Assembly: GCA_017450215.1 (NCBI GenBank)
Contig: JAFSVH010000129.1
Location: 1 to 58,361, forward strand
Length of the DNA stretch: 58,361 bases
Reading direction: 5' to 3'
Origin: Bacilli bacterium
Lineage (GTDB): Bacteria > Bacillota_I > Bacilli_A > ML615J-28 > CAG-698
Under the pieces are notes generated by a model. It saw only the letters and a list, made by a program, of their open reading frames with translations. It searched no databases and was not told where the DNA came from. This document shows positions 1-58,361 of the stretch, piece by piece (the first letter of the stretch is position 1; the number at the start of each line of letters is the position of its first letter). Both the position numbers and the translations under genes were made by a program.

Positions 1-137
1 AATAGACCGGGACTAGTCAATCCTCTTTCCTACTATCTTGGTAGTTTGTGATAAATATAAATGTAGCGCCGTATACGAGACCCGTACGTACGGTGCAACG
101 GGAGGGGCAAAGAAATATTTTCTTTCCTCTACCCTAT
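1..137 (+). mobile_element. 3' end of a group II intron (domains V and VI, probably class C)
   Basis: Positions 66-96 fold as intron domain V: an 8-bp stem (66-73 with 89-96, one G-U pair), a two-base CG bulge at 87-88, a 4-bp upper stem and a small loop. The catalytic triad reads CGC (67-69), the form known from bacterial class C introns. Positions 100-134 fold as domain VI, with a single A bulged at 131 on the 3' side as the expected branch point. The intron would end near 137 (AT). Positions 1-65 would be the tail of domain IV, so a reverse transcriptase gene should lie upstream, outside this window. Class C introns usually insert just after terminator hairpins. Confidence 0.8.
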
Positions 138-152
138 TTTAAAAATTCAAAA

Positions 153-166
153 ATAAACGCTTTCAT
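153..166. promoter_or_regulatory. catabolite-responsive-element-like site
   Basis: Read on the minus strand the site is ATGAAAGCGTTTAT. It fits the CcpA/LacI-family cre consensus except near one end. It sits about 33 bp upstream of the -35 box of the first lipoprotein gene, a position that would suit activation better than repression. The LacI-family gene at 10028 is a possible binding partner. A single site seen by eye could be chance in AT-rich DNA. Confidence 0.3.
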
Positions 167-198
167 CATAATTTAGTTTAATTAAATTTTTTTGATTG

Positions 199-227
199 TT
201 GACTTTTTCACTTTAATAAGGTAAAAT
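199..227 (+). promoter_or_regulatory. sigma-A type promoter for the lipoprotein/opp region
   Basis: TTGACT (199-204) and TAAAAT (222-227) are separated by exactly 17 bp. The lipoprotein gene starts 56 bp downstream of the -10 box. This is one of the best promoters in the window and may drive the whole opp cluster. Confidence 0.7.
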
Positions 228-282
228 GAATAAAATATATATTCAAAAATTGAATTAATTGATGATATATGGTGGTAATATA

Positions 283-2352
283 ATGAGAAAAACAAGTGTT
301 TTATTAAGTAAAATATTTATTGTGGTTATAATTTGTACAATGCTTTTAATGGTAGGATGTGCAAAAGACGAAATCACTATTGAAAGTTTAACTGGAACAA
401 AAGTTTTAGTTACTTATGATGGTAATGGTGGCTATTTGGGAAATAAGTCTTCAACATCTCGTAAATTATATGCTGCAATTGGAAGTATTATACCTAAGTA
501 TTTAACTGAATATACAGGTTCACAATATACAACAAATGGTCTAGGCTTGGCTATGAAAGATGGTTATGAGCTTTTAGGTTGGTATATTGATGATGAAGAA
601 CATGTAAGTTATACAGCTGATCCTAATCATAAAGGTGATTACATTTATTTAACTGGTGATAACGGAGTGTTTAAAGTTAAATCAGATGGTGAATATGTTA
701 ATAGATTTGAAGTTACAGCAGATGGTGCTTATGTATTGTTGAATGTTGAACAACCAACAGATGGTAGTGACGCAACAACACATCAATATATTTATCTAGA
801 TGGAGAATTTAAGATATATGATGATGAAAATGCAAAACATATTGAAGCTAAAGACAAAGATGGTCTATTCGCTGGTGCTATGTTAAATCCAAGTGGCTAT
901 GTTAAGTATGATAGAATTACTGATGAGAAATTAATTAAGTTAATTAATGAAACTAAAAATCCTGAAACAAATGAAAAAGATTTTAAGAGATATGATTCAG
1001 TATTTAAATTATTTGATTCAACAATCGATGAATCAGATGCTGTTAGATATGAATTAACAAGTGGCTATGCAAAGATTGAAGTTATGATGGAACAAGATGC
1101 TCGTGGTGGTTATGTTCTTGTTGGTGATGATTATGAGATCTATGATTCAACAAATCCAATTCACGCTAATCTAACTAGATATATGATTAATTCAGCATAT
1201 GTATTTAATGATGCATTACATACTCCATCTGATTATGATAGATATAATGTAGAAATTGTATATTGGGAATTTGAAACAACTAGAATTACTCAAGAAATGT
1301 TTGATAATGGTGGTATTGTATTAAAAGCTGATTGGCAAAAGAAGTTAACAGTTTATTTTGTATATGAAGATTTTGATAATATCTATGATAATGATGTTAC
1401 TAGAATTATTCCTGATTATGCAAAAGATGGTGAAGGTAATGATAGAAGATTTAATACATTAGTTACTTTGACTACTAAAATGAATGAAACTCAAACAGCT
1501 GCTATTACATTAAAAGTTGGTGATACTTTAACAAAACCTGGTAGAACAGCTGCTTATCCAAATTATACATTCGTTAATTGGAGTAAGAGTCCTGATGAAT
1601 ACATTCCATGGGATTTTGATAATGATACTATTCCTGATGGAGCAAGTGAATTATTTATCTATGCTTATATGTATCAAGGTACATATACATTGATTACAAA
1701 TAAAGCTGAATTGTCAAAGATTGCTGAAAGACCTAATGGCAATTATTTAATTATGAATGATATTGATCTAGGTGGTGCAACTTATTCAGGAACAACACCA
1801 TTTGGATTTAAAGTAACAAATAATAAAAAGAACAAGGATGATGTTTTCACTGGAACAATTAAAGCTTTCGGTGATGGCGTTCAAATATCTAATTTTAAGA
1901 TTACTGCAAAGAATGCCATATCAAGTGGTATGTCTGATAATCTTAAAGAGGCTGTAACTGGATTGATTCCATTTACATTTGGTGCAACTATTTCTGGTTT
2001 GACAATAAACAATTGCGAAATTGTTATTGACCCTAGCGCTCAAACAACACAAGTAGCAGGTGACATAAGCGTTAGTGCTGTAGTTGGAAGGGCTTTATCT
2101 TTAGCTTATGCACAAGACACATCAAAATTTAATGTTAGTGGTGATGTCAGTGCAGACAGAAAGACTGTATTCGAAAATTGTACTGTAAATGTTAAGTTTA
2201 CAAGAGCTAACGAAAGTGCATTGACAAAAGTATTAACAATTGGTGATATTGTTGCTAAAGGTAAAGATAATGTTATTCAAGGGGGATGCACATCAGTATA
2301 TGATGTTGCTGATTTAAGTACATATGAAACAACTCAATGTTTCATTAACTAA
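283..2352 (+). CDS. surface lipoprotein with InlB-type repeats and a GLUG-like C-terminal region
   Basis: A 689-residue predicted lipoprotein. It has a basic N-terminus, a hydrophobic stretch and a lipobox ending in Cys near residue 26 (MVGC). Residues about 45-100 and again about 410-470 resemble Listeria-Bacteroides (InlB_B) repeats, with the Y-x-G-x-G and GY-x-L-x-GW signatures. From about residue 480 a segment beginning near 'LSKIAERPNGNYLIMNDID' resembles GLUG/M26-type beta-solenoid domains. The start at 283 follows GGTGG with 7 nt spacing; an earlier TTG/ATG in frame at 259-262 lacks a ribosome site. It lies 53 bp before oppA and may share its transcript. Its ligand is unknown; adhesion or polymer binding is only inference. 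Confidence 0.7.
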   Translation: MRKTSVLLSKIFIVVIICTMLLMVGCAKDEITIESLTGTKVLVTYDGNGGYLGNKSSTSRKLYAAIGSIIPKYLTEYTGSQYTTNGLGLAMKDGYELLGWYIDDEEHVSYTADPNHKGDYIYLTGDNGVFKVKSDGEYVNRFEVTADGAYVLLNVEQPTDGSDATTHQYIYLDGEFKIYDDENAKHIEAKDKDGLFAGAMLNPSGYVKYDRITDEKLIKLINETKNPETNEKDFKRYDSVFKLFDSTIDESDAVRYELTSGYAKIEVMMEQDARGGYVLVGDDYEIYDSTNPIHANLTRYMINSAYVFNDALHTPSDYDRYNVEIVYWEFETTRITQEMFDNGGIVLKADWQKKLTVYFVYEDFDNIYDNDVTRIIPDYAKDGEGNDRRFNTLVTLTTKMNETQTAAITLKVGDTLTKPGRTAAYPNYTFVNWSKSPDEYIPWDFDNDTIPDGASELFIYAYMYQGTYTLITNKAELSKIAERPNGNYLIMNDIDLGGATYSGTTPFGFKVTNNKKNKDDVFTGTIKAFGDGVQISNFKITAKNAISSGMSDNLKEAVTGLIPFTFGATISGLTINNCEIVIDPSAQTTQVAGDISVSAVVGRALSLAYAQDTSKFNVSGDVSADRKTVFENCTVNVKFTRANESALTKVLTIGDIVAKGKDNVIQGGCTSVYDVADLSTYETTQCFIN

Positions 2353-2366
2353 TTAAAATAGGTTTC

Positions 2367-2384
2367 AAGATTTAGAAAAATCTT
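2367..2384 (+). promoter_or_regulatory. intercistronic hairpin before oppA
   Basis: AAGATTT and AAATCTT form a 7-bp stem with a four-base loop, without a following T-tract. It could protect a processed oppA mRNA 5' end or modestly attenuate read-through from the lipoprotein gene. Confidence 0.4.
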
Positions 2385-2405
2385 AAAAATAAAACGGAGG
2401 AAAAT

Positions 2406-4991
2406 ATGAAAACAAGAAAATTTTTAGTTTTAATCGTTGCTTTAATCTGTGTATTTGCTCTTGTTGCTTGTAATAGAGGCGCAGGTTTAGACAACGAAAA
2501 AGATGCTCTTATCGTTCAAGAATCAACTATGGATGGTGTTTTCAACCCATTCTTCTACTCATCTGCTTATGATGGCGATGTTGTTGGTTTTGTTAATGTT
2601 GGTTTATTAACTATGGATGCATCTGGTGCTGTTGTTGCTGGTGATGATTACCCAACAGTTGCTAAGTCTTATTCTATTTACTATCAAGACGCAAATGGAG
2701 TTAAGAAAGAAACATTCGCTGAAGGCGATGAAGTTGTATATGAAATGATTATTAAGAAGGGTGGAAAGTTCAGTGATGGTCAACCTGTTACTGCTGATGA
2801 CGTATTATTCAATTATTACGTATTATTAGACCCTGCTTATGTTGGATCATCTACATTATACACATTACCTATTAAGGGATTAAACGAATATCGTACTCAA
2901 GCTTCTACAGCTACTTACAATGAAGTATTCCATAAAGGTGAAAAGATTTTCGCTGATTTAGCAGATAATGAATTAGGTGAATATGCTGCTACAGAAGAAT
3001 ATACTGCTGATGAATATGCCTTATTCAAAGAAATTTTTGATGAAGTAAGCGAAGGATTCGCACAAGCTATTATTGATTATGTTAATAATAAATATGGTGC
3101 TTCATATTTCGAAGATGGATATGGTCCTGAAGGCGTTAAATATGCTAATGCTACTCAAGCTCAAAAGAACGCTTATGGATTCTCTCTATGGGAATTCGGA
3201 TTCACTGGTGGTGTTGCAAAATCTGCTACTGAAGGTTCATTCTATAAATATGGTTATGAATATGCATTAGAAGAAGATGCTGAAGGTACAAGAGTAATCG
3301 TTGCTGATGAAGAAAATGAAGGCGCATTTGTAGTTGCTGAGTACGATGAAGAAATGGGTGATGTAACTCGTTATAAGATTGGTGCTTTAGTTTCTGCTGA
3401 CAAGTTCGTTGCTGCAACAGGCGATGAATTCGATGTTACTGCTACAGGTTCATTAACAGCTGCTGATTATGCTGCAGTAATTTTCGAAGCATATGAATAT
3501 GATTTAATGAATGCATTCGACACTGAAACTGCTACTGATTTAGATGGTGAAGGATACAAGAAAGACATTATCAATAAGTTCGTTGCAAAAGTTGCTGCTG
3601 AAAGAAATGAAAAGATTGAAACAATCGCTGGTTTAGTTAAAGAAACTAATGCTGAAGGCTATGAAGTTGTTAAAGTTATCTTAACTGAACAAAACCCTAA
3701 AGCTATCCTTTCATTAGGTGTTACTGTTACTCCAAAGCATTATTATACTGCTGGATATACTTACACTAAGGATATTAAGCCTTATGGTGTAGAATTCGAT
3801 AGTAAAGATTTCTTTAATCATTTACATACATTTGATGGTGCTCCAGTTGGTGCTGGTACATACAAGATGAATCTTGAAGATGGTGCTTCATTCGTTAGAA
3901 ACGGTGATGTTTACTTCGTAAGAAATGAATATTTCGAGACAATGGGTGGAGAAAATGTTTATAATGCAAAGATTAAATACGTTGTTATGAAGATCATTGC
4001 TTCTGGTGCTGAATACAACGCTGTTGAAGCTGGTGATGTTCACTATGCTACTGTTTCTGCTACTGCTGACGTTGTAAGTGATGTTAAGAACAACAAGAAA
4101 TTAACAGCTGTTTTAGTTGATAACTTAGGATATGGTTATATCTGTGTTAACCCAAGTCAAACTCCTAACCTATATGAACGTATTGCATTAAATACTGTAT
4201 TTGATTTAAGCAAAGTTTATGATTATTATCCAAATGGTCTTGCTGATGTTATTTATCGTTCTCAATCTCAAGTTTCTTGGGCTTATCCAGAAGGCGCTAA
4301 AGCTATTTATGAATATGATGAGACATTAGCTACTGCTATTGAATACTTCAAGAAGGCTGGATTCACATATGATGAAGCTACTAAGAAGTTCACAAATGCT
4401 AAGGAATATACATTCACATTACCAAGTGAAGTTAATGATCACCCAGCTGGTGGAATCTTCCTAAAGGCACAAGAATTATTAAAGACTATTGGTATCACTG
4501 CTAACTTAAAGACTGATGAAAGCTTAATCGCTAACATTAAGAAGGGTGACGTTGCTGTTTATGCTCTTGCATGGCAAAGCACTGCTGATCCAGATATGTA
4601 TCAATTTTACCACTATGAAAGTGCTGCTGAATCTGTTACAAGTAATGGTATTAAGTGGTTAGAAAAAGAAGGTAAGAATGATGCATTAGGAACAATTGAA
4701 GTTACTAAACTTGATGGTAGTAAAGTTACTATGAACCAAGGACAAGCATTAGATTACTTAGCTGAATTAATCGAAGAAGGCGTTAAGTATATGTTAGTTG
4801 AAGAAAGAAAGCCTATCTATAATAAGGCTCTTGAAGTATTAGCTCAATTAGCTATTGAAATTCCTACATATCAAAGAAAGAACTTATTCGTTTACGATAG
4901 TTATGTAATTGATTCTGCTTCAGTATCTGCTAACGTTACTCCATATTGGGGCCCATTAGCTGAAATTTGGAAGACTTCTTTTGCTAAATAA
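2406..4991 (+). CDS. oppA: oligopeptide ABC transporter substrate-binding lipoprotein, oversized
   Basis: Extracytoplasmic peptide-binding lipoprotein (SBP_bac_5 family) that delivers oligopeptides to the OppBC channel. The N-terminus is a lipoprotein signal with lipobox LVAC (Cys22). The family hallmark 'KFSDGQPVTADDVLFNYYVL' lies near residues 119-138. At 861 residues it is far longer than the usual 500-600. The extra material is an acidic, Ala/Glu/Tyr-rich block of about 250 residues between the first lobe (about residue 165) and the part resuming near 'LSLGVTVTPKHYY' (about 438). The SD is CGGAGG 5-6 nt before ATG. Codon use is richer in C-ending codons (TTC, AAC) than in its neighbours, suggesting high expression. 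It heads oppBCDF. Confidence 0.93.
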   Translation: MKTRKFLVLIVALICVFALVACNRGAGLDNEKDALIVQESTMDGVFNPFFYSSAYDGDVVGFVNVGLLTMDASGAVVAGDDYPTVAKSYSIYYQDANGVKKETFAEGDEVVYEMIIKKGGKFSDGQPVTADDVLFNYYVLLDPAYVGSSTLYTLPIKGLNEYRTQASTATYNEVFHKGEKIFADLADNELGEYAATEEYTADEYALFKEIFDEVSEGFAQAIIDYVNNKYGASYFEDGYGPEGVKYANATQAQKNAYGFSLWEFGFTGGVAKSATEGSFYKYGYEYALEEDAEGTRVIVADEENEGAFVVAEYDEEMGDVTRYKIGALVSADKFVAATGDEFDVTATGSLTAADYAAVIFEAYEYDLMNAFDTETATDLDGEGYKKDIINKFVAKVAAERNEKIETIAGLVKETNAEGYEVVKVILTEQNPKAILSLGVTVTPKHYYTAGYTYTKDIKPYGVEFDSKDFFNHLHTFDGAPVGAGTYKMNLEDGASFVRNGDVYFVRNEYFETMGGENVYNAKIKYVVMKIIASGAEYNAVEAGDVHYATVSATADVVSDVKNNKKLTAVLVDNLGYGYICVNPSQTPNLYERIALNTVFDLSKVYDYYPNGLADVIYRSQSQVSWAYPEGAKAIYEYDETLATAIEYFKKAGFTYDEATKKFTNAKEYTFTLPSEVNDHPAGGIFLKAQELLKTIGITANLKTDESLIANIKKGDVAVYALAWQSTADPDMYQFYHYESAAESVTSNGIKWLEKEGKNDALGTIEVTKLDGSKVTMNQGQALDYLAELIEEGVKYMLVEERKPIYNKALEVLAQLAIEIPTYQRKNLFVYDSYVIDSASVSANVTPYWGPLAEIWKTSFAK

Positions 4992-5072
4992 TTTAAGTAA
5001 TAAATTAATATTTAGTAATTAAAACTTTATTCAAATAAAAATCAAATTTTTATAATAAAAAATATTATAAAG

Positions 5073-5127
5073 AAGGAGAAATCAGGCTTGATTCTAATTT
5101 CAGGTCAAGCCTGATTTATTTATAATT
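5073..5127 (+). promoter_or_regulatory. perfect hairpin inserted between the Shine-Dalgarno and start codon of oppB
   Basis: The only good SD, AAGGAG (5073-5078), is 49 nt from the oppB ATG at 5128. The space is filled by a perfect 13-bp inverted repeat (5079-5091 with 5105-5117; 13-nt loop). If the stem forms, it starts right after the SD and ends 10 nt before the ATG, giving near-normal SD-ATG spacing. Phage T4 gene 38 is the known precedent for such an arrangement. Alternatively it is an attenuator that lowers permease expression relative to oppA; the T-tract after it is poor. Confidence 0.65.
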
Positions 5128-6174
5128 ATGTTAAAATATATTATTAAAAGACTAGGACTTTCTATATTAATTTTAGTTGGTGTATCAGTAATTATTTACG
5201 TCCTAGTAAGAATACAACCTGGTCTTGACTTTGTTGAGCGTAAATATAGTTTTCAACTTTCAATTGATGACACTGGTGAAGTTCGTAAGAAAGTTGATGA
5301 AATCAAGGCTACATATGGTCTTGATGTTTCACCTATTCAAGGATACTTTAAATGGCTTTCTAATGTTGTTCAAGGCGACTTAGGAGATTCTTTCATTTTT
5401 AGTGTGCCTACAGGAGAAATTGAAACAATCATTGATCCAAATGGGGTTGAAAGTAAAAAACCAATAAATTCTAGTAGTGTTGTTCAAGTAATTAAGAAGA
5501 AATGTGGTATTTCATTTATCATTTCTCTAGTTGCTACTATATTAGAATTCGTAATTGCAATACCACTAGGTATACTTTCAGCAACTAAACAATATGGTAT
5601 TCTTGACTACACAGTCACTGTTCTAGCAATGATGGGTATATCGTTACCATCGTTCTTCTTTGGTGCTGTTCTACTTAAAATCTTTTCAGTAGATTTAGGG
5701 TGGTTCCCGTATGCCGGACTGACCGATCCGAACTCTGGACTACCTACCTGGATAGATATTATTTACCACCTTGTATTACCTATGACAGTTTTGGTTATTT
5801 TGTCAATAGGTGGTTTGATGAGATATACTCGTACAAACATGCTTGAGGTGCTTAATGCTGACTATATCCGTACTGCACGTGCTAAAGGTCTAAGCGAGCA
5901 TACGGTCATATATAAACATGCTTTTAGAAATACTTTGATTCCACTAGTTACAACATTTGCAGGAATTCTTCCTGGTTTGTTTGGTGGTGCTATGATAACT
6001 GAAACAGTATTCAGTATTGATGGTATTGGTAAAGCAGCTTATCTTGCAGTTACACAAAGAGATATTCCTTTTGTAATGGCATATAATATGTTCTTGAGTA
6101 TTCTAACAGTTATCGGAACTTTACTTGCCGATTTAATGTATGCTGTTGTTGACCCAAGAGTAAAATTGGCTTAG
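5128..6174 (+). CDS. oppB: oligopeptide ABC transporter permease OppB
   Basis: A 348-residue inner permease subunit of the peptide importer. The N-terminal helix (about residues 9-29) is followed by the family's periplasmic-type loop, and then five further predicted helices. The EAA loop that contacts the ATPases is visible at 'DYIRTARAKGLSEHTVIYKH' (about residues 245-264). Length is typical; the loop before helix 2 is slightly long. The ATG has no adjacent ribosome site because a hairpin separates it from the SD. It is followed by oppC after 16 bp. The family assignment is firm; specificity for peptides is inferred from the complete opp operon. Confidence 0.95.
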   Translation: MLKYIIKRLGLSILILVGVSVIIYVLVRIQPGLDFVERKYSFQLSIDDTGEVRKKVDEIKATYGLDVSPIQGYFKWLSNVVQGDLGDSFIFSVPTGEIETIIDPNGVESKKPINSSSVVQVIKKKCGISFIISLVATILEFVIAIPLGILSATKQYGILDYTVTVLAMMGISLPSFFFGAVLLKIFSVDLGWFPYAGLTDPNSGLPTWIDIIYHLVLPMTVLVILSIGGLMRYTRTNMLEVLNADYIRTARAKGLSEHTVIYKHAFRNTLIPLVTTFAGILPGLFGGAMITETVFSIDGIGKAAYLAVTQRDIPFVMAYNMFLSILTVIGTLLADLMYAVVDPRVKLA

Positions 6175-6190
6175 GAAGGAGGACTGCTTG

Positions 6191-7309
6191 ATGGAAGACT
6201 TAAGAGAGAAGAACTTGCTTGAAGCTGAGATAACTGATGAGCAAAAGCGAATCGAAGAAGAAAATAAGCTTAGAGAACAACAAGAAGAAGAAAGTCTAGC
6301 AGATAGAGTTAAAGTCATCAGTCCAGGTAGATTAGTTTTAAAGAGATTCTTTAGAAGTAAGCTATCTATGCTAGGCCTAGCAATGCTTATATTCTTATTT
6401 GCCTTTTCATTTTTAGGACCTATTTTTTCACCATATGGTGAAGTTGAAAAGACTGGAGAATATAAGTGGTTTGTTTCTGTTATTCCTCATAAATTAGTAA
6501 TTGATGAAGTTGATGATAACGGAAATACAGTTAGAGTAGTATATGATTTCTATGAAGTTAGTGATCCTTATAAGGTATATTCAAAAACACCACCTTCAAG
6601 TCAAAGCTGGTTAGGTACTGACCAATACAATTATGATGTATTAACAAGACTTATGTATGGTGGTAGAGTATCATTGTTATTAGGATTTATCGTTGTATTT
6701 GCTGAAACAATTTTGGGTACAATTTTGGGTTCAATTTCAGGATATTTTGGTGGTTGGGTTGACCAAATCATCATGAGAATAGTTGATATCTTCAACTGTT
6801 TACCTGGTTTACCAATTTTGATGTTGGCATCTGCATTGATTGATGGATGGGGAGTTCCTGCTAATTTAAGAATTTACTGCTTGATGGGCATACTTACCAT
6901 CTTCGGATGGAGCGGTATCGCAAGACTTGTTCGTGGTCAAATCTTGTCACTTCGTGAACAAGAATATATGGTTGCAGCTGAAGCAACTGGCTTAAGAACT
7001 AGTCGAAAGATATTTAAACATTTAATACCTAATGTAATGCCACAATTAATCGTTCAAGCAACATTAGGTTTAGGTGGTGTAATTCTTTATGAATCTACAC
7101 TATCATATCTAGGACTTGGTGTACCATTCCCATATGCCGCTTGGGGTACTATGATTGGAGCTACTAGTGGTGCAGCTGGTCGTGATATATTAAAGAATTA
7201 TCCAAATTTATGGGTTCCTGCTGGTATTTGTATCGTAATGGCCGTTCTAGGATTTAACTTCGTAGGTGATGGCTTACGTGATGCCTTCGACCCTAAGATG
7301 AAGAGATAG
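6191..7309 (+). CDS. oppC: oligopeptide ABC transporter permease OppC
   Basis: Second membrane subunit (372 residues), pairing with OppB. It starts with a charged cytosolic extension of about 40 residues rich in Glu/Arg/Lys, predicted helical. The OppC_N helix follows ('KLSMLGLAMLIFLFAFSFLG'), then a loop containing the usual 'WLGTDQYNYDVLTRLMYGGR' signature, and the transport domain with EAA motif 'EYMVAAEATGLRTSRKIFKH'. ATG 6191 is preferred over TTG 6188 because AAGGAGG (6176-6182) is 8 nt away. OppD starts 8 bp downstream. Confidence 0.95.
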   Translation: MEDLREKNLLEAEITDEQKRIEEENKLREQQEEESLADRVKVISPGRLVLKRFFRSKLSMLGLAMLIFLFAFSFLGPIFSPYGEVEKTGEYKWFVSVIPHKLVIDEVDDNGNTVRVVYDFYEVSDPYKVYSKTPPSSQSWLGTDQYNYDVLTRLMYGGRVSLLLGFIVVFAETILGTILGSISGYFGGWVDQIIMRIVDIFNCLPGLPILMLASALIDGWGVPANLRIYCLMGILTIFGWSGIARLVRGQILSLREQEYMVAAEATGLRTSRKIFKHLIPNVMPQLIVQATLGLGGVILYESTLSYLGLGVPFPYAAWGTMIGATSGAAGRDILKNYPNLWVPAGICIVMAVLGFNFVGDGLRDAFDPKMKR

Positions 7310-7317
7310 GTGATTTT

Positions 7318-8544
7318 ATGAATAAAGTAAAAGCATTCTTCGTCAAAATTTGGTCTAAGATTAAAGGCTTCTTTAAAAAGTTATTTGGAAAAGAAGGAAG
7401 AGATGATTCACATTATTTAAGCCGTGCTGAACAAAAAAATATTGCGAAATACAATAGAGCTATAACTAAAGAATATGAAAAGAACAAAGCTCGTAAAAAC
7501 GTTCCAGAATCTGAATATTTGTCTCAAATGAAAGATCCTAATAATGTTGTTGAGTTTGATGATTTACATACATATTTCTTTACTGATGCTGGTACAGTTA
7601 AGGCTGTTGATGGTGTTTCATTTAATATCCCAAGAGAAAGCATTGTCGGTGTTGTAGGTGAATCTGGCTGTGGTAAATCTGTAACAAGTTTATCATTGAT
7701 GCAACTAGTTCAACGTCCTACTGGTCAAATTTACAGTGGTGAAATTAGATTTGCAAGCACAGATGGTAAAGTATACGATATCGCAAAAATGCCTACTGAA
7801 AAGATGAATAAGATTCGTGGAAAACAAATCTCTATGATTTTCCAAGAACCTATGACATCTTTGAACCCTGTATTTAAAATTGGTGAACAATTAGATGAGG
7901 TTACATTATTACATGTTGAAGGAGCAACAAAGGAAAAGGCTAAACAAAAGAGTTTAGAAATGCTTGAACTTGTTGGTATTCCAATGGCTGAAAATGTATA
8001 TAATGAATTCCCTCATGAATTATCAGGTGGTATGAGACAAAGAGTTATGATTGCCATGGCATTAGCATGTAATCCATCATTAATTATTGCTGATGAACCT
8101 ACTACTGCTCTTGACGTTACAATTCAAGCTCAAATTCTTGACTTACTTCGTGATATCAAAAATAAGATCAATGGTAGTATTATGTTAATAACACATGACT
8201 TAGGTGTAATTGCTGAAATGGCTGATTATGTTGTAGTTATGTATGCTGGTAGAATTGTTGAACAAGGAACTGCTCATGAGATTTTCTTAAATCCAAAGCA
8301 TCCATATACAATTGGTCTTCAAAAGAGTAAACCTGCTGTTAATAAGCATGTTGATAGATTGTATAGTATTCCTGGTTCTGTTCCTAACCCTGTTAATATG
8401 CCAAATTATTGTTACTTCCGTGATAGATGTAACATGCGTACTAAAGTTTGTGATGGAGATTATCCAAATTTGATTAATCTATCTGAATCACATAAAGTAT
8501 CATGTCACTTATATTCTCAAGTAAAGAATGAGGAGGAAAAGTAA
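7318..8544 (+). CDS. oppD: oligopeptide ABC transporter ATPase OppD with a basic N-terminal extension
   Basis: Cytosolic ATPase that powers peptide import with OppF. Walker A is GESGCGKS (about residues 118-125), the signature is LSGGMRQR and Walker B is LIIADEP. The C-terminal oligopeptide/dipeptide transporter domain carries four spaced Cys residues (CYFRDRC... C ...C), typical of OppD/DppD. At 408 residues it is about 70 longer than usual because of an N-terminal leader rich in Lys, Phe and Trp (residues 1-25) that would form an amphipathic helix. A charged helical linker follows. The leader could tether the ATPase to the membrane; this is inference. Confidence 0.95.
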   Translation: MNKVKAFFVKIWSKIKGFFKKLFGKEGRDDSHYLSRAEQKNIAKYNRAITKEYEKNKARKNVPESEYLSQMKDPNNVVEFDDLHTYFFTDAGTVKAVDGVSFNIPRESIVGVVGESGCGKSVTSLSLMQLVQRPTGQIYSGEIRFASTDGKVYDIAKMPTEKMNKIRGKQISMIFQEPMTSLNPVFKIGEQLDEVTLLHVEGATKEKAKQKSLEMLELVGIPMAENVYNEFPHELSGGMRQRVMIAMALACNPSLIIADEPTTALDVTIQAQILDLLRDIKNKINGSIMLITHDLGVIAEMADYVVVMYAGRIVEQGTAHEIFLNPKHPYTIGLQKSKPAVNKHVDRLYSIPGSVPNPVNMPNYCYFRDRCNMRTKVCDGDYPNLINLSESHKVSCHLYSQVKNEEEK

Positions 8545-8545
8545 T

Positions 8546-9565
8546 ATGGAAAACAAAGTTGAACAAGACGTAAAGAATTTTGTTGAAAACAAAGATGAAG
8601 AAATATTAATAGTTAAAAACTTGAAAAAGTATTTTCCTATTAAAACTAATATTTTTGGTAAAGCATTAATTACTGTTAAAGCCGTTGATGATGTATCATT
8701 TACATTAAAAAGAGGTAAAACTCTAGGTGTTGTAGGTGAGTCTGGTTGTGGTAAAACTACAATGGGACGTACTATTTTAAGATTATACGATATCACATCT
8801 GGTGAAGTAATATTTAAAGGTCAAGATATTAATCGTCTAACTAAGAAAGAATTAAGAATTGTTAGACCAAAGATGCAAATAATTTTCCAAGATCCTTATT
8901 CTAGTTTAAGCCCTAGAATGACTGTTGGTGAAATTATTGGTGAAGCAGTAAGAGAACATAAGATTGTTCCTGATGAAGAATATAAAAGCTATGTTCTTAA
9001 AATTATGAAGGATTGTGGTTTACAACCTCATTACTTTGATCGTTATCCACATGAGTTTAGCGGTGGACAAAGACAAAGAATTTGTATTGCTAGAGCCATT
9101 GCATTGCAGCCTGATTTAATTGTTTGTGATGAACCAGTAAGTGCACTAGACGTATCTATTCAAGCACAAATAATCAACTTGTTAAAAGATTTACAGGATG
9201 AGAAAAAATTAACATATATTTTCATCTCACATGACTTGTCTGTAGTTGAACATATTTCAGATGATGTAGCTGTTATGTATCTTGGTAGCATGGTTGAAAC
9301 AGGCCCAAAAGAAAAGATCTATGCTAATCCAATGCATCCATATACAGAAGCATTAATGTCTGCTGTTCCAGTACCAGATCCAACTGTTAAGATGAAACGT
9401 ATCGTTTTAAGTGGAGATATTCCATCTCCTGCTAATCCTCCTGCTGGATGTAAATTCCACACAAGATGTAGAAAAGCATTAACTCAATGTGCTGAAATAC
9501 CTCCTGTTTGGAAAGAATATGAACCTGGACATTTCGTTGCCTGCCATTTATATAGTCAAGAATAA
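8546..9565 (+). CDS. oppF: oligopeptide ABC transporter ATPase OppF
   Basis: Second ATPase of the peptide importer (339 residues), forming a heterodimer with OppD. Walker A is GESGCGKTT, the signature is FSGGQRQR and Walker B is LIVCDEP. The C-terminal peptide-transporter domain has the Cys-rich end 'GCKFHTRCRKALTQC'. The start at 8546 is chosen because AGGAGG (8531-8536) is 9 nt upstream and it follows the oppD stop directly. An earlier in-frame ATG at 8528 would overlap oppD and lacks a ribosome site. Confidence 0.95.
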   Translation: MENKVEQDVKNFVENKDEEILIVKNLKKYFPIKTNIFGKALITVKAVDDVSFTLKRGKTLGVVGESGCGKTTMGRTILRLYDITSGEVIFKGQDINRLTKKELRIVRPKMQIIFQDPYSSLSPRMTVGEIIGEAVREHKIVPDEEYKSYVLKIMKDCGLQPHYFDRYPHEFSGGQRQRICIARAIALQPDLIVCDEPVSALDVSIQAQIINLLKDLQDEKKLTYIFISHDLSVVEHISDDVAVMYLGSMVETGPKEKIYANPMHPYTEALMSAVPVPDPTVKMKRIVLSGDIPSPANPPAGCKFHTRCRKALTQCAEIPPVWKEYEPGHFVACHLYSQE

Positions 9566-9582
9566 TATTGAATTAAGGTGTT

Positions 9583-9840
9583 ATGCGTAAGAAAAAACAA
9601 TACGATGATGACAACAATATGACAGTTGCAGAAATGAATGTCGAAGGTATGCGTTGGTACACTTCAAAAAAAGAACAAGAAAACCGAAAAAACATAGAAG
9701 GGATTAATTATACTAAGAACGAAAAGAAAGCAATGATAAAAGGAGCATTTAGAGCATACTTGCCAATTTTTCTAATTGCTGTTGGTGCTTTCTCAATTGT
9801 CTTTGGTTTGATTTACCTTTGGTTAGTTTTTAATTCTTAA
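9583..9840 (+). CDS. small single-pass membrane protein, last gene of the opp cluster
   Basis: An 85-residue protein not recognised as a known family. Residues 1-55 are very polar and rich in Lys, Asn, Glu and Asp. Residues about 60-82 ('YLPIFLIAVGAFSIVFGLIY') form one transmembrane helix ending close to the C-terminus, so the polar part is probably cytosolic. It starts 17 bp after oppF, with an AAGGTG ribosome site close to the ATG, and is followed immediately by an intrinsic terminator, so it belongs to the opp transcript. A role as an accessory or regulator of the transporter is only a guess from position. Confidence 0.7.
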   Translation: MRKKKQYDDDNNMTVAEMNVEGMRWYTSKKEQENRKNIEGINYTKNEKKAMIKGAFRAYLPIFLIAVGAFSIVFGLIYLWLVFNS

Positions 9841-9863
9841 ACACCCATACGGGTGTTTTTCTT
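9839..9863 (+). terminator. intrinsic terminator of the opp operon
   Basis: AAACACCC and GGGTGTTT form an 8-bp stem around an ATAC loop (9839-9858), followed by TTC and a T-rich run. It overlaps the stop codon of the small membrane protein. Confidence 0.88.
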
Positions 9864-9875
9864 TTGTTATTCAAA

Positions 9876-9998
9876 TGAAAGTAAAGTATGAAAAACAATG
9901 AAAAAATCACCTGGAAATTAAGTGAAAGTTTCAATGCAAAAAAATGTAAATAATGAAAATATTGTGAAAACATCTTGAAAAAGAAAACATTATATGAT
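9876..9998 (+). promoter_or_regulatory. promoter region of the LacI-type gene with phased TGAAA tracts
   Basis: Nine TGNAAA-type motifs begin at 9876, 9889, 9899, 9923, 9935, 9945, 9954, 9965 and 9976. Most are spaced 9-13 bp apart, close to one helical turn, which predicts intrinsic DNA curvature. Within them lies the perfect 11-bp palindrome TGAAAGTTTCA (9923-9933), a possible operator for autoregulation. A -10-like TATGAT occurs at 9993-9998, but no well-spaced -35 box is evident. Confidence 0.4.
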
Positions 9999-10027
9999 AA
10001 ACTAAATATATAATATGGAGGTGTAGT

Positions 10028-11023
10028 ATGGATCAAACTAAAATTTATGATATCGCAGGGACTGCTGGAGTTAGTCTTGCAACTGTATCAAGAGTATTAA
10101 ATCATCCTGAAAAAGTTAAAAAAGCTACAAGAGACAAAGTATTGAGAATAATCAAGGATAAGGGTTATAAACCTAATGCTAATGCACGTGGTTTAGCAAG
10201 TAGACATTCTACAACAGTAGCTGTTGTTTTACCAACTTTAACAAGAGCTAGTATTGCTGAAACTATTCAAGGTATCCATGATAGTGCAAAGAAATTCGGT
10301 TATACTTTGAGATTATTTGTAAATAATGAGAAAGAAGATGAAAGAGAATTATGGAGTGAAGTAATTGCTTCATCTGTTGATGGTATCTTATTTATGAATG
10401 ATGAAATGAGTAAAGAAGTATATCAATTGATTGAAAATACACCTGTTCCAGTTGTATTTGTTAATGCATTGTCTAAGAATAAAAATATAGGTAGTGTTTC
10501 AATTGACAATGAAGAATGCTCATATGAATTAACTAAATATTTAATTAGTAAAGGAAACAAGAAAATATTATTTGTTACTACTGAAAGTTATTACGCAATT
10601 AATGAGCAAATGTTACAAGGTTATAAGAGAGCAGTGAATGAATCTGGATTAAAAGAATTCGTTATTCAATCATCTGGTAAAATCCCTGTAAATGAAGTTC
10701 AATTTGAAAAATACTTAAAAGAGAATGAAAAACCTGATGTTGTACTTGGTGTAAGAGATTCTATGACTATTAGCTTTATGAATGTTGCTCAAAAATTAGG
10801 TTATAAGGTACCTGATGACATTCAATTCATGGGATTCCAAAACACTAGATACTCTGAACTTTCATATCCAAAATTATCATGTATTTCTAGACCAATTTAT
10901 GAAATCGGTAATGTTGCTATGAGTAAGTTAACTGAATTAATTAAGGATGAAAATAAAACTGGTCCAAGTAAGACATTTTTAAATTATTCAATTGTTTGGC
11001 GTGATTCAACAAAAAACAATTAA
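10028..11023 (+). CDS. LacI/CcpA-family transcriptional regulator
   Basis: A 331-residue LacI-family repressor. The N-terminal helix-turn-helix and hinge helix are clear (residues 4-60: 'IYDIAGTAGVSLATVSRVLN', then 'KPNANARGLAS'), followed by a periplasmic-binding-protein-like effector domain. It resembles CcpA-type regulators, but effector residues cannot be read with certainty. ATG 10028 follows GGAGGTG. It is convergent with nothing and lies 19 bp before tyrS, so the two may be cotranscribed. Candidate targets are the palindrome in its own upstream region and the cre-like site at 153-166. Confidence 0.88.
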   Translation: MDQTKIYDIAGTAGVSLATVSRVLNHPEKVKKATRDKVLRIIKDKGYKPNANARGLASRHSTTVAVVLPTLTRASIAETIQGIHDSAKKFGYTLRLFVNNEKEDERELWSEVIASSVDGILFMNDEMSKEVYQLIENTPVPVVFVNALSKNKNIGSVSIDNEECSYELTKYLISKGNKKILFVTTESYYAINEQMLQGYKRAVNESGLKEFVIQSSGKIPVNEVQFEKYLKENEKPDVVLGVRDSMTISFMNVAQKLGYKVPDDIQFMGFQNTRYSELSYPKLSCISRPIYEIGNVAMSKLTELIKDENKTGPSKTFLNYSIVWRDSTKNN

Positions 11024-11042
11024 TGATGGAATAGGAGAAAAA

Positions 11043-12272
11043 ATGAAATTATTTGATGAATTAAAATGGAGAGGACTAATTAATGATGTCAGTTCTCCAG
11101 AGGTAGAAAATTTAATAAATAATGAACATGTTACATTTTATATCGGAACTGACCCTACAGGGGATAGTTTGCATATAGGTCATTTCTCATCATTTTTAAT
11201 TGCTACTAGATTAAAAGCACATGGACATCATCCAATTATTCTTGTAGGAGGAGCAACTGGTCAAATTGGAGATCCTAAGCCATCAAGTGAACGTCCTATG
11301 ATTACAAAGGAACAAGTTGAACATAATTTTAATTGCTTAAAAGAACAAGTTAAAAAAATATTCGATTGTGAAATTGTTAATAACAATGATTGGTGTAAAG
11401 ATATTACTTTTATCGATTTTCTTCGTGATTATGGTAAGTTCTTTAACATTAACTATATGTTAAATAAGGATATTGTTAGACGTAGACTTGATACTGGTAT
11501 TACTTATACTGAATTTTCATATATGATAATTCAAGCTCTGGACTTCTTATATTTGTATGAACATAATGGTGTTACAATGCAAGTCGCTGGTCAAGACCAA
11601 TGGGGTAATATTACTGCTGGAATAGATTTGATTAGAAAGAAAACAGGAAAAGAAGCTTATGCTTTTACTATGCCATTAATTACTAAGAGTGATGGAACTA
11701 AGTTTGGTAAAAGTGAAGGTGGAAAAGCTGTATGGCTTGATAAAGAAAAGACATCAAGTTATGAATTATATCAATTCTTAATTAATGTTGAAGATTCAAT
11801 GGTAATTGATTATTTAAAGAAATTAACATTTTTAAGTGTTGAAGAAATCATCGAACTTGAAAAGTCATTACAAGATGCTCCTCATCTTCGTCTTCCTCAT
11901 AAAGCACTTGCTAAATCAGTTATTACATTCTTACATGGTGAAGCTGAATATGAAAAGGCAGTTAGTATGAGTGAAGCATTATTTAAAGGAAATATCAGCA
12001 ATTTTACAGTTAAAGATATCGAAGTATGCTTTAAAGGCTTACCTGTAACTGAAGTTGTTGGTGAAATGAATTTGGTTGATGCATTAATATTAACTAAGGC
12101 TTGCTCTTCAAAGAGAGAAGCAAGAGAATTTATTACTAATGGTGCAGTTAGTATTAATGGAAATGTTGTAAAAGATTTAGAATATAAAGTGTCTAAAGAA
12201 AATGCTATCGGTGGCGAGTATACAGTACTTAGAAGAGGTAAAAAGAATTATTATTTAATTAACAACAAATAA
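11043..12272 (+). CDS. tyrS: tyrosyl-tRNA synthetase
   Basis: Charges tRNA-Tyr. It is a class I synthetase of 409 residues with HIGH at 44-47 and the KMSKS-equivalent KFGKS at 220-224. The tyrosine-binding region contains 'YIGTDPTGDSLHIGH' and 'QVAGQDQWGNI'. A C-terminal S4-like RNA-binding domain occupies about residues 340-405 ('SSKREAREFITNGAVSINGN'). ATG 11043 was chosen over the upstream in-frame ATG at 10992 because GGAG lies 5 nt before it and homology to TyrRS begins there. Unlike pheS, it has no T-box leader and probably depends on the promoter of the upstream regulator. Confidence 0.97.
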   Translation: MKLFDELKWRGLINDVSSPEVENLINNEHVTFYIGTDPTGDSLHIGHFSSFLIATRLKAHGHHPIILVGGATGQIGDPKPSSERPMITKEQVEHNFNCLKEQVKKIFDCEIVNNNDWCKDITFIDFLRDYGKFFNINYMLNKDIVRRRLDTGITYTEFSYMIIQALDFLYLYEHNGVTMQVAGQDQWGNITAGIDLIRKKTGKEAYAFTMPLITKSDGTKFGKSEGGKAVWLDKEKTSSYELYQFLINVEDSMVIDYLKKLTFLSVEEIIELEKSLQDAPHLRLPHKALAKSVITFLHGEAEYEKAVSMSEALFKGNISNFTVKDIEVCFKGLPVTEVVGEMNLVDALILTKACSSKREAREFITNGAVSINGNVVKDLEYKVSKENAIGGEYTVLRRGKKNYYLINNK

Positions 12273-12286
12273 GGAGGTAGTTTGCT

Positions 12287-12709
12287 ATGATTAAAATATA
12301 TACTGCTCCTAGTTGCTTATCTTGTAGAAAAGTAAAAAAATATTTCAAAGATCACAATATTAAATTTGTTGAAAAAAATATTCTTCAAACTCCATTGACA
12401 CGTGAGGATATTTATAGAATGTTAATCCAAAGTGAAAATGGATTTGATGATATAATTTCTATGAGATCAAAAGTATTTAAAGAGAAAAACATAAATTTAG
12501 ATGATATGAATTTAAATCAATTAATTGATTTTATCATTGAAAATCCTTCAATATTAAAGCGTCCAATTATTTTATCTGATTTAGATTTACAAGTTGGATA
12601 TAATGCTGAAGACATTTCATTGTTTTTACCACCTGAATTAAGAGATTGCGAAGATTGTAAAGATGATGATTGTGAGTACGCTAAATATTTAAGAATTGAA
12701 AAGAAATAA
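12287..12709 (+). CDS. spx: Spx-family redox regulator with a Cys-rich C-terminus
   Basis: ArsC/Spx-fold protein of 140 residues that would bind the RNA polymerase alpha C-terminal domain and respond to thiol stress. The redox switch C10-L-S-C13 and the conserved 'MRSKVFKE' (Arg60) and 'RPIILSD' (Arg92) segments are present. Unlike the Bacillus protein, the tail carries three further Cys (121, 124, 129; CEDCKDDDC), a possible metal or second redox site. SD GGAGG precedes the ATG. It lies 14 bp after tyrS and ends at a terminator. ClpP, which degrades Spx in relatives, is encoded nearby on the other strand. Confidence 0.9.
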   Translation: MIKIYTAPSCLSCRKVKKYFKDHNIKFVEKNILQTPLTREDIYRMLIQSENGFDDIISMRSKVFKEKNINLDDMNLNQLIDFIIENPSILKRPIILSDLDLQVGYNAEDISLFLPPELRDCEDCKDDDCEYAKYLRIEKK

Positions 12710-12711
12710 AG

Positions 12712-12737
12712 AAAAGAGACCTTTCGGTCTCTTTTTT
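12712..12737. terminator. bidirectional terminator between spx and the CYTH gene
   Basis: AAAAGAGACC and GGTCTCTTTT form a 10-bp stem with loop TTTC, with a T-run on the plus side and an A-run giving a T-run on the minus side. It ends at the stop codon of the minus-strand gene. Confidence 0.9.
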
Positions 12738-13311
12738 ATAATTCATTACGATATGCAGTAAATGCACGTTTTATCTTTTTATCTGACTTCTTATATTTGA
12801 TACCATATTCATTTATAAAATTAATGAATATTTCTCTTCCTTGATGATATGATTTAGAAGAATATTCAACTTCATAATCAATAACGCCGCAATAACTGCT
12901 ACGGTCAATATTTAATACTCCTTCTTTATAAGGTAAGTAAGTACGGAATGTTGAAAGAGATAAGAAATTATATACTTTTTGATCTTTTATCACATTTGCC
13001 AAATCATTTGCAATAGACTCGATATGAACAACACCGGTTTCTTTAATCTTCTCAAAATCCTCTTTTGTAATTTCCACTGTATTTACATCAATAGAATAAC
13101 CTTTTTTTCTTTTGTATGTTAATGAATAATCATTTCTTTCTCTAACTCTTAAAGAAGCATCTAATGCTTTTAAAGAAAATCTTGGAGTATCAAAATAATG
13201 ATTTGTCTGGGTGTCGGTTTTTGAATTTGGAAATGCATCTATTAAAAGATTGTATTCTTCTTCAGTTAATAGACTCTTGAATTCCACATCTGAATTTTGT
13301 TTCTTTTGCAT
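12736..13311 (-). CDS. CYTH-domain triphosphatase-like protein
   Basis: A 191-residue CYTH-superfamily protein (YjbK / thiamine-triphosphatase type), expected to hydrolyse a triphosphate substrate with divalent metal inside a tunnel fold. The N-terminal ExExK motif appears as D8-V-E10-F-K12. Downstream are the basic strands 'SLRVRERND' and 'LTYKRKKG' expected of the family. The second in-frame ATG (13311) is chosen because AGAGGTGG precedes it; the first at 13329 has a weaker site. The true substrate (inorganic triphosphate, thiamine triphosphate or other) cannot be read from the sequence. Confidence 0.8.
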   Translation of the reverse strand: MQKKQNSDVEFKSLLTEEEYNLLIDAFPNSKTDTQTNHYFDTPRFSLKALDASLRVRERNDYSLTYKRKKGYSIDVNTVEITKEDFEKIKETGVVHIESIANDLANVIKDQKVYNFLSLSTFRTYLPYKEGVLNIDRSSYCGVIDYEVEYSSKSYHQGREIFINFINEYGIKYKKSDKKIKRAFTAYRNEL

Positions 13312-13345
13312 AATACCACCTCTTGGCATCCTTATTTACATAGAG

Positions 13346-13373
13346 ATTATATCTTATTTAAAAGATATGTCAA
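13346..13373 (-). promoter_or_regulatory. promoter of the CYTH gene
   Basis: On the minus strand TTGACA (13368-13373) and TATAAT (13346-13351) are both perfect consensus hexamers, spaced 16 bp apart. This is the strongest-looking promoter in the window. Confidence 0.8.
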
Positions 13374-13419
13374 GAATAAATATTATAAAATCAATAATAT
13401 TTTAATAATTGTTTAATAA

Positions 13420-13453
13420 AAACCAAGATGTTTGATATCAAAACAGCTTGGTT
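13420..13453 (-). terminator. terminator of clpP
   Basis: On the minus strand, AACCAAG ... CTTGGTT encloses a second stem (TGTTT ... AAACA), followed by a T-tract. It lies just downstream of the clpP stop. Confidence 0.75.
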
Positions 13454-13476
13454 GAACTAGTATTTTTTAATTTCTT

Positions 13477-14049
13477 TTATAAGATTTTATCGATTAGACC
13501 ATATTTTAATGCTTCTTCAGGAAACATATAATTATCTCTTTCGGTGTCAATCTTGATTTTTTCTAATGGTTGATTTGTGTTTTTAGCTAAGATTTCATTT
13601 AATCTTTGTTTGATGTCTAAGATATGCTTTGTTACTATCTCCATATCAGTTGCTTGTCCATGTGCTCCACCAGATGGTTGATGAATCATAATCTCACTAT
13701 TTGGTAGTGCAAATCTTTTTCCTTTTGCACCACTTGATAGAAGAAGTGCTCCCATTGATGCAGCCATTCCAACACAAATAGTAACACAATCTGGCTTGAT
13801 GAAATTCATTGTATCATAGATTGCTAAACCACTTGTAACACTTCCGCCAGGAGAATTGATATATAGATTGATATCTGCTTTATCATCTTGTGCAGTTAAA
13901 AATAATAATTGAGCAACGATTGAATTAGCAAGTTCATCGTTGATTTCTCCATTTATCATGATGATTCTATCTTTTAATAAACGTGAATAGATATCATATG
14001 ATCTTTCTCCGTTTGTTGTTTGTTCAATAACTATAGGTGCGTAATACAT
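13477..14049 (-). CDS. clpP: ATP-dependent Clp protease proteolytic subunit
   Basis: Barrel-forming serine protease of 190 residues working with Clp ATPases. The catalytic triad is visible: Ser98 in '[10 protein letters not shown]', His123 in 'IMIHQPSGG' and Asp172 in 'IDTERDNYM'. The oxyanion Gly pair is in '[11 protein letters not shown]'. The start is the second ATG (14049) because GGAGG, formed within the codons of the first ATG at 14061, is its ribosome site. It has its own promoter and terminator. No CtsR double heptad was found upstream, only a single AGTCAAA at the -35. Confidence 0.97.
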
Positions 14050-14073
14050 AAAGACCTCCATAAATACAAAATG

Positions 14074-14102
14074 ATTTTACTATGTATGAGAAAAAAAGTC
14101 AA
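14074..14102 (-). promoter_or_regulatory. clpP promoter
   Basis: On the minus strand TTGACT (14097-14102) and TAAAAT (14074-14079) are separated by 17 bp, about 25 bp before the clpP start. Confidence 0.7.
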
Positions 14103-14117
14103 AATAAAATTGTTATC

Positions 14118-14146
14118 TTGCTTAAATAGAACTATGGTGTTATAAT
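14118..14146 (+). promoter_or_regulatory. promoter of the T-box/pheST transcript
   Basis: TTGCTT (14118-14123) and TATAAT (14141-14146) with 17 bp spacing place the transcript start near 14153, just ahead of stem I of the T-box leader. Confidence 0.75.
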
Positions 14147-14152
14147 GGATAC

Positions 14153-14408
14153 AACTTGTAGATAAGGAAGTAGTAATATTAGCTCTATAATTTAGAGAGG
14201 AAGACAAGTGGTGAAAGTTTTCTATTATATCTAGTATGAATTCGTCCTTGGAGAGGGTTTAATCGACTCCGGTTTATCGCGTTATAGATAAAAATGAGAG
14301 AATAAGTTTGATGAAAAGATTAATATATTGAATTTATTAACTAAGGTGGTACCGCGGTAGAATTATCGTCCTTATAATTATTGTAATAATAATTAATAAG
14401 GACTTTTT
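14153..14408 (+). ncRNA. T-box riboswitch (tRNA-Phe specific) of pheST
   Basis: The leader senses uncharged tRNA-Phe and controls termination before pheS. The conserved T-box sequence AAGGTGGTACCGCGG lies at 14343-14357. The stem I base pairs AAGGA (about 14163) with TCCTT (14244-14248). The specifier loop shows GAA followed by the Phe codon TTC (14241-14243) and a purine. The terminator is GTCCTTAT ... ATAAGGAC plus TTTTT (14368-14408); the T-box side would pair with its 5' arm when uncharged tRNA binds. The specifier matches the downstream gene, which strengthens the assignment. Confidence 0.93.
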
Positions 14409-14431
14409 ATATTATTTGTGAGGTGAAAAAA

Positions 14432-15475
14432 ATGGATGAACTAAATTTAAAAAATGAAATTAATCTTGATGATTTAGAAAAGGAAGCTATCGAAAATTTA
14501 AAGAATGTTCAAAATGAGCAAGCATTAAATGAAGTAAAAGCACAATATTTAGGCAAGAAAAGTAAATTATCTCAAATCATGGCTTCAATGAGAGAATTGT
14601 CTAATGATGCTAAAAGAGCCCTTGGTCAAAAGAGCAATGAATTTAAAAGAAAAGTAGAAGAATTTGCAAATAAGAAACGGGATGAATTAATTAATGCAGC
14701 CGTTAATGAAAAATTAAAAAAGGAAGAAATTGATGTGACATTACCTGGAAAAGAATTTAAAACAGGTCATATGCATCCTCTTTCTCAAACAATTGTTGAA
14801 CTGGAAGATTTGTTTGTTAGTATGGGATATGAAGTAATAGATGGAAACGAAGTAGAAGAAGATGTATATAACTTTGAAATGTTAAATTTACCAAAGGGTC
14901 ATCCAGCTAGAGAAATGCAAGATTCATTCTATATTACTGATAATACTTTACTTAGAACTCAAACATCTGCTGTACAAGCTCATGCATTACTTAAAGCAAA
15001 GGGTAAACCAATTAAGGTTATTAGTCCTGGTAAGGTATATAGAAGAGATAATGATGATGCTACTCATTCACATCAATTCATGCAATGTGAGGGTTTAGTT
15101 GTTGGTGAGAATGTAACAATGGCTGATTTAAAGGGAACACTGAATATTCTTGCAAAGAAGACATTTGGTGATGAACTTGCTATTAGATTTAGACCATCGT
15201 TCTTCCCGTTCACTGAGCCTAGCGTTGAAGTTGATGTTGAATGTTTCAAATGTCATGGAAAAGGATGTCCACTATGTAAAGGAAGTGGATGGATTGAAAT
15301 ATTAGGAGCAGGTATGGTACATCCTAATGTATTAAGAATGGCTGGTTATGATACTGATAAGTATCAAGGCTTTGCTTTTGGTGTTGGAGTAGAAAGAATT
15401 ACAATGCTTAGACATGGAATTGATGATATCAGAACATTTTATACTGATGATGCAAGATTCCTAAAACAATTCTAG
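14432..15475 (+). CDS. pheS: phenylalanyl-tRNA synthetase alpha subunit
   Basis: Catalytic subunit (347 residues) of the alpha2-beta2 class II enzyme. An N-terminal coiled coil (residues about 1-90, tRNA binding) precedes the catalytic core, with motif 2 around '[20 protein letters not shown]' and motif 3 near '[20 protein letters not shown]'. A four-Cys insert ('[17 protein letters not shown]') is the form common in Bacillota PheS. ATG 14432 is preferred over GTG 14423 because GAGGTG (14420-14425) gives 6 nt spacing. It is controlled by the T-box leader and followed by pheT after 12 bp. Confidence 0.97.
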
Positions 15476-15487
15476 AGGTGACTAATT

Positions 15488-17899
15488 ATGAGAGTAAAAT
15501 TAGAATGGTTAAATGAATTAGTTGATTTATCAGGTTTATCACTTGATGAAATTGTTAATAAGGCATCACTTTATTCTATTGAAATTGAGGGTGTAGATAG
15601 AGTTGCAAGAGGAACTAATCTTGTTATTGGTTATGTAAAAACAAAAGAAAAACATCCTGATAGCGATCATTTGAATTGCTTGACAGTTGATGTTGGTGAT
15701 GAAGTTTTAGATATCGTTTGTGGTGCACCTAATGTTGAAGCGGGACAATATGTTATTGTTGCAAAAGAAGGAGCTGAATTAATTGGTGGTACAATTAAAA
15801 AATCAAAAATTAGAGGTGTACCAAGCTGTGGAATGTGCTGTTCTTTAGCAGAACTTGGTGTTGAGCATAAATATGTTGAAGAAAAGTTTGCTAATGGTAT
15901 TTATTATTTTGAAAAAGCATTAGAAGAAGGCATAAAAGTTGGAATGGAAGGATTAAAGGCACTTAATTTTGCTGATGATATTTTAGAATTAGGTATCACT
16001 CCAAATCGTGGTGACTTACTTTCTATGATAGGTGTAGCATATGAATTCAGTGCATCATTTGATAGACCATTAAAACCACTTACTTTTAAACTTGTAAGAG
16101 ATGCAATTAAAGATGATGAAAAAATTGATATAAAGATAGAAACTAATGGTTGTGTAGGCTACTATGGACAATTGATTAAAGATGCTAAGTTAAATCGCTC
16201 TCCAAGGTGGTTAATTTCGCGTCTAATCGCTTTTGGTGTAAGACCGATTAATTTATTCGTTGATATCACAAATTATATTCTAGCGTTATTTGGACAACCA
16301 CTACATGCATTTGATTTTGAAAAGATTGGTCGTCATATTGTAATTAAAAATGCTAGTGAAGGTGATAAGTTTACAACACTTGATGAAATCGAAAGAACAC
16401 TTAAAGATAGTGATGCTGTAATTACTGATGGAAAAGATGCTAAATGTTTAGGTGGTGTAATGGGTGGCTTAAATTCAGAAATAACTGATAGCACTACATC
16501 AATTATGTTAGAAGCTGCAGTTTTTGACCCTATGACAATTAGAAGAACTGCTGCTAGACTAAATTTGCATAGTGAATCTTCAATGAGATATGAGCGTGGT
16601 GTTGATATCAATAGAACAAAGCAAGCTTTAGATTATGCTTGTTTCTTGTTTAAGACATTAGGTGAAGCAAAAATATGTGGAGAACCTTCATTCGCAGGAA
16701 TTCAAAAGATTGAAGATAAGAAGATTAGTTTAAGCACATATCAAGTTAATAAATTATTAGGAACCAATTTAGATTTATCTGAGGTTAAAGATATATTCAC
16801 TAAGTTAAATTTCAAGTATGATGAAAAAGAAAATAATACATTATTAGTATATGTTCCAAATAGAAGACCTGATATCACAATTAAAGAAGATTTGATTGAA
16901 GAGGTTGCACGTCTTCATGGTTACGAAAAGTTAGAAAATACTATTCCAATGGATAGATCATGCGGAAAACTTGGAGTAAGAGCAATTAATAAACGTAAGA
17001 TAGGCAAACTTCTAACTAATCTTGGATTAGATGAGGTTATTACATATTCTTTGGTATCAAAAGAGCAAAATTGCACTTTCACTTTAAATCATAAGGAAGG
17101 TATTGAAGACTTAAATTTATTGATGCCAATCAATGAAGAAAGAAAGACTTTAAGACAAGGTTTAATTCCATCGTTATTAGATGTAATGAAATATAACTTC
17201 TCACGTAAAATTGATAATGTTTCTGTTTTCGAATTTGGTAATGTTTATTATAATATTGAAGGAAATCATTATGAAGATTTATATTTAGGTATAACAATGG
17301 CTAATACATTCAGTAGAACACGTTGGAAAGGATTTAATGAAAAGGTTGATTTCTTCTTGCTTAAAGGCATTTTAGAACAAGTGTTCGCAAGTCTTGATAA
17401 AACTGCTGAATATGTTGCTATTGATCCTAAATGTAATGAACTTCATCCATCAAGAACTGCAGTTATTATGGTTGATGGAAAGCAAATTGGTTTCATAGGT
17501 CAAGTTCATCCTATGTTTGCACGTAAGAATGATTTAGACGAAAGCTATGTTGCTGAAATTAATATACAATCATTATTAGATTCAGAAAAAGATGTTCATC
17601 ACTATGTAAGTGTTCCAAAGCTTCCAAGTGTTGAACGTGATATAGCAGTTGTTGTGAAGAAAGATGTTAAAGCTATTGATTTAGTTAATGCAATTAAGAA
17701 GACTGATAAACAAATCTTATCTGATGTTATTGTATTTGATGTTTATGAAGGTGAAAAGATAGCAGATGATGAAAAGTCAATTGCGTTAAAACTAGTATTC
17801 ACATCTAATGAACCTTTAACAGATGAAATCATTAATGCAAAAATGAAGAAAGTTATAAAAGATTTAGCATATAGATTTAATGCTAAATTAAGAGATTAA
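15488..17899 (+). CDS. pheT: phenylalanyl-tRNA synthetase beta subunit
   Basis: Full-length beta subunit (803 residues) providing tRNA binding and editing. In order it shows an N-terminal tRNA-binding OB fold (about 40-150), the B3/B4 editing domain (about 210-390), B5 (about 400-475), the class II-like core and a C-terminal ferredoxin-like anticodon-binding domain (about 710-802, 'KLPSVERDIAVVVKKDV'). Its ATG follows GAGGTGA near the pheS stop, so translation is probably coupled. It ends at a strong bidirectional terminator. Confidence 0.97.
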   Translation: MRVKLEWLNELVDLSGLSLDEIVNKASLYSIEIEGVDRVARGTNLVIGYVKTKEKHPDSDHLNCLTVDVGDEVLDIVCGAPNVEAGQYVIVAKEGAELIGGTIKKSKIRGVPSCGMCCSLAELGVEHKYVEEKFANGIYYFEKALEEGIKVGMEGLKALNFADDILELGITPNRGDLLSMIGVAYEFSASFDRPLKPLTFKLVRDAIKDDEKIDIKIETNGCVGYYGQLIKDAKLNRSPRWLISRLIAFGVRPINLFVDITNYILALFGQPLHAFDFEKIGRHIVIKNASEGDKFTTLDEIERTLKDSDAVITDGKDAKCLGGVMGGLNSEITDSTTSIMLEAAVFDPMTIRRTAARLNLHSESSMRYERGVDINRTKQALDYACFLFKTLGEAKICGEPSFAGIQKIEDKKISLSTYQVNKLLGTNLDLSEVKDIFTKLNFKYDEKENNTLLVYVPNRRPDITIKEDLIEEVARLHGYEKLENTIPMDRSCGKLGVRAINKRKIGKLLTNLGLDEVITYSLVSKEQNCTFTLNHKEGIEDLNLLMPINEERKTLRQGLIPSLLDVMKYNFSRKIDNVSVFEFGNVYYNIEGNHYEDLYLGITMANTFSRTRWKGFNEKVDFFLLKGILEQVFASLDKTAEYVAIDPKCNELHPSRTAVIMVDGKQIGFIGQVHPMFARKNDLDESYVAEINIQSLLDSEKDVHHYVSVPKLPSVERDIAVVVKKDVKAIDLVNAIKKTDKQILSDVIVFDVYEGEKIADDEKSIALKLVFTSNEPLTDEIINAKMKKVIKDLAYRFNAKLRD

Positions 17900-17901
17900 A
17901 A

Positions 17902-17937
17902 AAATAAAGAGATAGGTATTTTCCTATCTCTTTATTT
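17902..17937. terminator. bidirectional terminator between pheT and ispH
   Basis: A 15-bp perfect stem (17902-17916 with 17923-17937) around loop TATTTT. The right arm overlaps the last codons of ispH on the minus strand, so the two genes share one hairpin. Confidence 0.9.
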
Positions 17938-18835
17938 TAATATATTCATCTTTTTTGATATCGATTATGTGATTTTCATCTAGTAATGCTTTTTCTATAT
18001 TGTTTACAATTACTCTTGGAGTGGATGCTCCAGATGTAATAGCAATATTTTCATATCTTTGTTTGTTAATTTCTTTTAAAGCTTCTTTTATATCGTTAAT
18101 ATTTTCAATTAATACACATGGTTTATTGATAATTGTTTTAGAAATATCAACTAGACTTAAGCTGTTGTTGCTTGTTTTATCTCCCACTACTACTATTAAA
18201 TCTGCATCTTTTGCTTGTTCGATTAAAGCAAGCTGACGGTTTTTAGTAGCATTACAAATGTCTTCTTTTGTAATAATGTTTGGATATTTTTGTTTTAGTT
18301 TATCAATTATTTTAAGTGTTTCAAAATAAGACATTGTTGTTTGATTAGTGAAGAATAATTTTGGATTTGAAATATTTAGTTTTTCGATATCATCTTCCCC
18401 TTCAACAACAATAAACTTTCCTTCATTTTGATAGTCCTCGGAAATCCCAAGGCATTCAGCGTGATTCTTTTTACCATAATAGACAACTGAATATCCTTCG
18501 ATTATCTTTTGTCTTATTAATGATTGAATTTGTTTTACTGATTCACAGGTCGTGTCAATTATATCTAGGCCAGTAGAACTTATTAGATTATATTTATATT
18601 GAGATATGCCATGGGCAGTTATAATTATTGATCCTTCTTTTGATTTGATTTCATCAAGTGAATTAATGATGATTATTCCATTATCAATATATGTTTTTGC
18701 GATGTTTTTGTTATGAACAATATCACCTAACATATATATCGGTCTTTTTGCATTTGTTATTGCTTCATTGGTTTTTAAGATAGCATTAATTACACCTTTA
18801 CAAAAACCTTGAGGATGTACTTTGATTATATTCAT
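17924..18835 (-). CDS. ispH: 4-hydroxy-3-methylbut-2-enyl diphosphate reductase (IspH)
   Basis: Last enzyme of the MEP isoprenoid pathway, an iron-sulfur reductase giving IPP and DMAPP. The three cluster Cys are present (Cys12 in 'PQGFCKG', Cys97 in 'DTTCESV', Cys194 in 'DICNATKNRQ'), as are His41, His75 and His125 with Glu127 and the 'TNQTT' segment. At 303 residues it matches the stand-alone bacterial form. ATG 18835 follows AGGAG. Its presence implies the MEP rather than the mevalonate route. Confidence 0.96.
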   Translation of the reverse strand: MNIIKVHPQGFCKGVINAILKTNEAITNAKRPIYMLGDIVHNKNIAKTYIDNGIIIINSLDEIKSKEGSIIITAHGISQYKYNLISSTGLDIIDTTCESVKQIQSLIRQKIIEGYSVVYYGKKNHAECLGISEDYQNEGKFIVVEGEDDIEKLNISNPKLFFTNQTTMSYFETLKIIDKLKQKYPNIITKEDICNATKNRQLALIEQAKDADLIVVVGDKTSNNSLSLVDISKTIINKPCVLIENINDIKEALKEINKQRYENIAITSGASTPRVIVNNIEKALLDENHIIDIKKDEYIKIKR

Positions 18836-18856
18836 AGTTATTTCTCCTATAGAATT

Positions 18857-18885
18857 ATTCTATATTATAAATCGTTTTATTTCAA
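18857..18885 (-). promoter_or_regulatory. ispH promoter
   Basis: On the minus strand TTGAAA (18880-18885) and TAGAAT (18857-18862) are 17 bp apart, 22 bp before the ispH start. Confidence 0.55.
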
Positions 18886-18946
18886 CTTTTTATAGACAAA
18901 TAGGATGAAAAAATATATAATGCTCTTTATATGGAGGCATAAATTT

Positions 18947-19813
18947 ATGTTATATAGTAAGAAATATAAAGATATAGAAATAGTTATTAATACTAGAGGA
19001 GCAGAACAAGAATCTTTAATTTATAAAGGTTTTGATTATATGAGAAAAAGAGATGATTTTTGGAATCGTAAAGCACCAGTTCTATTTCCAATAGTAGGTA
19101 AGCTTAGAGATTTGAAGACTTATATTGATAGTAATGTATATATGATGAATCAACACGGTTTTGCAAGAGATAAGGAATTTACATTGTTTAATGAAGATGA
19201 AAATTCAATTGAATTTGTATCAAAATATGATGAAGAAACATTAAAGATGTATCCATATAAATTTAATTTGTTTATTAAATATGAAATTAAGGATATGGAA
19301 GTAAATGTATATTATAATGTGAAGAATGTTGATGATAATCCAATTTTCTTTAACATCGGTGCTCACCCAGGATTTAAACTACCATTAAATGAGGGCAATG
19401 AAACATTTGAAGATTATAGTATAATTTTTGAAGAGGAAGAAAATTTTGATGCACCAAGTGTAGAAAGTAATGGCACACTTAATTTTGATATCACTACACC
19501 ATTTAGAAATATTAAAAAGATAGATTTGAATTATAAATATTTTGTAATCGATGCTATTGTTTTACCTCATTTGAAATCTAGGTATGTAGATTTGGTAAAC
19601 AAAGATAACAAAGGTATTAGATTTAGTTTCTATGGATTAAATTCTTTTGCAATATGGACTAGACCAAACGCACCATTTGTTTGCTTAGAGCCTTGGCAAG
19701 GTTATGCGGATAAGTATAATAGTGATTATAATTTTAAAAATAAAGATGATATTGTAAAACTTGATAAAAATGATGAATACAAAGCTGGTTATTCAATTCA
19801 CATCTTAAACTAG
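18947..19813 (+). CDS. aldose 1-epimerase family protein (LacX-like)
   Basis: Galactose-mutarotase-fold protein of 288 residues. Family features are 'LFPIVGKLRD' near the N-terminus, 'NQHGFARDKEF', the catalytic-type His in 'NIGAHPGFKLPL' and the closing 'CLEPWQGYAD'. It resembles the LacX subgroup, whose sugar substrate is poorly defined. The start at 18947 has GGAGG 9 nt upstream; the earlier ATG at 18905 has no clear site. It is transcribed divergently from ispH and stands alone before the coaX promoter. Confidence 0.87.
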   Translation: MLYSKKYKDIEIVINTRGAEQESLIYKGFDYMRKRDDFWNRKAPVLFPIVGKLRDLKTYIDSNVYMMNQHGFARDKEFTLFNEDENSIEFVSKYDEETLKMYPYKFNLFIKYEIKDMEVNVYYNVKNVDDNPIFFNIGAHPGFKLPLNEGNETFEDYSIIFEEEENFDAPSVESNGTLNFDITTPFRNIKKIDLNYKYFVIDAIVLPHLKSRYVDLVNKDNKGIRFSFYGLNSFAIWTRPNAPFVCLEPWQGYADKYNSDYNFKNKDDIVKLDKNDEYKAGYSIHILN

Positions 19814-19907
19814 ACAAATTATGTCTTTTGGGGTATAATCAAATTAATAGAAGATAAATAAATACTAAATTATTATTAAATAATTACTAAATAATTAGTA
19901 TTTTTAA
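19811..19907 (+). promoter_or_regulatory. coaX promoter and leader hairpin
   Basis: TAGACA (19811-19816) and TATAAT (19834-19839) are 17 bp apart. Downstream, before the ribosome site, AATACTAAATTATT (19861-19874) pairs with AATAATTAGTATT (19890-19902, one bulge), followed by TTTTT. The hairpin may simply end the upstream transcript, or act as an attenuator, since it lies between this promoter and coaX. Confidence 0.5.
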
Positions 19908-19918
19908 TTGGAGTTTTT

Positions 19919-20644
19919 ATGATATTGTGCATTGATATAGGTAATACAAATGCAGTGTTAGGCTTATATAATGAAAAATGCGAAAAGAGTTTTAGGACTG
20001 ATCGTATTACTGAACAAAATTTCAGGAACTTTGTTTTTGGGACTTGCATCAAAAAAATAATAATTAGTTGTGTTAATAGTGAGATTGAGTCTGAAGTTAA
20101 AGAAATCATTAATTTAGTATTAAAGAAAGAACCAATCTTCATTAGGTGGGATTCTAATTTAGGACTAAAATTAAAGCTTAAAAAGCCACAGGAAATTGGT
20201 GCTGATTTATTAATTGGCGGTTTTGCTGCAACAATAAAATATGGTGTACCTAATATTGTTGTTGATATGGGTACTGCTACGACTGTGTTTGTAGTGAACA
20301 AGAATAAAGAATTCCTTGGTGGTGCTATCACAGCTGGTGCAATTCTTTCATATAAAGAATTACTTGCAAAAGCAAGCAAATTAAAAAATGCTACATTTTT
20401 AAAGCCAACTAAATACATTGGTCAAGATACAAATGAGGCTGTAGGTAGTGGCGTTATTTATGGTAATGCTTTAATGATTGAAGGCTTTGTAAATAAAATG
20501 AAACAAGAATTAGGCGAAGATGATGTGAAAGTTGTTATTACTGGTGGAATGGCTAATATCATTTATGAATTCTTAGATAATAGTTATATTCATGATGATA
20601 ATTTATTATTAGATGGTTTATTTGAAGCCAGTAAGATTTTGTAA
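19919..20644 (+). CDS. coaX: type III pantothenate kinase
   Basis: Phosphorylates pantothenate, the first step of coenzyme A synthesis. This ASKHA-fold enzyme of 241 residues shows the phosphate motif 'CIDIGNTN' (Asp6), 'GADLLIGG' (Asp96) and 'VVDMGTATT' (Asp116), all diagnostic of CoaX. GGAG lies just before the ATG. The next gene begins 13 bp after its stop and overlaps tkt, so coaX, the small EIIB-like gene and tkt form one operon. Confidence 0.95.
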   Translation: MILCIDIGNTNAVLGLYNEKCEKSFRTDRITEQNFRNFVFGTCIKKIIISCVNSEIESEVKEIINLVLKKEPIFIRWDSNLGLKLKLKKPQEIGADLLIGGFAATIKYGVPNIVVDMGTATTVFVVNKNKEFLGGAITAGAILSYKELLAKASKLKNATFLKPTKYIGQDTNEAVGSGVIYGNALMIEGFVNKMKQELGEDDVKVVITGGMANIIYEFLDNSYIHDDNLLLDGLFEASKIL

Positions 20645-20657
20645 AAAGGAGGAATAT

Positions 20658-21041
20658 ATGTTTTTAACAGAATGGACTGCTCCTCTTATTTTAGCTTTAT
20701 GTATTGTAGTGCCAATTGTTATTCTAGCAATTGTTGCATTTATAATTGCTCTTGTAAAAAGATCAAAGAAAATGAAGCTAAGTAAGGGAGTCAAGGTAAA
20801 AGAAGTAGAATTTGAAAATGATCTGTATAGTGAACTGTTTGGAATTGATAACATTTTGAGTGTTGAATGTGAGATGTCAAGGGTTACAGTTGAAGTTAAG
20901 GATATAGATAAAGTTAATACACAATTGTTACAAGAAAGAGGCGCAAGTGGTGTGTTACTTGTTGGAAATAAGGTTAAGTGTAATTTTAAAGAAAACGCTG
21001 AAAATGTAGCAAAATATTTGAAAGGACAAATAGAGAAATGA
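20658..21041 (+). CDS. membrane-anchored EIIB-like protein lacking the phosphorylated Cys
   Basis: A 127-residue protein with one N-terminal transmembrane helix (about 8-33), a short basic stretch and a C-terminal domain (about 50-125) that resembles the PTS glucose-type EIIB domain ('GIDNILSVE', the conserved Arg75, 'GASGVLLVGNKVKCNF'). In an ungapped alignment to known EIIB domains, the phospho-acceptor Cys position is Glu72, while the only nearby Cys is Cys71. It therefore probably cannot relay phosphate and may be a sensor or scaffold. ATG 20658 follows AAAGGAGG. Its TGA overlaps the tkt ATG, indicating translational coupling. Confidence 0.65.
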   Translation: MFLTEWTAPLILALCIVVPIVILAIVAFIIALVKRSKKMKLSKGVKVKEVEFENDLYSELFGIDNILSVECEMSRVTVEVKDIDKVNTQLLQERGASGVLLVGNKVKCNFKENAENVAKYLKGQIEK

Positions 21042-22996
21042 TTAAAGATTTTAATAACATCGAACAGTTATGTGTTGATAATATTAGAATGGTTTGTTTA
21101 GAGGCTATTGATCGTGCACAAAGTGGGCATCTAGGAGCTGCAATGAGTGGTGCTCCAATGATTCATACACTATTTACAAAATATATTAATGCTACTTGTA
21201 AAAATCCAAATTGGATAAATAGAGATAGATTTGTTTTATCAACAGGACATGCATCAAGCATGCTATATGCTGTTTTGTATTTAAGTAATTACATTAAAAA
21301 AGAAGATGTTATTAATTTTAGACAATTAGGTAGTATTACTTCAGGTCACCCTGAACGTGGAACTTGTCCTGGTGTTGATGCTTCAACTGGTCCATTAGGT
21401 CAAGGTGTAGCAACAGCTGTAGGTATGGCTATTTCAGAAAGATTTATGCATAATTTGTTTCCTGAATTTATTGATCATTATACATATTGTATGTGTGGTG
21501 ATGGTGATATCGAAGAAGGAGCATGTCAAGAAGCTTTATCACTTGCTGGACTTCAAAATTTAAATAAGTTAATTATTATTTATGATTCTAATGATATTCA
21601 ACTAGATGGAAAAGTTGATAAAGTTTTAAGAGAAGATAATAAGAAAAAATATGAAGCAATGGGCTTTAATTATTATTTAATTAAGGATGGCTTTAATTTA
21701 GAAGAAGTAAATAAAGTTTTAAAGAAAGCAAGAAAATCAGATAAGCCTGTATTTATAGAAACAAAGACAATTATTGGATATGGAACTAGTGGTGAAGCAA
21801 GTAATAAATCGCATGGTTCAATGCTTCCTAAAGGTGAAGTTGCTGAAATCAGAAAAGAATTCGGTGGTAACGAATTTGATATCGATAAAGAAGTATATGA
21901 ATATTATGAAAAGAATTCTGTTACTAGATCTAGAAAAGCTTACAATAAGTGGTTAAGAAAATATAAGAGTGCTAGTGAAGATAGAATCAAAGAATTTGAA
22001 TCATATTTTGACTCATCAAAAATTGATTATTCACTTCTTCCATCGTTTGATGAAGAAGATAAGAAAAATTATTCATTGAGAAAAGCATGTACTGCAATTC
22101 TTTATAATTTACAAGATCAATATAAAGGATTGATGGGAGGTTCTGCTGACCTTGGTTCTAGTGTTGGAACACTAGGACGTGATGGCGATATGAGTAAAGA
22201 AAATCCAACTGGTAGAAATATTTTATTTGGTGTACGAGAACATGCTATGGGTTGTATTGCTAATGGTATAACAGCTTATGGCCTTCGTGCTTTTGCATCT
22301 AGTTTCTTTGCGTTTTCTGATTATATGAAAGATACAATAAGAATTGCATCAATTGCTAATATTCCTACATTATTTATCTTTAGCCATGACTCAATTGCAG
22401 TTGGTGAAGATGGACCAACACATCAACCAATTGAACAATTGACAGCTGTCAGATCAATTCCTAATGTTATGACATTTAGACCAGCTGATGCGAATGAAGC
22501 AAAAGTTAGTTATGAAATAGCAATGAAGACTTTAGATAAACCTAGTGTAATCGTAATTTCTAGACAAAATTATGACTATGTTTCTCCTGTTGTTAGTGAT
22601 ATGTATAGAGGTGCTTATATTGCATCAATAGAAAAAGGAGACCTTGATGGTATTATTATAGCATCTGGTAGTGAAGTTCCTATTTCAATAAAAGCGCAAA
22701 AACTACTTGAGGAGCGAGGCATCTATGTAAGAGTAGTATCAATGATATGTAATCGATTATTTGATATACAAAACGAGGAATATAAAGAGAAAATATTACC
22801 TAACTTTATGAAAAAGAGAATGATCGTGGAAATGGGTGATGCTATTCATATGTATAAATATCTTGATAATATCAGTGGCAAATCAAAAGTATTGAATATG
22901 ACTACATTTGGTACATCAGGAAAATTAAAAGATGTTTTAAAACATTATGGATTTTATCCAGAGAACATTGTTGATGAATATTTAAAAATTAAATAA
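21038..22996 (+). CDS. tkt: transketolase
   Basis: Thiamine-diphosphate enzyme (652 residues) of the non-oxidative pentose phosphate pathway. The N-terminal TPP-binding domain has 'GHASSMLYA' and 'GDGDIEEGACQEA'. The pyrimidine-binding domain has the conserved 'DSIAVGEDGPTHQPIEQL', and the C-terminal domain follows. It starts in an ATGA overlap with the upstream EIIB-like gene. It is probably essential for pentose supply, since no oxidative branch genes are seen here. A palindromic hairpin follows. Confidence 0.96.
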   Translation: MIKDFNNIEQLCVDNIRMVCLEAIDRAQSGHLGAAMSGAPMIHTLFTKYINATCKNPNWINRDRFVLSTGHASSMLYAVLYLSNYIKKEDVINFRQLGSITSGHPERGTCPGVDASTGPLGQGVATAVGMAISERFMHNLFPEFIDHYTYCMCGDGDIEEGACQEALSLAGLQNLNKLIIIYDSNDIQLDGKVDKVLREDNKKKYEAMGFNYYLIKDGFNLEEVNKVLKKARKSDKPVFIETKTIIGYGTSGEASNKSHGSMLPKGEVAEIRKEFGGNEFDIDKEVYEYYEKNSVTRSRKAYNKWLRKYKSASEDRIKEFESYFDSSKIDYSLLPSFDEEDKKNYSLRKACTAILYNLQDQYKGLMGGSADLGSSVGTLGRDGDMSKENPTGRNILFGVREHAMGCIANGITAYGLRAFASSFFAFSDYMKDTIRIASIANIPTLFIFSHDSIAVGEDGPTHQPIEQLTAVRSIPNVMTFRPADANEAKVSYEIAMKTLDKPSVIVISRQNYDYVSPVVSDMYRGAYIASIEKGDLDGIIIASGSEVPISIKAQKLLEERGIYVRVVSMICNRLFDIQNEEYKEKILPNFMKKRMIVEMGDAIHMYKYLDNISGKSKVLNMTTFGTSGKLKDVLKHYGFYPENIVDEYLKIK

Positions 22997-23004
22997 GATA
23001 ATTT

Positions 23005-23032
23005 AAGATACAAGATAATTATCTTGTATCTT
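23005..23032. terminator. palindromic hairpin after tkt
   Basis: AAGATACAAGATAA and its complement make a 14-bp perfect palindrome with essentially no loop, followed by ATTTATG. It can act as a weak terminator of tkt or as a processing site, since the tRNA starts only 6 bp later with no promoter in between. Confidence 0.6.
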
Positions 23033-23038
23033 ATTTAT

Positions 23039-23115
23039 GCCGTTATAGCTCAGTTAGGGAGAGCAATTGACCCGTAATCAATAGGTCGCCAGTTCGATTC
23101 TGGCTAGCGGCACCA
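23039..23115 (+). tRNA. tRNA-Thr (anticodon CGT), with C instead of U at position 33
   Basis: The full cloverleaf is visible. The acceptor stem pairs GCCGTTA with TAGCGGC, the D arm is GCTC/GAGC, the anticodon stem is ATTGA/TCAAT, the T arm is GCCAG-TTCGATT-CTGGC, and CCA is encoded. The seven-base loop reads CCCGTAA, giving anticodon CGT (Thr, codon ACG) but C at position 33, where U is nearly universal. The body is otherwise close to Bacillus tRNA-Thr. No promoter separates it from tkt, so it may be cut from the tkt transcript. Confidence 0.9.
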
Positions 23116-23132
23116 TATAAAAAAGTAGACAA

Positions 23133-23342
23133 TTATATCAAGTAAGTCTTAATGATTATAATTCATATTTTCCTCAAAATACATTATATAATTGGAGTGT
23201 TGTAAGTTCATATAATAAATGAAGTTATAATATAAGTATATGGGGTACAATACAATTGAGTGGACAAGATATAATAGTGATTGAAGGTACATCTACACTT
23301 AATTCTAAATTAAAGATAAGACTTACATTGACTATTAGTTAA
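23133..23342 (+). pseudogene. relic of an Ig-like (Big_2-type) surface-protein domain
   Basis: Two reading frames together spell a surface-protein C-terminus: first 'NSYFPQNTLYNWSVVSSYNK' ending in a stop, then, after a frameshift near 23220, 'ISIWGTIQLSGQDIIVIEGT' continuing to a normal stop at 23342. The pattern of aromatic residues and 'I-x-x-x-G-T' is typical of bacterial Ig-like repeats. No start, signal or ribosome site remains. It lies directly downstream of the tRNA and is closed by its own terminator, so it is probably the 3' remnant of a deleted large gene. Confidence 0.5.
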
Positions 23343-23360
23343 TAAGTTTGATACGAAAAG

Positions 23361-23390
23361 ACCTCTAGAGTATTTACTCAAGAGGTTTTT
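23361..23390 (+). terminator. terminator after the Ig-like relic
   Basis: ACCTCT/AGAGGT and GAGT/ACTC form two stacked stems separated by an A-A mismatch, with loop ATTT and a run of T. It is apparently the retained terminator of the lost gene. Confidence 0.8.
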
Positions 23391-23422
23391 ATTGTTTTAT
23401 TTTTAAAATATGTATAATAAGA

Positions 23423-23452
23423 TTGATTAATTAATTGATTTTGTGATATAAT
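23423..23452 (+). promoter_or_regulatory. mscS promoter
   Basis: TTGATT (23423-23428), 18 bp, then TATAAT (23447-23452) preceded by TGA as an extended -10. The leader to the mscS ATG is about 115 nt, with no recognisable RNA motif. Confidence 0.6.
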
Positions 23453-23574
23453 TCTTTAAAACATATGTGTAAAACAAAAATATGACTATAAAGTCATTAA
23501 GAAGTATGACTAATGCAAATATAAAGACATTCGAAATACAACTTTGCTTTTGGATATGTTAATAGGTGAGTTAA

Positions 23575-24552
23575 ATGAAAAAGAATATAGAACAAGATAT
23601 CAAAAAAGTAAATAAAAAAATTGGTGCAATCATAATAAAAAATATATTTTTAGTGATTGGTCTTTCAATAACTATTTTATCATGGATTTTTCAAGATGAA
23701 TTTTTTGGTGCAGATCCTGATGTCAATATATTTATGAAATTTGCAAATACACAATCTCATTCAGTTGTTAAAAGTGTAATTTTGTTTATTCCTAGTATTG
23801 TTGATATCATTAGAGTATTGTCTTTGTTTGCTTTGTTCTTAACTGTTGCTGGATTAATAATAAAACTATTCTTCTGCAAGACAAAGAGACAAAAAACGAT
23901 ATCACTTATGATAAAGAGTTTGTTAAAATATACAGTTGCTATAGTTGATGTTTTATTCATTTTAAATATTTTTGGTGTTGATACAACAACATTGATAGCT
24001 AGTGCTGGTGTATTAACATTGGTTGTTGGACTTGGTGCTCAAAGTTTAATTGCCGATATTATTGCTGGAATTTCAATTGTGTTTGATGAACAATTTGAAG
24101 TTGGTGATATAGTTATTGTTGATACCTTTAGAGGTAGTGTTGATGAAATCGGAATTAGGACAACTAAGATTGTTGATTGGAAAGGTCATGTGAAAATAAT
24201 AAATAATTCCAAGATTACAAGTGTATTAAATGAGAGTAAAAATCAAACTTACGGTGTTTGTAATATTGATATCGATTATGGTGTAGATATAAAGATGGTG
24301 GAAGAAATCATTAAACAAAATCTTGACCAAATTAGTGCTAATATTCCAAATATCATTGGTAAGGTTAATTATGGTGGAGTATCATCATTAAAAGAAAACG
24401 GAGTTCAATTATTATTTACTGCAAAATGTGAAACACCAAATGTATATGGCGTGCAAAGAGCCATGAATAGAGAATTCAAAATATTGTTTGATAAGAACAA
24501 TATTAAGATTCCTTTCCCTCAAGTTACTATTTCTGAAAGAAAAGAGAATTAA
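23575..24552 (+). CDS. MscS-family mechanosensitive channel
   Basis: Small-conductance mechanosensitive channel (325 residues) that releases solutes on osmotic downshock. It has four predicted membrane segments (about 20-40, 60-80, 85-105, 125-150). The last is the pore helix ('LIASAGVLTLVVGLGAQSLI', Gly/Ala-rich). The family signature follows in 'FEVGDIVIVDTFRGSVDEIG', then the cytoplasmic beta and alpha/beta cage. AGGTGA precedes the ATG. It is a single gene with its own promoter and terminator. The closest type is YkuT/YggB-like. Confidence 0.93.
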   Translation: MKKNIEQDIKKVNKKIGAIIIKNIFLVIGLSITILSWIFQDEFFGADPDVNIFMKFANTQSHSVVKSVILFIPSIVDIIRVLSLFALFLTVAGLIIKLFFCKTKRQKTISLMIKSLLKYTVAIVDVLFILNIFGVDTTTLIASAGVLTLVVGLGAQSLIADIIAGISIVFDEQFEVGDIVIVDTFRGSVDEIGIRTTKIVDWKGHVKIINNSKITSVLNESKNQTYGVCNIDIDYGVDIKMVEEIIKQNLDQISANIPNIIGKVNYGGVSSLKENGVQLLFTAKCETPNVYGVQRAMNREFKILFDKNNIKIPFPQVTISERKEN

Positions 24553-24634
24553 ATGTTTTTTAGGTGTAGCCATCATAAAACGTTTACATCGCTAATTCAG
24601 TTTAATAATAATGAAAAAATATTCAATATATAAT

Positions 24635-24678
24635 AAAATTAATTAAGTGTTAGAAATAGCACTTAATTAATTTTTTTT
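24635..24678 (+). terminator. strong terminator between mscS and serC
   Basis: TTAATTAAGTG (24639-24649) pairs with CACTTAATTAA (24660-24670), extended by A/T pairs and followed by eight T. It ends 4 bp before the serC ribosome site. A TATAAT at 24629-24634 overlaps its left edge, so a serC promoter, if placed there, would transcribe the hairpin. Confidence 0.88.
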
Positions 24679-24694
24679 AAAAGGAGAAGAGATT

Positions 24695-25774
24695 ATGGGA
24701 CGTGTATTTAATTTTTCAGCAGGACCTGCTATGTTACCAGAAGAAGTATTAAAGGAAGTGCAAGACGAATTACTTAACTATAATAATAGTGGTATGTCTG
24801 TTATGGAAATGTCGCACAGATCGAAACCTTATGAAAAAATATTAAATGATGCTATTCAAGATTTAAAAGATGTACTTAATGTACCTGATAATTATAAAAT
24901 TATTTTTGTTCAAGGTGGTGCTTCTCAACAATTTGCTGCTGTACCAATGAACTTGATGAAGAATAAAAAAGCTGATTATATTTTAACTGGACAATTTGCT
25001 ACTAAAGCATATAAAGAAGCATGTATGTTTGGTGATTGTAAGGTTGTTGCATCAAGTAAAGATAAAGAATTTAGTTATATTCCTGATTGCTCTGATTTGG
25101 ATATTAGAGAAGATGCTGATTATGTTTATATTTGTGAGAACAATACTATATATGGAACTAAGTTTTGGACATTACCAAATACTAAAGGCAAACCATTAGT
25201 ATCAGATCAATCATCATGTTTTTTATCAGAACCTATTGATGTTAGTAAATATGGTGTTATTTATGCAGGTGTTCAAAAAAATGTAGGACCTGCGGGACTT
25301 GTAATTTTAATTATTAGAGAAGATTTAATAAGGGATGAACTTGATATCGTAACTCCTACGATGTTAAAGTGGAAAACACAAGTTGATGCCAATAGTTTAT
25401 ATAATACTCCTAATGCTTTTGCTATTTATGTTTGTGGCAAAGTATTTAAATGGATTAAGAAGATTGGTGGACTTGAAGAAATGAAGAAGAGAAACCAAGC
25501 TAAGGCTAAGATATTATATGATTATTTAGATCAATCTAAATATATTGCTACAGCTAGTAAAGAATCAAGATCAATGATGAATGTTACGTTTAGAACTGGT
25601 AGTGAAGAATTAGATAAGAAGTTTGTGGAAGAAGCTAAAGATTATAATATAGTATCTATTAAAGGACATCGTGCTGTTGGTGGTATGAGAGCATCAATTT
25701 ATAATGCTATGCCAATCGAAGGTGTTAAGGCTTTAGTTGAATTTATGAAGAAATTTGAAGCGGAGAATTTATGA
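24695..25774 (+). CDS. serC: phosphoserine aminotransferase
   Basis: PLP enzyme (359 residues) converting 3-phosphohydroxypyruvate to phosphoserine. The N-terminus 'VFNFSAGPAMLPEEVLKEVQ' is diagnostic, and the PLP-binding Lys195 lies in 'YAGVQKNVGPAG'. The conserved phosphate-binding residues around 'GGMRASIYNAMPIEGV' near the C-terminus are intact. AAGGAG precedes the ATG. Its TGA is 1 bp before the serA ATG, so serC-serA-TIM barrel is one operon. Confidence 0.96.
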   Translation: MGRVFNFSAGPAMLPEEVLKEVQDELLNYNNSGMSVMEMSHRSKPYEKILNDAIQDLKDVLNVPDNYKIIFVQGGASQQFAAVPMNLMKNKKADYILTGQFATKAYKEACMFGDCKVVASSKDKEFSYIPDCSDLDIREDADYVYICENNTIYGTKFWTLPNTKGKPLVSDQSSCFLSEPIDVSKYGVIYAGVQKNVGPAGLVILIIREDLIRDELDIVTPTMLKWKTQVDANSLYNTPNAFAIYVCGKVFKWIKKIGGLEEMKKRNQAKAKILYDYLDQSKYIATASKESRSMMNVTFRTGSEELDKKFVEEAKDYNIVSIKGHRAVGGMRASIYNAMPIEGVKALVEFMKKFEAENL

Positions 25775-25775
25775 T

Positions 25776-26939
25776 ATGAAAGCGATATGTTTAAATAATA
25801 TATCAAAAGTTGCTTTAGCAACACTTAGTGGTGATGATGTAACTGTTGATAATTTAAAAGATGCTGATAGTGTATTGGTTCGTTCATTCGATATGCATGA
25901 TTATGATTTAGGTAATAATGTTTTAGCTGTTGCTAGAGCTGGAGCAGGAGTAAATAATATTCCAATTGATGTATATGCTGAAAGAGGTGTTGTAGTATTC
26001 AATACACCAGGAGCTAATGCTAATGCTGTTAAAGAATTAGTTTTATGTGCTTTGCTTTTATCTAGTAGAGGCATTATTGAAGGTAATAATTGGGTTAAAG
26101 ATAATAAGAGTGATGAGAATATTGCGAAGATTGCTGAAAAAGCAAAATCAAAATTTGCGGGTAATGAAATTTATGGTAAGAAAATTGCTTGTTTAGGTTT
26201 AGGTAAAATTGGTATTCTTGTTGCTAATGCTTGTGCATCTTTAGGCATGAGTGTAATTGGATATGATCCATATTTAACAGTAAGTAATGCGATGAAAATC
26301 GAAAAAGATTTAAAGTATGTTGAAAAGATAGAAGATGCTGTCAAGGATGTTGATTTTGTTACTATTCATATTCCTGCTAATGATTCAACAAAGAACTTGA
26401 TTAATAAAACAGAATTTGATGTTATGAAGCAAGGTGTTGTGCTTCTTAACTTCTCTCGTGATGTTTTAGTTGATGAAGTAGCTTTGAAGGAAGCAATTGA
26501 TAAAGGAATAATTAAAAAATATGTTACTGATTTTGCTAATCCAACAGTAGTTAATTTGCCAAATACTATATGTCTTCCTCATCTAGGTGCAAGCACTGAA
26601 GAGGCTGAAGATAACTGTGCTATGATGGCAATTAATCAACTTAAGGATTATTTAGAAAATGGTAATATAACAAATTCAGTAAATTATCCTGCTGTATCTG
26701 CTGGACTTAAGGGAAGAGATATCAGAATTTGTATTAATCACCATAATGTTCCTGGTATGATTGCAAAATTTAGTACTGTATTATCTAAAGAAAATATAAA
26801 CATTTCTAATTTAGTTAATAAATCAAAGGCTGAATATGCATATACTATTATCGATATCGATAATGTTGATATCGATAAAGATAAAGTAATCACATCATTA
26901 AAAGAATTAGATGGTGTTTTAAGGGTTAGAATTTTATGA
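25776..26939 (+). CDS. serA: D-3-phosphoglycerate dehydrogenase
   Basis: NAD-dependent first enzyme of serine synthesis (387 residues). The Rossmann motif is 'GLGKIGILVA'. Catalytic Arg, Glu and His positions are represented by 'ARAGAGVNNIP' and 'LPHLGASTEEAE'. A C-terminal ACT domain (about 312-387, 'CINHHNVPGMIAKFSTVLSK') suggests serine feedback. The start at 25776 is used; an upstream in-frame ATG at 25755 lies inside serC and lacks homology. It overlaps the next gene by ATGA. Confidence 0.94.
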   Translation: MKAICLNNISKVALATLSGDDVTVDNLKDADSVLVRSFDMHDYDLGNNVLAVARAGAGVNNIPIDVYAERGVVVFNTPGANANAVKELVLCALLLSSRGIIEGNNWVKDNKSDENIAKIAEKAKSKFAGNEIYGKKIACLGLGKIGILVANACASLGMSVIGYDPYLTVSNAMKIEKDLKYVEKIEDAVKDVDFVTIHIPANDSTKNLINKTEFDVMKQGVVLLNFSRDVLVDEVALKEAIDKGIIKKYVTDFANPTVVNLPNTICLPHLGASTEEAEDNCAMMAINQLKDYLENGNITNSVNYPAVSAGLKGRDIRICINHHNVPGMIAKFSTVLSKENINISNLVNKSKAEYAYTIIDIDNVDIDKDKVITSLKELDGVLRVRIL

Positions 26940-27709
26940 TAAAGTTAGGTTTACCAATCTTATATGAATATGATAACTTAGAAGATAATTTCAAATTAGC
27001 AAAAAAACTTGGTTTAGATTTTGTTGAGATGAATTTGAATTTTGGTTATTGTAGAAAAGAAATGGAAGAGGGTAAAGTTAAAGAACTATTAGAAAAATAT
27101 AATTTAGAAGCAACCCTTCATTTTTATGATGAAGCTGATATGGGTAGTTATGATGAGGTTGTTGATGCTTATTTAGTTTTACTAAATAAATATGCATCAC
27201 TTGGTCATGGTTATATTAAGATGATGAATTTTCATAATATTCCAGGACCTGTAGTTACAATATCAGGAGTAAAGAATTATATTTATGCAAAAGAATATGA
27301 TGAATATTTAAAAAGGATTATTAAAAACTTTAAAAAAGCAGAAGCAATAGTCAATAAATTTGATATCAAAATGGTAATTGAAAATGTTGATGGGGCTAAG
27401 AATGCTGACTTTTTAATGGAAAACTTTATTCATTTAAAAGACGAAGGATTTAAATTTACTTATGATATTGGTCATGATAATATGCAAAACGATAGTGTTT
27501 TAAAATTACTTGAAAAAACAGAACTTAAATTTGATGAGTTTCATTTTCATGATGGCAATAGAAAAGCATGTCACTTGGCACTTGGAGAAGGAACAATCAA
27601 TTTAAAATATTTTAAAGATTTAGCAATAAAGAATGATGCTTACGTTTTACTTGAGGTAAAATCTAGTGAAGATTTAATTAAGAGTGTTCCATTCTTTAAA
27701 GCATTATAA
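26936..27709 (+). CDS. TIM-barrel sugar phosphate isomerase/epimerase-like protein
   Basis: A 257-residue protein of the xylose-isomerase-like/AP-endonuclease-2 TIM-barrel superfamily. It shows acidic and His metal-ligand segments at strand ends: 'VIENVDGA', 'TYDIGHDN', 'FHFHDGNRKACHLALGEG' and 'LLEVKSS'. It overlaps serA by 4 bp, so it is translationally coupled to serine synthesis, yet the expected third enzyme, phosphoserine phosphatase, is not encoded here. This fold is not a phosphatase fold, so it should not be called SerB. The substrate is unknown. Confidence 0.8.
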   Translation: MIKLGLPILYEYDNLEDNFKLAKKLGLDFVEMNLNFGYCRKEMEEGKVKELLEKYNLEATLHFYDEADMGSYDEVVDAYLVLLNKYASLGHGYIKMMNFHNIPGPVVTISGVKNYIYAKEYDEYLKRIIKNFKKAEAIVNKFDIKMVIENVDGAKNADFLMENFIHLKDEGFKFTYDIGHDNMQNDSVLKLLEKTELKFDEFHFHDGNRKACHLALGEGTINLKYFKDLAIKNDAYVLLEVKSSEDLIKSVPFFKAL

Positions 27710-27713
27710 AATA

Positions 27714-27743
27714 AAAAGGGAGAGTTAAAAACTCTCTCTTTTG
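27714..27743. terminator. bidirectional terminator after the serine operon
   Basis: AAAAGGGAGAGT pairs with ACTCTCTCTTTT around a short A-rich loop. It serves both the serine operon (plus) and the carrier gene (minus). Confidence 0.87.
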
Positions 27744-27751
27744 TTTTTACA

Positions 27752-28744
27752 TTACGAAATAAATAAAGCGAAAATTAATGGTATTGTTATTAGACCAATT
27801 ACGTGTGAAACTAATGCCATTCCAGCACAATCGATAACATCTTTATCAAATGCAGATGGGATAATTACAGTATTTAAACCAAGAGGCATTGAAATATAAG
27901 TAATTAGACATAATAATAAATAATCATATCCTGATAAATCAAAAATAGCTCCAGCTAGTTTATATAATAAACCAAAGGCAACAGGGATTAAAATTGTTCT
28001 AATAATTGAAATTGCATAAATTCTATAATCCTTCAAGCATTTCACAATATCATAACTTGCAATTACAACACCTGTTAAGATCATTGCAACTGGTGACATA
28101 CAAGCTGCGCCAGATGCGATAGCATTTGATATGAATTTTACATTTGCATTAATCCAAGCTCCACCACCAGTTAAACCCAAAATAACACCTACAAGTAATC
28201 CAATAAATATAGGGTTGAATAAACGCTTCAAGTATTTTACAAATACATTTTGGTTCTTATCGTTCTGTTGATATTCAATTGGTATCAATAGATTAGGAAG
28301 TGCCCATAATGTAAATACGAATTGAGGGATGATTGTGAAGATTAAATAATAAATTTCATAATTAGGATTAACTGCTTGAACGATTGGTATACCAATATAT
28401 GTGAAATTTGAATAAATTAATCCATATTGATACATCTTCTTTAGATAATCATCGTTCTTAATTAGTAACATACCAATTAATAATCCTAAGAATGTTGTTG
28501 CTGCTGTAATTATTAAACTAAATAATAAAACAGAACCAGATGTACTTAGGTTATCAACTGTAAAACTAGTCATAAATGATTTTACTAAAACAAATGGTAA
28601 AAATATTGTTGATAGTAGTTTTGACAATGTTTTAATTGAATCTTTCTTTATAACTTTTAGTTTAATTAATAAATAGCCAATAATTATAAAGATAAATAAA
28701 ACAGCCATTTGTGATAGTGTAGTATTAAATATTTGTTTAAACAT
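27752..28744 (-). CDS. AEC-family transporter (auxin efflux carrier fold)
   Basis: Membrane carrier of 330 residues with about ten hydrophobic helices in two five-helix halves, as in the AEC family (malate/malonate and related anion carriers in bacteria). The first helix 'MAVLFIFIIIGYLLIKLKVI' and the conserved crossover-type Asn/Pro regions ('GIPIVQAVNP', 'GLNTVIIPSAF') fit. The ATG at 28744 follows AAGGAG. It stands alone on the minus strand between two plus-strand units. Its substrate cannot be predicted. Confidence 0.88.
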   Translation of the reverse strand: MFKQIFNTTLSQMAVLFIFIIIGYLLIKLKVIKKDSIKTLSKLLSTIFLPFVLVKSFMTSFTVDNLSTSGSVLLFSLIITAATTFLGLLIGMLLIKNDDYLKKMYQYGLIYSNFTYIGIPIVQAVNPNYEIYYLIFTIIPQFVFTLWALPNLLIPIEYQQNDKNQNVFVKYLKRLFNPIFIGLLVGVILGLTGGGAWINANVKFISNAIASGAACMSPVAMILTGVVIASYDIVKCLKDYRIYAISIIRTILIPVAFGLLYKLAGAIFDLSGYDYLLLCLITYISMPLGLNTVIIPSAFDKDVIDCAGMALVSHVIGLITIPLIFALFIS

Positions 28745-28835
28745 AATTTATCTCCTTTTCAAAAAATTAATTAATAAGATTATACCACTAATAATCTAAA
28801 AAAAACTAGAAAAAAAATAAAAAAATAAATTTATC

Positions 28836-28864
28836 TTGCTTAGAAAACACATTCATAGTAATAT
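28836..28864 (+). promoter_or_regulatory. promoter of the first acyltransferase gene
   Basis: TTGCTT (28836-28841), 17 bp, TAATAT (28859-28864), about 26 bp before the ATG. Confidence 0.5.
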
Positions 28865-28890
28865 ATTATAGGAATTGAGGATATATCCAA

Positions 28891-30276
28891 ATGGGAAAAA
28901 AGAAAAAACTTACTTTGCAACAACGATTAGCAAAGAGAAAAATTAAAAGACCTAATTGGTTTATATATTTTTTGTATTATTTCATTATGACTAAATTTGT
29001 TGGAAAGAAATATAAAGCTCATTATGAGATAATTGATGATATCAACGAATGCGAAGGTGCTAAGTTTTTGATTTGGAATCATTTATCACGGGTTGATCAT
29101 ATGTATTTAATGGAAGCAACTTATCCAACTAGAATTAATATTTTAGCAGGATATAATGAATTCTTTAGAAGTCATTTGCATTTAGTATTTAAATTAAATC
29201 AAATTACACCTAAGAAGCACTATACTAATGATATTCCAAGTATTAAGGCTCTTAATTCATTAATTAAGCAAGGTGCTACAATATGTATGGCACCAGAGGG
29301 GATGAGTTCTATTTATGGAACAAATCAGCCTATTGTTCCTGAAACAGCCCATTTTTTAAAGCATCATAAGATTCCAGTTTATTATATGGAAATGAGAGGA
29401 CAATATTTAGTTAGTACTAAAGCTATTCAAGATGAAAGATATGGTAATACTTATGCTAAGTTGATGCTTCTATTTACAAAAGAAGACCTTGAAAGATTGA
29501 GTGAGCAAGAAATTACAGATATCTTGAATGAAAAATTTAGACATGATGAATATTTATGGAATAAAGAGCAAAGAATTAAATATACACATAAAGGTAATGC
29601 TTTAGCTCGTAATTTATCAACACTTTGCTATAAGTGCCCTAAATGTGGTAGTGAAATTCAAATGGAAGAAGATGGAAATAACTTAAGATGTAAATGCTGT
29701 GGTAATAGTGTTACAGTTAATGATTATTATGATTTTGTTCCTAATAGTGAAGATGCTAAATATCCTATTTCACCATCAAAGTGGGTTGAATGGGAACGTT
29801 GTAAAATTATTAAAGAAATTAGAGAGAAACCAGATTATTCATACAGCTGTGAAGTAAAATTAGGATATTTACCTCCATATAAATATGTGTCAGATAAAAA
29901 GACAAGTGAGATTTGTGGTGAAGGTATTTTCACAGTTGATCATGATGGAATTCATTATAGAGGTACTAAATTAGGTGAGGCATTTGATTTTGATTTATCA
30001 TATAAAGCAGTGTATTCATTACCAATAGTAACTGATACGACATTCTTCAGTGTATATGTTAATGATGAATATCATGATGTTTTCCCAAAAGTGCCTTCAA
30101 CAATGAAGTTGTTATTACTTGTTGAAGAGATGCATAGACTTCATGTTAATTTATGGAAAAACTTTAAATGGAATGATTATATGTATGACGAAAGTCTAAA
30201 TGATGAAAAATTGGATGAATTATTCTTTTCTAAAGAAAGTTTAGATTATAAACGGAATAACAAAGATAATGAATAG
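28891..30276 (+). CDS. PlsC-type acyltransferase with a zinc ribbon (paralogue 1)
   Basis: Lysophospholipid-acyltransferase-family protein (461 residues), probably acylating glycerol-phosphate lipids at the inner membrane face. The HX4D catalytic motif is in 'NHLSRVDHMYL', and the substrate motif is 'PEGMSSIYG'. After the acyltransferase domain (about 20-235), a zinc ribbon occurs ('CPKCGSEIQ' and 'CKCCGN', about 248-275). A C-terminal region of about 180 residues follows, which I do not recognise. A paralogue with the same layout lies at 35481. It overlaps the following pcp relic by 8 bp. Confidence 0.82.
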   Translation: MGKKKKLTLQQRLAKRKIKRPNWFIYFLYYFIMTKFVGKKYKAHYEIIDDINECEGAKFLIWNHLSRVDHMYLMEATYPTRINILAGYNEFFRSHLHLVFKLNQITPKKHYTNDIPSIKALNSLIKQGATICMAPEGMSSIYGTNQPIVPETAHFLKHHKIPVYYMEMRGQYLVSTKAIQDERYGNTYAKLMLLFTKEDLERLSEQEITDILNEKFRHDEYLWNKEQRIKYTHKGNALARNLSTLCYKCPKCGSEIQMEEDGNNLRCKCCGNSVTVNDYYDFVPNSEDAKYPISPSKWVEWERCKIIKEIREKPDYSYSCEVKLGYLPPYKYVSDKKTSEICGEGIFTVDHDGIHYRGTKLGEAFDFDLSYKAVYSLPIVTDTTFFSVYVNDEYHDVFPKVPSTMKLLLLVEEMHRLHVNLWKNFKWNDYMYDESLNDEKLDELFFSKESLDYKRNNKDNE

Positions 30277-30832
30277 AAAAATTTTAATTACGTATTTTGA
30301 AAATTTTGCATCACGTGCTATTAATGCATCAAAAGAAGTTGTATGTGCACTAGATGATAAAATAATAATTGATGATGATATTTTTTGTATTGAAAAAAAA
30401 GAATTGAAGGTATCATGGAATGATATTGAAAAACAAATCAATGAAATTGATGAAGGCTTTGATTTTTTGATTCTTTGTGGTGAAGCTCAAAGTTATGAAA
30501 AAGTAACAATTGAGGTAAAAGCAAATAATATTTGTAAAGGTGTTGATAAATACGGAATTAGTAAAGATATTAATATTGAAGTGTTAAAAGATAAAAATGA
30601 AGAAATTAATACTTTATTTGAAATTAATAATTTCTAAATTAAAGATATTAATTTTTCTAATAATGCTGGTAGTTATTTATGCAATAGAGCGTATTACCTA
30701 GCCATGAAACATTTTAAAAATAAAAAAATCATGTTTGTTCACTTTCCACTTTTGAGGGAACAAGGTGGAGGATGCGAAAAACAAGAATTAGTTAAAAATA
30801 TGATTAATATTTTAGAAAGAGTGGGGAAATAA
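30269..30832 (+). pseudogene. pyroglutamyl-peptidase-like gene (pcp) broken by one in-frame TAA
   Basis: The first part (122 codons from ATG 30269) ends at TAA 30635-30637, but the same frame continues without any shift to TAA 30830. The continuation carries the family motif 'FSNNAGSYLCNRAYYLA' (Cys138) and 'IMFVHFPLLREQ' (His158). With Glu77 in 'SYEKVTIEV', the Glu/Cys/His triad of pyrrolidone carboxyl peptidase is complete on both sides of the stop. It would remove N-terminal pyroglutamate from peptides. It is either a recent nonsense mutation, a readthrough case or a sequence error. The coding frame is otherwise undamaged. Confidence 0.72.
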
Positions 30833-30834
30833 AA

Positions 30835-31845
30835 ATGGATTTAAAGATAGTAATTAGAGATAATGTTATTACTAAAGGATATAGTACTAGAGTATATATG
30901 AAGAATGGTACTGAATACCTTAATCCAAGAAAAGTACATTTTAGTTCAAATGATAAATTATCAATTGATGATACTGGCTTCGTTGTAGGATTAAAAGAAG
31001 GTGAAGGTGTAGTTACTTTAATATATCGTAGAGAAGAATGTACTGCTACAATCCAAGTAGTAAAAGAAAAAAAGGTTATGTATATTGGTCATAGAGGAGC
31101 AAGACCATTAAGTGATGATGAAATAGTTATACCTAATACTTCTTCAGCGTTCCAAGTTGGTGCGAAAAGAAATACTTATGGTATCGAAACAGATTTAAGA
31201 GTTAGTCCTGACCATGTCTTCTACTGTCACCATGATGGAGAAGTAACAACAACTCAAGCTAATTTTATAGAAGCTGAACTTAAAGAAAACGAAGTTGAAG
31301 TAGGAAGTGATATCAATAAAATTGATTTTTCTATTCTTTCAAGATTAAATGTTTATTATACAATTGGTGGAAGAAATGTGAAAAATGAAATTGCATTATT
31401 AACTGAATACTTAAGAATATGTAAAGAATATAATAAAAAATGTATTTTAGAATTCAAATGGACTAATGGTATAAATAATTATGATTGTAGTTATGTAAAT
31501 GAAGTTGTTGAAATAGTAAAAAGAAAAGAAATGTACGAAAATGTCTTCTTCATGACATCAATGAGGCCATGTCTTGAACATTTAAGAGCTAATTATAGCG
31601 ATGCATCAATGCAACTTTTGACTGGAAAAGAAACAACTAATCAAGATAGCATTGAATGGTGTGTTAAGTATAGAGCATCATTGGATGCTTATTATCCATC
31701 ACTTAATAAAAACTTTATTAAGCAAATTCATGATAATAATTTATATGTTAATGCTTGGACTGTTAATGAAAAATCGGCTTGTGATGAATTAATTGAGATG
31801 GGCGTTGATATGATTACAAGTGATTTATTACAAGCAGATGAATAA
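30835..31845 (+). CDS. glycerophosphodiester phosphodiesterase with an Ig-like N-terminus
   Basis: GDPD-family enzyme (336 residues) releasing glycerol-3-phosphate from phosphodiesters. Catalytic motifs are 'IGHRGARP' (His86, Arg87), 'GIETDLRVS' and 'FYCHHDGE', then 'CILEFKW' and 'NAWTVNEKSAC' of the TIM barrel. Residues 1-75 look like a small Big_2-type beta domain ('KLSIDDTGFVVGLKEGEGVV'), unusual for a GDPD and without a signal peptide. It starts 2 bp after the pcp frame ends, so it is part of the same operon as the acyltransferase. Confidence 0.87.
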   Translation: MDLKIVIRDNVITKGYSTRVYMKNGTEYLNPRKVHFSSNDKLSIDDTGFVVGLKEGEGVVTLIYRREECTATIQVVKEKKVMYIGHRGARPLSDDEIVIPNTSSAFQVGAKRNTYGIETDLRVSPDHVFYCHHDGEVTTTQANFIEAELKENEVEVGSDINKIDFSILSRLNVYYTIGGRNVKNEIALLTEYLRICKEYNKKCILEFKWTNGINNYDCSYVNEVVEIVKRKEMYENVFFMTSMRPCLEHLRANYSDASMQLLTGKETTNQDSIEWCVKYRASLDAYYPSLNKNFIKQIHDNNLYVNAWTVNEKSACDELIEMGVDMITSDLLQADE

Positions 31846-31892
31846 AAAAATTAAAAATAATAAAAAAATGTTTTAAAACTTTGGAAAATATA

Positions 31893-31909
31893 TTATAATA
31901 ATGTTATAA
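31893..31909. promoter_or_regulatory. possible PerR-like operator/-10 region before rubrerythrin
   Basis: TTATAATAATGTTATAA resembles the PerR box with arms TTATAA but with 2 bp extra spacing. It contains a TATAAT -10 (31894-31899). Rubrerythrin genes are often peroxide-regulated, but this match is imperfect. Confidence 0.3.
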
Positions 31910-31923
31910 GGAGAAGGAAAAAA

Positions 31924-32457
31924 ATGGAATTAAAAGGATCAAAAACAGAAAAGAATTTAATGGCTGCTTTTGCAGGTGAAAGTCAAGCAAGAAATAAGTA
32001 TACTTATTTTGCAAGTGTTGCAAAAAAAGAAGGATACGAACAAATTTCAGAAATTTTCTTGAAGACTGCTGAAAATGAAAAAGAACATGCAAAATTATGG
32101 TTCAAAGCATTAGGTGAACTTGGAACAACTGCAGAAAATTTAGCTGCTGCAGCTGCTGGAGAAAATTATGAATGGACTGATATGTATGAAAGATTTGCAA
32201 AAGATGCTGAAGAAGAAGGATTCAAAGCATTAGCATATCAATTTAGAGCTGTTGCTAAAATTGAAAAAGCTCATGAAGAGAGATATCGTGCATTACTTAA
32301 TAATGTTGAAATGAAAGCAGTGTTCGAAAAGAGCGAAGAAACAATGTGGGAATGCAGAAATTGTGGTCATTTAGTAATTGGAAAGAAAGCTCCAGTTGTA
32401 TGCCCAGTATGTGCTCATCCACAAAGCTATTTTGAAGTTAGAAAAGAAAATTATTAA
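31924..32457 (+). CDS. rbr: rubrerythrin
   Basis: Non-haem iron peroxidase of anaerobes (177 residues). The diiron four-helix domain has Glu19 in '[10 protein letters not shown]', '[10 protein letters not shown]' and 'EKAHEERY'. The C-terminal rubredoxin-like domain has four Cys at 144, 147, 160 and 163 (CRNC ... CPVC). Length and domain order match classical rubrerythrin. AAGGAGAAGG precedes the ATG. It is a single gene ending in a hairpin, and indicates an anaerobic or microaerobic lifestyle. Confidence 0.97.
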
Positions 32458-32481
32458 TTTTTAAGATTATTCATTCAGTTA

Positions 32482-32516
32482 AACTCAAATTTAGAATTAC
32501 CTAGATTTGAGTTTTT
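32482..32516 (+). terminator. rubrerythrin terminator
   Basis: AACTCAAAT pairs with ATTTGAGTT, with an inner TAG/CTA stem, and is followed by TTTTAC. Confidence 0.8.
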
Positions 32517-32569
32517 ACTTTAATAAATTATTTATAAATATTAATTTGATATCAAAGAAAGGGAAATAA

Positions 32570-33619
32570 ATGAATACAAAATTAAAAGATATTAGAGATA
32601 TTGATAAAAACATGAAGGAATTAACTATCAATGAAGATGATGATACTATTTGGTATGAAGTTAATGCTGAAGTGATTAATAAATATATGCAAGGAAAAGC
32701 TTTTAAAAATGGTGAATTTAATCGTTTGAATGATGTTTATGTAAGTGAAAATGTTGAAACTCTTAAACATCATCCTGCTGGATTTAATTTAGAATTTAAA
32801 GCCAAAACAAACACAATCAAATTGAAAGCAAAGCTTGCTGGTGCTGCATATATGTCTCATATGACTGCGGTTGGAACTATAGGTTTTAGTTTATATGTGA
32901 AAAAGGGTAATAAATGGTATTTTGTTAATTCTAGTAAAATTAATAAAAGCGAATATGAAGTTGATTTATTAACTAATATCAATAATAAAGAATATACATA
33001 TAGATTATATTTTCCATTATATCAAGCTTTATATGAATTAAGTCTTGGTGTTAAGAAACCTGGATGTTTAGAATTTATTAAAGAAGATAGAGAAACTTTA
33101 TTAATTTATGGTACTTCGATATCACAAGGTGGTTGTGCTACTAGACCAGGAATGGATTATGGCGCAATTTTAGGAAGAATGAAAAATCTAAATGTCATTA
33201 ATTTAGGTTTTTCAGGTAGTTGTAAAATTGAACAAAGTATGTGTGGCATTATCAATGATATTGTAAAAGAAAATAATGTAAAGAAAATAATATTTGAAGT
33301 TGAGTGTAATTCTCCATCTTATGATCATTTTAAGACTAGATTTAGTTATTTGCTTGATAATTTATATAATAAAGAAAATATAGAAATATATTTGATTAGC
33401 CATTTTGATGAAGCACTACCATTTGTAAATAATAAAATAAAGAAATACCGTAAAGGATTCAGAGAAGTACAAGAAGAAGTAGCAAAAAAATATAATATTC
33501 ATTATATTGATGGAATTAAGATTACTAAAGGTATTGATTGTGAAGGAAGTGTAGATGGTGTACATCTTACTGACTTAGGTTTTTATGAGGTTGCTAAGAA
33601 ATTAGCCAAAATAATATAG
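32570..33619 (+). CDS. cytosolic SGNH/GDSL-type esterase
   Basis: A 349-residue protein with an N-terminal beta-rich domain (about 1-175) and a C-terminal SGNH hydrolase domain. Block I is 'IYGTSISQGGCATRPG' (nucleophile Ser), the Gly block is 'INLGFSGSCKIE', the Asn-type block is 'VECNSPSYDH' and the catalytic Asp/His are in 'DGVHLTDLGF'. No signal peptide is present, so it acts inside the cell, probably as a carbohydrate-ester or acyl hydrolase. It stands between two terminators as a single gene. Confidence 0.82.
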   Translation: MNTKLKDIRDIDKNMKELTINEDDDTIWYEVNAEVINKYMQGKAFKNGEFNRLNDVYVSENVETLKHHPAGFNLEFKAKTNTIKLKAKLAGAAYMSHMTAVGTIGFSLYVKKGNKWYFVNSSKINKSEYEVDLLTNINNKEYTYRLYFPLYQALYELSLGVKKPGCLEFIKEDRETLLIYGTSISQGGCATRPGMDYGAILGRMKNLNVINLGFSGSCKIEQSMCGIINDIVKENNVKKIIFEVECNSPSYDHFKTRFSYLLDNLYNKENIEIYLISHFDEALPFVNNKIKKYRKGFREVQEEVAKKYNIHYIDGIKITKGIDCEGSVDGVHLTDLGFYEVAKKLAKII

Positions 33620-33630
33620 AACTATAAATA

Positions 33631-33672
33631 GTAATAACAATAATTAATAATAAATATTGTTATTACTTTTTT
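33631..33672 (+). terminator. terminator of the SGNH gene
   Basis: GTAATAACAATA pairs with TATTGTTATTAC (12 bp) around an AT-rich loop, then six T. Confidence 0.87.
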
Positions 33673-33760
33673 ATTTGTTTGAGTTGTTAGAAAAAGAAAA
33701 TAATAGTATAATCATATAATAAGCGTAAATTTTAATCGGTATAATAAATGAAGGCATTGT

Positions 33761-34939
33761 ATGAAAGAAAAATATAAATATTATTTTCTTACATTTATTA
33801 GATTTTTAGGAGATTCTTTTTTTTATCCTTTTTTTGCATTATATTTACATTCAAAAGAAGGAATAGGAGAAGGTAGAATTGGTGTATTAATAGCTATTAT
33901 CCCTTTTATAGGATTAATTGCTAATCCAATTCTTTCAAAAATATGTAAGAATTTTAAGATTTTAAAAATTGTTTTAGGCATTATTGGTATACTTGAAGCA
34001 TTATTAATCTACTTAATTCTTAATGTTAATGATTTTTATTCATTGTTAATATTAACTATTTTATTAGCACTTGTAGGAAGTAGTCATTATGGATTACAGG
34101 ATTCTTTGCTTACAATTTTTGCTACAAACAATAAAATGAATTATTCAAACATTCGCGTTTGGGGATCTATTGCTTATATTTTTGGTACTGCAATTGCAGG
34201 ATTTTTAATTAAAGAATTCAATTATGATTTTTGCTTTTATATTTGTTCTGTTTTATTTGTTATGGCATCAATCTTTTACTTAAGTGTAAAATCTGCATAT
34301 AACGAAGAAAAGAAGGAAGAAAAGCGAAGCTTTAAAGAAGTTATAAAAAAAAAGAATTTTAATCTATATGTTATTTTTTATATGTTATTTTATGGTGTTT
34401 TTAAAACAAGTAATAATTTCTATTCTTTACTGCTTGAATCACGTGGCTTATCTGAAGCTATTTTTGGTTATAATTATGCTATTTTTGTTAGTGTAGAAGT
34501 TATGTTGTTATTCTTATTTGATCGTTTTAACAAGAAACTTAATTATAAGCGCCTTCTTGGTATTGCTGTTATATCACTTTCTATTATGGTTCTAGTTAAT
34601 GCTTCATCTCTTCCATCAACTCTTATTATTATATTTAGTATTTTAAGAGGAGTGAGTTGGGGAATAGTGCTTCATGTAAGTAATAAAGTTGTTGTTCAAT
34701 TTTTAGGTGTAAAGAATACTACGGTTGGTACAATGATTCTTGATTTAGCATATTCGATTATAGTTATTATTTGTAATACAAGCGGTGGCCATATAATTGA
34801 AGCAACAAGTTATCAATTATTCTATTTCATTCTAGCAATTATAGCTATAATAGATTCTGTATTTTATTATTTGTTTGTAAGAAAGCATATAAACGTTAAT
34901 GATGAAATAGCTATTGTTGATAATGTAGATAATAATTAA
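33761..34939 (+). CDS. major facilitator superfamily transporter
   Basis: A 392-residue MFS protein with twelve predicted helices. The opening 'FIRFLGDSFFYPFFALYLHS' and layout recall the MFS_1-like/nucleoside-proton symporter group. A charged central loop (about 178-195, 'NEEKKEEKRSFKEV') separates the two six-helix halves. The substrate cannot be read. The stop is 21 bp before thpR, so transport and the following genes may be cotranscribed up to the GltS-like carrier. Confidence 0.85.
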   Translation: MKEKYKYYFLTFIRFLGDSFFYPFFALYLHSKEGIGEGRIGVLIAIIPFIGLIANPILSKICKNFKILKIVLGIIGILEALLIYLILNVNDFYSLLILTILLALVGSSHYGLQDSLLTIFATNNKMNYSNIRVWGSIAYIFGTAIAGFLIKEFNYDFCFYICSVLFVMASIFYLSVKSAYNEEKKEEKRSFKEVIKKKNFNLYVIFYMLFYGVFKTSNNFYSLLLESRGLSEAIFGYNYAIFVSVEVMLLFLFDRFNKKLNYKRLLGIAVISLSIMVLVNASSLPSTLIIIFSILRGVSWGIVLHVSNKVVVQFLGVKNTTVGTMILDLAYSIIVIICNTSGGHIIEATSYQLFYFILAIIAIIDSVFYYLFVRKHINVNDEIAIVDNVDNN

Positions 34940-34960
34940 TTTAGAAATTGAAGGTGTGAT

Positions 34961-35479
34961 ATGAGATTGTTTATTGCTATTAATTTTAATAATGAAATTA
35001 AGAATAAGATTTATGAACAAGAATTATTGTTAAAGGAGCATATGGTTAATGGTCATATTACATCTTTATCCAATATCCATTTAACATTAATCTTTATTGG
35101 TGAGACGTTAAAACCTAAAGAGATAAGTGGTTGTATTGAAAAGATAAATTTAAAAAACTTTGATATTTTTATTAAAGGGTTTAAATATTTTAATCGTGAT
35201 GGTAAAAGATTATATTATTTAGATATCAAAAAGAATAATAATCTAAATTTAATTTATAATTTATTATTTGAAGAATTAACCAAAAAAGGTTTTGATATCG
35301 AAGATAGAGAATATAAACCACATATAACTCTTGCAAGAGAAGTAATACTTGATAATGATGTTTATTTAGATGACTTAAACTTAAATGTGAATGTTAATAA
35401 AGTTAGTTTAATGGAATCAAAGAGAATTAATGGTAAACTCGAATATGTCGAGTTGTATTATAAAAAGTTGGGTGAATGA
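34961..35479 (+). CDS. thpR: RNA 2',3'-cyclic phosphodiesterase (LigT/ThpR family)
   Basis: A 2H-phosphoesterase of 172 residues. Both HxTx motifs are present: 'NIHLTLIFIG' (about residue 46) and 'YKPHITLARE' (about residue 126), on the typical two-lobed scaffold starting 'MRLFIAINF'. It opens 2',3'-cyclic phosphates on RNA ends; the in vivo role is unclear in the family. It is followed by the second acyltransferase after 1 bp. Confidence 0.9.
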   Translation: MRLFIAINFNNEIKNKIYEQELLLKEHMVNGHITSLSNIHLTLIFIGETLKPKEISGCIEKINLKNFDIFIKGFKYFNRDGKRLYYLDIKKNNNLNLIYNLLFEELTKKGFDIEDREYKPHITLAREVILDNDVYLDDLNLNVNVNKVSLMESKRINGKLEYVELYYKKLGE

Positions 35480-35480
35480 T

Positions 35481-36698
35481 ATGAAAAGAAAATATGTAAA
35501 AGCAAGACACCGGATAATTGAAACTTTGGTTTATCCTTTTATAAGATTAATGATTGCTTTTAAATATAAATACCGATTTGATAGATTGAAAGTAACAAGA
35601 AAAAATCCTCATATCGTTGTTTATAATCACTTATCTGGTGATGATCAATTTTTAGTTGGCTTTTCAATTAGAGGGCCAATCTATTATGTTGCTACTGAAG
35701 ATATTACTTCAATGGGCTTTTTGTCTAAATTATTAAATTACTTGGTTTACATTATTCCATTTAAAAAATCTACAAATGATGTTAATGCAGTTAGAATATG
35801 CTTAAAAGTAATAAAAGAAGGTGGAACAATTATTATAGCTCCAGAAGGTAATAGATCTTATGATGGAACAACTTGCTATATCAAGCCAAGTATTGTAAAA
35901 ATGATAAAGAAAATGAAGGTACCAGTAGTAATATATAATTTATCTGGTCTTTATGGCGCCCTTCCACGTTGGGCTGATAAAAGTAGAAGAGGTGAGTGCG
36001 AGGGAAGAATCAAAAGAATTCTTACATATGATGAATATAAAGACTTATCAAATGAAGAATTTTATGAAATTATAGCAAATGGCTTAAGTCATGATGAAAC
36101 TAAAATTGAAGGAAGCTATAAAAGTAAGCATCTTGCTGAATATGTAGAACGTGTATTATATGTTTGTCCTAAGTGTGGTATTACAAAATTTAAATCAAAA
36201 AAAGATATTTTAAGATGTACTACCTGTGGACTAGAAGCCAAATATCAAGAGGATATGCGTTTTAAGAATAATTATCCATTTGAGACGATTAGAGATTGGT
36301 ATAGATATCAAGAAGCTTTTGTTAATAGCTTAGATCTTGAAAAATATGATGGAAAAGTAATATTCGATGATGATGTTACACTTTTAAAGGTAATACCATA
36401 TAAGAAAAAACATAAAGTATATGACAAATGTTTAATAAATTGTTATAATAATAAGGTAGAATTTATTGATAAAGAAACTAGCGAAGCAAAATCATATGAT
36501 TATAAAGATATAACTGCCATGAGTTGCTTAGGTAAAAATAAATTCAACTTCTATATTGATAATGATATATATCAAATTAAAGGCGATGAAAGATTTAATG
36601 CTTTAAGGTATGTTAATATTTATTATCATTATAGAAATGTCAATAACTTATGTGATGTGGAGGATACGTATGGCAACAGGAAGTTTTTGGGATTATGA
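35481..36698 (+). CDS. PlsC-type acyltransferase with a zinc ribbon (paralogue 2)
   Basis: A 405-residue homologue of the acyltransferase at 28891, with the same order of parts: HX4D in 'YNHLSGDDQFL', 'APEGNRSYDG', a zinc ribbon ('CPKCGITKFK ... CTTCG', about 230-255) and a C-terminal region of about 140 residues. ATG 35481 is chosen because it follows the thpR stop and the protein homology begins there; upstream in-frame codons overlap thpR. Its 3' end overlaps the next gene by 29 bp. It probably acts in glycerolipid synthesis with a different acceptor from paralogue 1. Confidence 0.8.
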   Translation: MKRKYVKARHRIIETLVYPFIRLMIAFKYKYRFDRLKVTRKNPHIVVYNHLSGDDQFLVGFSIRGPIYYVATEDITSMGFLSKLLNYLVYIIPFKKSTNDVNAVRICLKVIKEGGTIIIAPEGNRSYDGTTCYIKPSIVKMIKKMKVPVVIYNLSGLYGALPRWADKSRRGECEGRIKRILTYDEYKDLSNEEFYEIIANGLSHDETKIEGSYKSKHLAEYVERVLYVCPKCGITKFKSKKDILRCTTCGLEAKYQEDMRFKNNYPFETIRDWYRYQEAFVNSLDLEKYDGKVIFDDDVTLLKVIPYKKKHKVYDKCLINCYNNKVEFIDKETSEAKSYDYKDITAMSCLGKNKFNFYIDNDIYQIKGDERFNALRYVNIYYHYRNVNNLCDVEDTYGNRKFLGL

Positions 36699-38118
36699 TG
36701 TTTGGTCGTTAATAATTGTTATTGCTGTTCTTTTAGTTAGTCTTTTAGTTGCTAATTTGATAAAAAAGACAGTACCTTTCCTAAGGAGGAGCTTAATTCC
36801 AGCCTCTGTTCTGGGAGGATTAATTTTATTATTAATTGCTTCTATTTATTATCTTGCTACAAAAGAGGTGTTTTTTAACATTTCAATTTTTGGTTCAAGC
36901 ACTTATTTGAATGCTGAAGGTCTAGAAGTTAAAAAAACAGGAACCCAAATTTTAGAAATAATAACATATCATTGTTTAGGAATAGGTTTTATTGCAATGG
37001 CTTTAAGAGATACAAAAAAGCCTCTTGATAAAAAGTCTACTAGAGATATATTTAATTCAGGATGTACTACAGTAGCATCTTATTTAATTCAAGCAATATT
37101 TGGAATAGGAATTACAGTTATTTTTGGTTTGTTATCTACAAAGATATTTAAGGCATCTGGTTTGCTTATGTCATTTGGATATGGTCAAGGAACGGGACAA
37201 GCCCTAAATTGGGGTAGTATTTATGAAAAATTTGAAGAGAACCCTTTTGTAGGAGGAGCTAACTTTGGTCTAACAATTGCTGCACTGGGATTTTTGAGTG
37301 CTAGTATTGGTGGAGTTTTCTATTTAAATTATTTAAAAAAGAAAGGTAAAGTAGTTCAAGCAAGCGAAGAAGAAGCAAAAGCTGTATATTTAGAAGAAAT
37401 TCAAACAACAGATGAGATACCAATGAATGGTGGAATTGACAAAATAACTATTCAAATTGCAGCTATTTTAGGAATTTATGGTGTTAGTTACTTTTTAATG
37501 TGGTTATTTGGTACACTTGTACCTGGTGTTAAAAGCATAATTTATGGATTTAATTTCTTGATTGGCACATTACTTGCTATTCTAACAAAAGCAATTTTGA
37601 AATTCTTGGTTAGAAAAGGTGTTGTAAAGAAAAAGTATTTGAATACATTTATGATGAATAGAATAGGTGGATTTGCTTTTGATTTAATGATTGTTGCTGG
37701 AATTGCAGCAATTCAAATCCAATTAATTAAAGATTATTGGTATGTATTACTTGTTTTAGGTGTTGTTGGAGCTGTTATTACATTTGCTTATAATCTATTT
37801 GTAGCTAATGCCTTATTTAAAGATTATAAATATGAACAATTCTTTGCTATGTATGGTATGCTAACTGGTACAGCATCAACTGGAGTTATCTTACTTCGTG
37901 AAATTGACCCTGAATTTAAGACTCCAGCTAGCAATAACCTTATTTTCCAAACATTACCTGCTATTATTTTTGGTTTTCCAATGATGTTCTTGGCTGGATA
38001 TTGTAATCAAAGTGACAAAGCAACCTATATTACACTAGGAATATGTGTCATTTTCTTTGTATTTATGAATTTGATTCTATTTAGAAACCAAATATTTAGA
38101 AGAAAAACAAATAAATAA
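36670..38118 (+). CDS. GltS-like sodium:glutamate symporter family protein
   Basis: A 482-residue membrane protein with about twelve hydrophobic segments in an inverted-repeat layout. The re-entrant-type Gly-rich motif 'FGYGQGTGQALNWGS' matches the position of the GltS 'G-x-G-x-G' motif, and a second appears as 'YGMLTGTASTGVILLREIDP'. A hydrophilic linker with Glu-rich sequence lies near residue 230. ATG 36670 has GGAGG close upstream and lies inside the acyltransferase gene (29-bp overlap). The glutamate substrate is inferred from the family only. Confidence 0.78.
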   Translation: MATGSFWDYDVWSLIIVIAVLLVSLLVANLIKKTVPFLRRSLIPASVLGGLILLLIASIYYLATKEVFFNISIFGSSTYLNAEGLEVKKTGTQILEIITYHCLGIGFIAMALRDTKKPLDKKSTRDIFNSGCTTVASYLIQAIFGIGITVIFGLLSTKIFKASGLLMSFGYGQGTGQALNWGSIYEKFEENPFVGGANFGLTIAALGFLSASIGGVFYLNYLKKKGKVVQASEEEAKAVYLEEIQTTDEIPMNGGIDKITIQIAAILGIYGVSYFLMWLFGTLVPGVKSIIYGFNFLIGTLLAILTKAILKFLVRKGVVKKKYLNTFMMNRIGGFAFDLMIVAGIAAIQIQLIKDYWYVLLVLGVVGAVITFAYNLFVANALFKDYKYEQFFAMYGMLTGTASTGVILLREIDPEFKTPASNNLIFQTLPAIIFGFPMMFLAGYCNQSDKATYITLGICVIFFVFMNLILFRNQIFRRKTNK

Positions 38119-38132
38119 GGATGTATTTTATA

Positions 38133-38537
38133 ATGGAAAGAGAAAAAGAAGTGGTTTATAACTTTTTAAAGAATGCGGGAGTCTTCTAATTATCAACAAT
38201 TAACGAAAATAAACCTGATTCAAGGCCTTTTGGAGCCATTCATATCTACGAAAATGACTTATATTTGATTACTGGAAAGAAAAAAGCAGTTTACAAGCAA
38301 ATTAAGGCATGCAATTTTGTAAATATATGTGCCATGAGCGGTGAAAAATGGATTAGAATTGACTGTAAATTGGAAGAAAACGATAGCATTTCAGCTCAAG
38401 AGAGCTTTTTAAATGAATTTGAAAGTTTAAAGGCAATGTATAGAGCTGGAGATGGCAATTGTGGGGTATAAAAATTAGTCGAAGTTGAAGCTAAAATTTG
38501 TAGTTTTATTTCTAGTCCAGAAGTATACAAATTTTAA
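38133..38537 (+). pseudogene. PNPOx-like flavoprotein gene with two in-frame TAA codons
   Basis: From ATG 38133 one continuous frame spells a pyridoxamine-5'-phosphate-oxidase-like protein: 'NFLKNAGVF', stop at 38187-38189, 'LSTINENKPDSRPFGAIHIY', then 'TGKKKAVYKQIKACNFVNIC' and 'GEKWIRIDCKLEENDSIS', a second stop at 38469-38471, then 21 codons to TAA 38535. There are no frameshifts. Both stops fall where relatives commonly carry an aromatic residue (TAT or TAC to TAA). It was probably a flavin- or F420-type binding protein and is recently inactivated. Confidence 0.7.
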
Positions 38538-38550
38538 ACAAATTAATATT

Positions 38551-38594
38551 AAAAAAGTGGTAAAAAAATAAAAATCTTTTTTTATCACTTTTTT
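38551..38594 (+). terminator. terminator after the PNPOx relic
   Basis: AAAAAAGTG pairs with CACTTTTTT, with a further A7/T7 stem inside. Confidence 0.75.
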
Positions 38595-39037
38595 ATTTGG
38601 TTTGATTGTAGCTAAAATTATCAATCTTAAAATTGATGAAAAAAACCAAAAAAAAGTTATTCACGTGGAAAAGTCAAAATATTTTTCCGAGGCCATATTA
38701 TTTTGCGAAATTTACGCGTTAATTTTGCTTAAAATCGTTTTTCACTCGTTCTGTTTATAACTTTTAGTCCGAGATGCAAATTTGATTATAAGAAATATTT
38801 TGAAAAAACGGGTAAAAAGTCAAAAAAATGACAATTTTTGCAATTTCTGAAAAATTTTTTCTCTTTGCAATTTTTTTGATGAAAAAAATAATTGCAAAAA
38901 ATAGTAAAAAAAAGATTTTTAACTTTTCAAAAAGAGATAAAAAAAGTATAATATTTATATATAAAAAATCATGATAAAAGCTTTAATAATGATCGTTATT
39001 TTTTGTATATAATTTTTTGATTAAGGAGGACGAGGCT
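38595..39037. other. gene-free AT-rich region before mgtE
   Basis: No intact gene lies in these 443 bp. Around 38660-38785 the base composition is less AT-rich, and the minus strand reads like a decayed peptide ('ASRTKSYKQNE', 'MASEKYFDFS') interrupted by stops. Three TTGCAA palindromes recur exactly every 27 bp (38838, 38865, 38892). A promoter-like TTTTCA (38924-38929), 17 bp, TATAAT (38947-38952) precedes mgtE. A weak hairpin (ATCAT/ATGAT) lies around 38968-39000. No Mg-sensing M-box riboswitch was recognised. Confidence 0.5.
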
Positions 39038-40423
39038 ATGGAGAGAGATTTGCTGTTAGAAATTGAGAAAATAATCAATAGTGGATTATCAGATGAGGAG
39101 ATTAGAGACGCGTTGGGTGATTATCACGAGAATGATATAGCCTCAGTTGTTCATGACTTATCTAAAGAGGATAGAGAGAAGCTTTATAAGTTCTTAAGTG
39201 ATGAAGAATTAGCCAATATTTTCACATATTTGGACGATGTTGAAGATTATATTGAAGAACTTCCTGTTGAAAAGGCCGCTGATATCATTGAAGAGATGGA
39301 TTCTGATGATGCTATCGATGTTTTGCTTGAATTGGATGAGGAAGATAAGAACGAAATCCTTAATGAAATGGATAAAGAAGCGGTTGATGACATCAAATTG
39401 ATTAGACAATATGATGAAGATCAAATCGGTAGTAGGATGACAAACAATTATATTGCAATTCAGAAGGATATGACAATAAAACAAGCTATGAAAGCCGTTG
39501 TTGATGAGGCAGCAGAGCACGATAATGTCTCTACAATCTTCGTTTTAGATGGAAAAAAGTATTATGGATTGATGGATTTAAGAGATTTAATCATAGCTAG
39601 AAATGGTACACCGCTTGATGATATAGTAAAAACTGCTTATCCAGCACTTCAAGCTACTACTGATATTAGTGAATGTATTCAGGATTTAAAGGAATATGCA
39701 CTAGATAGTATTCCAATTTTAAATGAAGAGAATGAATTAATAGGTGTTATTACTTCTGATGATGTAGTTGAGACAGTTGATGAAGAATTAAGTGAAGACT
39801 ATGTAAAATTAGCCGGTATTGTTGATACAGAAGACCTTGATGAATCATTATTTACTTCTGTAAAGAAAAGAATTCCTTGGCTTTTAGCTCTTTTAGCTTT
39901 GGGTTTGGTAACTTCTTTATTGATTTCAGGCTTCCATAGTGTTGTTGCTGCTTTGCCTGCATTGGTATTTTTTCAATCATTAATACTAGATATGAGTGGT
40001 AATTCTGGAACTCAAAGCTTAGCTGTTACAATCAGAATTATTACAAATGAGGAAATTGATAAGAAATTAATTACAAAAACAGTAGGTAAAGAGGTATCAA
40101 TAGGTTTTGTGAATGGTACTTTATTAGGTACACTTGCTTTTGTTTCGGTATTTTTGTTCTTATTTATTAGTAAAACTACTATTGTGGTTAATACTGAATT
40201 TAGCACTAAAGCGTGTTTGCTAGCCGCTATGAGTGTTTCTATTGCTTTGCTTGGAGCAATGACCATTTCTACATTCTCAGGTGCAGTAATTCCAATTATC
40301 TTTAAAAAGATAAAAATTGACCCAGCTGTTGCTAGTGGACCATTTATTACAACTTTAAATGATATAATTGCAGTAGCAATTTATTACGGACTTGCAAGTA
40401 TTCTATTTGCAACCTTCTTATAA
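39038..40423 (+). CDS. mgtE: magnesium transporter MgtE
   Basis: Mg2+ channel/transporter (461 residues). An acidic N domain (about 1-130) has repeated 'EEMDSDDAIDVLLELDEEDK'-type sequence, followed by two CBS domains (about 135-255) that gate by binding Mg2+. Five C-terminal membrane helices include the pore signature 'DMSGNSGTQSLAV'. ATG 39038 has AAGGAGG 8 nt upstream; the earlier TTG at 39017 is unlikely. It is transcribed alone, from a promoter in the long upstream region, and ends in a terminator. Confidence 0.96.
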   Translation: MERDLLLEIEKIINSGLSDEEIRDALGDYHENDIASVVHDLSKEDREKLYKFLSDEELANIFTYLDDVEDYIEELPVEKAADIIEEMDSDDAIDVLLELDEEDKNEILNEMDKEAVDDIKLIRQYDEDQIGSRMTNNYIAIQKDMTIKQAMKAVVDEAAEHDNVSTIFVLDGKKYYGLMDLRDLIIARNGTPLDDIVKTAYPALQATTDISECIQDLKEYALDSIPILNEENELIGVITSDDVVETVDEELSEDYVKLAGIVDTEDLDESLFTSVKKRIPWLLALLALGLVTSLLISGFHSVVAALPALVFFQSLILDMSGNSGTQSLAVTIRIITNEEIDKKLITKTVGKEVSIGFVNGTLLGTLAFVSVFLFLFISKTTIVVNTEFSTKACLLAAMSVSIALLGAMTISTFSGAVIPIIFKKIKIDPAVASGPFITTLNDIIAVAIYYGLASILFATFL

Positions 40424-40428
40424 AAAAC

Positions 40429-40455
40429 AAAAGTAGACTTAGGTCTACTTTTTTA
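40429..40455. terminator. terminator of mgtE
   Basis: AAAAGTAGAC pairs with GTCTACTTTT around loop TTAG, followed by T-run and TATAAT. Confidence 0.9.
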
Positions 40456-40500
40456 TAATATAGGATTATATTTGTCTACTTATGTTTTTTCTTCATTATA

Positions 40501-40529
40501 TTGCTTTAATTGTGTAGAAGTGGTAAAAT
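40501..40529 (+). promoter_or_regulatory. promoter of the pyrophosphatase gene
   Basis: TTGCTT (40501-40506), 17 bp, TAAAAT (40524-40529), about 37 bp before the ATG. Confidence 0.6.
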
Positions 40530-40566
40530 CAAAACGTCTTTTGATTTTTTAATATATGGAGGAATT

Positions 40567-42717
40567 ATGAATCAAGTATGGTTATACATAGTATTTGCTA
40601 TTTGTTTTATAGCATTACTATTTGTGTTGTTTAATTATGTAAGAATTTTGAAAATGCCTGAAGGCAATGAAAAAATGGTAAAGATGAGTGGCATAATTCG
40701 TGATGGCGCTAATGTATTCATTAAAAAAGAATTTACTACTATTGCTATTGTTATTGGAATTGTTGCTATTCTTTTATCACTATTTATTGAAAAATGGGGT
40801 GGAGTTACTTACATACTTGGTGCTTTCATGAGTACTATTGTTTGTGTTCTAGGCATGAAAAGTGCCACTTACGCCAATGTTAGAACTGCTAATAAGGCTA
40901 AAGAATCTATGTCAATTGGTAAAACTGTTAAAGTTGCCTTAACTGGTGGAAGTATTAGTGGTTTAAGCGTTCAAGCATTAGGTTTACTTGGATTATTATT
41001 AATTGTTGTGATTAGTGGTGTTGCTACAACTGATCAAAGCACTGGTTCTGGATTATTAAATATCGCTGCTTTAAAAACTAATGCAAGCATTATGAGAATT
41101 ACTACTTATTCATTAGGATGCTCTACTGTAGCAATGTTTAATCGTGTTGCTGGTGGTAATTATACTAAAGCTGCTGATATATCAGCTGATATTTTAGGCA
41201 AAATTAGAAATGATTTACCTGAAGATGATAGTCGTGTTCCTAATGTAATAGCTGATTTCATTGGTGATAATGTTAATGATATTGCAGGAAATTGTTCAGA
41301 CCTTTTAGAAAGCTTTGTTGCTACAATGTCTGCTTCAATTGTTGTCGCTATATCTTTAATGGCTAAGTTCCCTGAGATTGGTGAAGCATTCTTTAAATCA
41401 ACTTATATGTATCCAGTTGTTGTTGCAGGTGGTGGTTTGTTTGGGTGTATCATTGGCTTATTATTTGTTACAGTTAAGAAGATGGGTAATAATCCATCAA
41501 AGGAACTTGATTTAGCAACTTATATTTCAGCATTCTTTGCTATTGCATTTAGTGGAATTATTTCTTATGTTGCTTTCCATGGTCAATCTGAACAAATGCA
41601 ATTAATTGGATTTAAGATTGGCTGGGCATCTCCTTGGGTATGTGCTATATTGGGTATTATAAGCGGTGTTGCTATTGGAATGATTACTGAATATTATACA
41701 AGTAGTGATTATAAGCCAACTAGAACTATTGCTGAATACGCATTAGAAGGTGAAGCTTTTGTAGTAACAAAAGGTGATGCAGTTGGTTCAAAATCTTGTA
41801 TGTTCCCAATTTTAATTATTGGTGCATCATTATTGATTTCAGGTTTAGTATCTGGAACTTATGGAATTGCTATTTCTGCTCTTGGAATGTTATCATTTGT
41901 AGCTACTACTGTTTCTATTGATGCATTTGGCCCAATCGCTGATAATGCTGGTGGTTTAGCTGAAAGCTGTCATTTAGATCCAGATGTAAGAGTAATTACT
42001 GATAAACTTGATTCTGTTGGTAATACAACAGCTGCAATTGGTAAAGGATTTGCTATTGGTTCAGCTGCATTTGCTACTGTTTCATTAATTGTTGCTTATG
42101 TTGGTAATTATGATGCTTTTGCTGAACTTAACGTTCCTGCTATTTCAAGCTTTGTTGTTATCGCTGGTTGTATCATCGGTGGTGCATTGATTGAATTCTT
42201 TAGTGCTTTACTTACTGATAATACAATTCAATCAGCAAAAGAATTGGCTGATGTTGGTGATAAGCAATTATCTGATCCTGCAATCTTAGCTGGTGAGAAA
42301 GACCCAGACTATAATCAATTAGTAAAACTTGCTACTTCTTCAGCATTAAAGAGAATGTTGCTTCCATCAATTATTGCATTACTTGTTCCATTAGTAGGTG
42401 GTGCTATCTTCGGTGTTGATTTCGTTGTTGGTGTTTTGTTAGGCGCAACTGTAGTTGCTATTCCTCGTGCTATCTTTATGGGTAATTCAGGTGGCGCTTT
42501 TGATAATGCAAAGAAATATATTGAAAGTGGTGGAATCCCTGGACACGGAAAAGGAACTGCTGCACATAAGGCTGCTGTAACAGGAGATACAATTGGTGAT
42601 ACAAGAAAAGACGTTGTTGGTGTTGCGCTTGATATATTCATTAAGATGATGTCAACTGTTGCTACAACACTATTTGTTGTAATTCATGCTTTAAATAGTA
42701 TTATAGGTATTTTATAA
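40567..42717 (+). CDS. hppA: membrane-bound ion-pumping pyrophosphatase
   Basis: Integral membrane pyrophosphatase (716 residues, about 16 helices) coupling PPi hydrolysis to Na+ or H+ export. The substrate-site segments 'GDNVNDIAGNCSDLLES' and 'DAFGPIADNAGGLAE' are present, and 'DTIGDTRKDVVGVALD' closes the site. The sequence 'GNTTAAIGKGFAIG' has Ala where K+-independent enzymes have Lys, so this should be the K+-dependent type, many of which pump Na+. ATG 40567 follows GGAGG; an upstream in-frame start at 40510 is less likely. It conserves energy from biosynthetic PPi in an anaerobe. Confidence 0.96.
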   Translation: MNQVWLYIVFAICFIALLFVLFNYVRILKMPEGNEKMVKMSGIIRDGANVFIKKEFTTIAIVIGIVAILLSLFIEKWGGVTYILGAFMSTIVCVLGMKSATYANVRTANKAKESMSIGKTVKVALTGGSISGLSVQALGLLGLLLIVVISGVATTDQSTGSGLLNIAALKTNASIMRITTYSLGCSTVAMFNRVAGGNYTKAADISADILGKIRNDLPEDDSRVPNVIADFIGDNVNDIAGNCSDLLESFVATMSASIVVAISLMAKFPEIGEAFFKSTYMYPVVVAGGGLFGCIIGLLFVTVKKMGNNPSKELDLATYISAFFAIAFSGIISYVAFHGQSEQMQLIGFKIGWASPWVCAILGIISGVAIGMITEYYTSSDYKPTRTIAEYALEGEAFVVTKGDAVGSKSCMFPILIIGASLLISGLVSGTYGIAISALGMLSFVATTVSIDAFGPIADNAGGLAESCHLDPDVRVITDKLDSVGNTTAAIGKGFAIGSAAFATVSLIVAYVGNYDAFAELNVPAISSFVVIAGCIIGGALIEFFSALLTDNTIQSAKELADVGDKQLSDPAILAGEKDPDYNQLVKLATSSALKRMLLPSIIALLVPLVGGAIFGVDFVVGVLLGATVVAIPRAIFMGNSGGAFDNAKKYIESGGIPGHGKGTAAHKAAVTGDTIGDTRKDVVGVALDIFIKMMSTVATTLFVVIHALNSIIGIL

Positions 42718-42732
42718 AAATATATTATAAAT

Positions 42733-42756
42733 AATTACTATATTAATAAGAAAGAA
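42733..42756 (+). repeat. 24-bp direct repeat, copy 1
   Basis: An exact 24-bp sequence beginning AATTACTATATTAATAAG recurs at 42851. This copy abuts the hppA terminator. Confidence 0.75.
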
Positions 42757-42796
42757 AACTTCTTAAGTGTAACACAAACATTTAAGAAGTTTTTTT
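42756..42796 (+). terminator. hppA terminator
   Basis: AAACTTCTTAA pairs with TTAAGAAGTTT (11 bp), followed by further T residues. Confidence 0.85.
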
Positions 42797-42833
42797 GTTT
42801 ATGGTTGTTTTAATATCTTTTTTAATAGCTTAA

Positions 42834-42842
42834 TGGTATAAT
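42834..42842 (+). promoter_or_regulatory. extended -10 promoter of pepV
   Basis: TGGTATAAT is an extended -10 element. No clear -35 box was found at the right distance. The transcript would start at about 42849, so the second 24-bp repeat would form its leader. Confidence 0.45.
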
Positions 42843-42850
42843 CTTAATAG

Positions 42851-42874
42851 AATTACTATATTAATAAGAAAGAA
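42851..42874 (+). repeat. 24-bp direct repeat, copy 2
   Basis: An exact copy of 42733-42756, 118 bp downstream, ending just before the pepV ribosome site. A shorter degenerate version (ATTAATAAGAAA) precedes the M42 peptidase gene near 44868. Confidence 0.75.
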
Positions 42875-42884
42875 GGTAGTGTTT

Positions 42885-44219
42885 ATGTTTCGTGATTATA
42901 TTAACAAGAATAAAGAAAACTTTTTAAAAGACTTGTATGATTTATTAAGAATCGATACAGTATTGGTTGAGCAACCTGAAGTTAAAGATGCTCCATTTGG
43001 ACCTAATCTTGTGAAAGCATTGAATTACTGTTTAGACTTAGGAAGAAAGTGTGGATTTAAAACAACTAATATTGATAATATAGTTGGTGAAATCGAAATG
43101 GGAAAGGGCGATGAAACTATTGCGATGCTATGCCATTTAGATGTAGTACCAACAGGAACTGGATGGACAACACCTCCATTTGAACCAAATATTAGAGATG
43201 GTAAATTATTTGCAAGAGGTTCATTAGATGATAAGGGTGCAGCTATCGCATCATTATATGCGATGAAAGCAATTAATGAATTAGGGATTAAATTAAATAA
43301 AAAAGTTATATTGATTCTGGGAACTGATGAAGAGACTGGAACTAGAGATATGAAGAGATATCTTGAGGTTAGACCAATGCCAACTATGGGATTTTCTCCT
43401 GATGCACAATTTCCTCTAATTTATGGTGAAAAAGGAATTATGTCTATAGATATAAAAATAAATGCAGAAGATGATGGGTTAGAGGTTGAATCTGGTGATA
43501 GATATAACGTAGTACCACAAGAAGCATGGGCAAAAGGTATAAAAGATACAAGTGATTATTTGAAATATCTTGAGAAGACAAATTCAAAAGGAAAATTAGA
43601 AGAAGATAAAATCTATGCTTATGGATTGAGAGCACATGCAATGGAACCAAAGCTAGGAATCAATGCCATTTTAAAATTATGCAATTATTTAAAGGATAAG
43701 ACAAATAATAAATTAGTACATTTTGTGAGTGATTGTTTGAATGATTCTAGATTTAAAGATATTGATTTAGATTTCACTGATTATGAAATGGGAGATTTAA
43801 CTTGTAATTTAGCTTTAATGAATTTAAAGAGTGGTGTTGGTAAGATAGGCCTTAATTTGAGATATCCAGTAAGATGGAAAAAGGAAGAATTCCTAAATGC
43901 ATTAACTAAAAAAGCAAGTGAATATGATTTAAGCGTTGAAGTCATACATGATAGTGTTCCATTATATGTGAAACCTAATAGCGATTTGATTAAGACATTA
44001 CAAAAAGCATATGTGAAAGTAACTAAAGATGATAGGACACCTCTTCTAACAATAGGTGGTGGAACATATGCAAGATATTTAAAGAATTGTGTTGCGTTTG
44101 GACCATTAAAACCAGGAAGAGAAGATGTATGTCACATTGTTGACGAATATATTTATTTAGAAGACTTACTTGATAGTTGTGAAATATATGCAGAGGCTTT
44201 GGCGGAACTTGGAAAATGA
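42885..44219 (+). CDS. pepV: M20 dipeptidase (PepV type)
   Basis: Zinc dipeptidase (444 residues) cleaving dipeptides, including those brought in by Opp. Metal ligands are visible: His84 and Asp86 in 'MLCHLDVVPTG', Asp115 in 'GSLDDKG', and Glu in 'GTDEETGTRD' followed by 'SPDAQFPLIYGEKG', which is PepV-like. A lid domain and the C-terminal His ('REDVCHIVDEYI') follow. ATG 42885 is preferred over GTG 42879 on SD spacing (GAAGG at 42872-42876). It overlaps trmB by ATGA. Confidence 0.93.
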   Translation: MFRDYINKNKENFLKDLYDLLRIDTVLVEQPEVKDAPFGPNLVKALNYCLDLGRKCGFKTTNIDNIVGEIEMGKGDETIAMLCHLDVVPTGTGWTTPPFEPNIRDGKLFARGSLDDKGAAIASLYAMKAINELGIKLNKKVILILGTDEETGTRDMKRYLEVRPMPTMGFSPDAQFPLIYGEKGIMSIDIKINAEDDGLEVESGDRYNVVPQEAWAKGIKDTSDYLKYLEKTNSKGKLEEDKIYAYGLRAHAMEPKLGINAILKLCNYLKDKTNNKLVHFVSDCLNDSRFKDIDLDFTDYEMGDLTCNLALMNLKSGVGKIGLNLRYPVRWKKEEFLNALTKKASEYDLSVEVIHDSVPLYVKPNSDLIKTLQKAYVKVTKDDRTPLLTIGGGTYARYLKNCVAFGPLKPGREDVCHIVDEYIYLEDLLDSCEIYAEALAELGK

Positions 44220-44854
44220 GAGTTAGAAAAGTAAAAAATGTAAATGAGAAATTAAAACAATATGATGATATATTGATAGATGACCCCACTATTTATAAAG
44301 GTAAATGGAATGAAGTATTTAAAAATGATAACCCAATTTATCTAGAGATAGGAATGGGGAAGGGAAAGTTCATCAATGAAACTGCAAAACTTAATCCTAA
44401 TATTAATTATATTGGATTAGAGAAGGTATCTAGTATTGTTTGTAAGTCTTTAGTTATCTTTAGTGAAGATAAAAAAGATAATTTGAAATATATATGTAAT
44501 GATGCTGCTTTTTTAAAAGATATGTTTCAAGATAATGAAGTTAAGAAGATATATTTGAATTTCAGTGATCCATGGCCAAAGACAAGACATGAGAAGAGAA
44601 GACTTACAAGTCCTAAGTTCTTGCAAAACATGTTAGATATTTTAGATGGTGATATAGAATTTAAGACTGATAATCGTTCTTTGTTTGAATATAGCTTAAT
44701 GGAATTTAATAGACTTGGTTTAGAAATATGTGAACTAAGCTTAAACTTACATGAGGATAAACCAGATTGTATTACTACTGAATATGAAGATAAGTTTGTT
44801 AGTCGTGGTAATGTTATTTATTATGTAAGGATAAAGCAAAAAGAACAAAATTAA
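44216..44854 (+). CDS. trmB: tRNA (guanine-N7-)-methyltransferase
   Basis: Methylates G46 of tRNA using SAM (212 residues). The SAM-binding motif is 'YLEIGMGKGKFI'. The family signature is 'NFSDPWPKTRHEKRRLTSPKFL', and the C-terminal motif 'TEYEDKFVSRGNVIYYVR' is intact. The start overlaps the pepV stop (ATGA), so translation is coupled. It is followed by the M42 peptidase after 35 bp. Confidence 0.95.
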   Translation: MRVRKVKNVNEKLKQYDDILIDDPTIYKGKWNEVFKNDNPIYLEIGMGKGKFINETAKLNPNINYIGLEKVSSIVCKSLVIFSEDKKDNLKYICNDAAFLKDMFQDNEVKKIYLNFSDPWPKTRHEKRRLTSPKFLQNMLDILDGDIEFKTDNRSLFEYSLMEFNRLGLEICELSLNLHEDKPDCITTEYEDKFVSRGNVIYYVRIKQKEQN

Positions 44855-44889
44855 AAAATATACTATTATTAATAAGAAAAGGAATTAAA

Positions 44890-45936
44890 ATGATAGATTT
44901 AGAATTATATAAGAAATTAACTAGTATGTATGGTATTAGTGGACATGAATGGGATGTTAAAGAGTTTGTGAAAAGTGAACTTGCTAAATGTAGTGATGAA
45001 ATATTAGAAGATAGAATGGGCTGTGTATTTGGTGTGTCAAAGGGTGATGGACCTAAAATTGTTTTTGCTGGTCATATGGATGAGGTTGGATTTATTGTTT
45101 ACCAAATTCAAGATGATGGTAAAATTAAACTTCTAAATATTGGTGGTGTTACAGCTGATACATATGTTAGTCAAAATATGGTAATTGTAATAAATCAAGA
45201 AAAAATAATTAAAGGTATAATTGGAGCTGTTCCTCCACATCTACTTAAAGGAGTTGAAAGAAAACCTCTTGAGGTAAGTGATTTACTTCTTGATATCGGT
45301 GCTAAATCAAAAGAAGAAGTACTTAGTTACGGTGTTAAGATTGGTATGCAGGTTGTATCAGAAAATGATTATTATGTAATGGAAAATGGTAAATACATTG
45401 TATCAAAAGCTTGGGATGATAGATTTGGTGTAGGAATGTCAATTGAGTTGATGAGAGAAGCAAGCAAAATGAAACATCCAAATACAGTTATTTGTGGTGG
45501 CACAGTTCAAGAAGAAGTTGGCTGTCGTGGTGCGCAAACAGCAGCAACACTACTAGAAGCAGATGCTTATTTTGCTATCGATGTTAGCCCTGCTTCTGAA
45601 GGTAGTGAGCCAGCATGTGGACTTGATAGAGGATTTTTAGTTAGATTTTATGATCCAAGTTGTATTATGAATCCAAAGCTTAGAGACTTTATTGAAAAGT
45701 TAGCAAGGGATAATGATATTAAATATCAAATATTTGCTTCATCTGGTGGAACAGATGCAAGGAGTTTCCAATATTCTAGAGCTGGGGCTCTTGCTACAAC
45801 TATTGGTTTACCTGGTAGATATATTCATACAACTGGTGCAGTTGTAAGTGTAGATGATATGGAAGCAGTCAAAAAAATTGCTTTATTGATTATTGAAAAC
45901 TTAGATTGGGAAAATTATAAGAAAATAGCATTTTAA
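44890..45936 (+). CDS. M42-family aminopeptidase
   Basis: Dinuclear metal (zinc or cobalt) aminopeptidase of 348 residues, forming large tetrahedral assemblies in the family. Ligands and catalytic residues are visible: His62 and Asp64 in 'FAGHMDEVGF', Asp in 'SKAWDDRFG', the Glu pair in 'TVQEEVGCRGA', Asp in 'FAIDVSPA' and the C-terminal His in 'YIHTTGAVV'. It lies after pepV and trmB and probably shares their transcript, supporting peptide use. It could be a glutamyl- or general aminopeptidase. Confidence 0.92.
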   Translation: MIDLELYKKLTSMYGISGHEWDVKEFVKSELAKCSDEILEDRMGCVFGVSKGDGPKIVFAGHMDEVGFIVYQIQDDGKIKLLNIGGVTADTYVSQNMVIVINQEKIIKGIIGAVPPHLLKGVERKPLEVSDLLLDIGAKSKEEVLSYGVKIGMQVVSENDYYVMENGKYIVSKAWDDRFGVGMSIELMREASKMKHPNTVICGGTVQEEVGCRGAQTAATLLEADAYFAIDVSPASEGSEPACGLDRGFLVRFYDPSCIMNPKLRDFIEKLARDNDIKYQIFASSGGTDARSFQYSRAGALATTIGLPGRYIHTTGAVVSVDDMEAVKKIALLIIENLDWENYKKIAF

Positions 45937-45968
45937 TAATTTTTAATAAATTTAAAAAGGAGAAGAAA

Positions 45969-46514
45969 ATGAAAGCATTAGTTATTCTAACAACTGGATT
46001 TGAAGATGTTGAAGGGCTTGGAACGATTGATGTTCTAAGAAGAAGTAAAATAAACGTTACTACTGCTTCTATTGATGATGTAAATATTACAACTCAATCA
46101 GGTCACAATATGAAAACAATGACGGTATTAAAAGAATTGGATTTAAGTGACTATGATTTCCTTGTTATTCCTGGTGGTGGAGCTGTATTTAACATTTTGG
46201 ATAAAGAACAAATAATTAATGATGTAATTGATTATTTCTATTTTAGTAATAAATTGATTTGTGCTATTTGCGCAGCACCATTATTAATAGGAAAGAGAGG
46301 ATATTTCAAGAATATGAAATATACTTGTTTCCCTGGATGTGAAAATAGAGTAACTGAAGGAATTTATACTGGAAAAGAAGTTGAAGTAAATGAGAGATTT
46401 ATACTTGGTAGATCTATGTACTATTCTTTAGATTTCGCTCTTGCTATTATAGAAAGAGTACAAGGAAAGAAGCAAAGAGAAATAGTAGAAGCTAGTATTA
46501 AGGGATTGAAATAA
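45969..46514 (+). CDS. DJ-1/PfpI-family protein
   Basis: A 181-residue single-domain protein of the DJ-1/PfpI superfamily. The conserved acidic residue is in 'TGFEDVEGLGTIDVLRR' (Glu15) and the nucleophile-elbow Cys101 in 'ICAICAAPLLIGK'. It fits the DJ-1/YajL branch linked to protein repair or oxidative stress, but the enzymatic activity of these proteins is debated. SD AAGGAG precedes the ATG. It is the last gene of the pepV-trmB-M42 unit, closed by a terminator. Confidence 0.88.
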   Translation: MKALVILTTGFEDVEGLGTIDVLRRSKINVTTASIDDVNITTQSGHNMKTMTVLKELDLSDYDFLVIPGGGAVFNILDKEQIINDVIDYFYFSNKLICAICAAPLLIGKRGYFKNMKYTCFPGCENRVTEGIYTGKEVEVNERFILGRSMYYSLDFALAIIERVQGKKQREIVEASIKGLK

Positions 46515-46534
46515 TTATAAATAATTCATACAAT

Positions 46535-46578
46535 AAAAAAATTAAATTGTTCGATTATTTCGGACAATTTAGTTTTTT
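46535..46578 (+). terminator. terminator of the DJ-1 gene
   Basis: A long stem: AAAAAA ... TAAATTGT pairs with ACAATTTA ... TTTTTT, capped by a CG pair and a seven-base loop. Confidence 0.85.
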
Positions 46579-46584
46579 AGTTGT

Positions 46585-46590
46585 TATAAT
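46585..46590 (+). promoter_or_regulatory. -10 box of the ECF sigma gene
   Basis: TATAAT lies 7 bp after the terminator and 20 bp before the chosen ATG. The sequence at -35 distance (GGACAA) is not a housekeeping consensus and could instead be read by the ECF sigma itself. This is weak evidence. Confidence 0.4.
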
Positions 46591-46609
46591 AATGGGGATG
46601 GTTATAAAA

Positions 46610-47125
46610 ATGATTTACAACGATTTAGATAAGATGGTCGTAAGGTTTCTAAAAGGTGAAGATGATGCCTTTGATTATATTTATGATGAAACCAAGAAAA
46701 CTGTCTATTTGTCAATTTATCAAATATTTAAATCAAAAGACAAAATTGAAGATATCATGCAGGATACTTATTTGAAAGCTATAGAGAACATGCATAAGTA
46801 TGAGATTGGAACAAACTTTAAAGCATGGATTGCGAAAATTGCGAGAAATCTAGCAATAAATGACTATAATAAAAATAAGATTATAGAACATGTGGATGAT
46901 TTTGATGATTTTGAAAATGATAAAAAGAATTCTGATATTAGCTTAGTTGATAGGGCATATGAAATATTAGATGCTAATCCAGTTAAGTATGAGAAAGAAG
47001 TCTTTACTTATCGAATAGTAATTGGATTGGGATACCGAGAGATTGGTGAAATTCTTGATATACCAAAAAGTACTGTCTTTGATATTTATAACCGTTGTAT
47101 CAAAAAAATTAAAGAATTATTATAA
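46610..47125 (+). CDS. ECF-type RNA polymerase sigma factor
   Basis: A 171-residue sigma-70 family factor with only regions 2 and 4. Region 2 includes 'DKIEDIMQDTYLKAIENMHK' and 'FKAWIAKIARNLAINDY'. Region 4 has the helix-turn-helix 'VIGLGYREIGEILDIPKSTV'. ATG 46610 is used because the -10 box at 46585-46590 would put the transcript start near 46597, excluding earlier ATGs at 46592 and 46598 or the longer frame from 46547. The next gene, a membrane protein 12 bp downstream, is the likely partner anti-sigma or sensor. Confidence 0.88.
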   Translation: MIYNDLDKMVVRFLKGEDDAFDYIYDETKKTVYLSIYQIFKSKDKIEDIMQDTYLKAIENMHKYEIGTNFKAWIAKIARNLAINDYNKNKIIEHVDDFDDFENDKKNSDISLVDRAYEILDANPVKYEKEVFTYRIVIGLGYREIGEILDIPKSTVFDIYNRCIKKIKELL

Positions 47126-47137
47126 TAGGAGAGTTGT

Positions 47138-49147
47138 ATGAGAAAAAGAGATTTAAAAAAGTTTAACATTAATGAGAATGAAATCCCTGATATAAAAGAA
47201 AGAATCAAAAATTCTTATGAATTTAAGAATCGTAAAGTTATAAGTGAGGAAGCACCAAGCAAGAAAAGAATTAATTTCTTTAATAGAAGTTGGGCACCAG
47301 CTATATTAGGCGTTGGTGTAGTAATCTTAGTTTGTGTAATTTCGCTTATTTCTACAACAATAAGCGAAAGTAGAAGAAATAGTTATACAACTGATATGTC
47401 TTTAAATTATGTTTCTAGCAAAAGTAATTTAAAGGAAATTGTAAATTATTCTAAATCAAGAGAAAAGAATAATAGTGCTGGTTGGTTTAGTTTGTTTGGA
47501 GCTAGTTTTAAAGCTATGGAAGATGCTTCCCCAGTAGATGCTCCAAATTCAATCGACTCAGAAAATGGTGGCGAATATAGTGAAGAGTATGCAATTAGTG
47601 AAACAAACAAACAAGTAGAAAACGTTGATGAAGCAGATGTAGTAAAATGCGATGGAAATAGAGTATATAGAGTTAGTGGACAATATATCTATGTGAATGA
47701 TATTAATTCAGGTAATATTGGTGAAACAATAAAAATTAAACTTAAAGAAAATAATAAGTCTTTTATAAATCCTGAAATTTATCTTACTGATTTATATCTA
47801 GTTGTTTTATTCTCTGATGGTTGGTATTATTCTTCTTCAACAATCAATGTAAATATTTATGATATAGAAACATTAGAACTTGTGAAAACATATCAATCAA
47901 AATCTAGAAGTCTTAATACAAGTAGATTAGTTATGGGTAATGAACCAATACTATATTTAATATTTAATCAATACTTAGTTGAAGACGGCAGTTCATATGA
48001 ATTACCAAATGAAGAAATTGATGGCAAAGAAGTAGAATATGATTATAGCGATATTTGTTATTTCAACACTTTACGTAATAACTGCTATACAGTAATTGTA
48101 AGTATAAAATTAGGTGAAGAGATTAATATTAATAGTCAAGTTCAATTAGGTGATGGCTATTGGGATGCTGTTTATATGACAGAAAGTAGTATCTATCTTG
48201 CTCGTGTTCATTATGATTATAGTTCAAGATACATCAGCTTTAATGTGTTTGAAGGATATGATGGTTATGATACAGTATCAGTAATTGTAAAATATACAAT
48301 TAATAATGGTGAAATAACACCAATTGGAACTATTCGTACAGCTGGTCAAGTAATTAATCAATTTGCGATGAGTGAATATAATGGATATTTCAGAGTTGCT
48401 TTATCTCAAATCAATAATAATAAAGTTGAAGTATATAGACAAGATAAAGATGGTGAAGAATATAAATTTAAACTTGTTGGAAAAGTAGATAAAGATTTAG
48501 GCGAAAAGAATGAAGTAATTAAATCTGTAACATTTAATAAAGATATTTGTTTAGTTGTTACTGCAAAGAATACTGACCCAATGTATAAAATTGATTTAAG
48601 TGATCCAACTTTACCGGTAATTATGGGTAAGTTTAAAGAAGATGGATATAATTCATATTTACAATATTTAAAGGGTGATCTTGAAGGATATGCTATTGGT
48701 TTGGGTTATATGACAGAAGATATTAGTGAATATTATAATATAAGAAAAGGTGCAAAGTTCGGTTTATATGATGTAACTGGTGATAATCCTGTTCAATTAC
48801 AATTAATTGAATATGCAGATGTTTATCCAGAAGCATGTGAAAATCATAAAGCATTATTTATCTATAAGAATTATGTAGGCTTCAATACTAATCAACAAAA
48901 TAAATATGTGTTATATAGTATTGATAAAACTATTGATGGAGAAGGTAATGAAAGTGCTGTAATTAATGTAAAGCTTGAATATGCTATTGATTATGAATCA
49001 AGATTATACTTTGTCAATGATTACTTCTATTTAGCTTCTGCTTCAAGACTTGTATCATTTGATAGCGATTATCAAAAAGTAAATGAAGTAATTGATGATT
49101 ATGGCTATGATTATGAAGACTGGTATGATTATCAATTGATGGATTAA
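47138..49147 (+). CDS. membrane-anchored beta-propeller protein, likely partner of the ECF sigma factor
   Basis: A 669-residue protein with a short basic cytosolic N-terminus (1-50), one transmembrane helix (about 52-75) and a large extracellular part. The segment 'NKQVENVDEADVVKCDGNRV' is the hallmark of the secreted C-terminal beta-propeller family (PF09826, distant WD40-like), which runs to the end. The small cytosolic part lacks a zinc anti-sigma HxxxCxxC motif, but the gene order and topology suggest it controls the sigma factor made from the same transcript. The ligand sensed is unknown. A strong terminator follows. Confidence 0.8.
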   Translation: MRKRDLKKFNINENEIPDIKERIKNSYEFKNRKVISEEAPSKKRINFFNRSWAPAILGVGVVILVCVISLISTTISESRRNSYTTDMSLNYVSSKSNLKEIVNYSKSREKNNSAGWFSLFGASFKAMEDASPVDAPNSIDSENGGEYSEEYAISETNKQVENVDEADVVKCDGNRVYRVSGQYIYVNDINSGNIGETIKIKLKENNKSFINPEIYLTDLYLVVLFSDGWYYSSSTINVNIYDIETLELVKTYQSKSRSLNTSRLVMGNEPILYLIFNQYLVEDGSSYELPNEEIDGKEVEYDYSDICYFNTLRNNCYTVIVSIKLGEEININSQVQLGDGYWDAVYMTESSIYLARVHYDYSSRYISFNVFEGYDGYDTVSVIVKYTINNGEITPIGTIRTAGQVINQFAMSEYNGYFRVALSQINNNKVEVYRQDKDGEEYKFKLVGKVDKDLGEKNEVIKSVTFNKDICLVVTAKNTDPMYKIDLSDPTLPVIMGKFKEDGYNSYLQYLKGDLEGYAIGLGYMTEDISEYYNIRKGAKFGLYDVTGDNPVQLQLIEYADVYPEACENHKALFIYKNYVGFNTNQQNKYVLYSIDKTIDGEGNESAVINVKLEYAIDYESRLYFVNDYFYLASASRLVSFDSDYQKVNEVIDDYGYDYEDWYDYQLMD

Positions 49148-49190
49148 TAAATAAACAAAAACGATAAGAAACGTTTTTAAACTTTATTCT

Positions 49191-49236
49191 CCTTTCTGCA
49201 TGTAGGTATTATTACTTACGTGTAGAAAGGATTTTT
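49191..49236 (+). terminator. terminator of the sigma/propeller operon
   Basis: CCTTTCT pairs with AGAAAGG, with a second inner stem (GTA-GTA to TAC-TAC), followed by ATTTTTT. Confidence 0.85.
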
Positions 49237-49318
49237 TAAATAAAAACACATTACTCTTTATTTTATTTCGTTTTTTGAGTATAATTGATTGAAAGAAGAT
49301 ATAAGAAAGAGATAATTT

Positions 49319-50248
49319 ATGAGTAAACAAAAAATAACAGGATTTATTTCTCTTGTTTTCACAATAATTATATGGGGAATTACTTTCCTTGCAACAGAGA
49401 CATTGCTTAATGATTTTACACCGATTGAGATTTTGTTCTTTCGGTTCGGACTATCTTTGATTGCTTTGTTTTTGGTTTATCACAAAATATTTAAGTGGCA
49501 AGGATGGAAGGTTGAATTGCTTTGCTTTTTAGCAAGTCTATTTGGTATGAGCATATATCAATCTTTAGAAAATTATGCGATACAATATGCAAATGCAAGT
49601 ATGGTATCTATCATTATTGCTACTGCATCATTCTTTACTGTTATATTTAGCCGTATAATATTAAAAGAGAAAAATATAAAAATTAATTTTTATATTGGCT
49701 TAATAATAGGAATTGTTGGAATTTCATTAGTAATACTTAATGGTAATGCTTTGTCGATTGAACCTCTAGGAGATTTTATTGCTTTGCTTTGTAGTGTATT
49801 ATGGGGTTTGTATAGTGTCGTTGTTGAACTGATAAATAAATATAAACTTAATATGCTTCAAATAACAAGAAGAATCACTATGTATGGTTTTTTAATACTT
49901 ATACCAATGTTCTTTATTAGTGGTGGTAAATTTGATTTAGTGAGATTCACAAAACCTGAAAATCTAATTTGGATGATATATTTAGGAATTCTCGCTAGTG
50001 CAATATGCTTTTATACTTGGAATTATAGTGTTGATAAATTAGGGCCAGTTCCGACTTCAATTGGTATCTTGGTACAACCAATCGTAACTGTAGTTGTTGG
50101 AGTCATATGGTTTAATCACAAATTTACATGGGTTGGCATTGTTGGTTTAGCTGTTACAATAATTGGTTTGTACGTAGCTTTATTCTTAAGTCCTAAAAAA
50201 CAAGTTGATAAAAGAATAATTGGTGGAAGTGAGACTGTAGATGAATAG
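49319..50248 (+). CDS. EamA-family (DMT superfamily) transporter
   Basis: A 309-residue membrane protein with ten predicted helices in two EamA repeats (about 8-140 and 150-290), as in RhaT/YdcZ-like metabolite exporters. Repeat starts are seen in 'ISLVFTIIIWGITFLATETL' and 'LGDFIALLCSVLWGLYSVVV'. The C-terminal tail is charged. It overlaps the following phosphatase gene by 8 bp, so they are coupled. The substrate is unknown; many relatives export amino acids or related metabolites. Confidence 0.9.
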   Translation: MSKQKITGFISLVFTIIIWGITFLATETLLNDFTPIEILFFRFGLSLIALFLVYHKIFKWQGWKVELLCFLASLFGMSIYQSLENYAIQYANASMVSIIIATASFFTVIFSRIILKEKNIKINFYIGLIIGIVGISLVILNGNALSIEPLGDFIALLCSVLWGLYSVVVELINKYKLNMLQITRRITMYGFLILIPMFFISGGKFDLVRFTKPENLIWMIYLGILASAICFYTWNYSVDKLGPVPTSIGILVQPIVTVVVGVIWFNHKFTWVGIVGLAVTIIGLYVALFLSPKKQVDKRIIGGSETVDE

Positions 50249-50702
50249 AGCTATAAATGTAGTGTTTGTATGTCATGGTAATATTTGTAGAAGCCCGATG
50301 GCTGAATTTGTATTTAAAGACATTATTAATAAGAAAGAAAAAAGTGAAAAATACAAAGTGACATCTTTTGCTACATCGTTTGAAGAGATTGGTAATGATG
50401 TATATCCAAACGCAAAAGAAGTATTAAGGAAAAATAATATTCCTTTTTCTAGAAGAGAAGCAACAAGAATAAAAAAAGAAGATTATAATAATGCTGATAT
50501 TGTCCTTGTAATGGATAATTATAATTATTCTAATCTTGCTAGAATTGTTAATGATGATAAAAAGATTAGATTACTTGGTGAATTTGCACATCTTAGAGAA
50601 ATTAGTGATCCTTGGTATACAAGACAATTTGATCAATGCTTTAGAGAAATAAAGCAAAGCTGTGAAAATTTATTTGAATATTTGGAAGAAAAATATGCTT
50701 AA
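50241..50702 (+). CDS. low-molecular-weight protein tyrosine phosphatase
   Basis: LMW-PTP family enzyme of 153 residues. The P-loop 'VCHGNICRSPMAE' starts the protein (Cys11, Arg17, Ser18), and the general-acid Asp is in 'EISDPWYTRQF'. In Bacillota such enzymes act on phosphotyrosine or phosphoarginine in stress or polysaccharide control; no kinase partner is encoded here. It begins within the last codons of the EamA gene. Confidence 0.92.
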   Translation: MNRAINVVFVCHGNICRSPMAEFVFKDIINKKEKSEKYKVTSFATSFEEIGNDVYPNAKEVLRKNNIPFSRREATRIKKEDYNNADIVLVMDNYNYSNLARIVNDDKKIRLLGEFAHLREISDPWYTRQFDQCFREIKQSCENLFEYLEEKYA

Positions 50703-50708
50703 AGATGA

Positions 50709-50831
50709 GTGGCTATATTATTTGCTACACTTGAAAAAAGGATAGAATATAGATTATTGTTTAATGATTCAAATAAAAAGAAATGTGAAATCAATAGAAG
50801 ACTTACTAAACTTTATAGTGACTTCGTGTAA
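50709..50831 (+). CDS. possible 40-residue ORF, GTG start
   Basis: A short frame from GTG 50709 to TAA 50829-50831 encodes a basic, helical-looking peptide containing 'ATLEKRIEYRLLFNDSNKKK'. It fills the gap between the phosphatase and udk but has no convincing ribosome site. It could be the C-terminal relic of a lost gene. Not recognised. Confidence 0.25.
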   Translation: MAILFATLEKRIEYRLLFNDSNKKKCEINRRLTKLYSDFV

Positions 50832-50863
50832 ATGTAATGATAACAAAAGGAGAAGATATCGAT

Positions 50864-51499
50864 ATGAAATGTACAATAATTGGAATTGCTGGTGGTACTT
50901 CAAGTGGAAAAACAACCATTGCAACAAAGCTATATAATCAAACTAAGAAGCACGGATCTGTAGAAATAATTAGATTAGATGATTATTATCATCGCCATGA
51001 CCATATGAGTTTTGAAGAAAGATGTAAGATTAATTATGACCATCCAAACGCTTATGATGTTAATCTTTTAATCTCACAAATCAATGATTTAAAGAATGGT
51101 AAATCTATTGAAAAGCCAATTTATGACTTCGTAGAACACAATAGAAAAACAGAAACAGAGGTTGTTAATCCTTGCAATGTATTGATTATAGAAGGTATTT
51201 TGACTTTTGCTATTCCTGAATTAAGGGATTTGTTTGATATAAAATTATATGTTCAAACACCTGATGATATCCGTTTTATTAGAAGATTAAGACGAGATGT
51301 AGAGGAAAGAGGAAGAAGTGTTGATAGTGTAATTAACCAATATTTAGAGACAGTAAGACCTATGCATATTCAGTTTGTAGAGCCTTCAAAGATGTATGCT
51401 GACTTAATAATTCCTGAAGGAGGGAAGAATAAAGTAGCCTTAAATATTGTCATTGCAAAGATTGTTTCTTTAATGAAAGACGAATTATTAGAGGATTAA
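50864..51499 (+). CDS. udk: uridine kinase
   Basis: Salvage kinase (211 residues) phosphorylating uridine and cytidine. The Walker A motif is 'GIAGGTSSGKTT' (about 7-18). The family motifs 'LDDYYHRHDHMSFEERCKIN' and 'YDHPNAYD' follow, then 'VLIIEGILTF' and the lid 'RRLRRDVEERGRS'. ATG 50864 has AAAGGAG about 10 nt upstream; the earlier in-frame ATG at 50837 precedes that site and is unlikely. It ends at a clear terminator. Confidence 0.95.
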   Translation: MKCTIIGIAGGTSSGKTTIATKLYNQTKKHGSVEIIRLDDYYHRHDHMSFEERCKINYDHPNAYDVNLLISQINDLKNGKSIEKPIYDFVEHNRKTETEVVNPCNVLIIEGILTFAIPELRDLFDIKLYVQTPDDIRFIRRLRRDVEERGRSVDSVINQYLETVRPMHIQFVEPSKMYADLIIPEGGKNKVALNIVIAKIVSLMKDELLED

Positions 51500-51530
51500 A
51501 ATTAAAAAAATTAAGATAAAATATAATAAT

Positions 51531-51558
51531 AGACTGCAAAAAATTGCAGTCTTATTTT
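51531..51558 (+). terminator. udk terminator
   Basis: AGACTGCAA pairs with TTGCAGTCT around an A-rich loop, followed by TATTTTATT. Confidence 0.88.
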
Positions 51559-51718
51559 ATTAAAAATGAATGAATATAGGAAATAATTGTTAAAATAATA
51601 TTAATGTTTTTAGTTATAATAATGAAAAATTGCTGAGATTTTATGATTTTGTTTTTATTAAAAGTACTATAATGATATAATTGTATAGTAGATATCTTTA
51701 ATGAAAGGTGGAAATATT

Positions 51719-53560
51719 ATGAAAATTAAAATGATTGTTATAAGTATTATATTTGTTTTACTTCTTGGACTTGTTGCTTGTGGTGAGGAAGAAGAGAAGA
51801 AAGATTACAAACTTACAATTAGCTGTGTATTAAATAATGGAGAGGAAAATGTTGATATTGTTGTTACTGATGTTAATAATGTTATGTTTCCTCAAGCTTC
51901 TAAAGAAGGATATGAATTAGTTGGTTGGTACTTAGATGATGATCTAAGTGAAGAATTTAATCTTGATGGTGTTAGTCTTGAGGGATTGACAACAGATATT
52001 AAAATATTTAGTTATGCAAAATGGAAGATTTGTAAATATCAAGTATCTTTTGTTGCTGATGGTGTGACATTGAGTAGCCAAAAAGTTGAATATGGAAAAG
52101 GTGCTACTGCTCCTCAAGCACCAACAAAGTCTGGATATAATTTTGAAAAATGGGATAAAGATTATAGTGTTGTAAAAGAAGATATGGTTGTAACTGCTAT
52201 ATATAAAGCAAGACCATTAAATATCACTTATTATAATCAAGATGATAATACAGTAATTACTGGAGTTGAACCTACTGGTTATGTAGCAGGTGAGGCTGTT
52301 ACTTTACCAGTGATTGAAAAAGAAGGATATGAGTTCGAAGGATGGTTCTTAAATAAGATTAGTTTAACACCTATTACTGAGATACCAACTTATGCAAATG
52401 GTGATATCGTGTTATATGCTAGATTCACTGAATTAGTTAAACATCAAGTGTTTGAACTTCCAGAAGCTAAATATCATTTTACTGGAATTAGAAAATTTGA
52501 AAGTAATGGACATACATATTATCAACCAATATTCCCATCAGGACCTGATAGTAATACACAATCTTATGATTGGTCTACTAGTGATGAATCAATTGCAACT
52601 GTTTCACAATGGAGTTCTATAACATGTAAGAGTGCCGGCTATTGTGTATTGATTGCAACTCATAAAACATCAAAATTCCAAATTAATTGTGTTATTAAGG
52701 TTACAGTTGATGGTGCTACATTTGCAACAGTTGATGATGCAAATAATTATGTTACTCATAAAGTTACATTTGTTGATGGAGATAATAATGTAATTAAAAC
52801 ACAAACTGTGGTTGATGGAGGACATGCTTTATGTCCTGCTGCACCAACAAAAGAAGGTTATGCTTTTATTGGTTGGGATAAGAATTGTTATGATATAAAA
52901 GAAGATACAACAATTAAAGCACTATATTCAAATGAATATGTTAATGATTATGCTGGAAAAACATTTGCTATAATTGGAGATTCCGTTTCAACATATCAAA
53001 GTGTAATTCCTGATGGATATTCTTGTTTCTATCCATATCCTACAGGAGATACTAATGATTATAATCAAACATGGTGGATGCAAACTATAAATAAATTAGG
53101 TGGATTATTATTTGTTAATAATTCATATTCAGGTAGCTGCGTTGCTGCAGGTGGTACAAGTGCTACAAGTAATGATGTTCGTCTTGTAACAACTGCAATT
53201 CAATATGAAAGACCTGATGTGATTTTAATTTATATGGGAAGTAATGATGCTGCAAGCTCTGCTGTAAGTGAGGCTAGTTTTAAAAATTTATATAAAGTTA
53301 TGATTGATAAACTAAAAGTGTTATGCCCTAATAGCGAAATAATATTAATGGAACTTCCTGCTTCTAGTCTATATAGTGAAACAAGAAGAGCTGCATTTAA
53401 TAAGATTATTGATGATTATGCTTCAGAATACGGTTTTAAACTAGTTAGTACTGGTAATGTAAATATTAAGCCTTATTTACTTGATTCAGCTCATCCTTAT
53501 ACATCTGGTATGACAGCTATTGCTGAATACATATGTAATGAATTGGTAACTAAAAAATAA
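51719..53560 (+). CDS. multidomain lipoprotein with InlB-type repeats and a C-terminal SGNH hydrolase
   Basis: A 613-residue predicted lipoprotein (lipobox LVAC, Cys about 21). Three or four Listeria-Bacteroides repeats follow ('SKEGYELVGWYLDDDLSEEF', 'TKSGYNFEKWDK', 'KEGYEFEGWFLN', and later 'TKEGYAFIGWDK'). An Ig-like segment lies near residues 250-340. The C-terminal SGNH domain (about 415-613) has 'FAIIGDSVSTYQS', 'NNSYSGSC', 'IYMGSNDAAS' and 'DSAHPYTSGM', giving nucleophile, oxyanion and Asp/His residues. It may hydrolyse esters on surface or dietary glycans. ATG 51719 follows AAGGTGG. Confidence 0.87.
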   Translation: MKIKMIVISIIFVLLLGLVACGEEEEKKDYKLTISCVLNNGEENVDIVVTDVNNVMFPQASKEGYELVGWYLDDDLSEEFNLDGVSLEGLTTDIKIFSYAKWKICKYQVSFVADGVTLSSQKVEYGKGATAPQAPTKSGYNFEKWDKDYSVVKEDMVVTAIYKARPLNITYYNQDDNTVITGVEPTGYVAGEAVTLPVIEKEGYEFEGWFLNKISLTPITEIPTYANGDIVLYARFTELVKHQVFELPEAKYHFTGIRKFESNGHTYYQPIFPSGPDSNTQSYDWSTSDESIATVSQWSSITCKSAGYCVLIATHKTSKFQINCVIKVTVDGATFATVDDANNYVTHKVTFVDGDNNVIKTQTVVDGGHALCPAAPTKEGYAFIGWDKNCYDIKEDTTIKALYSNEYVNDYAGKTFAIIGDSVSTYQSVIPDGYSCFYPYPTGDTNDYNQTWWMQTINKLGGLLFVNNSYSGSCVAAGGTSATSNDVRLVTTAIQYERPDVILIYMGSNDAASSAVSEASFKNLYKVMIDKLKVLCPNSEIILMELPASSLYSETRRAAFNKIIDDYASEYGFKLVSTGNVNIKPYLLDSAHPYTSGMTAIAEYICNELVTKK

Positions 53561-53582
53561 AAAATGAAATGTAAATTTAATG

Positions 53583-53611
53583 TTGTAAAGTAGTAAGTAT
53601 CGTGTTACAAT
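53583..53611 (+). promoter_or_regulatory. promoter of the P-type ATPase gene
   Basis: TTGTAA (53583-53588), 17 bp, TACAAT (53606-53611). The leader to the ATG is about 75 nt. Confidence 0.55.
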
Positions 53612-53691
53612 CATTTTATAAATAAAAATCAAAAAAGATAAAGTAAAATTATTCTTTTTAGGTAAATATTATAGAAAGGTAGGTGAAATGT

Positions 53692-56430
53692 ATGGCTAGC
53701 AAAAAGCAAGAAAATATTAATTTAGCTGTTACTGGTGATGAAAAGCCAAAGAAGAGAACTTCTTCAAAAGCTAAAGGTACAATTGCAAAAGCACAACCTG
53801 AGATAAAACCTTCAAAAGAGGATTATATTGAAAAAGGAAAAAGAGCGTTTAATGAATCAAAAGAAAAGCCAGCTCAACAGATTGAAGTTACTCCTATCAA
53901 AGAAGAACCACCTTTAAATAATATAGAGGATGATGAAATTATTATAATTAAAAAAGAACAAGAAAAAGTAGATCCTAAAATTGAGAAAGATAAAAAGACG
54001 ATACAAAGATTTACTAATGTAACAAAAGAAAATGGTTTAACGAAAGAACAAGTGAATCAAAGAATTAGTGAAGGAAATATAAATCACAATAATGAAAAAG
54101 GTGGTAAAACCACATTACAAATTATTTGTTCTAATGTTTTTACATTTTTCAATATGTTGTATTTAGTAATTACTGTTTTATTGTGTTATGCTCAAAGTTA
54201 CAAGAATTTAACATTCTTAGTTGTTGTTATCTCTAATACTTTAATTGGTATGATTCAAGAAATTAAAGCTAGAAACATGATTAGAAAATTAACTTTAGTG
54301 GCTCAAGCTAAAGCTAATGTAATTAGAGATGGTAAAAAAGAAGTGATTGATGCACGGGATGTAGTAATTGATGATGTTGTTGTTTTCACAATAGGTAATC
54401 AAATCTATTCTGATAGTATTGTAATGGATGGTAATTTAGAAGTTAATGAATCAATGATTACTGGTGAAAGCGATGCTATAAGTAAAAAGCCAGGTGACTT
54501 CTTGTATTCAGGATCATTTGTTGTTAGTGGTAATGCTTATGCAAAAATTGAAAATGTTGGAAAAAAGAATTATATTGAAAAACTAGCAACTGAAGCAAAG
54601 AAGCAAAAAGGAAGAAAATCAGAATTGTTAAGAACATTGAATGCAATAATTAAAACTATTGGTTTTATTATTGTGCCACTATTTATTGTTCAACTAATTC
54701 AAGCTTGGGCTGGTAAAGAACCTGATATGAGTTTTAATCTATGGTTCCAGGATAGTATTAAAACAATATCTGGATCAATTATTGGATTGATTCCATCAGG
54801 ATTATTCTTACTTACTAGTATTGCTTTATTCACTGCTATTTGGAGACTAGGTAAAAGAAATAATACTTTAGTTCAAGAATCATATTCAATTGAAATGTTA
54901 GCTCGTGTTGATACATTATGTCTAGATAAGACTGGTACTATCACAGATGGTACGATGAGGGTAATTGATTGTATTGAAATAGATAATAAAACTGATTATT
55001 CAATTAGAGAGATTGTTGGAAGTATGATGTCAACATTTAAGGACGTTAATGCTACTAGTGAGGCTATGATTAGATTCTTTTCCAAGAATAATGTGTTAAC
55101 ACCAGAAGCTGTTCTTCCATTCTCTTCAAAGAGAAAATTCAGTGCTATTACTTTCAAAGGTGTCGGAACATTTTATTTAGGAGCTCCTGAATTTGTTTTA
55201 ATTGATAATTATAAAAAGGTTCAATCAAAGATTGAAAAGTATGCTTCCCAAGGTTGTAGAGTATTAGCTTTGGCTTATACTAATACTGGAATTAAAAAAG
55301 AAGGAATTGCTGCAAATGCAAAAGTAGTTGCTCTAATTATTATTCAAGATCATATTAGAGAAGATGCATATGAAACAATTGAATATTTTAGAAATAATGA
55401 TGTTGATATTAAAGTTATAAGTGGTGATAATCCTATTACAGTATCTGAAATTGCAAGAAGAGTTGGAATTCCAAATGCACATCGTTATATCAGTTTAGAA
55501 GGATTAAGTGATGAAGAAGTAAAAGATGTAGCACTAGATTATACAATCTTTGGTCGTGTTACACCTAATCAAAAAAGAGCATTAGTAGTAGCATTTAAAG
55601 AACATAAGAGAACAGTTGCAATGACTGGAGATGGTGTTAATGATATTCTTGCTATGAAAGAATCTGATTGTTCTATCGCTATGGCATCTGGAAGTGAAGC
55701 AACAAAGAATATTGCTAATATTGTACTAATGGATTCGAACTTTGCATCTATGCCTGCTGTTGTTTCTGAGGGTAGAAGAGTAATAAATAATATTCAACGT
55801 ACATCTTCACTATTCTTGGTTAAAACATTATTCACTTTATTCCTAACTGTATTTTATTTAATTCTTGGAACAAGTATTAAATATCCATTTGAACCATCTC
55901 AATTATTATTAATTGAATTGTTTATAATTGGTCTTCCTTCAACTGTTATTTCGTTACAGCCTAATAATGAAAGAGTTAAAGGACATTTTATGCTTAATGT
56001 TGTGAAAGCATCATTACCAGGAGCACTTGTAATATTATGCTTCCATATAGGTGTTTGGTATTTCACAATCAAAAGCCCACTCGAATCATTCCCTAGTTTA
56101 ATTGGTATTGGAAGTGATATGAGTATTTATAGTACAATTTTATTGATTGTATCTATAGTTGTGTGCTTATTCGTTTTATATAGAATGTGTAAACCATTTA
56201 ATCTGATGAGAAGAATTTTGTTTGGATTTGTTGTTGTAGTTTGTGTAAGCTGTATATTATTTGCTAACACTCATTTATTCAATGATGTATTGAAGATTAA
56301 TAATTTCTTAGGCTTTGCAAAATTAGATGAATTCCAAACATCCTTTACAATTATTTGTTTGTTATTAATAAACGTTGTATTTAATTTTATTGATAAGCTA
56401 GTTTATCGTGTTGAGAAAATAAAATTGTAA
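53692..56430 (+). CDS. cation-translocating P-type ATPase with a long charged N-terminal tail
   Basis: A 912-residue P-type ATPase. The actuator motif TGES is at 257-260, the phosphorylated Asp412 is in 'CLDKTGTITDG', the hinge 'MTGDGVNDILAMK' is near 646, and there are ten predicted membrane helices. The M4 ion-site sequence 'GLIPSGLFLLTS' resembles the CtpE-like Ca2+ group more than heavy-metal pumps, and no CxxC metal domain is present. The first 110-130 residues are a Lys/Glu/Pro-rich, probably disordered tail. ATG 53692 has AGGTAGGTG 6 nt upstream. The ion is probably Ca2+, but this is uncertain. Confidence 0.88.
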   Translation: MASKKQENINLAVTGDEKPKKRTSSKAKGTIAKAQPEIKPSKEDYIEKGKRAFNESKEKPAQQIEVTPIKEEPPLNNIEDDEIIIIKKEQEKVDPKIEKDKKTIQRFTNVTKENGLTKEQVNQRISEGNINHNNEKGGKTTLQIICSNVFTFFNMLYLVITVLLCYAQSYKNLTFLVVVISNTLIGMIQEIKARNMIRKLTLVAQAKANVIRDGKKEVIDARDVVIDDVVVFTIGNQIYSDSIVMDGNLEVNESMITGESDAISKKPGDFLYSGSFVVSGNAYAKIENVGKKNYIEKLATEAKKQKGRKSELLRTLNAIIKTIGFIIVPLFIVQLIQAWAGKEPDMSFNLWFQDSIKTISGSIIGLIPSGLFLLTSIALFTAIWRLGKRNNTLVQESYSIEMLARVDTLCLDKTGTITDGTMRVIDCIEIDNKTDYSIREIVGSMMSTFKDVNATSEAMIRFFSKNNVLTPEAVLPFSSKRKFSAITFKGVGTFYLGAPEFVLIDNYKKVQSKIEKYASQGCRVLALAYTNTGIKKEGIAANAKVVALIIIQDHIREDAYETIEYFRNNDVDIKVISGDNPITVSEIARRVGIPNAHRYISLEGLSDEEVKDVALDYTIFGRVTPNQKRALVVAFKEHKRTVAMTGDGVNDILAMKESDCSIAMASGSEATKNIANIVLMDSNFASMPAVVSEGRRVINNIQRTSSLFLVKTLFTLFLTVFYLILGTSIKYPFEPSQLLLIELFIIGLPSTVISLQPNNERVKGHFMLNVVKASLPGALVILCFHIGVWYFTIKSPLESFPSLIGIGSDMSIYSTILLIVSIVVCLFVLYRMCKPFNLMRRILFGFVVVVCVSCILFANTHLFNDVLKINNFLGFAKLDEFQTSFTIICLLLINVVFNFIDKLVYRVEKIKL

Positions 56431-56460
56431 GCTAACTTAATTAAGATAATGGATATGATT

Positions 56461-56488
56461 AAGGGATAGTGTAAATCACTATCCTTTA
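56461..56488. terminator. hairpin after the P-type ATPase gene
   Basis: GGATAGTG pairs with CACTATCC with flanking A/T pairs and loop TAAAT. The T-run is short, so termination may be partial. Confidence 0.65.
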
Positions 56489-56521
56489 ATTTAAATATTT
56501 CTTGATTTAATAAGTATATTG

Positions 56522-56530
56522 TGATAAAAT
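56522..56530 (+). promoter_or_regulatory. extended -10 promoter of rpsF-ssb-rpsR
   Basis: TGATAAAAT forms an extended -10. TTGATT (56504-56509) is upstream with a short 15-bp spacer. Confidence 0.55.
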
Positions 56531-56534
56531 GCTT

Positions 56535-56590
56535 AAGGTGATGAAAATTAGACTCTAATTTTACATCCTTGCAAGTATATAACTTGCCAT
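56535..56590 (+). ncRNA. structured leader of the rpsF operon (candidate S6:S18 autoregulatory RNA)
   Basis: AAGG-GATG (56535-56543, one bulged T) pairs with CATCCTT (56564-56570), enclosing an AAAATTAGA/TAATTTT stem. A second hairpin GCAAGT-ATATA-ACTTGC follows at 56571-56587. In many bacteria the rpsF leader binds the S6:S18 complex. The position fits, but I could not identify the conserved CCG core, so the role is inferred. Confidence 0.45.
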
Positions 56591-56611
56591 AGTCCAAAAG
56601 GAGGTGCCAAA

Positions 56612-56893
56612 ATGAAAAAGTATTTAGGTATGTACATTATTCGTCCTGATTTCACTGAAGAACAAATTAAAGCTACTATCGAAGAAATCAATGCTATTTT
56701 CACAGCTGATGGTGGAGAAGTTCTAAGTGTTGAAGAATGGGGATTAAAAGAATTAGCTTATGAAATCAACGATTTCAATAAGGGTTACTACGTAAAATTC
56801 TTTGTTAATGCTAATCCAGCTGCAGTTAGCGAATACGATCGTATTTGTAACATTCGTGATGGAATCATTAGACATATTTTAGTTAAAGACTAA
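56612..56893 (+). CDS. rpsF: ribosomal protein S6
   Basis: 30S platform protein of 93 residues, partner of S18. The ferredoxin-like fold sequence 'KKYLGMYIIRPDFTEEQI' and 'WGLKELAYEINDFNKGYY' is typical. Length is normal and lacks the acidic C-terminal tail of E. coli S6. AAAGGAGGTG precedes the ATG. It is the first gene of rpsF-ssb-rpsR, the usual Bacillota order. Confidence 0.97.
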   Translation: MKKYLGMYIIRPDFTEEQIKATIEEINAIFTADGGEVLSVEEWGLKELAYEINDFNKGYYVKFFVNANPAAVSEYDRICNIRDGIIRHILVKD

Positions 56894-56907
56894 TTTAGGA
56901 GGGATTA

Positions 56908-57492
56908 ATGAACAAAGTTATTTTAATCGGAAGATTAACTAAAGATCCTGAATTAAGAAGAACACCTAATGATATTCCAGTTGTTCAATTCGTTCTTGCT
57001 GTTAATCGTAATTATCAAGGATCAAATGGAGAGCGTCAAGCTGACTTCATTAACTGTATTGCATGGAGAAATCAAGCGGAAAATCTATCTAGATATATCA
57101 GAAAAGGTGGACTAGTTGCTGTGGATGGTAGCATCCAAACTCGTTCATATGATGATCAAAATGGTGTAAGAAGATATGTGACTGAAGTTATTTGTAATCA
57201 AATTAACTTTTTAGAACCTAAGAGAGATGGTTCTAATTTCACAGATTTTAATCAAACACAAAGCTATGGTGGCATGAATAGTGGTTATAATCAAAATAAT
57301 CAATTCAATAATTTTTCTAACCAAGGTTATAATAATCAACAAAAAAATTATAACCAAAATAATTTTGGTAGAAATCAAAATCAACCATCTTATAATGAAT
57401 TTGATCAAAGACAACCTGAATCTAGTTCAAGTCCTTTCGAGGAATTGAGTAGTGATAATTTTGATGTATCTGATGATGATTTACCATTCTAA
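56908..57492 (+). CDS. ssb: single-stranded DNA-binding protein
   Basis: SSB of 194 residues. The N-terminal OB fold (1-105) starts 'MNKVILIGRLTKDPELRRTP' and includes 'FINCIAWRNQAENLSRYIRK'. A Gln/Asn/Gly-rich flexible linker (about 112-170) with repeated N-N-Q sequence follows, then the acidic tip ending DDDLPF that recruits replication and repair proteins. It lies between rpsF and rpsR with short gaps (14 and 23 bp) and is translated from the same mRNA. Confidence 0.97.
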   Translation: MNKVILIGRLTKDPELRRTPNDIPVVQFVLAVNRNYQGSNGERQADFINCIAWRNQAENLSRYIRKGGLVAVDGSIQTRSYDDQNGVRRYVTEVICNQINFLEPKRDGSNFTDFNQTQSYGGMNSGYNQNNQFNNFSNQGYNNQQKNYNQNNFGRNQNQPSYNEFDQRQPESSSSPFEELSSDNFDVSDDDLPF

Positions 57493-57515
57493 AATTTTTA
57501 TAGGAGGATATAATA

Positions 57516-57740
57516 ATGGCAAACTTTCATCAAAAAAGAAAAAAGACTTGTTATTTTACTGAACATAATGTAGAAAAGATTGACTTCACAGATTACGAAT
57601 TATTAAAGAAATATATTTCTGATCGTGGAAAAATCTTACCAAGAAGAGTTACTGGTACAAAAGCTATTTATCAAAGAGAATTAGCTGTTGCTATTAAGAG
57701 AGCTCGTCATATGGCATTATTACCATTTGTAAAAGAATAG
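57516..57740 (+). CDS. rpsR: ribosomal protein S18
   Basis: 30S protein of 74 residues, with the conserved core '[20 protein letters not shown]' and '[20 protein letters not shown]'. The N-terminus '[11 protein letters not shown]' keeps a single Cys rather than a full zinc-ribbon form. GGAGG precedes the ATG. It is the last gene of the operon; no terminator directly follows the stop, but the repeat unit beginning 6 bp later ends in one. Confidence 0.97.
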
Positions 57741-57745
57741 TATTG

Positions 57746-57877
57746 AATTGTGTTTAAGCACAAAGCTAAAGCTCCACATGAATACAAAAATGTCTCTCTT
57801 GGTGGCTGGGCTCATGCTTAGCACAAAACAAGTAAATAACAGAAACAAGATCATACTTTAGGTATGGTCTTTTTTTA
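57746..57877 (+). repeat. structured repeat unit, copy 1, ending in a terminator
   Basis: Positions 57753-57840 match 58107-58194 without gaps, 80 of 88 identical. Inside, GCTAAAGC (57765-57772, one bulge) can pair with GCTTAGC (57816-57822). The unit ends in the terminator GATCATAC-TTTAG-GTATGGTC plus T-run (57849-57877). Start and stop patterns do not look coding. It may be the 3' end of the rpsR transcript or a small RNA. Confidence 0.75.
57849..57877 (+). terminator. terminator of repeat copy 1 / rpsF operon
   Basis: An 8-bp stem (one G-T pair) followed by seven T. The corresponding stem in copy 2 keeps pairing although its sequence differs. Confidence 0.85.
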
Positions 57878-57883
57878 TGCAAT

Positions 57884-57908
57884 GCTGAGCTTATGCTTAG
57901 CTTTTTTT
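57884..57908 (+). terminator. second, adjacent terminator
   Basis: GCTGAGC-TTAT-GCTTAGC (one G-T pair), then seven T, directly after the first terminator. Its right arm repeats the GCTYATGCTTAGC-type motif found inside both repeat copies. Confidence 0.8.
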
Positions 57909-58098
57909 ATGCTTTGGGCAAGTATTTCGCAAGTTTTTTAGCAAAACAGTTCGCAAAAAAATTAAAACACGGCATAATATATGCGAGGCGTGTGCTGGGC
58001 TTTACATTGCAATGAGTGGCTTGGCGCTTAGTTTTACTTGGTAAATTGAGGCGAGGCTTTTTTGTGCATATGAGGAGAAGTGAGGCTGTGGCTGTACA
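57909..58098. other. gene-free spacer rich in GAGGC motifs
   Basis: No ORF of note. The right half (57970-58095) is unusually G-rich on the plus strand compared with the window, with recurring GAGGC/GGCTG words (for example GCGAGGCGTGTGCTGGGC). It may hold a structured RNA or degraded foreign DNA. No match to a known RNA class could be made. Confidence 0.35.
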
Positions 58099-58231
58099 AA
58101 TTGTTGTTTAAGCACAAAGCTAAAGCTCCTCAAAGATACAAAAATGTCTCTCTTGGTGGCTTAGCTCATGCTTAGCGCAATACAAGTAAATAACAAGAAA
58201 TAGATCATGCAAAAAGCATGGTCTTTTTTCG
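58099..58231 (+). repeat. structured repeat unit, copy 2, ending in a terminator
   Basis: Second copy of the 57746 unit, 354 bp downstream. Its terminator is GATCATGC-AAAAA-GCATGGTC plus six T (58203-58229). Compared with copy 1, an A-T pair has become G-C at matching stem positions, a compensatory change. No promoter was identified with confidence just upstream. Confidence 0.75.
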
Positions 58232-58237
58232 TATAAT

Positions 58238-58267
58238 AAAACTGAGAGTTTTTTCTTTCAGTTTTTT
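58238..58267. terminator. terminator-like hairpin near the window end
   Basis: AAAACTGA pairs with TCAGTTTT, followed by TTATTT. Confidence 0.65.
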
Positions 58268-58280
58268 ATTTCTAATATTA

Positions 58281-58361
58281 TGATATAATAGTAGTAGTGG
58301 AAAGTTATTTAATACTTGAGGCACTAATGTGACTTCGCAAAAATCGTATACAGCTCTCGAC
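58281..58361 (+). promoter_or_regulatory. extended -10 promoter and start of an unidentified transcript
   Basis: TGATATAAT (58281-58289) is a good extended -10. The following 70 bases, up to the window edge, contain no start codon followed by an open frame. They are less AT-rich toward the end (TTCGC, GCTCTCGAC), which suits an RNA gene or leader that continues outside. Confidence 0.4.

Follow-up and report, generated by a model that had tools for sequence, protein, structure and literature searches.

Gene X, at positions 20658-21041 of the window (the whole stretch of 58,361 nucleotides analysed here), is a genuine gene whose product has the predicted fold of a PTS EIIB domain without the residues of a working one. 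Neither the phosphocysteine nor the second catalytic arginine remains; the protein carries a predicted membrane helix, is widely conserved, and is found in genomes without other PTS parts or a full-length transketolase gene (tkt). By analogy with the capture of a regulator by a dephosphorylated EIIB domain at the Escherichia coli membrane, we infer that X acts by docking; that it is a pseudo-EIIB docking module at the membrane, with FtsY as its candidate partner, has in our estimate a somewhat better than even chance of being right. The features concerned are as follows.

20658..21041, + strand: gene X, membrane-tethered pseudo-EIIB of 127 aa, stop codon included (ORF and domain matches)
20646..20652, + strand: AAGGAGG, ribosome-binding site of X (sequence reading)
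20676..20759, + strand: predicted single membrane helix, residues 7-34 (AlphaFold2 helix and hydrophobic run)
20811..21038, + strand: EIIB domain of the glucose type, residues 52-127 (VIA alignments)
20871..20873, + strand: codon of Glu72, at the EIIB phosphocysteine column (3bp3 alignment and column table)
20880..20882, + strand: codon of Arg75, the first active-site arginine, kept (homologue column table)
19919..20644, + strand: coaX, type III pantothenate kinase, 5' neighbour of X (PF03309, E 6.4e-42)
21038..22996, + strand: tkt, transketolase, 3' neighbour of X (PF00456, E 4.3e-96)
42879..46514, + strand: genes for an M20 peptidase, a trmB-like protein, an M42 peptidase and a DJ-1/PfpI protein (annotation)

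X starts with the ATG at 20658, 13 bases past the end of coaX (20644), and its end (21041) shares the four bases ATGA with the start of tkt (21038), a gap of -4, in agreement with the position between coaX and tkt and the ATGA overlap described in the earlier, sequence-only reading of this DNA. The four genes at 42879..46514 are relatives of those that follow X-tkt in many loci of the window's family (f1), here 20 kb off. The protein consists of a hydrophobic N-terminal stretch, a Lys/Arg run and a C-terminal domain of ~75 residues. By reading of the sequence, there is no Lys or Arg before the hydrophobic stretch and there are five within residues 34-40; as the basic residues come only after the stretch, the EIIB domain should face the cytosol. 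The hydrophobic run and the model helix, which covers residues 7-44 and extends past the membrane span, support the earlier claim that X has a single membrane helix of its own.

The assignment of X to EIIB appears real though remote, judging from profile matches and the predicted structure. PF00367 matched X with E 1.6e-4 and 21.5 bits, under its gathering score of 27 bits, and the NCBIfam profile EIIB_glc (TIGR00826) with E 1.6e-8 and 34.8 bits, under its cut-off of 45.75 bits, while phmmer gave E 1.1e-4 against E. coli EIIB-Glc (PDB 3bp3); X was the sole match in the PF00367 search of the window genome. An AlphaFold2 model built from 49 homologues has a mean pLDDT of 87 and follows, after the helix, the order helix-strand-strand-helix-strand-strand-helix, as in EIIB. 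Against 3bp3 this model gave E 3.1e-6 in Foldseek and a VIA Z of 13.8 with an rmsd of 2.1 over 80 residues, and the VIA alignments to 3bp3, 3bp8 and 1o2f span X residues 48-127, 53-126 and 52-127, respectively. By title or description, the six best structural matches are all PTS entries with an EIIB domain (VIA Z 9.9-13.8). The glucose-type EIIB domain that had been proposed from the letters is thus supported by both profiles and by the predicted fold. An unrelated fold, which would have spoken against it, was considered and rejected, as PTS entries head the VIA ranking; the next-best matches, ArgR C-terminal domains, reach a VIA Z of at most 7.8, below the PTS entries, and we take their likeness to reflect a common simple arrangement. 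FliS (5xef; phmmer E 5.4e-4 against X) was absent among the best 50 matches of either fold search.

Queried with the X protein, 53 of the 60 nearest genomes gave matches (49 small frames and 4 long or spurious frames), and the profile matched 352 of 395 genomes of the class, a figure that is an upper bound because catalytic EIIBs match the profile too; a search at the level of the phylum yielded genomes of the same class only. X was matched in 26 of 28 genomes of f1 and in all 15 of the sister family f2, and it is present in 17/17 examined genomes of 0.7-0.9 Mb. The profile search did not detect it in G098, G114 and G134, three genomes of genus g66 that are 97-98% complete. The rows compared below are 107 X proteins from fetched loci, a subset of the 352 profile matches, with L049, one of the matches of the protein query, excluded as a spurious frame; L048 and L234 are one genome, so that 107 rows correspond to 106 genomes, 125 rows to 124, and the 94 loci of the neighbour count to 93. 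Four further loci bear X and lie outside that neighbour count because the ORF caller dropped X (L039, L185, L228 and L230). A scan of named records covered 48 loci, of which 12 hold X (L100-L110 and L140) and 36 do not, and another set of 28 loci, which includes 17 genomes reading TGA as Trp, gave a small X in 17 cases and a long frame with Cys in 8, the other three being L276 (a 314-aa frame with Ser), L272 (a partial match lacking the site) and L273 (no match).

In the alignment to 3bp3, Glu72 of X falls on the EIIB Cys and Cys71 on the preceding Ala. The relative L223 (SSCLSRIR) carries its Cys at the very column of Glu72, which shows that the sequences are aligned in the right register; predicted fold, alignment and L223 being concordant, an artefact at this site was ruled out, and the earlier placement of Glu72 at the phosphocysteine position stands. 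Over the 107 rows this column holds E in 42, N in 16, K in 15, Q in 9, S in 7, D in 6, V in 4, I in 3, T in 2, and A, R and C in one each. The 17 TGA-as-Trp genomes have T (15), N (1) and K (1), and L242, an additional small homologue, has E. A residue other than Cys is therefore found in 106/107 rows, in 17/17 TGA-as-Trp genomes and in L242, and the catalytic Cys whose retention in homologues would have undermined the idea occurs in only 1 of 125 small homologue rows overall. In the named-record scan, by comparison, Cys stands in the best EIIB match of 36/36 loci without X (second matches in the same frames of L116, L123 and L126 have A, E and A), and it is likewise present in all eight EIIB-matching frames of at least 550 aa in the set of 28 loci. 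The second catalytic arginine is Thr77 in the window X and is R in 3/107 X as against 37/37 comparison EIIBs, which were selected by script for Cys; for Cys itself, the 36/36 best matches are the unfiltered control. At the first active-site arginine, Arg75, about 99% of the 107 X keep R or K, and Asn65 is invariant. With Cys and the second Arg gone and Asn65 and Arg75 kept, the chemistry has been lost and the scaffold retained. No conserved nucleophile was found in the active-site loop across the homologue rows. Of the PTS EIIB hallmarks, X shows the fold, in its predicted model; it stays under the curated cut-offs and lacks the phosphoacceptor Cys and the second Arg of the CxTRLR loop.

The rule that holds at this site, as far as the aligned sequences tell, is loss of Cys and not a conserved Glu. 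Conservation of Glu across homologues had been expected if it served a specialised role; the survey of 107 + 17 rows instead found near-constant absence of Cys and ruled out a conserved phosphate-mimicking Glu. The displacement of Cys by one position is seen in the window alignment, but a meaning for it is not supported, as Cys precedes the site only in the window X and L204 (2/107) and in L261 (1/17). What survives of that description is a non-catalytic, membrane-tethered EIIB-type domain, and it is conserved as a family.

Among the 60 nearest genomes, EI was found in 13, EIIC in 17 (14 over the cut-off) and EIIA_1 in 9 (8 over). Within the 41 X-bearing genomes of f1 and f2, the window genome counted in, EI was not detected in 39, the two positives being the window genome and G017 (a fragment of 41 positions), and EIIA_1 was above the cut-off in none. 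Since EI went almost wholly undetected in the two families and EIIA_1 was above the cut-off in none of these genomes, X is kept there without a chain able to phosphorylate it; single absences are soft because several genomes are incomplete, but the pattern over 39/41 is not. HPr was not detected in at least 12 and was present in 5 of the X-bearing f1 and f2 genomes listed, and 36 further misses stand outside that list. In the window genome, a PfkB kinase, an EIIA_2-IIB-EIIC protein, HPr and EI make up a single fructose-like operon. The genome's sole EIIC match is the EIIA_2-IIB-EIIC protein, which has a different IIB, and EIIA_1 was not found in this genome (94% complete, so that a gap is possible); neither a cognate EIIC nor a glucose-type EIIA for X was thus seen in it. 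Two HPr proteins are encoded in the same genome, and each lacks the site that the other keeps: the one whose gene is flanked by pgk and tpi (L236:3342-3587, contig C94) has Asp at His15 and keeps Ser46, and the other, in the fructose-like operon (L235:3414-3671, contig C102), keeps His15 and has Arg at Ser46.

The neighbourhood of X varies between families. In f1, coordinate comparison places X directly 5' of tkt in 26/26 genomes having both, with gaps of -20 to +18 bases in the 19 fetched loci, and neither gene was seen in G007 and G009; the same order occurs in two genomes of family f4. In f2, full-length tkt was not found at E 1e-30; half-length transketolase matches only (E <=1e-30) were obtained in 14/15 genomes, on different contigs from X, and an M20 peptidase gene is found downstream of X in 11/13 loci, the other two reaching the contig edge. 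These f2 matches (G028-G041) cover ~270 aa of the N-part and resemble a split transketolase. The gene after X is ptsH in 24/94 loci, from families f8, f10, f12, f13, f21 and f22. In f7, f9 and f18 X often comes after spx and/or the gene for NAD kinase (NADK), and in f14 it stands beside a divergent rodA-like gene (5/5), with a pyruvate formate-lyase-like gene next in 4/5. As no neighbour is common to all loci, tkt is not a general partner of X. The X-tkt arrangement of the window therefore recurs in f1 and two f4 genomes, ptsH or other genes taking its place elsewhere, and the proposed link to pentose phosphate metabolism is not supported, f2 keeping X where full-length tkt was not found.

These data bear on several other explanations of X. 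The original proposal, in which Glu72 mimics a phosphate and makes X a locked-on EIIB sensor, coupled to transketolase and to the pentose phosphate pathway, could draw on Glu being the commonest residue at the site (42/107) and on the neighbouring, closely spaced or overlapping X and tkt of the 26 f1 and two f4 genomes. Homologues, however, also have Lys, Val, Ile, Asn, Thr or Arg there, and the phosphomimic reading fails because Lys, Arg, Val and Ile are unable to mimic phosphate; together with the f2 genomes and the distance of X from tkt in most families, this makes it highly improbable. The same 26/26 order, with overlaps of up to 20 bases or spacings of up to 18 in the 19 fetched loci, would also suit a membrane tether or regulator specific for transketolase, a general module having been put to this use secondarily and in this lineage only. 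In most families, however, X has no tkt beside it, and co-transcription alone could explain the adjacency, so we consider such a tether very unlikely.

The 24/94 loci from six families in which ptsH follows X suggest a different partner, X and HPr (or Ser46-phosphorylated HPr) forming a regulatory unit with X as its membrane EIIB-like component. HPr in these pairs keeps Ser46 in 24/24, and in three of them (L192, L194 and L197, family f22) His15 is replaced by Gln, so that neither protein of the pair has its catalytic residue; we take these f22 proteins, with Gln at His15 and Ser46 kept, to be Crh-like. Separate FtsY interfaces predicted for HPr and for MG_129, a mycoplasma protein discussed below, would also be compatible with such a unit (available text of PMC13047044). 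Against it, X occurs without detected HPr in 12 of the 17 f1 and f2 genomes listed, and the two genes may have stayed together from a former ptsG-ptsH operon; on balance such a unit seems unlikely. That X as a whole is a functionless, decaying relic of ptsG might be argued from the missing active-site residues and from ptsH beside it in several families, but its retention in 26/28 f1, 15/15 f2 and 17/17 genomes of 0.7-0.9 Mb, with Asn65 invariant in 107 rows and Arg/Lys75 at about 99%, leaves this idea extremely doubtful. A phosphocarrier role through another residue is scarcely conceivable: some members have Ser, Thr or Asp at the site and genes for EI and HPr are present in the window genome, but the loop is without a conserved nucleophile, and EI was found in 2/41 and EIIA_1 in 0/41 X-bearing f1 and f2 genomes.

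In the docking model, which we prefer, X would be what is left of a glucose-type PTS permease, namely one membrane helix and the EIIB domain. With its phosphocysteine and second catalytic arginine gone, X would no longer pass phosphate, and its folded domain on the cytosolic side of the membrane would dock a cytosolic protein, which would be the reason for keeping it. The arrangement would resemble the docking of Mlc on dephosphorylated EIICB, but without a phosphorylation switch at that site. According to the available text of PMC3901232, dephosphorylated EIICB-Glc at the E. coli membrane binds and sequesters Mlc, an unphosphorylated EIIB at the membrane thus docking a cytosolic protein as proposed for X; a structure of the Mlc/EIIB complex exists (3bp8, by title). 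In the Mlc system, phosphorylation acts as the switch for docking, which is also linked to glucose uptake, whereas X has neither. SgrT was ruled out as a second precedent, as the same text describes it as recruited by dephospho-EIICB via the EIIC-linker, isolated EIIB not binding it; Mlc is for this reason the one docking precedent.

The leading candidate for the docked protein is FtsY, the SRP receptor, which is suggested by a single published prediction and a single crosslink obtained for what appears to be the Mycoplasma counterpart of X, MG_129. The genes MG126-MG129 are trpS, spx, NADK and the orphan EIIB, which is the order trpS, spx, NADK, X of family f9; trpS also adjoins the small, Cys-less X in 15/17 TGA-as-Trp genomes. 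MG_129 is not known to neighbour coaX or tkt, unlike the window X. A 2026 study, in its available text (PMC13047044), predicts binding of FtsY by MG_129, which it calls an 'orphan PTS EIIB', with a size-corrected ipTM of 0.496, places HPr and MG_129 at separate FtsY interfaces by AF3, and cites one FtsY-MPN_268 crosslink. MG_129 of M. genitalium and MPN_268 of M. pneumoniae would be stand-alone EIIBs like X, a likeness drawn from their description in that text and from gene order. By reading, FtsY proteins of the class have short N-termini in which a membrane helix is not evident; between 11 genomes with X and 11 without detected X (22 of 27 parsed) no difference in the N-termini was evident, and the X-negative G007 may reflect an assembly gap, its tkt missing too. 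No ftsY was seen among the annotated neighbour clusters of X, part of the clusters being annotated. It is tempting to speculate that a dead glucose-permease EIIB is the resident membrane receptor for FtsY, and for HPr where present, across Acholeplasma/Mycoplasma-type lineages, which we regard as possible though rather doubtful. If true, membrane-protein targeting would have its own anchor there, derived from a sugar transporter and possibly tied to carbon status through HPr. The FtsY lead makes the task of the pseudo-EIIB directly testable.

Compared with the EIIB of E. coli PtsG (EIICB-Glc; PF00367; 3bp3, 3bp8 and 1o2f), X has a common predicted fold (VIA Z 13.1-13.8), and the two are alike in the GGxxNI start, the first loop arginine, the GAxGV turn and membrane attachment. 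They differ in that X has no phosphocysteine, lacks the second Arg and has a single helix in place of EIIC, EIIA_1 not being found. A literature search returned no description of a class-wide pseudo-EIIB family; MG_129 is already termed an orphan EIIB. Annotation pipelines are likely to label X-type proteins as PTS EIIB and so to credit non-PTS organisms with an impossible phosphotransfer step. Retention of the pseudo-EIIB in small genomes, without detectable EI or EIIA and often without HPr, suggests a basic membrane-linked task, probably one outside the PTS.

X probably descended from a ptsG-type permease through loss of EIIC and EIIA, which is the simplest reading of tree and gene order. 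In 3/5 fetched loci of genus g32, family f12 (L238, L240 and L241; not L239 or L244), ptsH is preceded on its own strand by a Cys-bearing EIIBC at a distance of ~0.7 kb. In G052, also of g32, EIIA_1 closely precedes HPr and EI, and no EIIB match was found in its fetched stretch (L239). Elsewhere in f12, G094 has a small Cys-bearing EIIB (L223) followed by ptsH and EI, and G110 has an X with Glu (L242) followed by ptsH; in the two g76 genomes with X, ptsH adjoins it in one (L242, not L222). L223 resembles X in its small size, its hydrophobic N-terminal part ahead of an EIIB domain and the adjacent ptsH, but it keeps Cys and both arginines and falls among the catalytic EIIBs in the tree (99/91). 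Next to these come the X of f8 and f12 (99/85), and all X lie on one side of a branch of weak support (59/85), in a tree of 73 columns that leaves out one X and three EIIB rows as duplicates of others.

Three further observations concern proteins related to X or encoded near it. A Cys-containing protein of ~140 aa is often found near X on the opposite strand (29/94 loci, for example L040:5484-5906), and the one member scanned gave no Pfam match. The 314-aa EIIB-like frame of L276 (G174, family f16) has Ser at the Cys column (NNSVSELRYD) and is perhaps a second degenerate EIIB, judging by its sequence. In family f8 (L044, L178, L179 and L180), X is ~220 aa long with a much longer N-terminal part, which in L044 reads like several membrane helices ahead of the EIIB-like domain.
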